Positions 1 through 41,264 of a stretch of 41,264 nt of DNA are shown one piece after another (position 1 is the stretch's first letter; the number at the start of each line of letters is the position of its first letter). The stretch comes from Deltaproteobacteria bacterium (GTDB lineage: Bacteria; Myxococcota_A; UBA9160; SZUA-336): positions 1-41,264 of the forward strand of contig VGRW01000026.1 of the NCBI GenBank assembly GCA_016875225.1. The letters run 5' to 3'. A model generated the notes under the pieces. The model saw only the letters and a program-made list of their open reading frames with translations. It had not been told where the DNA came from and did not search any database. Both the position numbers and the translations under genes were made by a program.

Positions 1-1510
1 GCTCGACCTCGGCGAAGCGCGCGGCGGTCTCCGATTCCCGCGCGCCGAGGAGCGAGACGGCGATCGCGGTCAGGAACGACAGAGGGATCGTGACCAGCGC
101 CGGGTTCTTCAGCGGGAACCAAGCCGACTCCGCGTGCAGGATGTCGACCTGCACCGTCGGCGAGAGCCAGATCAGCAGCGCCGTCGATAGCGCCCCCACC
201 ACCATGCTCGAAACCGCGCCCGCGGTGCTGAGCCCGCCCCAGAAGATCGAGAGCAGAAGGGCCGGGAAGTTCGCGCTGGCCGCGATCGCGAACGCGAGCG
301 AGACCATGAACGCCACGTTCTGGCCCTTGAACGTGATGCCGAGCGCGATGGCGAGCAGGCCGAGCAGGATGGTCGAGACGCGCGCCACGAAGAGCTGCTC
401 GCGCGAATCGGCGTGGCCCGCGCGCACGACGCTCACCCACAGGTCGTGCGAGAGCGCGGCCGCGCCCGAGAGCGTGAGCCCGGCCACCACCGCGAGGATG
501 GTCGCGAACGCGACCGCCGAGATGAAGCCGAGGAACGGCGTGCCGCCCAGCAGCTCGGCCAGAAGCGGCGCTGCCATGTTCCCGCCCGCGTCGACGGCGC
601 GGATCGCGTCGGGCCCGACCAGCACCATGGCGCCGAAGCCGAGCACGAAGGTCATCAGGTAGAAGAAGCCGATCAGTCCGGTCGCGTAGAACACGCTGGT
701 GCGCGCCGCGCGCGCGTCGGGGACGGTGTAGAAGCGCATCAGGATGTGCGGCAGGCCCGCGGTGCCGAACATCAGCGCCATGCCGAGCGAGATCGCGTCC
801 CACGGGTTCGAGACGAGCTTTCCCGGCGCGAGCACCGCCTCGCCGTAGCGCTCGGCCGCGGCGGCGAAGAGCGCGAGCGGGTTCATCTGGAAGCGCGCCA
901 GCACCAGGACCGCGAGCAGGCTCGCGCCCAGGAGCAGCAGCACCGCCTTCACGATCTGCACCCAGGTGGTCGCGATCATGCCGCCGAAGAGCACGTACGC
1001 GAGCATGGCGACACCGACCAGGATCACCGCGGTCTCGTACGAAATGCCGAAGAGCAGCCGGATCAGCGAGCCCGCGCCGACCATCTGCGCGATCAGGTAG
1101 AAGACCACGGTCGAGAGCGTCCCGATCGCGGCGCCGATCCGGATCGGCGTCTGGCGGAAGCGCAGCGCCAGCACGTCGGCGAAGGTGTAGCGGCCCAGGT
1201 TTCGCAGCGGCTCCGCGATCAGGAACAGCACGATCGGCCAGCCGACCAGCCAGCCGGTCGAGTAGATCAGCCCGTCGAAGCCCGACGTCGAGACCAGCCC
1301 CGCGATGCCCAGGAACGAAGCCGCGCTCATGTAGTCGCCCGCGAGCGCGAAGCCGTTCTGCCCGGCGCTGACGCTGCGCCCGGCCACGTAGAACTGCTCG
1401 GTGGTCTTGGTGCGCCGCGCGGCCCAGTACGTGATGCCGAGCGTGATGGCGATGAACGCGAAGAAGAAGCCCATCGCGACCGCGTTCGGCTCGCCGATCC
1501 GAGTCTCCAC
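1..1510 (-). CDS. actP: Cation/acetate symporter ActP (SSS family), C-terminus cut by window edge
   Basis: Sodium:solute symporter that imports acetate and similar short monocarboxylates across the inner membrane. Reading the minus strand from a GTG at 1510 gives about 503 codons with no stop, many hydrophobic helices, and ActP-like stretches such as [20 protein letters not shown] and [14 protein letters not shown] near the N-terminus. Family members are about 550 residues, so roughly 45 are missing beyond base 1. The start lies just after the stop of the DUF485 gene (1512-1514), with which it should be co-transcribed, matching the usual yjcH-actP order. The family is certain; acetate specificity is inferred from the DUF485 partner. 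Confidence 0.93.
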
Positions 1511-1511
1511 G

Positions 1512-1805
1512 CTAGCCCCGCAGCCGCGAGAGCGCGCCGTCGTAGTTGCGGTTCATCCAGCGCACGTAGAGCCAGGTCGAGAGCCACGACAGCACGATCA
1601 CGAGCGCCCCGAGCAGGATGCCGAGTGAGAGCCCGGGCGCGACGAGCCCGGCCAGCCGCGGCTTGTCGAACGCGACCAGCAGGATGAAGCCGAAGTACGC
1701 GACCATGACCGCGGCCGTGAGCCAGAGCGCGATTCGCAGGCGCAGCGCGGACAGGTCGCGGAGCTTTCGGGCCGCGCCGGCCGCCGCTTCGTCGCCTTGG
1801 CTCAC
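1512..1805 (-). CDS. DUF485 (YjcH-like) small membrane protein
   Basis: Small inner-membrane protein of 97 residues with two hydrophobic segments (about residues 28-46 and 59-82), a short basic N-terminus and a basic C-terminus ending in RLRG. It matches DUF485 proteins in length, topology and position immediately upstream of actP. Its role is not established; it is thought to accompany the symporter. I chose the GTG at 1805 because it overlaps the TGA of the VOC gene by four bases (GTGA), the translational coupling seen throughout this window. A longer in-frame extension to 2039 lies inside the VOC gene and is not protein-like. Confidence 0.85.
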
Positions 1806-2164
1806 GCGCCCGGACCCGGCTGGTTCAGCTCGATCAGGTTTCCCGACGGGTCGCGGAAGAACGCCTGGCGCCCTGCTCCGGGGAGGGTCCGCGGCGGGCT
1901 CACCGTGACGCCGCGAGCGGCGAGCGCGGCGCAGATCGACTCGATGTCGTCGACTTCGAACGCGAAGTGCTGGCCCTCGGGAGCCACGTGACCGGCGACC
2001 TCGATCAGGTGGATCTGCTGGCCGCCCGCGCGCAGCCACAGGCCCTTGAACGGGAAGTCCGGGCGCGGGAGAGTCTCGAGCCCGAGCACGTCGGTGTAGA
2101 AGCGCCCGACCAGATCCGCGTCGTGGACGTTGATCGACACGTGGTGGACGCCGCCGAGCTTCAT
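1802..2164 (-). CDS. VOC (glyoxalase/bleomycin resistance/dioxygenase) family protein
   Basis: Single-domain vicinal-oxygen-chelate protein of 120 residues with the paired beta-alpha-beta-beta-beta modules of the fold. Likely metal ligands are His7 or His8 (GVHHVSINV), His52 (IHLIEV), His66 (QHFAFEV) and Glu112 (GNLIELNQP). Members include glyoxalase I, methylmalonyl-CoA epimerase and extradiol dioxygenases; nothing visible fixes the substrate. It is the first gene of a probable operon with the DUF485 gene and actP (four-base overlap). It is divergent from the RidA gene, with only 26 bp between the start codons. Confidence 0.85.
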   Translation of the reverse strand: MKLGGVHHVSINVHDADLVGRFYTDVLGLETLPRPDFPFKGLWLRAGGQQIHLIEVAGHVAPEGQHFAFEVDDIESICAALAARGVTVSPPRTLPGAGRQAFFRDPSGNLIELNQPGPGA

Positions 2165-2166
2165 GC

Positions 2167-2186
2167 GCGCGATGGTATCATCGCGC
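2167..2186. promoter_or_regulatory. Inverted repeat in the divergent VOC/RidA promoter region
   Basis: GCGCGATG and CATCGCGC form a perfect 8-bp inverted repeat around a 4-nt centre (GTAT), filling most of the 26 bp between two divergent start codons. It contains TATCAT (2176-2181), a good -10 hexamer for the plus-strand RidA gene. A repressor bound here could control both operons. This is sequence symmetry only; no binding protein is identified. Confidence 0.45.
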
Positions 2187-2190
2187 TCCC

Positions 2191-2574
2191 ATGACGGACA
2201 TCCGCAAGATCGACGTTCCCGAGCTCGGCAAGCTTCCCGCCTTCTCGCACGCCACGCGCGCCGGCGGCTTCATCTTCGTCTCTGGCACGCTCGGCACGAA
2301 GGCCGGCTCGTTCGAGCTCGTGGCCGGCGGCGCGAAGGCCGAGACGCGCCAGACGCTCGAGAACATCCGAGCGATCCTGCGCGGCGCGGGCGCGGACCTT
2401 TCGGACGTGGTGAAGGTGAACGTCTTCGTCACCGACATGGCGCGCTTCGCCGAGATGAACGAGGCCTACCGCGAGTTCTTCCCCAGCGATCCGCCGGCGC
2501 GAATCACCGTCGGCTGCTCGGCGCTGGCGCTCGGCGCGTTCGTCGAGATCGACTGCGTCGCCTACAAGCCGTGA
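2191..2574 (+). CDS. RidA (YjgF/YER057c/UK114) family protein
   Basis: Reactive-intermediate deaminase family protein of 127 residues. RidA proteins hydrolyse enamine/imine intermediates of PLP enzymes to keto acids, normally as cytosolic trimers. The family pattern is clear: FIFVSGTLG near residue 30, QTLENIRAIL, DVVKVNVFVTDMARFAEMNEAYREFF, then PARITVGCSALALGAFVEIDCVA. The family's conserved arginine is present in PARITV. No Shine-Dalgarno precedes the ATG, and a TATCAT hexamer ends nine bases upstream, so the mRNA may be leaderless. The stop overlaps the GTG of the M55 peptidase, so this RidA may serve a D-amino acid or peptide catabolic unit. Confidence 0.92.
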   Translation: MTDIRKIDVPELGKLPAFSHATRAGGFIFVSGTLGTKAGSFELVAGGAKAETRQTLENIRAILRGAGADLSDVVKVNVFVTDMARFAEMNEAYREFFPSDPPARITVGCSALALGAFVEIDCVAYKP

Positions 2575-3428
2575 GGGTCTGGATCTCGGTCGACATGGAG
2601 GGCATCTCGGGCCTGGTGCGCTGGGCCGACGTGATCTCGACCGGGATGGACTTCCAGCGCAACCGCCGGCTGATGACGCAGGACGCCAGCGCGGCGATCG
2701 CGGGCGCGTTCGACGGCGGCGCGACCGAGGTCGTGGTCGAGGAGAACCACGGCGTCGAGGAGCTCTGCGACCTGGTGCTCGACGAGATCGACCCGCGCGG
2801 CCGCGTGATCCGCGGCCCGGGCCGGCCCGGCGCGACCACCATGGCGGGGCTCGATTCGTCCGTGGGCGTGGCGCTCTTCGTCGGCCACCACGCGCGCGCG
2901 GGATCGTTTCCGGGGATCATGGCGCACACGGTCTCGTACGAGCGCTTCAAGAGCGTGCGCGTGGCCGGAGCTGCGGTGGGCGAGTCCGAGATCATGACGA
3001 TCCGCGCGGGCGAGCTCGGCGTGCCGGTGGGGCTGGCCAGCGGCGACCAGGTGCTGATCGCGGAGCTCTCCAAGCGCGCGCCGTGGGTCGAGCGCGTCGA
3101 GGTGAAGCGCGCGCTCTCGAACGCGGCCGCCGACGTGATCCCGCCCGCGCGCACGGCCGCGCTGATCCGCGCCGGCGCGCGGCGCGCGGTCGAGCGGGCG
3201 CGGGCCGGCGAGCTTCCCGTGTACCGCGACCAGCCCGCGCCGCACGAGATCGAGGTCGAGCTGCGCGCGCCGATCGAGGACGCGCTGCGCGAGAACCTGT
3301 CGAAGCTCCCCGAGTTCGAGATCGCCGACGCGCACACCGTGCGGACCCTGGCCGACGACATGGAGCTCGGCTTCCGGCGCATCGCGTTCCTGGGCTACGC
3401 GAACCGCCCAGGTGTCGTTCGGTACTAG
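2571..3428 (+). CDS. M55 family metallopeptidase (DppA-like D-aminopeptidase)
   Basis: Zinc D-aminopeptidase of the DppA family (285 residues), expected to release N-terminal D-amino acids such as D-Ala from cell-wall-type dipeptides as a cytosolic multimer. Expected ligands are in place: Asp8 and Glu10 in SVDMEGISG, His60 in EENHG, His106 in FVGHHARA and Glu138 in AVGESE. His119 in GIMAH is near the proposed nucleophile. The usual NDSH motif before the third ligand reads EENH here. The GTG at 2571 overlaps the RidA stop by four bases and places Asp8, Glu10 and His60 at the family's canonical numbers. Confidence 0.9.
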   Translation: MRVWISVDMEGISGLVRWADVISTGMDFQRNRRLMTQDASAAIAGAFDGGATEVVVEENHGVEELCDLVLDEIDPRGRVIRGPGRPGATTMAGLDSSVGVALFVGHHARAGSFPGIMAHTVSYERFKSVRVAGAAVGESEIMTIRAGELGVPVGLASGDQVLIAELSKRAPWVERVEVKRALSNAAADVIPPARTAALIRAGARRAVERARAGELPVYRDQPAPHEIEVELRAPIEDALRENLSKLPEFEIADAHTVRTLADDMELGFRRIAFLGYANRPGVVRY

Positions 3429-3438
3429 CCAGACGTCG

Positions 3439-4212
3439 CTAGCTCGGCGTCACGTACGCGGCGGTGATCCCGCCGTCGACCAGGAAGGTCGCGCCGGTGG
3501 TGAACGAGGACTCGTCGCTCGCCAGCCAGAGCGCCGCGCGCGCGATCTCCTCGGCCTCGCCGAAACGGCCCATCGGCACGTGCACGAGCCGGCGCTGGCG
3601 TTTTTCTTCCGTGTCCAGGTACTTCATCAAGAGCTCCGTGCGCAGCGGCCCCGGGCAGAGCGCGTTCACGCGGATCTTCTCGCGCGCGTGGATCACGGCG
3701 AGCTCGCGCGACATCGCGAGCACCCCGCCCTTGCTCGCAGTGTAGGCGAGCTGCGGCGTGGCCGCGCCGAGCACCGCGACGAACGACGCGACGTTGATGA
3801 TCGAGCCGCCGCCCGCGCGGCGCAGCGCGGGAATGCCGAACTTGCAGCCGAGGAACGGCCCCTTCAGGTTGACGCGCATGGTCAGGTCCCAGACCGACTC
3901 CTCGGTGTCGACCGCGCCGTTGTCGTCGATGTGCGAGATGCCGGCGTTGTTCATCAGCACGTCGAGCCGGCCGAACTCGCGCTCGGCCGCCGCGACCATC
4001 CCGCGCGCGTCGTCGGGCTTGGAGACGTCGGCGCGCGCGAAGTGCGCCCGGCCGCCGGAGTCCCGCACCTCGCTCGCCACGCGCTCGCCCGCATCCGCGT
4101 CGAGGTCGGCGATCACGACGCTCGCGCCCTCGCTCGCGAAGAGCTTCGCGGTCTCGCGGCCGATGCCGCTTCCCGCGCCCGTGATCAGCGCGACCTTGCC
4201 CGATAGACGCAT
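3439..4212 (-). CDS. SDR family oxidoreductase (FabG-like)
   Basis: Classical short-chain dehydrogenase/reductase of 257 residues. The Rossmann motif GAGSGIGR lies near residue 12, a cofactor-discriminating Asp follows beta-2 (VVIADLDAD, suggesting NAD(H) preference), then NNAG, the catalytic Ser in INVASF, and YTASKGG with the Tyr/Lys pair. The C-terminus (GATFLVDGGITAAY) is typical of 3-oxoacyl-ACP or secondary alcohol dehydrogenases of this family. The substrate cannot be read from sequence. It starts 18 bp after the histidine kinase gene on the same strand and may be co-transcribed with it. Confidence 0.92.
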   Translation of the reverse strand: MRLSGKVALITGAGSGIGRETAKLFASEGASVVIADLDADAGERVASEVRDSGGRAHFARADVSKPDDARGMVAAAEREFGRLDVLMNNAGISHIDDNGAVDTEESVWDLTMRVNLKGPFLGCKFGIPALRRAGGGSIINVASFVAVLGAATPQLAYTASKGGVLAMSRELAVIHAREKIRVNALCPGPLRTELLMKYLDTEEKRQRRLVHVPMGRFGEAEEIARAALWLASDESSFTTGATFLVDGGITAAYVTPS

Positions 4213-4230
4213 GCGCCCTGCCCCCCCGCT

Positions 4231-6063
4231 CTAGTCGGACGGCGAGGATACGGGTTTGGACAGCTGCTCCGCGAGCAGCTCGAGCAGCGCGCGCCGGTCG
4301 ATCGGTTTGGGCGCGAACGCGTCGCAGCCGACCTCGAGGCAGCGCTCGCGGTCCTCGCGCATCGCGTGCGCGGAGAGCGCGATGATCGGCCGCGCGTAAC
4401 CGCCGTCGCGCAGCGCGCGCGTCGCGGCGTAGCCGTCGAGCTCGGGCATCTGCATGTCCATCAGCACCGCGTCGAAGGGCGCGCCGCTGCGCTCCGCTTC
4501 GAGTGCGCGCTCCAGCGCCCGCCGGCCGTCGGCGGCGATCTCGACCTCGAGCCCGGCGCGGCCGAGAAGCCGCGCGATCAGGCGCTGGTTGTCCGGGCCG
4601 TCCTCGGCCACGAGCACGCGGCCGCGGAGCACCGGAAGCGGTCCGAGCGAAGCCGCCGGCGCGTCGCCCGTCTCGGGACGCGCGAGCGCGCCCGCGCCCG
4701 CTTCGCGCTCCGCCTCGCTCGGAGCGCCGATGGGAAGGACCAGGCTGAACGTCGAGCCCACACCCTGGGCGCTCGCTACGGTCAGGTCTCCGCCCAGGCT
4801 GCGCGCGAGCCGCAGCGAGATCGCAAGCCCCAGCCCCGTGCCCCCGTAGCGCCGCGCCTCGCTGGCGTCGACCTGCGAGAACGGCTCGAAGATTCGCGCG
4901 CGGTCGGCGTCCGCGATGCCGATGCCCGAGTCGATCACGTCGAAGCGGATCCGCGGCGCGGGCGGGCCCGGCTCGAGCGACACGGAAACGCGTATGCCAC
5001 CCTGCTCGGTGAACTTGATCGCGTTCCCGATCAGGTTCACCAGGATCTGCTGCAGCCGGACCGGATCGGTCCAGATGGCCTGCGGCAGGTCCTGCGCGAA
5101 CTCCGCGTCGAGCGGGTTCCCCCGCACGCGCGAGCGATCGCGGAGCAGCGCCACCACTTGGCGCACCAGCGCGGTCGGCGAGACCTCGCGCTTGCGCAGC
5201 TCCAGCGCGCCGGCCTCGATCTTCGACAGGTCGAGCATGTCGTTGATCAGCGCCAGGAGCTGGCGGCCATTCCGGCGCAGGGTCTCGATCGCCTCGGCGC
5301 GCTCGGCCTCGCCCAGGCCCGGCTCGGCGAGCACGTCGGTGTAGCCGAGGATCGCGGTCATCGGCGTGCGGATCTCGTGCGACACGTTCGCCACGAACAC
5401 GCTCTTCGCGCGGCTCGCCTGGGTCGCGGCGTCCCGCGTCGCGACCAGCGCCGCCTGCGCCTCCTGCTCGACGACCCCGTTCATGTACACCAGGCCCGAG
5501 CACAGGATCGTGGCCGCGCAGATCGCGACGATCTGCTTCACGACCAGCGCCGCGCCGGTCGGCGCGGGCGGAACCGGCAGCCCGTAGGTCGAGAGCAGCA
5601 CGAAGCCCAGCACCACGATCAGTGATGCCGCCGCGAAGATCAGCGCGGCGCGGCTGCCGATCAGCGCGCGCGCCACCACGGGCAGGACCACGAACCAGGG
5701 CAGCCCGGGCGCGTGCTGTCCGCCTTTGGTGTAGGTGATCGCGGTGATCACACAGAAGAGCGTGATCATGGCGGTCCAGGCCGCGGCGTGGCTGTCCGCG
5801 CGCCGGCGCAGCCAGACGATCGCGCCCAGCCCGAAGGCGCTCGCGACCACCAGCAGGCCGATGGTGAAGATCGCGCGCTCCCGCGACTCCACCGCGATCT
5901 CCATCGCGCCTTGGAACACCCCATAGGCGAGGAAGACGCTGGTGTTGAAGACGACCATTCGCGCACGCCGGCGCTCGATCGGGTCCGCATGGTGGAGCGA
6001 CGCAGGGACGACGCGGTCGACCAGCCCGAGCCCGCCGCGCACCCAGCGCGAGATCGCCGACAT
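4231..6063 (-). CDS. Hybrid sensor histidine kinase with C-terminal receiver domain
   Basis: Membrane histidine kinase of 610 residues. About six hydrophobic helices span residues 35-195 and form an integral-membrane sensor without a large periplasmic loop. A short coiled segment leads to HisKA (phospho-accepting His229 in NVSHEIRTP). The HATPase_c domain has the N box around Asn343/Asn347, DSGIGIA at 378-384 and YGGTGLGLAI. After an Ala/Glu-rich linker comes a receiver domain with Asp536 (VLMDMQMP) and Lys in PKP. No separate response regulator is adjacent, so phosphotransfer probably goes to a distant partner. AAGGA precedes the ATG. It is divergent from prfC. Confidence 0.95.
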   Translation of the reverse strand: MSAISRWVRGGLGLVDRVVPASLHHADPIERRRARMVVFNTSVFLAYGVFQGAMEIAVESRERAIFTIGLLVVASAFGLGAIVWLRRRADSHAAAWTAMITLFCVITAITYTKGGQHAPGLPWFVVLPVVARALIGSRAALIFAAASLIVVLGFVLLSTYGLPVPPAPTGAALVVKQIVAICAATILCSGLVYMNGVVEQEAQAALVATRDAATQASRAKSVFVANVSHEIRTPMTAILGYTDVLAEPGLGEAERAEAIETLRRNGRQLLALINDMLDLSKIEAGALELRKREVSPTALVRQVVALLRDRSRVRGNPLDAEFAQDLPQAIWTDPVRLQQILVNLIGNAIKFTEQGGIRVSVSLEPGPPAPRIRFDVIDSGIGIADADRARIFEPFSQVDASEARRYGGTGLGLAISLRLARSLGGDLTVASAQGVGSTFSLVLPIGAPSEAEREAGAGALARPETGDAPAASLGPLPVLRGRVLVAEDGPDNQRLIARLLGRAGLEVEIAADGRRALERALEAERSGAPFDAVLMDMQMPELDGYAATRALRDGGYARPIIALSAHAMREDRERCLEVGCDAFAPKPIDRRALLELLAEQLSKPVSSPSD

Positions 6064-6080
6064 CTGCCGTCCTTCGCGAC

Positions 6081-6101
6081 CGGAACGCCGCGTCCGTTCC
6101 G
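6081..6101. promoter_or_regulatory. 7-bp inverted repeat between kinase gene and prfC
   Basis: CGGAACG and CGTTCCG are separated by seven bases in the 96-bp region between the divergent histidine kinase and prfC start codons. The symmetry and position suit an operator, though an RNA hairpin in the prfC leader is equally possible. Confidence 0.3.
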
Positions 6102-6159
6102 ATCGGCGCCCCCGGGAAAGACCTTGATGATCCGGGGGTTTCGGTTAGAAACACGCCGC

Positions 6160-7726
<1,567 letters not shown>

Positions 7727-7734
<8 letters not shown>

Positions 7735-8911
7735 GCCGCGGCGGCACGGCGCGGAACTGCCAGAGCAGGAGCCCGTCGTAGACGAGCTTCGCGGCGCCCG
7801 CGAGCACCAGCGGCCAGCCGAACGACGAGAGCTCGAGCAGCGCGCCGGCCAGCAGCGGAGCGATCGCGGACGCGAGGCTGCGCGGAACGTTGGTGACGCT
7901 CGCCGCCGCCGCGCGCTCCTCGGGCGGGACCACGGCCATCACGTAGGACTGCCGCGCCGCCACGTCCATCTGCGAGAGCGCCGAGCGCAGCAACAGGAAG
8001 GTCAGCGCAAGCGGAGCGCTGGGCATGAACGCGGCCGCGATCAGGAACAGGTTCGCGGGGACGTGCGTGAAGACCATCGTCTCGATCAGGCCGATCCGCG
8101 CCGAGAGCCACGCGGACGCGAGCTGCGAGAAGGCGGACAGCGTGCCCGCCACGGCGAAGAACGCGCCCGCCTCGGCGAGCGAGAGCCCGAAGCGTCGGAA
8201 CAGCCAGAGCGCGAGCAGCGACTGCACCGCGAAGCCGCCGCCGAACGAGTCCAGGCTGAACAGCGCCGTGAGTCGCAGCACGATGCGCCGCGAGCGCAGC
8301 AGCGGCGAGCGAGACGAGGCCCGCGGCGCCTCCGCGAGCGGGCCACGCAATCCCGTGTAGAGCGCCAGGGTCACGAGCCCGCAGAGCGCGTAGAGCGCGA
8401 AGACCGAGCGCAGCGCCGACTGGAGCGGAACGCCGAGACGAGCGACGGCGAGCTCCGGCAGCCCGGTCGCGAGACCGCCGAGCGCGCCGAGCAGCGCGCC
8501 GGCCAGGTTGTAGCGCGCGAACAGCGCGGTGCGCGCGCGGGTGTCGCTCTCGCGGCCGAGCAGCGCCTGCTCGGTCGGCAGGAACACCGACACGTCGCCG
8601 GCCGTCGGGTTCAGCGTGCCGACGAACGCGATCGCGACCAGCAGCGCGAGCGACTCCGCGCTCGCGAAGCCGATCCCCGTCGCGATCATCAGCGCGCAGG
8701 CGCCGAGCAGCACCTGACGGGACGTGAAGCGGCTCCCGAACAGACCGACGCCGAGCGTGAGCAGCGCGCTCCCGAGCAGCGCGCTGGTCGCGAGCGCGCC
8801 GATCTCGAGCGCCGAGAAGCCGAGCAGCGCCAGGTAGCTCGGCAGCACGACGCTCACGAACCCGTCGGCGAATCCGCGCAGGCCGCGCGCGGCGACGATG
8901 CGCCCGTTCAT
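7727..8911 (-). CDS. MFS transporter
   Basis: Major facilitator of 394 residues with about twelve hydrophobic helices in two six-helix halves separated by a basic/Ser-rich loop (around ASSRSPLLRSRR). The segment QSYVMAVVPPEERAAAASVTNVPRSLASAIAP resembles drug- or metabolite-efflux MFS proteins. The substrate is unknown. The ATG at 8911 overlaps the stop of the upstream GPH symporter gene (ATGA), so it is the last gene of a hydrolase-symporter-MFS operon. It converges on prfC. Confidence 0.88.
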
Positions 8912-10683
8912 CCCATGGACGCGGCGACCACGCCCGAACCGTTCGCATCGCCGAGGTGCGCGCGAAGAGTCTCGGCCGGGACCGCGGCCTTGCGCAGCCG
9001 CAGCGCGGGCGCGACGCGCATCAGGTGGAAGGCGAACGCGGTGAACGAGAATCCGGCGGTCACGATCGCGAGCACGGCGAACGGGCCGGGATTGCCGCTG
9101 GTGGCGGCGAGGTCGTAGACCACCCAGACCGCGACCCCGACCGAGAGCGCAAGCGACGCGAGCGCGACGCGAAGGACGTCGGCGAGCGCGCGCTGCGGGC
9201 CGTGGCGCAGCACGCGCAGCAGCTCGCCGCGCGAGAAGTTGTCGAGGAACCATCCGGTGCGCTCGTCCACGCGCTTCTCACCGGGCGGCATCACGAGTTG
9301 GTTCGTGAGCGGATCGAGCGCCGGCTCGCCGCGCCGGTGCGCCTGCACGCCGAGCAGGATCTGGCGGTGCACCTCCTCGCTGATCGGGAAGCGCCAGGCG
9401 ATGAAGAACGCGGCCGCGGAGAAGACCGCCGGCGTGAGCGCGAAGATCGCCTTGATCGCCAGGATCACCTCGGGCGTCTGCGGCTGGTTCGGGGTGTAGC
9501 CGAGCCAGGCGAGCACCGAGAGCGGCACCGACGCGCTCGGGATCACGATGAACTTCGGCACCAGGCCCCAGAACGCGAGGTACTGCGCCTCGCGACGCTT
9601 TCCGGTGTGGAGCTCGTCGTAGTCGGTGACGTCGGCCTGGATCGCGGGCGGCAGGAACATCCCCGCGCCGAAGGCCGAGCCCGACCACGCGATCAGGAAC
9701 AGCAGACCGACCGTGTCGCCTTTTCCCAGGAAGAACATCGCCGACCCGCCGGTGATGCCCATGACGAAGCTCGCGAGCCACGCGTTCAGCTTTCCGAAGC
9801 GCCGCGCGGCCACGAGCCAGAGAGGCAGGCAGAGCAGGCCCGAGCCGAAGTACGTCAGCAGGAACACGCCGAGCCAGCGCTCCGGGTGCTCGGGCTGGAT
9901 CACGTACTCGTTGAAGTACGGCATCAAGAGGCCGGGGATCGCGCCCGGGATGCTCGAAACGATGTAGCAGGCGAAGAGGATGAAGAACGGCCGGTTGCGC
10001 AGCGCGCGGCGCACGCCGGGCACGAGCGGATTCGACTCGCGCCGCGCGAAATCCGGCCGCTCGCGGATCACGCCGACCAGAAGCCAGTAGAGCGCGATCA
10101 TCAGCGCGGCGTAGGCGATCGCCATCAGCGCGAACTCGCGACGCGGATCGCCGAAGACCTCGTGCAGCAGCGAGGGCGCGACCGCGGCCAGAATCGTCCC
10201 GATCAGCGCGAAGCCCTCGCGCACCGAGAACAGCGTCGAGCGCTCGTGGTAGTCGAGCGTGAGCTCCGGCCCGAGCGCCCCGTGGGGCAGGCCGTAGATC
10301 ATCTGCAGCGTGAAGAAGAGCATGAGCGCCGTGCCGAACCAGACCGCGGCCTCGGTCGAATCGAGCGACGCGGGCGGCGTGAAGAGCGCCACGAACGCGA
10401 GCGCCGCGAGCGGCGCCGCGACCGCGATCCAGGGGCGGCGGCGTCCCCAACGCGAATGCGTGTGGTCGCTCATCCAGCCCACGAACGGGTCGAGGATCGC
10501 GTCGAGCACGCGCGCGAGCGCCATCGCCAGGGCCACCCAGCCCAGCGGCACCAGCACCTCGTCGGTGTAGAACTTCGGCATGTGCACGGCGACGGGAATC
10601 GCCATCGCCGCGCCCGCGAAGCTCGGCGCTCCGTAGACGAGCTTCACGCCGAGCGAGAGCTTCTCGCTGCCGGGCTCGCTCAC
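8908..10683 (-). CDS. GPH-type (glycoside/pentoside/hexuronide:cation) symporter with C-terminal extension
   Basis: Integral-membrane transporter of 591 residues. The first 450 or so carry MFS_2/GPH features: [23 protein letters not shown] at the start, [20 protein letters not shown] followed by the basic loop [10 protein letters not shown], then [20 protein letters not shown] in the second half. Such proteins import sugars or amphipathic compounds with cations. The C-terminal 150 residues are unusual: a hydrophilic linker ([20 protein letters not shown]) and two more hydrophobic helices. The GTG at 10683 overlaps the hydrolase stop (GTGA) and the stop overlaps the next ATG, so coupled translation is likely. 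Confidence 0.88.
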
Positions 10684-11870
10684 GGAAACCGCGCGCGCAG
10701 CCAGGAAGCCGTGAGCTCCATCGCCTCTGGCCGGCGCCCTTCCAAGTAGTGCGGCGCGCCCGCGAGCTCGTGGTACTCGACGTCGGGCGAGCCGCACGCG
10801 GCGCGGATCGCGCGCGCCTGTGAGAGGCGGATCTCCGTGTCGGCAGTCGGGTGGAGGATCAGCGCGGGCACCTTCACGCGCGGCATCGTGTCCTCGAGCT
10901 TCGCGTGCGACGAGAGGCCCGACCAGGTCGAGAGCCAGCCGCGCGCAGTCATCACGCGGCCGAGCCCGAAGCGACCGTAGTTGCCGTCGAACGGGTCGGG
11001 GAACGCGAAGAGCGAGCCCATCGGCCGGTCGTCGGGGTCGATCGTGAGATCGAGGTACGCCGGATCGGCGAGCGTGCGGTAGATGACCAGGTGCTTCGCG
11101 TGCACCGCGCGCTGTCGCCAGTAGCGCCACGCCTTCGGGTCTTCGCGCTTTTCGATCGGCTTGCAGACCCGCGCCGCCTGCTCGGCGTCCGCGATCGCGC
11201 TCCTCGCGATCGCGTCGATCCGCGCGACGCGCGCGATCTGCGCCGCGCGGTAGCGCGAGAGCCAGCCGCGATCGTATCGGCAGGGCTCGGGCCAGGGACG
11301 CCAGCCGTTGTCCGGGTCGTACATGTCGAGCTCGGCGATCACCGATTCCGGATCGTTCTCGTCGGCGACCGACGGATCGATCACCTGGTTCATGAACACG
11401 CCCTCGCCCGGATGAGCGGCGATCGCGATCCAGCCGTCGCCGACCTGCTTCTCCACGTGCGCGAGCGCCATCAGCGAGCCGCCGCCGCTGTTGCCGAGCA
11501 GCACCACCGCCTGCGCGCCGCGCCGGCGCATCTCGGCGACGGCCGCCTCGACGTCGATCGTGCAGCTCTCGTGCAGGCAGTCCATGTCGTTGTTGATGTA
11601 GCGGGTCGCGAAGCCGAGCACGGCGTAGCCCGCGGCCGCGAGCAGCGGGCAGGCGTAGTGCACCGAGAAATCGCCGCGCGGGTGCGAGAGCACGACCGCG
11701 GTCTTCCACGGCTGCCCCAGCGGCGGCGTCCAGACGATGCCGCGCACCAGCGCGCCGTCGGGCGTCACGATCCGCACGTCCTCGCGGCGGATCGCGACCT
11801 TCGGGTCGTCTTCGGGCAGCGGCCAGAACGAGAGGCCCAGCGGCCGTCGGGCTCCCATCGCGTGCGGCAT
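10680..11870 (-). CDS. Alpha/beta hydrolase
   Basis: Cytosolic alpha/beta-hydrolase of 396 residues. The nucleophile elbow is GNSGGG in [18 protein letters not shown], an acidic residue lies in [15 protein letters not shown], and the catalytic His is in GAPHYLEG near the C-terminus. A long helical insert ([21 protein letters not shown] and neighbours) forms a large lid. The ATG at 11870 has a good purine-rich AGGGAGA about eight bases upstream, better than the internal ATG at 11858. It heads an operon whose stops and starts overlap the two transporter genes. It probably hydrolyses an ester or amide imported or exported by them; this is inference from context. Confidence 0.87.
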
Positions 11871-11933
11871 CTCGGCGTCTCCCTGGCTCGAGGCGGGAGA
11901 ATAACCGTTCGGCTCTGCGTTAGGCTGATCGGA

Positions 11934-12722
11934 ATGTCGGAGCTCGTCACGCGCGCGTACCAGACGCTCGAGCGCTGGCTCGCGCTCGGCCACGAGTCGA
12001 TCGAGGCCAGCGGGGCACGCTTCGTGCGCCAGCCTCGGACGCCGCAGATCTACGACGCGAACTTCGCAGCTGGCGTTCGCGCGGAGTCCCCGGACGAGAT
12101 CGACGCGCTGCTCGAGACCGCGGACCGCGTCTTCGCGGGCCTCGGCCACCGGCACTTCCTCTGGGATCCCGAGACCCCCCTGCCCTTCGAGGCTCGGCTG
12201 CATCTCGACGGCTACGAGGCCGAGGATCAGGTCGTGCTCGTGCTCGAGGGACCGCTGCGCGCGCGCCCGCCGGCCATCGAGCTCCGCGCCGTGGAATCCG
12301 ACGCCGACTGGGACTCCCTAACCGAGCTGTGTTGGCTCGACCACCAGGAGGAGGCGGTCAAGGGCTTCCACGAGCCGTGGCCGCGCTCGATCACGGAGCA
12401 GCTCGTCGCCACCAAGCGCATGAAGGCGCCCGCCGTGCGCTACTTCCTGGCGCGCGCCGACGGAGCCGACGGCGCGTTCTTCTCCTCCTTCCCCGGCGAG
12501 AACGGCGTGGGAAAGGTCGAGGACCTGTTCACGCGCGCGAACCTGCGCGGCCGCGGGATCGCGACCGCGCTGATCCACGCCTGTGTCGAGGATGCGCGCT
12601 CACGCGGCGCGGGCCCGGTCCTGATCGGCGCGCGCCTCGACGACACGCCGAAGCAGATGTACGCGGCGCTCGGCTTCCGGCCGCTCTGCTACCAGCGGAA
12701 CTACCTGCGCACCGGCCTCTGA
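11934..12722 (+). CDS. GNAT family N-acetyltransferase
   Basis: Protein of 262 residues with a C-terminal GNAT fold. The acetyl-CoA pyrophosphate-binding signature is [27 protein letters not shown] (R-G-x-G-I-A type), followed by a beta-strand and [15 protein letters not shown], the usual last motif. The N-terminal 110 residues are less typical and may be a degenerate first GNAT module. The substrate is unknown. No Shine-Dalgarno precedes the ATG, and TAGGCT (11921-11926) ends seven bases upstream, suggesting a leaderless transcript. It is divergent from the hydrolase operon with 63 bp between starts. Confidence 0.85.
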
Positions 12723-12730
12723 GGCGCGCC

Positions 12731-13171
12731 CTACGACCGGGCCGGCTCGTCCGACAGAAGCACGACCGGGATCTCGCGGCTCGTCTTGCGCTCGTAGCCG
12801 GCGTAGAAGGCGTTCTCCTGCTTGATCCGCGGCCAGAGCCGCTCGCGCTCGGCGGGCGACGCGAGGCGCGCGCGAACGCTTCGGATCCGTGAGCCGACCT
12901 GCACCTGTGCGAGCGGCGTGGCCTTCAGGTTCTCCCACCAGAGAGGGTCGCGGGGATCGCCGCCCTTCGAGCCGATGACCACGAGCCGATCGCCGTCCTC
13001 GAAGTACACCAGCGGCACCGTGCGCGGCTGCCCGGATCTCCGCCCGGTCGTGGTGAGCAGGAGCACGCGCAGGCTCCCCATCGTCCCGCCGATCCAGCCG
13101 CCCGTCGCCCGGTAGAGCGCGAGATGCGCGCCGATGAATGCACGCCCCAGGAGTCGCTGGATCGGGGTCAT
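12731..13171 (-). CDS. Nitroreductase/DDN family (deazaflavin-dependent type) oxidoreductase
   Basis: Split beta-barrel protein of 146 residues resembling the F420H2-dependent nitroreductase (DDN) family. Family features are LLLTTTGRRSGQPRTVPLVYFEDGDRLVVIGSKGG, then DPLWWENLKATPLAQVQVG, and an Arg-rich middle before a closing helix (RERLWPRIKQENAFYAGYERKT). Characterised members reduce nitro compounds or quinones with coenzyme F420; F420 use here is inferred from family, not shown. The gene converges on the GNAT gene with eight bases between stops and is divergent from the thiolase. Confidence 0.88.
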   Translation of the reverse strand: MTPIQRLLGRAFIGAHLALYRATGGWIGGTMGSLRVLLLTTTGRRSGQPRTVPLVYFEDGDRLVVIGSKGGDPRDPLWWENLKATPLAQVQVGSRIRSVRARLASPAERERLWPRIKQENAFYAGYERKTSREIPVVLLSDEPARS

Positions 13172-13216
13172 CGAGGCCCTCCTTGCGCTCGCGTCGCGCC
13201 TGCCTGCCCAGTCTAG

Positions 13217-13222
13217 TATGAT
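13217..13222 (+). promoter_or_regulatory. Candidate -10 element (TATGAT) of the thiolase gene
   Basis: TATGAT is five of six to the sigma-70 consensus and stands out in this GC-rich 89-bp intergenic region, 38 bp before the thiolase ATG. No convincing -35 lies 16-18 bp upstream. A GGAGG ribosome binding site sits nine bases before the ATG. Confidence 0.35.
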
Positions 13223-13260
13223 GGCTCGCGTTCGATTCCCTGATAGCCGGAGGACTGCCC

Positions 13261-14451
13261 ATGTCTCGTGAAGCCGTGATCGTCGACAGCGTCCGCACCG
13301 CCCTCGCCAAGGCGCACCGCGGCTCGTTCAACCTGACGCGTCCGGACGATCAGCTCGCGCACTGCCTGTCGCAGCTCTTCGTGCGCAACAAGAACGTGGA
13401 CAAGGCGGAGGTCGGCGACGTCGTCGCCGGCTGCGGCATCCCCGAGGGGGCGCAGGGCATGAACGTCGCGAGGATCGCGACGATCGTGGCGGGGCTGCCG
13501 ACCTCGGTCGCGGCGACCACCGTGAACCGCTTCTGCTCGTCCGGCTCGCAGGCGATCATGATGGCCGCGCACCAGATCATCCACGAGGGCGTGGACGTCG
13601 CGATCGGCGCAGGCGTCGAGACGATCACGATGATCCAGGACGGAACCCAGAACACGAAGCGCCTGGTGAATCCGGTCGCGATCAAGAAGGCGCCCGGGCT
13701 GTACATGGCGATGGGCGCCACCGCCGAGGTCGTCGCCGAGCGCTACAAGGTCTCGCGCGAGGACCAGGACAAGTACGCGCTGATGAGCCAGCAGCGCACC
13801 GCCCGCGGCCAGGAGCTCGGCTACTTCGACGACGAGATCGTGCCCATGAAGACGCGCCGGCTGGTGCAGAAGAAGGGCGAGGAGCCGCGCGAGGAGGACT
13901 GCGTCGTCGACAAGGACGAGTGCAACCGCCCCGACACGACCATCGAGGGCCTGCGCAAGCTGCCGCCCGCGTTCAAGCCCGAGGGCGGTACGGTCACGGC
14001 GGGAAACGCCAGCCAGCTCTCCGACGGTGCGTCGGCGACGCTGCTGATGTCCTCCGGGCGCGCAAACGCCCTGGGCATCGAGCCGATCGGGATCTACCGC
14101 GGCTCCGCGGTCGCCGGCTGCGAGCCCGACGAGATGGGCATCGGCCCGATCTACGCGGTGCCGAAGCTTCTGAAGCGCCTCGGCATGAGCCTGGACGACA
14201 TCGACCTGATCGAGCTCAACGAGGCGTTCGCGTCACAGGTGCTTCGCGTGCAGCGCGTGCTCGGGATTCCCGACGAGAAGCTGAACGTGAACGGCGGAGC
14301 GATCTCGATCGGTCACCCGTTCGGAATGACGGGGTCGCGACTCACCGGCACCCTGCTCCGCGAGCTGCGCCGGCGCAAGAAGCGCTACGGGATCGTCACG
14401 ATGTGCATCGGCGGCGGTCAGGGCTTCGCGTCGCTGTTCGAGTCGGTCTGA
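13261..14451 (+). CDS. Thiolase / acetyl-CoA C-acyltransferase
   Basis: Thiolase of 396 residues that either condenses acyl-CoAs or cleaves 3-ketoacyl-CoA (beta-oxidation). Catalytic residues are visible: nucleophile Cys92 in NRFCSSGSQ, His352 in [16 protein letters not shown], and Cys382 in CIGGGQG. The ELNEAFA motif and the [10 protein letters not shown] loop are also present. The length equals family norm. The ATG has GGAGG nine bases upstream. The substrate chain length cannot be told; another fatty acid oxidation gene, a long-chain-type acyl-CoA dehydrogenase, lies at 22640-23797. The 3' end overlaps the convergent phosphodiesterase gene by 34 bp. Confidence 0.95.
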
Positions 14452-15671
14452 AACAGCGCTCGGCCCTCGGACTGCTCCGGGGGCCCGATGCCGAGCAGCG
14501 CGGCCGCGGTCGGCGCGACGTCGATCACGCGGATCGCGCCGAGCTTCGCGCCCGCGGGAACGCCGCGCCCGAGCGCGAAGAAGATCGCCCCCATGTCGGG
14601 GTGCTCGGGGTCGTAGCCGTGCGCGCCGCGTGATCCGCCGCGCAGGCGGCGAAGCGCCGCGAGCGCCTTCTGCCCGAACGTCGGCCGGGCGAAGACCCGC
14701 GGCGGCTCCGCGACGAGCGTGAGATCGCCGCTGCGCCCGGGGAAGTGACTCCGGTACGAGAGCGGCAGGGTCTCTGCGCGGTAGGCGCGGATCCCCTCGA
14801 CCCGCGCGAGCGCGGCGAGCGCGGCATCGCTCTGTGAGGCGTCGCCCAGGTAGACCTGCGCGTCTCCGCCGCCCGACGCGACGCGCGCCGGAATCCCGCT
14901 CGCCGCGAGCGGGGCGTCCGCGTCGGCCAGCGCCTCGAGCGCGGTCATGCCGTGATCGCTCGCGACCATCACGGTGGTGTGATCCCATGCCTTGCGCGAA
15001 TCGAGCCCTGCGAGCAGCCGCAGCAGCTCGGCGTCCTGGGCGAGAAGCTGGGCGGCGATCCCGGGACTGTCGGGTCCCTCCTCGTGGCCCAGGTGATCGC
15101 AGCCGTGCCACCAGGCCATGATCAGCCCCGGACGCTCTTCGGGCGGCAGATCGAGCCACGCGAGGATCTGATCGACCTTGGCCGCCTCGCCGATCGATTC
15201 GTCGAAGGGCGTGATCCGGTAGCTCGCTCCACGCCCGCGCCAGTCGGTCTCGGACCCGACCCAGAAGAACGTCGCCGCGCGCACGCCCTGCCGTTCGGCC
15301 GCGACCCAGAGCGGCTCGGCCTCGATCCAGCTCGCGTCGTTGCTGTAGTCGAAGCGGCGGCCGGCGCGGTCGGTGAAGCGATTGCCGATGATCCCGTGGC
15401 GGTCGACGTAGGTTCCCGTCGCCAGCGAAACGTGATTGGGAAACGTGCTCGACGGGAACACCGGGATCAGCCGCTCGGCGCGCGCTCCCTCGCGCTGCAT
15501 CCGCGCCAGCGCCCGCGTCTGCGCCCGCTCCGGATAGTCGTGCCGCACGCCGTCCCAGGAGAGCAGGATCACGACCGGGCGCTCGGCCGCGAGCACGGAG
15601 GCGAGCGGCGCGACGGCGAGCAGGAGCGCCAGAGCGAGACGCCGGAGCGGATCGAGCCGGAGCGACGTCAC
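14418..15671 (-). CDS. Alkaline phosphatase-superfamily nucleotide pyrophosphatase/phosphodiesterase, exported
   Basis: Predicted secreted enzyme of 417 residues. A signal peptide covers about residues 1-29 (Arg-containing start, Leu/Ala core, cleavage after VLAA). The two-metal core of the NPP family follows: Asp40 in LLSWDGVRHD, nucleophile Thr76 in FPSSTFPNHVSLATG, DHLGHEEGPD, ASDHGMTAL and a final His in GAHGYDP. NPPs cleave phosphodiester or pyrophosphate bonds; the substrate is unknown. The start lies four bases after the LpxL-like acyltransferase stop, indicating an operon and hinting at an envelope role. The Gly-rich loop GGSRGAHGYDPEHPDMGAIF is a family hallmark. Confidence 0.92.
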   Translation of the reverse strand: MTSLRLDPLRRLALALLLAVAPLASVLAAERPVVILLSWDGVRHDYPERAQTRALARMQREGARAERLIPVFPSSTFPNHVSLATGTYVDRHGIIGNRFTDRAGRRFDYSNDASWIEAEPLWVAAERQGVRAATFFWVGSETDWRGRGASYRITPFDESIGEAAKVDQILAWLDLPPEERPGLIMAWWHGCDHLGHEEGPDSPGIAAQLLAQDAELLRLLAGLDSRKAWDHTTVMVASDHGMTALEALADADAPLAASGIPARVASGGGDAQVYLGDASQSDAALAALARVEGIRAYRAETLPLSYRSHFPGRSGDLTLVAEPPRVFARPTFGQKALAALRRLRGGSRGAHGYDPEHPDMGAIFFALGRGVPAGAKLGAIRVIDVAPTAAALLGIGPPEQSEGRALFQTDSNSDAKP

Positions 15672-15675
15672 GGCG

Positions 15676-16590
15676 CTACAGCCCCTCGTACGGATCGGTC
15701 GGCAGGTCGGGGCTGTGCCGGAAGCGGCGGTGGCTCCACATCCACTGCTCGGGGCTCTCGCGGATGAACGCCTCGAGCGCGGCGTTGCCGCTCGCGGTCA
15801 GGAGCTCCGCATCCCGCCGCCGGTCGCCGGTGTCGGGAACGTCGAGCGCGGGCCTGAACACCATGCGGTGTCGATCGGGGCCGATCCGCACGAAGGCCCC
15901 CGGGATGATCGGCGCGCCGGCGCGAAGCGCGATCAGCGCGGGTCCGGGCGAGGTCGAGACCCGCACGCCGAAGAACGGCACGAAGACCCCCTTCGAGCGG
16001 CGCGTGTACTGGTCGTTCAGCACCGTGACCACGCGCCCCTTGTGCAGCGCGCGGAGCATCTGCGGCGCGACGTTCCGGTGCAGGAGCAGCTCGGCGCCCG
16101 TGCTCGTGCGCTGCGCGAGCATGGCTCGGCGCAGCAGCCGGTTCGTGAGCGGTCGTCCGATCACCGTGACCGGGAGCCCGATCGCGGGAGCGAGCCGCAT
16201 CGACATCTCGAAGCTGCCGAGGTGCAGCGTGAGTCCGATCACGCCGTGGCCCTTCGCGCGGGCGGCGTCGACGTGCTCGCGGCCCTCGACCTCGACGCGC
16301 GCGATCAGCTGCTCCGGTCCCCAGCTCGCGCTGCGCGCGACGTCGATCAGGTTCCAGGCGAAGTGCACGTAGCTCTCGCGCCCGATCTGGCTGCGCGCGG
16401 CCTCCGAGAGCTCCGGAAACGCCACGCGCAGGTTCGCGATCACGTAGGCCACGCGCTTTCCGCCGAGATCGAAGAGCCGGCGCGCGGCCGCTGCGCCGAG
16501 CTTCTGCGCCTGAGCCAGCGGCAGGGCGCGAAGCGCGGCCATGCCGCTGCGGAACGCGGCGTATTCGGCAAGCTCCCGCGCTGTGTACAC
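15676..16590 (-). CDS. LpxL/HtrB-like lysophospholipid (lipid A) acyltransferase
   Basis: Membrane-associated acyltransferase of 304 residues in the LpxL/LpxM family. The catalytic HX4E appears as LHLGSFEMS. The segments YVIANLRVAFPELSEAARSQIGRESYVHFAWNLIDVAR, GRPLTNRLLRRAMLAQR, and VLNDQYTRRSKGVFVPFFG are characteristic. The C-terminus (SPEQWMWSHRRFRHSP) is the usual ending. The GTG at 16590 is chosen because GGGAGGT lies six bases upstream and the N-terminus then aligns with family members. It probably adds a secondary acyl chain to lipid A or another envelope lipid. The downstream gene encodes an exported phosphodiesterase. Confidence 0.92.
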   Translation of the reverse strand: MYTARELAEYAAFRSGMAALRALPLAQAQKLGAAAARRLFDLGGKRVAYVIANLRVAFPELSEAARSQIGRESYVHFAWNLIDVARSASWGPEQLIARVEVEGREHVDAARAKGHGVIGLTLHLGSFEMSMRLAPAIGLPVTVIGRPLTNRLLRRAMLAQRTSTGAELLLHRNVAPQMLRALHKGRVVTVLNDQYTRRSKGVFVPFFGVRVSTSPGPALIALRAGAPIIPGAFVRIGPDRHRMVFRPALDVPDTGDRRRDAELLTASGNAALEAFIRESPEQWMWSHRRFRHSPDLPTDPYEGL

Positions 16591-16665
16591 GCGACCTCCC
16601 GGGCGGGCGCGAGAATAACGCAAGGCCGCGCGCGCGCACCGCCGGACTGGCGTAGACTGCGCGAC

Positions 16666-17028
16666 GTGCTCGAAGGCGAGAGCTACGTGAGTCTTGCGAC
16701 CTTCCGCCGCGACGGGCGCGCGGTCGCGACCCCCGTCTGGTTCGCCGAGGGCGATGGAGCCGTCTGGGTCTTCACCGCCGGCGACTCCGGAAAGGTGAAG
16801 CGCCTGCGGAACTCGCCAAGAGCACGACTCGCCGCCTGCGACGCGCGGGGCAAGGTCCACGGCCCCTGGCACGAGGCGCAGGCGCGGATCGTCTCGGCGC
16901 CCGACGCGATCGCGCGCGCCAACGAGCTCCTGCTCGCGAAGTACGGCTGGCAGGTGCGCCTGCTCGACCTGTTCTCGCGCCTCTCCGGCCGCTACTCCCG
17001 ACGCGCCTACCTGGAGATCCGCGTCTAG
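16666..17028 (+). CDS. PPOX class (probable F420-dependent) oxidoreductase
   Basis: Split-barrel flavin/deazaflavin-binding protein of 120 residues. The sequence YVSLATFRRDGRAVATPVWFAEGDGAVWVFT, then SGKVKRLRNSPRARLAACDARGKVHGP and a C-terminal YGWQVRLLDLFSRL matches the PPOX-class F420-dependent subgroup rather than FMN-binding PdxH. Cofactor use is inferred from family. The GTG at 16666 gives the expected length. TAGACT (16653-16658) ends seven bases before it with no Shine-Dalgarno, suggesting leaderless expression. It is divergent from the acyltransferase gene with 75 bp between starts. Confidence 0.85.
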   Translation: MLEGESYVSLATFRRDGRAVATPVWFAEGDGAVWVFTAGDSGKVKRLRNSPRARLAACDARGKVHGPWHEAQARIVSAPDAIARANELLLAKYGWQVRLLDLFSRLSGRYSRRAYLEIRV

Positions 17029-17035
17029 AGTCGGC

Positions 17036-19123
17036 TTAGCGCGTCGGGCCGAGCGACACTTCCGCGCGTAGAGGGACGCGCGCGCGGAAGTACCGTCCCC
17101 GGCTGGCGCGAACGAGCGGGGGCAGCAGCGCGAGAACGCACGCCGCAGAGATCAGCGGGGTGGCCGCGGCGACGACGCCGGCTCCGACGGGCTCGGACCA
17201 GAAGGCCGCGAGGGCCGCGACGAGCGACGCGGCCGCGAGCGACGCGCTCGCGAGCGCCGTCCCCGCCTCGCGCTGCGCGAGCGGGAGCGCGACCTCGAGC
17301 TGGGTTCCGGCTTCGAGCAGGCCGCGCGTCCGGTCCAGAAGGACCAGGCCCAGGCCGGAAGCGAGCGAGGCGCAGAGCGGCGCGAGCGCGGCCGCGTCGC
17401 TCTGCGGACCCGCGCCGACGCTGCTTGCCAGTACGAGCGCGATCGCGCCCGCGGTAGCCGCCGGCGCGGCGCAGAGCGCAAGCGCGCGCGCGCTGCGGAA
17501 CACCGCCGCGCCGAGCAGGGCCACGAGCGCGACGGCGAGCGCCGTGCTCGCGAGGGCGGCGGGCGTCCTGGGCGCGACGGCCGCGGCGCTCGGGTCCACG
17601 AGAAGCTCGACGCGGACCCGCCGGCGCTCGGGATCGATCTCGCGCGCGAGGCTCTCGCGCGCGGTCCGCTCCCACGGGCGAAGCGCGCGCACGACCTCCG
17701 CCCGCGTGAGCGGGACGGTCGCGAAGAGCGAGTCCCCGTCGTGGAGCGCGCGGTTGGCCGGTGCGATCGCGGTGTCGACGATCGAGCTCGACCAGAGCAC
17801 GCCCGGGCGCGCCTCCGCCTCGCGCTGGAACGCGCGCACGCGCTCTAGGAAGGCCGGCTCGAGCGCCCCGCCCTCGGTCCCTGAATCGAATACCACGGCT
17901 CGAAGCTCCGAGACGCCGGTCGCGGGCGCGAGCGCAGCGAGCGCGACGGTGACGAGAGCGAGCGCCGCAAGCGCAACGCACGCGACCCGGCGCGGGCGGG
18001 CGAGAACGCGCTCCACGCGCCGCGAAAGCGCGGCCGCGAGCTCGCCGGGAGGACGTGCCAGGAGCATCGGCCAGGCGATCAGTCCCGGGAGCGTGACGCC
18101 GACCGGGTAGGCGACGAGCGCCGCCGCGAGCGCCGCGCCCGCGGCAAGCCCCTGCGAGAGCGACGCCCCGGGAGCGAGCGCGAGGAGCGCTGCGAATCCG
18201 GCCGAGGACGCGAGAGCGGAGAGCGCGAGCGCGGGCCCGAGCGCAGCGAGCGCTGCGGCGACCGAAGCGCGCGCCGACGCCTCGCGACGCTGCTCGAGGC
18301 GGGCGCGCGAGATCAGCGCGAGGCTCGAGGCGAGCGCGGCCGCGGCGAGCGTGCCGGGGAGCCAGCCACCCGACGCGCGCGCTGGCTCGCCGAGCAGGCC
18401 CACGAGCGCGTGCGCGAACACGCCGAGCACGAGCGCGCCCGTGCCTGCCAGCGCCGCCGCTCGAGGTCCACCCGGCGCGAGCGCGAACGCGAGGGCCGCG
18501 AGCGCGAGTGCAGCGAAGAGCCACGGCGCGCGCGATCTCTCGATCGGATCGACACCGACGAGCGTCACGCCGAGCAGCGGCGGGCGCTCGAACGAGGCGC
18601 GAAGCGACTCGGCGAGCGCGCGCGAGTCCCGCGCTCCACGCTCGCGCGCGAGCTCTGCGTACACCCAGGTGGTGCGCCCGTCGGGAGCGACGAAGCGGCG
18701 CTCGAGCGCGGCCTCGCCGCGCAGCCGAGCGCGAAGCTCGCGCAGCGCGGCCTCGCTCTCGGGCAGCGGCCGCGCGAGCGCGTCGAGCCGGAGCGCGCCG
18801 TACTGCGCGCGCACCCGCCGGGCACGGACGAGCGACTCGACCGGCCCGGTGACCTCGGCTCGGCCCTCGAGCGCTTCGGTCACGCGCGAGACCAGCCGCA
18901 GGCAGGCTTTGGTGAGGACGCCCTCGCGGCAGTGCAGCGCGAAGACCGCGACGCCGCGCTCGGCGAAGCCGGTCGCCGTGCGGAGCGGCTCGAGGCCGTG
19001 ATCGGACCGCTTGGAGACCCCGACGAATCCCGGCGAGACCAGAAGCGAGAGCCCGACCAGAGCGATCACGACGAAGCGTGGTGCGTCGACCATGCGCCGC
19101 GCGAGCCGCTCGATCCGCAACAC
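17036..19123 (-). CDS. RND/MMPL-like membrane exporter, divergent
   Basis: Membrane protein of 695 residues with RND-superfamily architecture. One N-terminal helix (about 18-36) is followed by a roughly 170-residue soluble domain, a cluster of about five helices with a basic loop ([16 protein letters not shown]), a second helix near ALVTVALAALAP, a second soluble domain (about 405-505), and a final helix cluster. Sequence is very Ala/Leu-rich and the classic charged residues in TM4 are not obvious, so it is a distant member. Such proteins export lipids or hydrophobic compounds. The GTG at 19123 has AGGAGG only three bases upstream; the following TTG (19120) is an equally good start. Confidence 0.75.
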   Translation of the reverse strand: MLRIERLARRMVDAPRFVVIALVGLSLLVSPGFVGVSKRSDHGLEPLRTATGFAERGVAVFALHCREGVLTKACLRLVSRVTEALEGRAEVTGPVESLVRARRVRAQYGALRLDALARPLPESEAALRELRARLRGEAALERRFVAPDGRTTWVYAELARERGARDSRALAESLRASFERPPLLGVTLVGVDPIERSRAPWLFAALALAALAFALAPGGPRAAALAGTGALVLGVFAHALVGLLGEPARASGGWLPGTLAAAALASSLALISRARLEQRREASARASVAAALAALGPALALSALASSAGFAALLALAPGASLSQGLAAGAALAAALVAYPVGVTLPGLIAWPMLLARPPGELAAALSRRVERVLARPRRVACVALAALALVTVALAALAPATGVSELRAVVFDSGTEGGALEPAFLERVRAFQREAEARPGVLWSSSIVDTAIAPANRALHDGDSLFATVPLTRAEVVRALRPWERTARESLAREIDPERRRVRVELLVDPSAAAVAPRTPAALASTALAVALVALLGAAVFRSARALALCAAPAATAGAIALVLASSVGAGPQSDAAALAPLCASLASGLGLVLLDRTRGLLEAGTQLEVALPLAQREAGTALASASLAAASLVAALAAFWSEPVGAGVVAAATPLISAACVLALLPPLVRASRGRYFRARVPLRAEVSLGPTR

Positions 19124-19275
19124 GGTCCTCCTGGTGGCCGGGGGCTACAGGCTCGCGCCGGCCGTTCCGAAACCGTTCGTGTCGAGAGACTCTTCGGCCC
19201 GCGCAGGCCGCGCGCTTTACGCCGCGCGGCGCTCGTCTACCCTTCGCGCGCCGATCTCGGGAGCTGGCAGAAACG

Positions 19276-19827
19276 ATGCGAACCGCGCTCTGGATCTTCG
19301 GATACGGCTCACTGGTGTGGCGGCCGGCCTTCGCTTTCGCAGAGCGCCGGACCGCCTGGATCGGCGGCTTCGCGCGGCGCTTCTGGCAGGGATCGACGGA
19401 CCACCGCGGCGTTCCGGGCGCGCCGGGCCGGGTGGTGACGCTGCTGCCCGAGGCCGGGTCGCGCTGCTTCGGCGTCGCCTATCGCGTGCCGGAGTCGGAC
19501 TCCGCGTGCGTGCTGGCCGACCTCGATCACCGCGAGCGCGAGGGCTACGAGCGCCATCCGGTCGAGCTGCGCTTCGCCGACGGCGGTGCAACGACCGGGC
19601 TGGTCTACATCGCCACGCCCTCGAACCCGAACTACCTCGGGCCCGCGCCGCTCGATGCGATCGCCGCGCAGATCGCGCGCGCGCGCGGGCCGAGCGGCCC
19701 GAACACCGAGTACGTGCGCGAGCTCGCGCGCTCGCTCCGCGAGATGCCCGCCGACGACGAGCACGTCTTCGCGCTCGACGGACTTCTTCGCGAGCACGGC
19801 GCCGGTCCCGAAGCGATGCGCCCCTAG
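19276..19827 (+). CDS. Gamma-glutamylcyclotransferase, ChaC type
   Basis: ChaC-family enzyme of 183 residues that cleaves glutathione to 5-oxoproline and Cys-Gly in the cytosol. The substrate loop WIFGYGSLVWRPAF (GYGSL at 9-13) opens the protein. The probable catalytic acid is Glu87 in LDHREREGYERHPVEL, and VYIATPSNPNYLGPAP follows. Length agrees with bacterial ChaC proteins. The stop overlaps the convergent arfB stop by four bases. The 152-bp intergenic region upstream shows a purine stretch (GGGAG) but no strong promoter. Confidence 0.93.
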   Translation: MRTALWIFGYGSLVWRPAFAFAERRTAWIGGFARRFWQGSTDHRGVPGAPGRVVTLLPEAGSRCFGVAYRVPESDSACVLADLDHREREGYERHPVELRFADGGATTGLVYIATPSNPNYLGPAPLDAIAAQIARARGPSGPNTEYVRELARSLREMPADDEHVFALDGLLREHGAGPEAMRP

Positions 19828-20243
19828 TCCTCCGCGGGTCGGCGTCGCTCGCGCTTCGCGCCGCCGCGGCGCTTCTTCTCGACGATTCGCCGCTCGACCG
19901 CGCCGCGGCTGGGGCGGGTCGGCCGGCGCTTCAATCGCGGCTTTGCGACCTGGCGCAGCATGGACTGGAGCTTCTCGAGGCAGTCGTCGATGTTCCGGAG
20001 CCGATCGCGGTGGCGCTGGGACGAGATCACGAGCTCCCCGTCCGTGGTGATCCGGGTCGCGAACGTGCGCACGAAGCGCGCTCGCACGTCGGCGGGGATC
20101 GACGGGCTGCGCGACACGTCCCAGCGCAGCGTCGCCTTGGTCTCGGTCTTGTTCACGTTCTGCCCGCCCGGGCCGGAGCTTCGCGCGAAGCTGAAGACCA
20201 GCTCGCGCTCGGGAATCTCGAAGACCGGGGCCGCCGGAGCCAT
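19824..20243 (-). CDS. arfB: Alternative ribosome-rescue factor ArfB (YaeJ-type peptidyl-tRNA hydrolase)
   Basis: Codon-independent release factor of 139 residues that frees stalled non-stop ribosomes. The catalytic GGQ is at residues 26-28 in SSGPGGQNVNKTETKATLRW, exactly where E. coli ArfB has it. The C-terminal tail is strongly basic (KRRPTRPSRGAVERRIVEKKRRGGAKRERRRP), as needed to enter the mRNA channel. The ATG at 20243 is chosen because it gives this numbering; an upstream in-frame extension is unlikely. Together with prfC, two translation-termination factors lie in this window. Confidence 0.95.
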   Translation of the reverse strand: MAPAAPVFEIPERELVFSFARSSGPGGQNVNKTETKATLRWDVSRSPSIPADVRARFVRTFATRITTDGELVISSQRHRDRLRNIDDCLEKLQSMLRQVAKPRLKRRPTRPSRGAVERRIVEKKRRGGAKRERRRPAED

Positions 20244-20258
20244 CGCCCGAGGATAGCC

Positions 20259-20287
20259 TTGACCCGACCCGCATCGCCCGGAACACT
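20259..20287 (+). promoter_or_regulatory. Candidate promoter of the thioesterase gene (TTGACC, N17, AACACT)
   Basis: TTGACC at 20259-20264 is a good -35. Seventeen bases later AACACT (20282-20287) is a poor -10, ending six bases before the GTG start. Transcription would begin at or next to the start codon, fitting the apparent lack of a Shine-Dalgarno. Confidence 0.3.
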
Positions 20288-20293
20288 GCGCGC

Positions 20294-20731
20294 GTGCCAC
20301 GCCCTCCGAGTGATCCGCCGCCCGGCGCGAAGACCGCGACGATCGCCTACCGGGTGCCGTTCTACGACACCGATGCGATGCGCGTGGTCCACCACGCGCG
20401 CTACGTGCACTACCTGGAGCTCGCGCGGATCGAGTATCTCGACCTGCACGACCGCCCCTACCGCGAGTACGTCGCCGAAGGGCTGCACTTCGCCGTGACC
20501 GGCCTCGAGGTGCGCTACCAGCAGGCGGCCCGCTACGACGACCGGCTGCAGGTCACCTGCTGGCTCTCCTGGCTGAAGCGCGTGTCGCTGGCGATCGGCT
20601 ACGCGGTCCGTCGCGGCGACGAGCTGATCGCCACCGCGACGACCGAGCACGCGCTGGTCAGCGACGACGGCAAGCTCGTGGCGATTCCGCCCGCGCGCCG
20701 GGCGAAGTTCGCGGCCGCGCTCGCGCCCTAG
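20294..20731 (+). CDS. YbgC-like acyl-CoA thioesterase (4HBT hotdog fold)
   Basis: Hotdog-fold thioesterase of 145 residues. The 4-HBT signature YDTDAMRVVHHARYVHYLELARIEYL near residue 24 carries the catalytic acid (Asp27), and LEVRYQQAARYDDRLQVTCWLSWLKRVSLAIGYAV is the standard dimer strand region. It hydrolyses acyl-CoAs; the chain length is unknown. The GTG at 20294 is the only sensible start. It is divergent from arfB (50 bp) and its stop overlaps that of the flavoprotein gene on the other strand by four bases. Confidence 0.92.
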   Translation: MPRPPSDPPPGAKTATIAYRVPFYDTDAMRVVHHARYVHYLELARIEYLDLHDRPYREYVAEGLHFAVTGLEVRYQQAARYDDRLQVTCWLSWLKRVSLAIGYAVRRGDELIATATTEHALVSDDGKLVAIPPARRAKFAAALAP

Positions 20732-21933
20732 TCGGAGGCGGCGGCGATCGCGTCATCGAGCGAGGCCCGCGCGGCGATCAGCCGCCGGTACTTCGCGAGG
20801 TCGCGCGGCCGGCTGAAGCAGAGCGCCCCGGTGAGCCGCCCCGCGCGACCGTAGAGCGCGGTGAACCTGCGCTCGGCCGGCGAGCCGGCGACGATGCGGA
20901 TCTCGTCGTCGCCGCGCATCCGGCCGGCGAACTGGATCTTCACGCCGAACTGATCCGACCAGAAGAACGGAACCGGCGCGAACGGCTCCGCGCCGGCCGC
21001 GCTGCCCGCCAGGCGCTCGGCCACGTACACGCCCTGCTCCACCGCGTTGCTCCAGTGCTCGACGCGCATCGTCTCGTCGAAGAGCGGATTGCGCCAGCGC
21101 GCGACGTCGCCGGCGGCGAACACGCCCGGCGGGCCGGCCGCGCAGTGCTGGTCGCAGACCACCCCGTCGTCGAGGCGCAGACCCGAGCCACTGAGCCAGC
21201 CCGTCTCGGGAACGGCGCCGATCCCGACCACGACCACGTCCGCCGGGACGCGCGTCCCGTCGCTGAGCACCACGCGCTCGACTCGCCCGTCGCCCTCGAT
21301 CGCCGCCACGCCGACGCCGCAGCGCAGGTCCACGCCGTTCTCGCGCTGCAGCTCCGCGCAGAGCGCGCCCATGCGCAGACCGAGCCCGCGCAGGAGCGGC
21401 ACCGCGAGCGGCTCGATCGCAATCACTTCGAGGCCGCGACTCCGGCACGCGGCCGCGACCTCCGCGCCGATGAATCCGGCCCCGACCACGAGCACGCGCG
21501 GCGAGCGCTCCAGCGCTGCGCGCAGGGCGAGCGCATCATCGAGCGTGCGCAACAGGTGCACGCCGGCGAGATCGGGCTGATTCGGGAGCCTTCGCGCGGC
21601 GGATCCGGTCGCGATCACGAGCGCGTCGTAGCGCTCGCGACGGCCGTCGGCGAAGGCGACCGTTCGCGCGGCGACGTCGAGCGCGGTGGCGCGGAGCCCG
21701 AGGCGCAGGTCGAGGCGCAGGTCGGCGAACGGCTGCCTTCGCAGCGGCAGCTTGTCCGCGTCCCAGCGCCCTTGAAGGATCTCCTTCGAGAGCGGCGGGC
21801 GATCGTACGGAAGGTGTTTCTCGGCGCCGGCCAGCAGGATCTCGCCGCCGAAGCCGAGCCGCCGCAGCGACTCGACCGCGCGAAGCCCCGCGAGCGACGC
21901 GCCGACGACGACGATCCTGTCGAGCCCGGACAT
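20728..21933 (-). CDS. NAD(P)/FAD-dependent ferredoxin/rubredoxin reductase-type oxidoreductase
   Basis: Flavoprotein of 401 residues in the class that transfers electrons from NAD(P)H to ferredoxin or rubredoxin for oxygenases. The FAD site is IVVVGASLAGLRAVESLRR at the N-terminus, ATGSAARRLP marks the mid domain, VLVVGAGFIGAEVAAACRSRG is the NAD(P) site, and GVFAAGDVARWRNP the second FAD motif. The C-terminal reductase domain begins near VPFFWSDQFGVKIQFAGR. The start is 17 bp after the cyclophilin stop on the same strand, so it probably ends a five-gene transcript. Its redox partner is not in the window. Confidence 0.93.
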   Translation of the reverse strand: MSGLDRIVVVGASLAGLRAVESLRRLGFGGEILLAGAEKHLPYDRPPLSKEILQGRWDADKLPLRRQPFADLRLDLRLGLRATALDVAARTVAFADGRRERYDALVIATGSAARRLPNQPDLAGVHLLRTLDDALALRAALERSPRVLVVGAGFIGAEVAAACRSRGLEVIAIEPLAVPLLRGLGLRMGALCAELQRENGVDLRCGVGVAAIEGDGRVERVVLSDGTRVPADVVVVGIGAVPETGWLSGSGLRLDDGVVCDQHCAAGPPGVFAAGDVARWRNPLFDETMRVEHWSNAVEQGVYVAERLAGSAAGAEPFAPVPFFWSDQFGVKIQFAGRMRGDDEIRIVAGSPAERRFTALYGRAGRLTGALCFSRPRDLAKYRRLIAARASLDDAIAAASD

Positions 21934-21950
21934 CGCGCCGAGCGTAGCGG

Positions 21951-22625
21951 CTAGTCGACCCGGATGGTCGCCTTCTTGATCTCGAGCTTCTCCTTGGTCG
22001 TGCCGCTGGGCGAGCCCGCCTTCTCGAGCGCCCCGACGGTGTCCATGCCCTTCACGACCTCGCCGAAGACGGTGTGCTTGCCGTCGAGATAGTTCGTCGG
22101 GACGAAGGTCAGGAAGAACTGGCTGCCGTCGGTGCCGGGGCCCGCGTTCGCCATCGAGAGCATGCCGGGCTTGGAGTGCGACGCGCCGCCGAACTCGCCG
22201 TCGTAGCGGTAGCCGGGTCCCCCGCGTCCCGAGCCGGTGGGATCGCCGCCCTGCGCCATGAAGCCGGGAATCACGCGGTGGAAGATCACGCCGTCGTAGA
22301 AGCCGAGGTTCGTCAGGTAGATCGTGCTGGTCACGTGCATCGGCGCCGAGTCGGCGAAGAGCTGCACCTCGATCGGACCCTTGTTGGTGTCGAGCACCCA
22401 GACGTACTTCTTGCCCTTGGTGAAGCTCACCTGCGCGGGCTTGGGCAGGCGCTCCTTCCAGCGGTCGGCGTTCTTGTCGATCTTGGCGCTCGCGATCTGT
22501 GCGTCGACTGCGGCGATCGCCGGGTCCGTTGCGGCCATGGGCTTCTCCTCTGCGGCGATTGCCGGCGTGATGGATCCGAACAGGCTGAGTGCCGCGACGA
22601 TCGCGGCGAGAATCGATCGGTGCAT
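21951..22625 (-). CDS. Exported cyclophilin-type peptidyl-prolyl cis-trans isomerase
   Basis: Cyclophilin of 224 residues with an N-terminal signal peptide (about residues 1-25, ending TPAIAA), so periplasmic. A hydrophilic segment of about 60 residues precedes the catalytic domain. The active-site motifs are [34 protein letters not shown] and [16 protein letters not shown]. The usual tryptophan of cyclosporin-sensitive forms is replaced by Leu in YLDGKH. AAGGAGA precedes the ATG at 22625. It lies 14 bp downstream of the acyl-CoA dehydrogenase gene and is probably co-transcribed, though no functional link is evident. Confidence 0.95.
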
Positions 22626-22639
22626 GCGTAGCGTCTCCT

Positions 22640-23797
22640 TCAGGTGAGGTCGAGCCCGAGATTTCGCGCGATGATGCGCTTCATGATCTCGTTGGTGCCG
22701 GCGTAGATCGACTGCACGGCCGCGTCGGCGTAGTCGGTCGAGATCGGGTACTCGAGCATGAAGCCGTATCCGCCGTGCAGCTGAAGGCACTCGGAGGTGA
22801 GGCGCTTCTGCAGATCCGTGGTCCACCACTTCGCCATCGAGACCTCGGTCACGATGTTCTCCTTGCGCACGTGCGCGGCGAGGAGCTTGTCGGTGAAGGC
22901 CTGGCCGACCTCGACCTCGGTGGCGAGCTCGGCCAGCCGGAACTGGATGTGCTGGAAGCCCGCGATCGGCTGGCCGAACGCGCGACGCTGCTTCACGTAC
23001 TCCATGGTGTCGTCGAGCGCGCGCCGGCACGAGGCGATCGACGCGACCGCGATGCAGAGCCGCTCCTGCTGCAGCTTCTGCATCAGCTGCTTGAATCCGC
23101 GGCCTTCGTGGCCGCCGAGCAGGTTCGCCACGGGCACGCGGCAGTCCTGGAAGAACAGCTCGCTGGTGTCCTGGCCGCGCAGGCCGAGCTTGTCGAGCTT
23201 GCGCCCGCGCACGAAGCCGGGCGTCTTCGCCTCGACGAGGAGCAGGCTGATGCCGCGGTGCGGCGGGTCGGACGCGGGGTCGGTCTTGGCGACCACGACG
23301 AACAGGTCGCCGATCTGTCCGTTCGAGATGAAAGTCTTGGAGCCGTTCAGGACGTAGGCGTCGCCGTCGCGGATCGCGGTCGTCTGCACGTTGGCCAGGT
23401 CCGAGCCCGTGCCCGGCTCGGTCATCGCGATGCCGAGGATGATCTCGCCGCGGATCGCGCCGGGCAGGTACTTCGCCTTCTGCTCGGGAGTTCCGAACTC
23501 GGTGATGTACGGCATGCAGATGTCGGCGTGCAGCGACGCCATCAGCGCGTGCGCGCGCAGGTACGAGAGCTCCTCCATCACGATCGCGTCGAAGAGGAAA
23601 TCGCCCCCGGCCCCGCCGTACTCCTCGGGCGCGTCGCCGCCGAAGAAACCCTCTTCGCCCATGCGCCGCCAGCTCTCGCGGTCGCTCATGCCCTTCTCGT
23701 TCCAGCCCGCGATCTTCGGCTCGATCTCGCTCTTGGCAAAGCGTTTGAACTGCTCCCGGAACAGCTCGTGCTCGTCGCTGAAGATGTCTCGCTTCAT
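22640..23797 (-). CDS. Acyl-CoA dehydrogenase, long-chain (LCAD-like) type
   Basis: FAD-dependent acyl-CoA dehydrogenase of 385 residues, catalysing the first step of beta-oxidation. Seen are [17 protein letters not shown] (FAD/substrate), [11 protein letters not shown]-type [25 protein letters not shown] and [14 protein letters not shown]. The position holding the catalytic Glu in short/medium-chain enzymes reads YAGTNEIM, so the base is instead Glu245 in KLQQERL, the arrangement of long-chain and isovaleryl enzymes. The ATG at 23797 has GGAGG upstream. The cyclophilin gene follows after 14 bp. Confidence 0.95.
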
Positions 23798-23882
23798 GGG
23801 GGTGGCCTCCGGACGGGTGGCGCGATTTTGGGAGAATTCCGCCGTGGCCGCTAGTCGGCGCGGGCATGCGCGACCGCGGCGA

Positions 23883-24812
23883 CTACGGCTCGAGCACGAC
23901 CTTGATCGCCCCCGAGGCTCGGCTCGCGGCGGTGGCAAAGGCCTCGGCCGCGGCGTCGAGCGGGAAGCGGTGCGTGATGATCGCGCGCGGCAGCTCGGGC
24001 GTGGCCGCGAGCGTGGCGGCCGCAGCGTCGATGTCGCGGCTCACCGCGCCGCGCGAGTAGAGGAAGGCCGGCATCAGCGTGACTTCCTTCATGCCCATCG
24101 CGAGGCCCGGCATGCCGACCGGCTGCCAGTAGATTCCCGGGATCGAGACCTTGCCGCCGGGCTTTGCGAGCTCGACCGCCTGCGCGAGCGCACTCTCGCT
24201 GCCCGCGGCCTCCACCACCAGGTCGTACTGCCCGCTGACCTGTGTCGCGCCGAGCCGCTCGCCCGCCGCACGCTGCGCGTCGTAGCGGGCCACGAGCGCG
24301 ACTTCGGCGCCGCTCGCGCGCACCGCCGCGACGGCGCAGAGCCCGATCGTTCCGCCTCCGACCACCGCGACGCGCTGGCTCGCGCGCAGCCCAGCGCGGC
24401 GCAGCGCGTACACCATCACCGCGAGCGGCTCGACCAGCGACGCGTCGCGAAGCGGCAACCCGCTCGGGAGCGGCACCAGCGCGCGCGCAGGAACGAGCAT
24501 CTCGTCGGCCATTCCGCCGTCTCGCCCCACGCCGTGGAACATCGCAGCGCCTTCGACGCAGAGGTTGTAGTCCCCGGCCCGGCACGGCTCGCAGCGCCCG
24601 CAGGGCGACATCGGCTCGACGGCCACGGGCTTTCCGTCGTCGGTGACTCCTGCGATCTCGTGTCCGAGCGTGACCCCCTGCACCTGCCCGAGCATGTGCA
24701 GGTCCGAGCCGCACACCCCCGCCGTCGCAACGCGCACTCGCACGCCCGGCCCCGACGGCTCCGGCAGCACGACGACCCGGACTTCACGTCCCGTGCAACG
24801 CACCGCGCGCAT
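23883..24812 (-). CDS. Zinc-dependent alcohol dehydrogenase (MDR superfamily)
   Basis: Medium-chain dehydrogenase of 309 residues, shorter than the usual 340. Catalytic-zinc residues are Cys34 in GVCGSDLH and the GHE at 50-52. The structural zinc site is Cys81, Cys84, Cys87 and Cys95 (SPCGRCEPCRAGDYNLC). The NAD(P) site is VAVVGGGTIGLCAVAAV. The ATG at 24812 has AGGGGAG upstream and is preferred over an ATG 30 bases further out. It follows the aldo/keto reductase gene by 47 bp. Possible activities include sorbitol or threonine dehydrogenase-like oxidation; the substrate is not determinable. Confidence 0.93.
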   Translation of the reverse strand: MRAVRCTGREVRVVVLPEPSGPGVRVRVATAGVCGSDLHMLGQVQGVTLGHEIAGVTDDGKPVAVEPMSPCGRCEPCRAGDYNLCVEGAAMFHGVGRDGGMADEMLVPARALVPLPSGLPLRDASLVEPLAVMVYALRRAGLRASQRVAVVGGGTIGLCAVAAVRASGAEVALVARYDAQRAAGERLGATQVSGQYDLVVEAAGSESALAQAVELAKPGGKVSIPGIYWQPVGMPGLAMGMKEVTLMPAFLYSRGAVSRDIDAAAATLAATPELPRAIITHRFPLDAAAEAFATAASRASGAIKVVLEP

Positions 24813-24859
24813 CGCGACTCCCCTCTCGTGCGAAGCGTACACGAGTCCTGCCCGGCGGC

Positions 24860-25741
24860 TCAGATCGAATCGGAGACCCCGCGAACGAAGAGCGGCTCGA
24901 CGCCGAGCGCGCGGGCGTCCGCGCGCATCTCCGCGTCGGCTGGCAGCGCGATCGGCTGCGACGCCGCTTCGAGCACCGCGTCGAGCAACGTCGCGTCACT
25001 CGAGGTGTCGAGGAAGAGTCCCGGACGCGCGAGCACGTAGTGGACCGCCCGCCGCAGCGCCTCGCGATCCCGGATCGGCATGTACCAGCTGAAGCGCTTT
25101 TCGGCGTCGGCCTCGGTCCAGCGACGGCGCGCGATCGACTTGATGGTCTGCAATGCGACGCCGTTCTCGCGGCAGAGCACGTACAGCGCCTCGAAGTCCC
25201 GCGCGTACTCGGCCTGCTCCATCATGGAGTGGTTGTAGGGGGCCAGCACGGAGTCGAAGGGGAACCGCTCGAGGCTCTTCAGGTGCATCGCGGCGGCGCG
25301 CGTGCCGTGGCCCGTCACGCCGATGAAGCGGACGAGCCCTTCGGCGCGCGCCTCCACCAGCGCGTCCAGCGCGCCGCCCGGCCCGAGCGCCGTCTCCCAC
25401 TCGACCTCGTCGACCAGGTTGTGCATCTGGATCAGGTCGACGGAGCGGACGTCGAGGCGCGCGAGCGAACGCATCAGCTCGTTGCGGGCGGCGTCGGCGG
25501 TGCGCTGCCCCGTCTTGGTCGCGAGGAAGAACGCGCTTCGGTGACGCTTCAGGAACGCTGCGAGGCGCAGCTCCGAGTCGCCGTAGCTCGCCGCCGTGTC
25601 GATGTGATTCACGCCGAACGCGAGCAGCTTCTCGAGCACCGCGTCGGCACGCGCCTGACTCATTCCGCCGAGCGCCGCTGCGCCGAACAGCGTCCGGCTC
25701 GAGAGGTGGCCGGTGCGGCCGAAGGGAATCCGTTCGATCAT
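24860..25741 (-). CDS. Aldo/keto reductase
   Basis: TIM-barrel NAD(P)H oxidoreductase of 293 residues. The catalytic tetrad is readable: Asp and Tyr in GVNHIDTAASYGDSE, Lys in LATKTGQ and His in LIQMHNLVDEVEW. The middle segment GLVRFIGVTGHGTRAAAM matches the branch of AKRs often annotated as predicted oxidoreductases. The ATG at 25741 starts MIERIPFGRTG, the family N-terminus. It heads the minus-strand gene run down to 20728 and is divergent from the SDR gene, with 109 bp between starts. Confidence 0.93.
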   Translation of the reverse strand: MIERIPFGRTGHLSSRTLFGAAALGGMSQARADAVLEKLLAFGVNHIDTAASYGDSELRLAAFLKRHRSAFFLATKTGQRTADAARNELMRSLARLDVRSVDLIQMHNLVDEVEWETALGPGGALDALVEARAEGLVRFIGVTGHGTRAAAMHLKSLERFPFDSVLAPYNHSMMEQAEYARDFEALYVLCRENGVALQTIKSIARRRWTEADAEKRFSWYMPIRDREALRRAVHYVLARPGLFLDTSSDATLLDAVLEAASQPIALPADAEMRADARALGVEPLFVRGVSDSI

Positions 25742-25850
25742 GGCAGCGCCTTCCCCGGAGGTCGACCCAAGCAAGCCTACTCGATCGAGAGCTCCGCTGG
25801 TGGAATCCCCCTCGTGCGTCGTATCCTCGATTCCAAAGAGGAGGGGTTCC

Positions 25851-26660
25851 ATGCCAATGCCAAAGGTCGTCCTCGTCACCGGCGCGTCGTCCGGGTTCGG
25901 CCGTTGCATCGCGCGAACGCTCGCCGCGCGCGGGCACCACGTGTACGGCACGAGCCGTGCGCCTGCGGGTGACGACGGCGCGGTCCGAGTGCTGCCGCTC
26001 GACGTCGCCTCCGACGACTCCACGCGAAGCTGTGTCGAGGCGCTGCTCGCCGCCGAGGGCCGCATCGACGTTCTGGTCAACAACGCCGGCGTCGGCCTGT
26101 GCGGCTCGGTCGAGGACACCGGACTCGACGAGGTCCGCTGGCAGATGGAGACGAACTTCTTCGGCGCCGTGCGAATGATTCGCGCCGTGCTTCCGCAGAT
26201 GCGCGCGCAGCGGGCCGGACGACTGATCGCGATCGGCTCGCTGGGAGGCCTGGTCGGCATGCCGTACCAGCCGTTCTACAGCGCCAGCAAGTTCGCCCTC
26301 GAGGGTCTGAACGAGGCGCTGCGACTGGAGCTCGCGGGAAGCGGAATCGACGCCACCTCGATCACGCCGGGCGACTTCAAGACGGGCTTCACCGCCGCTC
26401 GCGTCTTCGCGCGCGAGTCGCGCTCGCCCGCGCACCGGGAGCGCATGGAGCGGGTCGTCTCGATCTACGAGCGCGACGAGCGAAACGGCGCGGATCCGCA
26501 GCGCGTCGCCGATCTGGTGGCGAAGCTCGTGGCGGCGCCGCGCGTCGGCGTCCGCTACTCGGTCGGGCGCTGGGACCAGCGCGCCGCGGTGTTCGCGAAG
26601 CGGCTGCTGCCCGCGGCGCTCTTCGAACGAGTCCTCGCATCCACCTACTCGATCCGCTGA
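25851..26660 (+). CDS. SDR family oxidoreductase
   Basis: Classical SDR of 269 residues. TGASSGFGR near residue 12 is the cofactor loop, VLVNNAGVGLCG the central strand, IGSLGG carries the Ser, and YSASKFALEGL the Tyr/Lys pair. The C-terminal part with ITPGDFKTGF and a long helical tail resembles hydroxysteroid/retinol-type SDRs. The ATG at 25851 has a strong GAGGAGGGG Shine-Dalgarno and TATCCT (25822-25827) as a possible -10. The flavoprotein gene follows after 13 bp and is likely co-transcribed. Confidence 0.93.
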   Translation: MPMPKVVLVTGASSGFGRCIARTLAARGHHVYGTSRAPAGDDGAVRVLPLDVASDDSTRSCVEALLAAEGRIDVLVNNAGVGLCGSVEDTGLDEVRWQMETNFFGAVRMIRAVLPQMRAQRAGRLIAIGSLGGLVGMPYQPFYSASKFALEGLNEALRLELAGSGIDATSITPGDFKTGFTAARVFARESRSPAHRERMERVVSIYERDERNGADPQRVADLVAKLVAAPRVGVRYSVGRWDQRAAVFAKRLLPAALFERVLASTYSIR

Positions 26661-26673
26661 GGGGCGAACGCAG

Positions 26674-27996
26674 ATGCAGCTCCCATTCACCGAAGGCAGC
26701 TTCTGGCTCGAGCCGCCCGTGCAGCTCGCGCCCCGGCTCGAAGGCGATCTGCGCTGCGACGTGGCCGTGGTCGGTGGCGGCATCACGGGGATGTGCGCCG
26801 CCCTGCGGCTCGCCGAGCGCGGAGTCGACGTGGCGCTCGTGGAGGCGGAGTTCTGCGGCGCGGGCGCGAGCGGCCGGAACGCGGGGCACGTCACGCCGAC
26901 GATCGGCAAGGACATCGTGAGCGTGATCCGGCAGGCCGGCCGCGAGCGCGGCGCACGCCTGATCCGCTTCGCCGAGCGCGCCGTCGAGTTCTGGGAGGAG
27001 ACGATCGCCAGCCGCGGCATCGAATGCGAGTACGTGCGCAGCGGGAACGTGGTCGCCGGCGTGCATCCGCGCCACCGCGAGCCGCTGCGCAAGAGCGCCG
27101 AGCTGGCGCGCGAGCTCGGCGTGAAGGCGAGCTTCCTCGACGAGGCCGCCATGCGCGCGCGCGGACTTCCGCCCGCGTTCCGCTTCGGCGTGCTGGAAGG
27201 CTGTGGCGGGCACATGCACCCGGGCAAGTACGGGCTCGGCCTGCGGCGCGCGCTGCTCGCGTCCGGCGCGCGCGTGTTCGAGCAGACACCCGTGCAGACC
27301 TTGCAGCTGCGAAGCGAGCCGCGCGTCGAGACGGCAGGCGGATCGCTTCGCGCGCGCAAGCTGCTGCTCTGCACGAACGCCTACACGCCCGTGGCGTTTC
27401 GCCTGCTGCGCCACAAGATGGTTCCTGCGCGGGTGCACCAGTTCATCACAAGGCCACTCACCTCCGCCGAGCGCGACTCACTCGGCTGGCGCGGCGGGGA
27501 GGCGATCTACACCGCGCACGAGATCCTCGAGAACTACCGGATCACGGCGGACGGCCGCGTGGTCGGCGGGTCGAAGGACGTGAACGTCGCGTTCGGAAAC
27601 CGCCTTCCGGAAGCCTGCCAGCCGGATTCGTTCCGTCTGATCGAGCGCGCCTTCCGCGAGCGCTTCCCCACCCTCTCCGGCGTTCCGATCGAGCGCTACT
27701 GGGGCGGCTACATCGCGATCACCCTGGATTTCCTTCCCGTCCACGGCGCGCTCGCCGGCGGCCAGGCCCTCTACTACGGCGGCTGCAACGGGCACGGCGT
27801 TCCGACCTGCACGCTGATGGGCGCAACGCTCGCGGACGAGGCGCTCGGCGAGAAGGCGGAGATCGCCCGCGCGCTCGACCGCTTCGAGCTGCCGTGGCCA
27901 CCCGAGCCACTGCGCTGGCTCGGCGGCCAGGCGCTGCTCTGGTATCTGCGGCGCGCCGACCGGCGCGTCGACGACGAGCTGCGCGCCGGCGCCTGA
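26674..27996 (+). CDS. FAD-dependent amine/amino acid oxidase (DadA/PuuB-like)
   Basis: DAO-family flavoprotein of 440 residues. The N-terminal FAD motif is VAVVGGGITGMCAALRLAERG, followed by GASGRNAGHVTP, a typical DadA/PuuB segment, and GGYIAITLDFLPVHG plus YYGGCNGHGVPTC at the C-terminal FAD site. Related enzymes oxidise gamma-glutamylputrescine, D-amino acids or N-methyl amino acids. The extra N-terminal FWLEPPVQLAPRLEGDLRCD resembles the PuuB type. The exact amine is unknown. It probably forms a two-gene operon with the preceding SDR. Confidence 0.93.
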   Translation: MQLPFTEGSFWLEPPVQLAPRLEGDLRCDVAVVGGGITGMCAALRLAERGVDVALVEAEFCGAGASGRNAGHVTPTIGKDIVSVIRQAGRERGARLIRFAERAVEFWEETIASRGIECEYVRSGNVVAGVHPRHREPLRKSAELARELGVKASFLDEAAMRARGLPPAFRFGVLEGCGGHMHPGKYGLGLRRALLASGARVFEQTPVQTLQLRSEPRVETAGGSLRARKLLLCTNAYTPVAFRLLRHKMVPARVHQFITRPLTSAERDSLGWRGGEAIYTAHEILENYRITADGRVVGGSKDVNVAFGNRLPEACQPDSFRLIERAFRERFPTLSGVPIERYWGGYIAITLDFLPVHGALAGGQALYYGGCNGHGVPTCTLMGATLADEALGEKAEIARALDRFELPWPPEPLRWLGGQALLWYLRRADRRVDDELRAGA

Positions 27997-28007
27997 ACGG
28001 CAGAGTT

Positions 28008-28508
28008 TCAGGGAACGAGCGGCTTCTCGAGCTGCCACGATCCGACGTCGATCCAGCGCTCGTGCTTCCAGCCGACCCGGCGCAGATGGCCGACCTTCTC
28101 GAAGCCGAGCGATTCGTGCAGGCGCACGCTCGCGTCGTTGGGCAGCGCGATCGCGCCGATCAGGCTCGTGTACCCGAGCGCGAAGATGCGCGAGATCGTC
28201 TCTCGGTAGAGCGGCTTGCCGAGCCCCTGCCCCTGCAATCCGTTGCGCAGGTAGATCGTCGACTCAGTGGCGAAGCGGTACGCCGCGCGCTCGCGGAACC
28301 GACCCGCACAGGCGTAGCCGAGAATCTCTCCGCCGCGCGCGTGGACGAGCCACTCGTGCTGCGACAGCGTGCTCGCGATGCGCTGCGCCATCTCGGAGTC
28401 CGAGACCGGATCGACCTCGAAGGTGATCACGGTGTTCTCGACGTACCAGTTGTAGATGCGCGAGATCGCGGGAGCGTCCGCGAGCGTCGCGCGGCGGATT
28501 TCGTCCAT
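28008..28508 (-). CDS. GNAT N-acetyltransferase, phosphinothricin acetyltransferase (Pat)-like
   Basis: Acetyltransferase of 166 residues closely following the Pat/YncA layout: RRATLADAPAISRIYNWYVENTVITFEVDP at the N-terminus, GYACAGRFRERAAYRFATESTIYL, the acetyl-CoA loop RNGLQGQGLGKPLY, and VRLHESLGFEKVGHLRRVGWKHERWIDVG at the C-terminus. Family members acetylate phosphinothricin, methionine derivatives or similar amino acids. It lies 36 bp downstream of the KimA-like transporter gene on the same strand and may be read from the riboswitch-controlled transcript. Confidence 0.93.
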   Translation of the reverse strand: MDEIRRATLADAPAISRIYNWYVENTVITFEVDPVSDSEMAQRIASTLSQHEWLVHARGGEILGYACAGRFRERAAYRFATESTIYLRNGLQGQGLGKPLYRETISRIFALGYTSLIGAIALPNDASVRLHESLGFEKVGHLRRVGWKHERWIDVGSWQLEKPLVP

Positions 28509-28544
28509 CGCTCCATGTTACGCGATCGACACCTTCGCGGGCCG

Positions 28545-30571
28545 CTAGCGGGCGAGCTTCGCGGGCAGGATCACCATGGTCTGGCCCTCGAACTGCAGAC
28601 GCTTCTGGATCGCAAACGCGGTCTCGTTGTGCAGGAGTCGCTGGTACCAGCGCTCCCGCTCGAAGACGACCTTGCCTGCGAAGACGGTGGTGTGGGGAAA
28701 CTCGCGCGCGACCTGCAGACAGAGCTTCTCGGCCTCCTCGACGGCGTCGGTGCCGATCGCGAAGCGGTAGCTCGCGGCGACGCCCAGGCCGTGGGCCAGA
28801 TCCACGTAGCGGCCGAGCATGTGCTCCGTCTCGGCGCGAAGCGCCTCGAGCGCGTCCTCGCCCTTGAACGCGCCGGAGTCGATCACGCCGACGGACAGGA
28901 AGACGATGTTCCGGAAGTGATCCGGAAAGCTGCGCAGGATTCCGTACGTGGTGTGGATGCCGAGCCCGCCGTACGACGCGACGAGCACCGCCGCCGTGGG
29001 CGCTGCCGGGTCGAGGCCGTGCGCGAGCGCGCTCGCGATGCGCGCGGCCCGGTCGGGCTCGGCGGGCAGATCCCCGAGCTGCGCGTACAGGGCGGAGAGC
29101 GCCGCGCCGACGCGCCGGTAGTGCCGGCGCACGACGAAGCAGAGCGCGACGACCGCGGCGGTCACCGACAGAGTCAGCCATCCGCCATCCTCGAACTTCT
29201 CGAACACGGTGATCGCGAGCACCGTCGCGCAGAGCGCGAGGCCCGTGCCGAAGAGCGCGAGCCGGCGCCGGACCGTGGCCCGCTGCGACGAGCCCCTGCG
29301 GCGCAGCCAGGCGAGAAGCATCGCCAGCATCGAGAGCGAGAAGGTCAGGAACACGTTGATGCTGTACATCACGACGAGCGCGCGCACGTCGCCCGCGGTG
29401 TAGATCAGCGCGGCGAGCGCCGCCCCGCCCATCAGGAGGATGCCGTTCTGCGTCGTGAGCCGGTCGGAGAGCGCTGCGAAGCGGCGCGGCAGCCACGAGT
29501 CACTGGCCATGTTGGCGAGCACGCGCGGGCCGTCGAGGAAGCCCGCCTGCGCGGCCACGACCAGAAGCGCGCCCTCGGAGAGCAGCGTGATCACCGCGAA
29601 GCCCCGGCCGAGGGACGATCCGAAGCTCCCGCCCCCGGCGCCGAAGTACGGCAGCGCGGCGACGACCTGCTCGACCAGCACCGCGTTCAGCGTCTTGCCC
29701 GGAGCGAAGACGACCTTCCAGAGCAGGTAGGAGAGCAGCAGTCCCGTGGAGGTGAAGGCGAGCGAGCTCGCCATGTACACCATGGTGCGTTGCGCCGTAC
29801 GCACCCGCGGCTCGCGCATGATCGGCACGCCGTTCGAGACCGCCTCGATCCCGGTGTAGGTGCCGCCTCCGAGCGAGAACGCGTGGACGAGGAGCGCGAG
29901 CATGCCCGCCGTGCCGAGAAGCGCATGGCCGCCGCGAAAGCCCGCCCCGAGCTCTTGTGCGGTGTTCGGCAACTCCGACGCTCGCAACAACAGTCCGCCG
30001 CCGATCACGGCGACGTGCGTGACCAGGAAGACCAGGAAGATCGGCGCCAGGGCGAGCACGGACTCGCGCGCGCCGCGCAGGTTCAGCGTAGTGAGCGCGA
30101 GGATCAGCGCGATCTCGATCGGCAGCTTCGCTACGTGCCAGGCCAGCGGCGCGAAGCTGAACAGCGCATCACCCGCGGCCGCGATCGAGACGGTGATCGT
30201 GAGCACGTAGTCGACCAGGAGCGCGGACCCGGACAGAACGCCGGCTCGCGGACCGAGCAGCTTCGTCGCCACCACGTACCCGCCGCCTCCGTGGGGGAAC
30301 TCCTCGATGATCCGGCTGTACGCCGCCGAGATCACGAGCACCGTCGCGACCATCGCCGCCGCGAGCGCGACGGCCAGATAGGCGTGCTCGCCCAGGCTTC
30401 GGAACGCCTCCTCCGGGCCGTAGGCGAGGACGAGAGGCCGTCCGCGCCGAGACCCACCCACGCCAGGAACGGCACCAGCGACAGGCGGTGGAAGATCGAT
30501 CGATCCGCCAGGCTGCGCGGCGCGCCGATCAGCAGGCGCCACGCGCGCACGGGGAACGGCTCGTCGGCCAT
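28545..30571 (-). CDS. KimA-like APC-superfamily (potassium/amino acid) permease, with a one-base frameshift
   Basis: Twelve-helix APC permease with a C-terminal cytosolic domain, about 675 residues when the frame is restored. The start ATG at 30571 gives RSLADRSIFHRLSLVPFLAW then GADGLSSS. The frame breaks at 30424/30425; adding one G restores SSSAYGPEEAF, equivalent to the SSVAYGTEQ segment of Bacillus KimA. Downstream, FPHGGGGYVVATKLLG, SGSALLVDYVLTITVSIAAAGD and the tail RWYQRLLHNETAFAIQKRLQ also parallel KimA. KimA imports K+ and is repressed by c-di-AMP; a c-di-AMP riboswitch precedes this gene. The missing base is either a sequencing error or an inactivating mutation. Confidence 0.88.
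30424..30425 (-). other. Single-base deletion (frameshift) in the KimA-like gene
   Basis: Codons before this point read GADGLSSS in one frame and codons after it read AYGPEEAF in the next. Insertion of one G between these bases joins them into the conserved family motif with no other change. Both halves have strong protein similarity, so the break is recent or an assembly error. Confidence 0.85.
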
Positions 30572-30579
30572 TTCTGGAA

Positions 30580-30615
30580 CCTCCGCGTTGATCTCGAGGA
30601 GATCGACGACGGAGG
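30580..30615 (-). promoter_or_regulatory. Hairpin sequestering the Shine-Dalgarno of the KimA-like gene
   Basis: On the minus strand CCTCCG (30615-30610) is complementary to CGGAGG (30585-30580), which contains the GGAGG ribosome binding site eight bases before the ATG. Inside the loop GATCTC and GAGATC (30604-30590) form a second perfect 6-bp stem. The structure would block translation and lies just 3' of the riboswitch aptamer, so it is a candidate expression platform. Switching between states is inferred. Confidence 0.6.
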
Positions 30616-30624
30616 CTCCGGCGG

Positions 30625-30774
30625 GGTCTCCTCTCCGACGCCTACGGGGTTAGCTGACGGGCTCGGGCCGAAGAGATTGCCCTACACCGGACGGCGAACC
30701 GGCCGGTGATACGCCCCAATGAGTTGGGTCCCCCGTTCCCACCGCATTTCTCCGCGGCGTGGACTCGGCGATTG
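30625..30774 (-). promoter_or_regulatory. c-di-AMP riboswitch (ydaO-yuaA type)
   Basis: The leader of the KimA-like gene carries the conserved ydaO-class segments in order on the minus strand: AATCGCCGAGTCC at the 5' end, GGAACGGGGGACCCA, TTGGGGCGTATC, a variable GC-rich hairpin, GTAGGGCAATCTCTTCGGCC, and CCGTCAGCTAACCCCGTAGG followed by a purine-rich GGAGAGGAGA. The closing GCC/GGC helix and the pairing of TCTC with GAGA downstream agree with known c-di-AMP aptamer structure as I recall it. In this class ligand binding usually turns expression off. The associated gene is the expected kind of target (K+/osmolyte transporter). Confidence 0.9.
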
Positions 30775-30783
30775 CGGCGCGAA

Positions 30784-30812
30784 GAGATATCGCCGCTCCT
30801 CCCCCTGCGCAA
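30784..30812 (-). promoter_or_regulatory. Candidate promoter of the riboswitch transcript
   Basis: On the minus strand TTGCGC (30812-30807) and TATCTC (30789-30784) are separated by 17 bases. Transcription would start close to 30777, just before the first conserved base of the aptamer. The -10 is weak, so position is the main argument. Confidence 0.3.
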
Positions 30813-30895
30813 TGAGTCGATCCTCGACCGCGCCCGAGCGGGTATGATCGAGCCGCAAACCGTCACGAGAATGACCGACCGAAGCGGAGGAGCGG

Positions 30896-31456
30896 ATGAC
30901 AGGAGTCGTCGCGGCGCTCGTGCTGGGCGCGCTCACCTGGTCGTTCCTGGAGTACGTGATCCACCGCTGGCTGGGACACGACACGCGCACCCGTCCCAAC
31001 CCCTTCGCAACCGAGCACGTGCGGCACCACGGCGAGGGCGACTACTTCGCGCCGAGCTGGAAGAAGGCGCTGGCGGCGCTCGCCGTGGTCGGCCTGCTCA
31101 GCGGACCTGCGGTCTGGCTCGCGGGAGCGAGCGCCGGGCTGGCGTTCGTCGTGTCGTTCGCGGGCACGTATCTCGGATACGAGGCGATGCACCGGCGCGA
31201 GCACACCCACGCGGGATTCGGGGCCTACGGTCGCTTCGCGCGCCGCCACCACTTCTACCACCACTTCGCGGATCCGAAGACGAATCACGGCGTCACGTCA
31301 CCGCTCTGGGACTGGGTCTTCGGAACGCTGCGCCCGCCAGGCGTGATTCGCGTACCCGAGCGGCTCGCGATGCGCTGGCTGATCGACCCCGAGACGCGCG
31401 CCATGCGACCGGAGCACGCCGAGCACTACGAGCTGATCCCGGCACGGCGCGGGTAG
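30896..31456 (+). CDS. Fatty acid hydroxylase / sterol desaturase superfamily protein
   Basis: Di-iron membrane oxygenase of 186 residues. The histidine boxes are present: EYVIHRWLGHD, EHVRHHGEGDYF, EAMHRREHTH and RRHHFYHHFADPKTNHGVT followed by PLWDWVFGTL. Two or three hydrophobic helices separate them. Members hydroxylate fatty acids, sphingolipids, sterols or carotenoids; the compact size resembles bacterial fatty acid 2-hydroxylase or carotenoid hydroxylase relatives. GGAGG precedes the ATG. It lies upstream of a fatty acid desaturase gene on the same strand, suggesting a lipid-modification pair. Confidence 0.9.
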   Translation: MTGVVAALVLGALTWSFLEYVIHRWLGHDTRTRPNPFATEHVRHHGEGDYFAPSWKKALAALAVVGLLSGPAVWLAGASAGLAFVVSFAGTYLGYEAMHRREHTHAGFGAYGRFARRHHFYHHFADPKTNHGVTSPLWDWVFGTLRPPGVIRVPERLAMRWLIDPETRAMRPEHAEHYELIPARRG

Positions 31457-31474
31457 GCGCGCGGAATCTCGGGC

Positions 31475-31502
31475 TTCACGCGCGAGCGAGAGCGGGTACA
31501 AT
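31475..31502 (+). promoter_or_regulatory. Promoter candidate for the desaturase gene (TTCACG, N16, TACAAT)
   Basis: TTCACG (31475-31480) and TACAAT (31497-31502) with a 16-bp spacer give one of the better sigma-70-like promoters in the window. Transcription would start near 31509, about 20 bases before an ATG at 31529. Confidence 0.45.
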
Positions 31503-31528
31503 CGCGCGCATCACTCCAAACCTCTCCC

Positions 31529-32538
31529 ATGAGCGCGCAGCGAACCAAGCCGAGCGCGACGACGTCCGAGCCGGCGAACCGACTTCATTTCGGCAGTTGA
31601 GGAGCGAGCTCGAGGCGCTCGGCTGCTTCGAGCCGGCGCCGCTCGCGCCGCTGGTCGACGCCGCGCTCACCTTCGCCGGCGCGCTGGCCCTGTTCGTGCT
31701 CGCGGCGCGGTCTCCGCTCTGGGCCGGCATTCCCCTATTCGCGATCGCGTCGGTGCTTCACGCGCGGATCGGCTGGGCGATGCACGACGCCGCCCACGGC
31801 AACCTGTTCGGGAATCGCCCGATCGACGAGGTTCTCACCTGGGTCTTCTGCTTCATCCTGGGCGAGTTTCCGTCGGGCTGGAGGCACGGTCACAACGCGC
31901 ACCATCGCGCGCCCAACGTTCGCAGCATCGACCGCGACAAGCGAGAGCGCTGGGAGCCCGATCGGCGCTATCGCTCGCGCGTGTGGGCGGCCATCGACGT
32001 GCTGGTCCTCGTGCGGCGCAACGGCCTCACGCTGCCGCGACTGCTGGCGCTGCTGGGCGTGCGCGACGCGTTCTACACGAAGGACCACCGACCGGATCGG
32101 TTTCGCGGTGAGCTCGCGAACTCGCTCGCGGGTACGGCCGTCATCCTGGCGATCTTCGTGTTCCTCTATGGTCCCTGGGGCGTCGCCTTGTACATCCCCT
32201 ACAGCTGGATCGCGGGCGTCTACCTGAACTGGATCTTTGCCGGAAACCACTACGAGAAGCCGGCCTGGGACGAGCCGCCCGCGCTCGACTTCGCCGCGCT
32301 GCAGATCGTGACGACGAGCAACTACACCGGCGGCGCCGCGATCCGCGCGCTCTGCGGCGGCCTCGAGAACCACATCGAGCACCACCTGTTCACGAGCATG
32401 CCCCGCCGCCACCTGCGGCGGGCGGCGCCGGTCGTGCGGCGCTACTGCGCTTCGCGCGGCCTGCCCTACATGGAGCGAACGCTCACCGCCGCGACCCGCA
32501 GCGTGCTCGACTTCCACACGGTGGGCGTCCGCCGCTAG
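31529..32538 (+). CDS. Fatty acid desaturase, N-terminus probably frameshifted
   Basis: Membrane di-iron desaturase with the three histidine boxes HDAAHGN, HNAHHRAPN and HIEHHLF and about four hydrophobic helices; it introduces double bonds into acyl chains or hydroxylates related lipids. The well-conserved frame begins at SFRQLRSELEALGCFEP but has no ATG or GTG upstream before non-coding sequence. In the adjacent frame an ATG at 31529 opens MSAQRTKPSATTSEPANRLH with GC-rich third positions, ending at a TGA at 31598. One added base near 31586-31592 joins the two as HFRQLRSEL. Alternatively translation starts at TTG 31597. The stop overlaps the SulP gene by four bases. Confidence 0.85.
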
Positions 32539-34220
32539 GACTCGAGCGATCGGTCAGGATTCGAATGGCGCGCGATCGCCTCGCGCGCGTTGAAGAGCAG
32601 GCGCTCGCGGCCGAGGCGCTCGGCCAGGCCGGAGCGACGCACCACCTCGAGCACGCCCGGATTCAGTCCGACCAGCCAGAGCTCGAAGCCGCGCGTCTGT
32701 GCGCGTCGTTCGGCCTCGATCAACAGCTGCAGCCCGGAGTATTCGATGTCGGGCACCCGAGAGAGGTCGAGCGCGAACACGCGCGGCTGGTACCGGGCGA
32801 CCAGCTCGTTGAGCTTCTCCGCGACACTCTGCGCGTTCAGAAAGTAGATGCGGCCCTCGGGCCGCGCGATCAGCAGGCCGGGGAACGTCTCGTCGTCCGG
32901 ATGCTCCGGGGAAAGCGGGCGCAGCACGTCGGCGCCCCGTTTGCGCCCGATCACGTACACCTGCGGCCGGACGGTCTGACTGGCCAGGCCGATCAGCGAC
33001 ACGATGATCGCGACGACGATGCCCTTCAGCGTGCCGAACACCAGCACGCCGAGGCAGGCGATCAGCGCCCAGCGGAACTCCATCGTGCGCACCTTTCGGA
33101 TCGCCACGAACTCCGCGGGCGCGATCAGTCCGACCGAGTACACGATCACGACCGCGGCCAGCGTCGCGTGGGGCATCAGGCCGATCAGGGGCGCGAGCAG
33201 AAGCATGGTCAGCCCCGCGGCCGCGGCCGTGACGAGCGATGCTTTCTGCGAGCGGCCGTCCGCCGCGCGGACCACCGCGGTCTGCGAGGTGCCGCCGCCG
33301 GCCGGCATGCCGCCGGTGAACGCGCCGCCCAGGTTCGCTGCGCCGGTCGCGATCAGCTCACGGTTGGCGTCGATCGGGGGATCGCTTCGGTCGGCGAAGG
33401 CGCGCCCGGCCGCGATCGTCTCGGTGAAGCTCATGAGCGCAATGCCGAGCGCACCGGGAATCATCTGCTGCGCGAGCGCGAGGTCGGGAAGCGTGAGTGT
33501 CGGAAGCCCCGTCGGTATCCGTCCGACCGTCGCGACACCGAGGTCGTGCAGACCGAGATACCACGAGGCCGCGATGCCGCCCCCGATCGCGACCAGCGGC
33601 GCCGGCAGCTGCGGCCGGAGGCGCTCGATCCCGATCAGCACCAGCAGCGTCGCACCCGCCACGGCGGCCGTGATGAGCGATGTCTCGGGCACGTGCTGCG
33701 CGAACGTCCCCACGTCGCGGAAGAAACCCGCCTTCGCGACGTGGACGCCCAGAAGCTTCGGCGCCTGGTCGAGCACGATCACCAGGCCGATCCCCGCCTT
33801 GAAGCCGGTCAGGACCGGCGCCGAGATGAAGTTCGCGACGAAGCCGAGCCGAAGCGCGGCGGCCAGGATCAGCGCGACACCGACCAACGCGCCAAGCGTG
33901 GCGACGGCGACGAGCAGACGGCCCGGATCTCCATCCGGCACGGCCAACCCCAGCTGTGTGCCGGCCAGGATCGCCACCGTCGTGGTGGAGCTGACGCTCA
34001 GCACCCGCGAGGACCCGAGCAGCGCATAGATCACCATCGGCAGGAAGGCGGTGTAGAGACCCACTTCGACCGGCAGCCCGGCCACGCTCGCGTACGCCAT
34101 CGCCTTGGGCAGCACCACCGCGGCGGCCGTGAGGCCTGCGACGAGATCGAAGCGCAGCGAGCTCCCGTTCGCGCTTCGCTCGGTCACGACGGCTTCGGAT
34201 CTCTCGTCGGATCGGAGCAT
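32535..34220 (-). CDS. SulP family anion transporter with STAS domain
   Basis: Membrane transporter of 561 residues for sulfate, bicarbonate or related anions. The family signature lies near the N-terminus (LVAGLTAAAVVLPKAMAYASVAGLPVEVGLYTAFLP), followed by about twelve hydrophobic segments including GFKAGIGLVIVLDQ, TGGMPAGGGTSQTAV and HATLAAVVIVY. From about residue 435 a STAS domain follows, with FALDLSRVPDIEYSGLQLLIEAERRA. The ATG at 34220 has only a weak GGG upstream; GTG at 34187 is an alternative. No carbonic anhydrase or sulfate gene is adjacent, so the ion is undecided. Confidence 0.94.
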   Translation of the reverse strand: MLRSDERSEAVVTERSANGSSLRFDLVAGLTAAAVVLPKAMAYASVAGLPVEVGLYTAFLPMVIYALLGSSRVLSVSSTTTVAILAGTQLGLAVPDGDPGRLLVAVATLGALVGVALILAAALRLGFVANFISAPVLTGFKAGIGLVIVLDQAPKLLGVHVAKAGFFRDVGTFAQHVPETSLITAAVAGATLLVLIGIERLRPQLPAPLVAIGGGIAASWYLGLHDLGVATVGRIPTGLPTLTLPDLALAQQMIPGALGIALMSFTETIAAGRAFADRSDPPIDANRELIATGAANLGGAFTGGMPAGGGTSQTAVVRAADGRSQKASLVTAAAAGLTMLLLAPLIGLMPHATLAAVVIVYSVGLIAPAEFVAIRKVRTMEFRWALIACLGVLVFGTLKGIVVAIIVSLIGLASQTVRPQVYVIGRKRGADVLRPLSPEHPDDETFPGLLIARPEGRIYFLNAQSVAEKLNELVARYQPRVFALDLSRVPDIEYSGLQLLIEAERRAQTRGFELWLVGLNPGVLEVVRRSGLAERLGRERLLFNAREAIARHSNPDRSLES

Positions 34221-34314
34221 TGCACCCGGCGCATCATCGCACTCCGCCCGGTCGCGCGCTCGACGGCGCCCGGCCCGCATGGCGGACGGGAGACGACCTG
34301 ACTAGTCTGCGCGA

Positions 34315-35040
34315 GTGAGCTGGCTGGCACGAGAGGCCGTGATCCGGCGCGTCGTGGACGGCGCGCTGCGCGGCAGCGCGCCCGTCGTCTTCGGCGGGCC
34401 GGGAATGGGAAAGACGACGCTCGTCGAGGCGGCCGCCGCGCGGCTGCGCGAGAGCGGAGCCGACGTGGTCGTGCACGAGCACGCCGACGACGACGACCAG
34501 CCGCGCGAAGCGCCCGGCGTGGTCTGTCTGCGGTCGGGAGGGATCGCGCTGCACCGCGCGCTCGTGCGCGCGCGCGGCGAGCGCGAGCTCGACGGGCGTC
34601 GGGTTCAGCGGGTGCCGCTCGTTCTGCTCCAGCGCCGCGATCTGCGCGCCTGGGCCGCGGCCGCGGGCTATCTCTTCGCGGAGAGCGAGCTCGAGCGGGC
34701 CTTCCGCGGCAACGGCGGTCACCCGTTCGTGTTCGCGGCCTGGCTCGAGGCCTGCCGCTACACGCGCGTGCCGGAGCTGCTCGAGGCGCGCGTGGTCGAG
34801 GCCTGCGCGCCGGTCTTTGCGCGCATCGATCGGGAGCTCGCGCACCCCGAGCTCGCGCCGCTCTGGACCTGGCTCGAGCAGGCGCGAAGTTCGGGCGTGG
34901 ACGACATGCAGCGCGCAATCGGAGCCACCAAGCCCGCGCTCGACCGGCTCGCGATCGCAGGCCCGGTCTCGCGCACGCTCGGCGCGAAGGCCGAGATCTC
35001 GGTCGCCTGCGAGCTCTACCTGCTCCACCGCACGCGGTAG
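34315..35040 (+). CDS. P-loop NTPase-like protein of unknown function
   Basis: Hypothetical protein of 241 residues. Walker A is clear (GGPGMGKTT at 27-35) after an N-terminal helix (LAREAVIRRVVDGALRG), as in AAA/STAND ATPases. A hydrophobic strand followed by QRRDLR (PLVLLQRRDLRAW) may be a degenerate downstream motif, but no clear Walker B acid pair is visible. The second half is helical with Glu/Ala-rich segments and could be a lid and winged-helix remnant. The protein is shorter than typical STAND proteins. The GTG start has TAGTCT (34303-34308) six bases upstream and no Shine-Dalgarno. Function unknown. Confidence 0.75.
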   Translation: MSWLAREAVIRRVVDGALRGSAPVVFGGPGMGKTTLVEAAAARLRESGADVVVHEHADDDDQPREAPGVVCLRSGGIALHRALVRARGERELDGRRVQRVPLVLLQRRDLRAWAAAAGYLFAESELERAFRGNGGHPFVFAAWLEACRYTRVPELLEARVVEACAPVFARIDRELAHPELAPLWTWLEQARSSGVDDMQRAIGATKPALDRLAIAGPVSRTLGAKAEISVACELYLLHRTR

Positions 35041-35078
35041 GATGGCGGCCGCTCCGCGGATGGAGCGGGAGGAACGAG

Positions 35079-35663
35079 ATGCCGCGTCTACGCCAGGTTT
35101 CGCGCGCCGAAGCCGCTCCGTCGGTGCTGAAGATCTACGACCTGCTCTTCGGGTCGCGCGATCCCGTCGCTCAGCCGGGCACCGCGACCGGCACGCCGGG
35201 GAACTGGTGGACCGTCTTCGCGCTCGTGCCCGACGTCTTCGATCACGCCGTCGCCGGATTCGGGCTGTACCGGAGCCCCAAGCGCCTGATCGATCCGAAG
35301 ATCCGAGAGCTCGCGATGATGCGCGCCGGCTACGCGCGCGGCAGCCAGTTCGTGTTCTCACAGCATTGCAAGGCCGCGCGCGCGCTCGGCATGCCCGAGG
35401 CGCAGATCCACGACATCCCCGCCTGGCCGACCTCGAACGCCTACTCCGCGCTCGAGCGCGCGGTGCTCGCGTACACCGACGATCTGGTGCTGCAGGGCGG
35501 ACGCGTCTCCGACGACACGTTCGCGGCGCTGCGCGCGGGCCTCTCCGACGAGCAGGTGCTCGAGCTCACCTACATCACCTGCACCTATGAGCTGCACGCG
35601 ACGATGTCGCGCGCGCTCCGGCTCGAGTACGACGATCGCGACGACCCGATCGTCGAGGCCTAG
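35079..35663 (+). CDS. Carboxymuconolactone decarboxylase (AhpD-like) family protein
   Basis: All-helical protein of 194 residues resembling the CMD/AhpD superfamily: KIRELAMMRAGYARGSQFVFSQHCKAARALGM, then AYSALERAVLAYTDDLVLQGGRVSDDTFAALRAGLSDEQVLELTYITCTYEL. The peroxidase-type CxxC is missing; only His96-Cys97 remains (FSQHC), so it is unlikely to be a thiol peroxidase and may be a decarboxylase- or lactonase-like relative. GGGAGGAACGAG precedes the ATG. It lies 38 bp after the P-loop gene and its stop overlaps that of the ABA4-like gene by four bases on the opposite strand. Confidence 0.9.
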   Translation: MPRLRQVSRAEAAPSVLKIYDLLFGSRDPVAQPGTATGTPGNWWTVFALVPDVFDHAVAGFGLYRSPKRLIDPKIRELAMMRAGYARGSQFVFSQHCKAARALGMPEAQIHDIPAWPTSNAYSALERAVLAYTDDLVLQGGRVSDDTFAALRAGLSDEQVLELTYITCTYELHATMSRALRLEYDDRDDPIVEA

Positions 35664-36118
35664 GCGGAGGCGGCCCCGCGGGCGCTGCCGCGGAAGAATC
35701 CGCGCGCAGACAGGTAGAGCAGCAGACCCACCGGCCCCGCCATCAGCGTGAGGAACAGGACCGGCGCCAGGCGATGCCCCCCGCCCGGCGCGTCGCCCAT
35801 GATCCAGCGCGCGACGAACAGATCGAAGCACAGGTAGTGCACCCAGCCGGCGAGCGTGCCCCACTCGCTGTCGAAGAACGCCATGACTCCGGCCAGGCTG
35901 TTGAAGCTCGGCGCGGCGCCGCCATCGGCCACCGGGGCGGCGCCCGCGCCGGAGAACGCGATGCAGATGAAGACCAGGTAGAGCGCGGCCAGGATCTGCC
36001 ACGGCCAGAGTGACTCGACCAGACGACGAGAGACACTGGAGCGCGGCGCGATCAGCCAGATCAGCCAGATCGGCAGCGGAAGCACGTTCGCGAGCGTGAA
36101 CAGGGTCGCAGGATTCAT
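35660..36118 (-). CDS. ABA4-like (DUF4281) membrane protein
   Basis: Four-helix membrane protein of 152 residues. The ABA4-like pattern is good: LFTLANVLPLPIWLIWLIAP at the N-terminus, then ESLWPWQILAALYLVF, FFDSEWGTLAGWVHYLCFDLFVARWIMGD, and APVLFLTLMAGPVGLLLYLSAR. Plant ABA4 acts in neoxanthin formation, but bacterial relatives are uncharacterised. The ATG at 36118 overlaps the stop of the ATP-grasp gene (ATGA), so it is the last gene of a compact three-gene cassette. The conserved acidic and aromatic residues in the third segment suggest a quinone- or lipid-associated membrane enzyme; this is inference. Confidence 0.88.
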   Translation of the reverse strand: MNPATLFTLANVLPLPIWLIWLIAPRSSVSRRLVESLWPWQILAALYLVFICIAFSGAGAAPVADGGAAPSFNSLAGVMAFFDSEWGTLAGWVHYLCFDLFVARWIMGDAPGGGHRLAPVLFLTLMAGPVGLLLYLSARGFFRGSARGAASA

Positions 36119-37293
36119 TCGGACCTCCGGATGGTTGGAAGCGCGTCGGCGAGCGCGAGCTCGTCGGTGGCCAGACAGAGACGGGCCGAGGGATCGCCGT
36201 CGAGAATCGGCTCGAGACGCGCACCGCGGCGCGCTTCGGACGGCCAGGCGCCGGCTCCGGGCGCGAAGCCGAAGTAGAACGCGCCGGCGCCGCGCGCGAG
36301 CCCGGCTCGGACCGCCCGAGCCAAATGGCCGAGCGCGACCGTGCCCATGGTGAAGCGCGCGTTCAGCTCCACGACGGGGCGCAGGGTCCGCGCGCCGTCG
36401 CTGCCGCGGAATACGAAGGCGTCGACCCCGCAGGCGCCGCGGAAGCCCTCGCGCGCCGCAGCCCGCCCGATCGCGAGCGCGGCTTCGCGAAGCGCTGCGT
36501 CCCACGCCGTGCCCGAGTCGACCTCGCCTTCGCGATCGATCCGACCGACGTGGCCGGTCGGCGCGCCGCGCGCGGAGACGACTTGCCGAAGCGTCCCGAG
36601 CACGCGGACCTCGTCGGGCCCCGAGACGAGAAGCTGTGCCGAGAGATCCAGCATTCGCTCGAGCCAGGGCTCGATCAGCGCGCCGCCGCGATCGCGCAGG
36701 CGCGACAGCGACCGGGAGAGAAGCTCGGCGTCGATGCGACCGTCCGCCCCGTCGAGCCGGCCGCGGCCGCTCGTCCCGAGCCGGGGCTTCACGGTGAAGC
36801 GCGCTCGGAGCTCGAGCGGCCAGCGCGCGACCGCGGATTCGATCCGACACCGAACGGCGTCGGCTTCGACGAGCTCCTCGGGCCCGAGCGCAAGCGTCGC
36901 TCCCACGAGCGGCGGCGGAACCAGGCCCGACGCCAGCGCCGCTTCCTGCGCGAACGCCTTGTCGTGCACGCGCGTCACGACTTCGGCCGGGGGCGGGGCG
37001 AACGGAACGCCCTCTTCGCGCGCGAGCCGCTCGGCCTGCTCGGTCGCGAGCCAGGGCACGAGTGACTCGCCCGGCGCGCAGAACGGCAGCGCGGGCCGCT
37101 CGGCATCGCAGGCGAAGGCCGCGGCGAGGCGCGGCGCTTCCGGCGCGCCTGGCCCGACCAGCCGCGCGCCGGCCGGAAACAGCGCCGCCCACAGGCGCGC
37201 GGCCGTGCGCACGCGGGGGTGCGCGCTCATGCGCTGCCACGCGTCCGGCTCCTCCGCGCCGAGGTTCGCGAACAGCCGCGTCGGGCCGCTCAC
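36115..37293 (-). CDS. ATP-grasp domain protein, probable carboxylate-amine ligase
   Basis: Soluble protein of 392 residues with an ATP-grasp core. The ATP-binding Lys169 and flexible loop GTSGRGR lie around residues 169-179 (FTVKPRLGTSGRGR), preceded by RVHDKAFAQEAALASGLVPPP, the pre-ATP-grasp pattern. Mg-binding residues fit Asp291 in CGVDAF, Glu309 and Asn311 in VVELNARFTMG. The ligase would join a carboxylate to an amine through acyl phosphate. The GTG at 37293 overlaps the DUF455-like stop by four bases. Substrates are unknown; the fold and motifs are clear, the role inferred. Confidence 0.88.
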   Translation of the reverse strand: MSGPTRLFANLGAEEPDAWQRMSAHPRVRTAARLWAALFPAGARLVGPGAPEAPRLAAAFACDAERPALPFCAPGESLVPWLATEQAERLAREEGVPFAPPPAEVVTRVHDKAFAQEAALASGLVPPPLVGATLALGPEELVEADAVRCRIESAVARWPLELRARFTVKPRLGTSGRGRLDGADGRIDAELLSRSLSRLRDRGGALIEPWLERMLDLSAQLLVSGPDEVRVLGTLRQVVSARGAPTGHVGRIDREGEVDSGTAWDAALREAALAIGRAAAREGFRGACGVDAFVFRGSDGARTLRPVVELNARFTMGTVALGHLARAVRAGLARGAGAFYFGFAPGAGAWPSEARRGARLEPILDGDPSARLCLATDELALADALPTIRRSE

Positions 37294-38147
37294 GGCCGCG
37301 CTGCCGGCTTCCCCGGCGGTCGCTCGTTCTCGGGCCGCGCCGCGCGCACGTGCTCGATCAGCGCCTCCGAGAGCCCCGAGGCGCGGCGCGCCTCGACGCT
37401 GAACGTGCGGCCCTTCGCGCGCGCGGCGCCGAGCGGAAACGGCACGGAACGGCGATAGGCGGTGAGCTCGTCCTCGTCGTCGGGCGAGAGCGGACCGAGC
37501 CATTCGGCGGCGAGCCGCACGTGGCGCCGCTCGTCCGCGTGGATCACCTCGGAGACGCGCGCGCTCTCCTCGTCCCCGCCGCGCCGGAAGCCGTCGGCGA
37601 AGATAAGTGTGAAGTCGAGACTCGCCTGCTCGAGCGTGAGGCCGATCCCCGCGAGGAACGCCGCCGGCCCGCGCTCGTGCGCGCGAATCGCGGCCGCGTG
37701 CTTCCAGAAGTAGTCGGAGAGCGGCTCGCCGCCGAGCGCGGCGCCGTGCGCGCGAAGCCGCTCGAGGTACATGCGGCAGTGTCGCTGCTCGTCGGCGAGC
37801 GCCAGGCACCAGCCGCGGCGCAGCTCCGGCGGGGCGTCCGGCCAGAGCAGGAGCGCCCAGGCGAAGAGCTCCACGGCCATCAGCTCGTGGTGCGCGAAGC
37901 GCCGCAGGCAGACGATCCGAGCCAGCGGATCGGAGAGCACGCCCGGTCGCGGCAGTTTTTGCGCTCCGCCCCGCATCTCGAGCTCCCGCGCGCGCGCGGG
38001 CCGGTCGAAGACGAGCGGCGGCCCGGGCTCGAAGTCCGGAAGCCAGCTCCCGTCCGCGCGCACGACCGGCGCGAGCTTTGCCTCGAGCTCCCCGCAGGCG
38101 AGGATCTGGATGCAGAGCTCACGGACGCTGGCCGGCGAGTCGGGCAT
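37290..38147 (-). CDS. DUF455-like ferritin-fold protein
   Basis: Helical protein of 285 residues with metal-binding patterns of a ferritin-like di-iron protein: RRFAHHELMAVELFAWALL, LADEQRHCRMYLERL, LTLEQASLDF and VIHADERRHVRLAAEWL, each supplying a Glu or E-x-x-H. The overall plan matches the DUF455 group, some of which are tRNA-hydroxylase-like or cofactor-modifying. The N-terminus (ASVRELCIQILACGELEAKLAP) is also typical. An ATG at 38147 is used; a GTG at 38153 is possible. First gene of the cassette with the ATP-grasp and ABA4-like genes, divergent from the diadenylate cyclase. Confidence 0.87.
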   Translation of the reverse strand: MPDSPASVRELCIQILACGELEAKLAPVVRADGSWLPDFEPGPPLVFDRPARARELEMRGGAQKLPRPGVLSDPLARIVCLRRFAHHELMAVELFAWALLLWPDAPPELRRGWCLALADEQRHCRMYLERLRAHGAALGGEPLSDYFWKHAAAIRAHERGPAAFLAGIGLTLEQASLDFTLIFADGFRRGGDEESARVSEVIHADERRHVRLAAEWLGPLSPDDEDELTAYRRSVPFPLGAARAKGRTFSVEARRASGLSEALIEHVRAARPENERPPGKPAARP

Positions 38148-38169
38148 TCGCACTCGATGCGCGCAAGCG

Positions 38170-38190
38170 CGAGCTGCAGACTACAGCTCG
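38170..38190. promoter_or_regulatory. Inverted repeat between DUF455-like and diadenylate cyclase genes
   Basis: CGAGCTG and CAGCTCG form a 7-bp inverted repeat with a 7-nt spacer in the 122-bp divergent region. TAAGGT (38205-38210) nearby is a possible -10 for the cyclase gene. An operator is possible but not shown. Confidence 0.3.
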
Positions 38191-38269
38191 GCCGCGGATT
38201 TCGGTAAGGTCGCTCCACCCCCCGAGGCTCGGGTCACCGGATTCGCCGGTCGATCCCGTGTGAGGGGCG

Positions 38270-39205
38270 ATGGTCGAGACCTTTCGCGAGTTCGGGATCT
38301 CGGACGCGCTCGACGTCGGGATCGTCGCGGTGCTGCTCTACGCCGGAATCTCCTGGCTGCGCCGCTCGCAGGCGGCGTTGGTGGCGCTGGGCATGGGGCT
38401 GCTGGGCCTGGTGTACCTGGCGGCGCGGCTCTTCGACCTGCAGCTCACGACCTGGGTCTTCCACGGCTTCTTCGCCGCGGCCGCTCTCGTGCTCGTGGTG
38501 ATCTTCCAGGAGGAGCTGCGGCAGGGCTTCGAGGAGCTCGCGGCCGTCGCGATGGGCCGGCGCGAGGACCCGCGTCCGCGACTCGACTCGACCGAGGTGC
38601 TGGCGCGCGCGCTCGCGCGGCTGGCCCGCGAGAAGCACGGGGCGCTGGTCGTGATCGCGGGACTGCAGAAGCTCGACCGCCACCTTTCGGGCGGCGAGCT
38701 GCTCGGCGGGCGCGTCTCGGAGGCGCTGATCGAGAGCCTGTTCGACCCTCACTCGCCCGGTCACGACGGCGCGGTGGTGATCTCGGACCGCGACGTCGCT
38801 CGCTTCGGCGTGCACCTGCCGCTGGCGCGCGGCGCGAACCTGCCGCACGGGCTCGGCACGCGGCACAGCGCCGCGCTCGGACTGTCGGAGCGCACCGATG
38901 CGCTCTGTCTGGTGGTCTCCGAGGAGCGCGGCGCGATCTCGGCCGCGCGGCACGGAGCACTGCAGGCGGTCGAGAGCGCGGCGGACCTGGAGCGCCTGAT
39001 CGCCGCGTTCCACCGCGAGCGACGCGCGCTGCGCGGCTCGCGCCCGAGCCTGCGCGGCGCGCTGCAGGGACACCGGCTGGAGAAGGCCGCGGCGCTCGTG
39101 CTCGCGCTCGCGCTCTGGCTGGTCGTGGCGGGCGCGGGACCGGAGCGCGCGGTCGCGGCCGGCCAGGCCGAAGGCGCGCGCAGCAGCGCGAGCGCGAAGC
39201 GCTAG
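38270..39205 (+). CDS. cdaA: Diadenylate cyclase (c-di-AMP synthase), CdaA-like
   Basis: Membrane c-di-AMP synthase of 311 residues; condenses two ATP. Three hydrophobic segments (about 14-30, 34-52, 62-80) precede the DAC domain. The domain has IFQEELRQGFEEL, GLQKLDRHLSGG, the catalytic DGA at 166-168 (SPGHDGAVVISD) and RHS at 198-200 (GTRHSAALGLSE). After it comes a C-terminal hydrophobic helix (272-288) with a following hydrophilic tail that resembles the first helix of a CdaR/YbbR protein, so a fused remnant is possible. GAGGGGCG precedes the ATG. No cdaR or glmM follows. A c-di-AMP riboswitch lies 7.5 kb away. Confidence 0.95.
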   Translation: MVETFREFGISDALDVGIVAVLLYAGISWLRRSQAALVALGMGLLGLVYLAARLFDLQLTTWVFHGFFAAAALVLVVIFQEELRQGFEELAAVAMGRREDPRPRLDSTEVLARALARLAREKHGALVVIAGLQKLDRHLSGGELLGGRVSEALIESLFDPHSPGHDGAVVISDRDVARFGVHLPLARGANLPHGLGTRHSAALGLSERTDALCLVVSEERGAISAARHGALQAVESAADLERLIAAFHRERRALRGSRPSLRGALQGHRLEKAAALVLALALWLVVAGAGPERAVAAGQAEGARSSASAKR

Positions 39206-39948
39206 GCGGGAAAGCGCGCGGACGCGCGCAGGCCCAGACGGGCGAGCCGGAACTCGACGCCGGTCGCCAGACAGCCGAGCCCGTAGCGCACGCTGCGCGA
39301 GAAGTTGATCGACGAGGCCTCGGGAAAGTACAGCGTCGGGCAGGTGATCTCGGCGATCTCGGAGCCGCGCCAGAGGATCTCGGCCAGCATCTGGTTGTCG
39401 AAGAGGAAGTCGTCGGAGTTCTCGTCGAGCGGAAGCGCGCGCAGCAGCTCCGCCGAGAACGCGCGGTAGCCGGTGTGGAACTCCGAGAGCTTCGAGCCGA
39501 GCAGCCAGTTCTCGGCGAGCGTGAGCACGCGGTTCGAGACGTACTTCCAGATCGGCATCCCGCCGCGCAGCGCGCCGCCGCCGAGGATGCGCGAGCCGAG
39601 CACGCACGGATAGACGTCGCCGCCGACCAGCGCCACCATCGCGGGCAGCAGCTTCGGCGTGTACTGGTAGTCGGGGTGCACCATCACGACCACGTCGGCG
39701 CCCGCGGCGAGCGCCGCGCGGTAGCAGGTCTTCTGATTGGCGCCGTAGCCGCTGTTCCTCTCGTGCACGATCAGCTTCGTCTTGGCAAGCGTCGCCGCGA
39801 TCCGAGCCGTCTCGTCGGTGCTCGCGTCGTCGACGACGATCAGCTCGTCGACGATGCCCTGCGCCATCACCTCTTCATAGGTGCGGCGAAGTGTTCGCGC
39901 CGCGTTGTACGCGGGCATCACCACGACCACTCGTCTGTCTCGGTACAT
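39202..39948 (-). CDS. Glycosyltransferase family 2
   Basis: GT-A fold glycosyltransferase of 248 residues. VVVMPAYNAARTLRRTYEEV opens the protein, VVDDASTDET carries the nucleotide-sugar contacts, and the D-x-D-like HPDYQY follows VVVMV. NRVLTLAENWLLGSKLSEFHTGYRAFS resembles dolichol-phosphate mannose synthase-like bacterial enzymes that transfer sugar to polyprenol or lipid carriers. It has no long membrane domain. The ATG at 39948 has GGAG seven bases upstream; a further ATG at 39966 is less likely. The 3' end overlaps the diadenylate cyclase stop by four bases on the opposite strand. Confidence 0.93.
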   Translation of the reverse strand: MYRDRRVVVVMPAYNAARTLRRTYEEVMAQGIVDELIVVDDASTDETARIAATLAKTKLIVHERNSGYGANQKTCYRAALAAGADVVVMVHPDYQYTPKLLPAMVALVGGDVYPCVLGSRILGGGALRGGMPIWKYVSNRVLTLAENWLLGSKLSEFHTGYRAFSAELLRALPLDENSDDFLFDNQMLAEILWRGSEIAEITCPTLYFPEASSINFSRSVRYGLGCLATGVEFRLARLGLRASARFPA

Positions 39949-40006
39949 CCTCGGCTCCGCGCGCATGATACGGTCTGCGCTCGGTATCGGCTCCGGGGAG
40001 ACGAGA

Positions 40007-40360
40007 ATGGACGAGCTCGAGGGATTCCAGCGCCGCCACCTGCGGTCGCTCGCGCACCCGCTGAGGCCCGTGGTGATGATCGGCAAGGAGGGCCTCACCG
40101 AGGCCGTGCTCGCCAAGACCGACCAGGAGCTTCTCGCGCACGAGCTGATCAAGGTGCGCTTCGGCGACTGGAAGGAAGAGAAGCGCGCGCTTCTGGCCGA
40201 GATGGCCGAGAAGCTGCTCGCCGAGGTCGTCGGCGTGGTCGGACACGTGGGCATCCTGTTCCGGCAGAACCGTGAGCCGAAGAAGCGCAAGATCCGCGTG
40301 CCGGCGCGGCCGCGAGCTCAGGCGGGCCGGGCCGGCGGCGGCGGCGGCGCGGGCTCGTAG
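40007..40360 (+). CDS. yhbY: YhbY family RNA-binding (CRM domain) protein
   Basis: CRM-domain protein of 117 residues that binds pre-50S ribosomal particles. Features are RRHLRSLAHPLRPVVMIGKEGLTEAVL (with the GxxG RNA-binding loop), DQELLAHELIKVRFGDW, and VGHVGILFRQNREPKKRKI. A disordered Gly/Ala/Arg-rich tail of about 20 residues is extra compared with E. coli YhbY (97 residues). GGGGAGACGAGA precedes the ATG. The last 43 bases overlap the end of the convergent selenoprotein gene. Confidence 0.94.
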   Translation: MDELEGFQRRHLRSLAHPLRPVVMIGKEGLTEAVLAKTDQELLAHELIKVRFGDWKEEKRALLAEMAEKLLAEVVGVVGHVGILFRQNREPKKRKIRVPARPRAQAGRAGGGGGAGS

Positions 40361-41088
40361 TCGACCAGGAGCGGTCCCCGCTCCGCCGGCGTCTCGAGCA
40401 GTCGAAGCGCCGCCTCGATCACCGCGTGCTGGCGCTCGGGCTGGTTCGGCGCGTCGAGCGGGTAGCCGTGCCGGAACGGGAGCGCGAGCGCTCGCGGTGG
40501 ACGCACGCGCTCGGCAACGCTGCGAAGCAGCACCAGCGCCACCGTCGAGATGCCGTTTCGCTCCAGCTCCGCCGCGGCCAGGCACACGGCCTGGTTGCAC
40601 ATCGGTCAGACGGGGACGAGAAGCGCGGCTTGGACGCCATCGGCCAGCGCGTCTGCGGCCATCCGCGGCAGCGTCTCGGCCACGAAGCGACCCGGCGCGG
40701 TGATGCTCCCCATGAAGCTCCAGTGGCGGTGGTTCAGCGAGCCGATCCGACCGCGCAGGGCGAGCTCGCGCGCGCGCTGGAGCGGAAACGCCAGGTTCGG
40801 GTCGCTTTGCATCCCCGCATGGTCGAACGACTCGCTGCGGTGCGTGTCGACGAGCGCGGCGGGATCGGCGTCGCTCGGGATCTCGCGGAAGCTCGGGTCG
40901 CCGCCGCGAATCCCCTCGTCGAAGGCCGGCTGCCCCGGCATCACGAAGCCCGCGCTCGAGAAGAGCGCCAGCCGCGCGCGCGCGAGCGGCACGCGCAGCG
41001 GAGCCCAGGGGACGGGATCGACGACCCGCCAGCGGTAGCCGCGCAGGAACATCCGGATCGGCAGCGAGAACTCGGAGAGATCGCCCAC
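40318..41088 (-). CDS. GrdB-like selenoprotein (glycine/sarcosine/betaine reductase selenoprotein B family), TGA read as selenocysteine
   Basis: Reading through one in-frame TGA (40606-40608) gives 256 residues. Before it are SEFSLPIRMFLRGYRWRVVDPVPW, FDEGIRGGDPSFREIP, HRSESFDHAGMQSDPN and SFMGSITAPGRF; after it CNQAVCLAAAELERNGISTV, RVRPPRALALPFRHGYPLD. Both halves are conserved in one family, so the gene is not simply truncated. Sec161 falls in U-P-M-C (Sec-x-x-Cys164), a redox motif. A 17-nt hairpin begins 11 nt after the TGA. The GTG at 41088 has AGGAGG about nine bases upstream. The reductase partners GrdA and GrdC are absent here, so the real substrate is unknown. Confidence 0.88.
40578..40594 (-). 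promoter_or_regulatory. Candidate bacterial SECIS hairpin
   Basis: On the minus strand CCAGGC and GCCTGG form a perfect 6-bp stem closing a 5-nt loop CGTGT. It starts 11 nt after the in-frame TGA and is 17 nt long, matching the spacing and size of the E. coli fdhF upper SECIS hairpin, with a G followed by U in the loop. The predicted role is to recruit SelB. Confidence 0.7.
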
Positions 41089-41164
41089 GGCGCGGCCTCC
41101 TGGCGAGAGGGTCGACGAGCACGCGACCGGCCGCAAGCCCGACTTGCTGTGGTAGCGTAGGCGC

Positions 41165-41264
41165 ATGCTGCTCCAACGCGCGTCCCAGCTCTGGCGCTTC
41201 GCGAAGTTCGGCCTGCCCCTGTCGCGGATGCGGCCGGAGACCCCGCGCACGATCGCGGCCGTGA
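41165..41264 (+). CDS. Partial hypothetical protein, cut by the window edge
   Basis: An open frame from the ATG at 41165 runs to the window end for 33 codons: MLLQRASQLWRFAKFGLPL then SRMRPETPRTIAAV. The high third-position GC and TAGCGT six bases upstream of the ATG support a real gene. It is divergent from the selenoprotein gene (76 bp between starts). I do not recognise the family from this fragment. Confidence 0.5.
   Translation, partial: MLLQRASQLWRFAKFGLPLSRMRPETPRTIAAV

Follow-up and report, generated by a model that had tools for sequence, protein, structure and literature searches.

A single in-frame TGA near one end of the window, the 41,264-nt stretch of DNA analysed here, raises the question of whether the surrounding frame is one selenoprotein gene or two short genes, and what its product might do. 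The gene lies on the minus strand, which the initial annotation had left unnamed, at 40318..41088, with a GTG start at 41088 and a TGA stop at 40320-40318. Its translation gives 256 residues, with selenocysteine (Sec) at residue 161, and the Sec codon, placed by the alignment column of the homologues, is the TGA at 40606..40608 (minus strand) in the motif PV-U-P-M-C-NQ. A Shine-Dalgarno-like AGGAGG can be read from the sequence at 41096..41101 (minus strand), 7 nt upstream of the start codon. Beyond the TGA at 40608-40606, the frame holds 95 further sense codons before the terminal stop. Without recoding, the ORF listing gives a 160-residue product and a 94-residue ORF that starts from the ATG at 40602, exactly the two ORFs into which the initial annotation had expected standard gene calling to split the gene.

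Comparison with homologues revealed that the TGA column is invariant in its codon. The homologue scan used a query with Sec written as Cys, so that the search patterns were not biased towards TGA, and it returned 54 non-duplicate homologues (43 close and 11 paralogous) from several phyla; the codon at this column is TGA in each of them, with no TAA or TAG. The close homologues are 51-69% identical along the length of the protein (alignment A1), and conservation extends to both sides of the TGA, as had been noted before. More distant relatives carry either Sec or Cys here, which is the exchange that the initial annotation had suggested looking for: tblastn found TGA in the PrdB of Ligilactobacillus and Peptoclostridium, and Cys in a Paraclostridium protein and in two members of the same phylum that have large genomes, the Cys forms having been missed by the pattern-based motif search. 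The second Cys of the motif varies as well. One orthologue (L042, 5001-5735) reads UPMS, with Ser in its place, which is either a real variant or a sequencing error. The genome itself holds two further TGA-bearing paralogues of ~34% identity, L081 (4146-4838 on contig C110) and L082 (8777-9424 on contig C12), and in L081 UPLD replaces UxxC, so that the resolving Cys is missing. The Ser in L042 and the Asp in L081 argue against a strict requirement for the UxxC pair.

The genome also encodes the machinery for Sec insertion. A search for selA, selB, selC and selD, proposed along with the original reading, recovered all four: the tRNA-Sec (selC) scores 75.6 bits, above the Rfam cut-off, and is called by ARAGORN with the anticodon UCA, while SelA, SelB and SelD each score above the curated cut-off in profile searches, the SelD match containing one in-frame TGA itself. 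Among 379 genomes of the phylum, tRNA-Sec is present in 67 of the 77 that carry a TGA homologue and in 148 of the 302 others (Fisher p 4.5e-10, not corrected for phylogeny). The latter count means that the Sec machinery does not require the PrdB-like gene; the ten TGA-carrying genomes in which no tRNA-Sec was found are drafts searched under strict filters.

Downstream of the TGA, a 17-nt stem-loop at 40578..40594 (minus strand; CCAGGC-CGUGU-GCCUGG) begins 11 nt after the Sec codon and folds into a 6-bp stem with the 5-nt loop CGUGU. In this GC-rich sequence alone, the hairpin is within chance (z = 0.07), being equalled by 46% of synonymous shuffles. Over the 54 homologues, with relatedness uncorrected, the mean energy of the best hairpin is -9.9 kcal/mol compared to -4.4 kcal/mol in synonymous shuffles (Wilcoxon p 1.6e-10), and the combined p for hairpin stability against the shuffles is 2e-17. 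Of the 43 orthologues, 19 have G-C and 22 have A-U as the second stem pair counted from the loop, beside the loop-closing C-G; the 3' partner of this second pair occupies a third codon position (AGC/AGT, GGC/GGT, TGC/TGT), so that a change there is silent in the protein. The GU of the loop is retained in nearly all orthologues. Because compensating changes keep it across the family, the hairpin is a bacterial SECIS element, and the stem-loop described in the initial annotation is thus borne out, with its conservation seen at the level of the family. Altogether, the homologues, the hairpin and the Sec machinery strongly support the proposal of a selenocysteine in a U-P-M-C motif, and 41088-40318 almost certainly encodes one full-length selenoprotein. 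Neither of the two outcomes that the initial annotation had named as refuting it, a genome lacking selB/selC or homologues lacking Cys and Sec at this position, was observed.

As for the family to which this selenoprotein belongs, the initial annotation had called it GrdB-like, a label that holds for the superfamily but not for the nearest family. The product matches Pfam GRDB (PF07355) at 23.5 bits, just above the gathering cut-off of 22, which places it in the superfamily, and all 53 aligned family members match PF07355 at E <= 0.01. The top NCBIfam model is PrdB (TIGR04483), at 96.4 bits against a curated equivalog cut-off of 300, followed by the B subunits of sarcosine, betaine and glycine reductase, all far under their cut-offs. 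The selenoprotein B models match the C-terminal half only, TIGR01917 at 37.5 bits against a cut-off of 602 and TIGR01918 at 33.6 against 65. The length of 256 residues is near the 238 positions of the PrdB model, compared to 431 positions in the GrdB model. Judged by these models, the product is assigned to the PrdB/GrdB superfamily as PrdB-like rather than GrdB-like, and it falls short of both equivalog models.

Compared to true PrdB, the protein has a similar length, similarity over residues 25-236, a Sec or Cys at the same column and the UxxC motif; however, it is only ~30% identical, and its motif reads UPMC-NQ instead of UGTC-H. The matches of a plasmid scan were likewise true PrdB only, at ~30% identity. 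In the tree, whose rooting is arbitrary, Bacillota PrdB and two Cys-PrdBs form one clade with 100/100 support, whereas the remaining rows lie on the other side, which spans Acidobacteriota, Verrucomicrobiota, Gemmatimonadota, Thermodesulfobacteriota, Nitrospirota and Planctomycetota. With GrdB, GrdF and GrdH (PF07355, TIGR01917, TIGR01918), the protein shares the UxxC redox motif and the GRDB match, but the similarity is limited to the C-terminal half of the models.

D-proline reductase relies on the pyruvoyl subunit PrdA and glycine reductase on its counterpart GrdE (both PF09338), the latter enzyme using GrdA as well. Profile searches of the genome found neither PF09338 nor GrdA (PF04723), at a completeness of 97.8% that leaves room for a missed partner. 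Both models performed as expected in positive controls, with PF09338 picking up PrdA in L. salivarius and Peptoclostridium. The genome thus lacks a detectable PrdA, with which PrdB works, as well as the GrdE and GrdA of the glycine reductase complex. Across the phylum, PF09338 was detected in just 4 of the 379 genomes, two with a Cys-PrdB and two that carry the TGA gene (G310 and G323), leaving 75 of the 77 TGA-carrying genomes with no detectable pyruvoyl subunit; draft incompleteness weakens single cases, not this ratio. With neither a pyruvoyl subunit nor GrdA detected, the product is unlikely to act as a D-proline or glycine reductase.

The exceptions differ in kind. In two large genomes of the same phylum, G369 and G371, which also carry tRNA-Sec, a Cys-type PrdB adjoins a PrdA homologue (L083, 6610-8892; L084, 6164-8446), apparently forming a complete D-proline reductase. 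In G323, a PF09338 match is found ~0.6 kb from a TGA-bearing family member on one contig (C348, 3204-5726), an arrangement that suggests a real two-subunit reductase in that genome.

Three other explanations of the locus were weighed against a partner-free selenoprotein. A genuine stop at the TGA, or decay of the gene, might seem to be favoured by the 94-residue ORF with its own ATG directly after the TGA and by a hairpin that is unremarkable by itself in GC-rich sequence. We rejected this possibility and regard it as extremely improbable, given that 54 homologues of several phyla all keep TGA at this position, with no TAA or TAG among them, that the downstream part is conserved and that Sec machinery is present. 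Databases and metagenome surveys name the relatives as the D-proline reductase subunit PrdB, and PrdB is indeed the best NCBIfam model here, covered over most of its length, in agreement with the motif and the protein length. A working PrdB was nevertheless discarded as very unlikely, on the grounds of a score of 96 bits against 300, the differing motif, the separate clade, and the lack of PrdA in a genome searched with a model that detects it in controls, a lack shared by 75 of the 77 TGA carriers of the phylum.

Somewhat less improbable, yet still unlikely, is that the protein provides the substrate subunit of a reductase of the glycine, sarcosine, betaine or fluoroacetate type, pairing with a distant or unrecognised partner to attack C-N or C-halogen bonds. 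The glycine reductase of the Grd complex works with a pyruvoyl subunit and GrdA (PMC13188914, PMC10838667), and a GrdB-like protein has been proposed as a fluoroacetate reductase (PMC10838667); the weak matches to the GrdF, GrdH and GrdB models agree with such a role. Against it stand the undetected GrdA and GrdE, the absence of the N-terminal half of GrdB and the probable aerobic respiration of the host. Nucleophilic dehalogenation without a partner is a possible version of the explanation that we prefer, a stand-alone selenoprotein.

The genomic setting also appears to differ from that of Stickland fermenters. The genome has three matches to the haem-copper oxidase family, one or more of which could be nitric-oxide reductases, and on the basis of these matches the bacterium can probably respire oxygen. 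Together with a fatty acid desaturase encoded in the window and the lack of GrdA and GrdE/PrdA, these genes support the aerobic-looking setting and the non-Stickland function put forward in the initial annotation.

Neighbouring genes pointed to no conserved partner: ORF clustering over 40 loci across phyla found only common families, such as ABC ATPases and short-chain dehydrogenases, or clade-limited neighbours. Since the window is a whole contig with the PrdB-like gene at its end, an upstream neighbour could be missed. On the other side, the gene is adjoined by genes for a CdaA-type diadenylate cyclase and a YhbY-type RNA-binding protein (window 38270-40360), the latter being convergent (ORF 39881-40360, plus strand) and overlapping the 3' end of the selenoprotein gene by 43 nt (window 40318-40360). 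This CdaA-type/YhbY-type/selenoprotein order recurs in one genome of the same family (L092, 6167-7422) and is confined to that family. An AlphaFold2 model of high confidence (pLDDT 93.4) matched no PDB entry by fold at E <= 0.001, and no match by sequence was convincing, so the structure gives no clue to function.

The present data provide strong grounds for a single PrdB/GrdB-superfamily selenoprotein with the TGA read as Sec, for which neither the D-proline nor the glycine reductase reaction is likely and a role as a stand-alone selenol reductant is proposed. We propose that SelB and tRNA-Sec decode the UGA at the hairpin, and that the selenol would then serve as a stand-alone nucleophile or reductant that attacks a small electrophilic substrate, a reductase chemistry proposed by analogy. 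Cys164 of the UxxC motif would back the selenol and resolve the intermediate, and thioredoxin or a comparable thiol might reset the resulting selenenyl-sulfide (Se-S) bond. Candidate reactions include the reductive removal of a leaving group, in analogy to fluoroacetate reductase, and the reduction of peroxides or disulfides, among which the evidence favours none.

PrdB-labelled selenoproteins have been known from ocean metagenomes since 2005 and are among the commoner marine families, with 42 such UxxC proteins, annotated as proline reductase, in the Sargasso Sea (PMC1088965) and 235 in the Global Ocean Sampling (PMC2398784), and the family appears in reviews up to 2026. The PrdB-like UxxC family is therefore already known, and the part worth following is the widespread lineage that lacks a partner, of which the ocean sequences, UxxC selenoproteins too, are likely putative members. 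In openly licensed full texts, we found no functional work on PrdB-like proteins that lack PrdA, nor any paper remarking on the absence of the partner. On balance, we lean slightly towards a widespread lineage of selenoenzymes that carry proline or glycine reductase labels, work without a pyruvoyl subunit, reside in hosts capable of aerobic respiration and catalyse a reaction not yet described.

For annotation, this means that gene callers will split the selenoprotein in two, and that those relatives that are named receive a D-proline or glycine reductase label, which, according to the partner survey, is probably wrong for most such genes in the phylum. As PrdB ranks among the commoner selenoproteins of the ocean, the true reaction of these proteins may matter for the use of selenium outside anaerobic Stickland fermenters.
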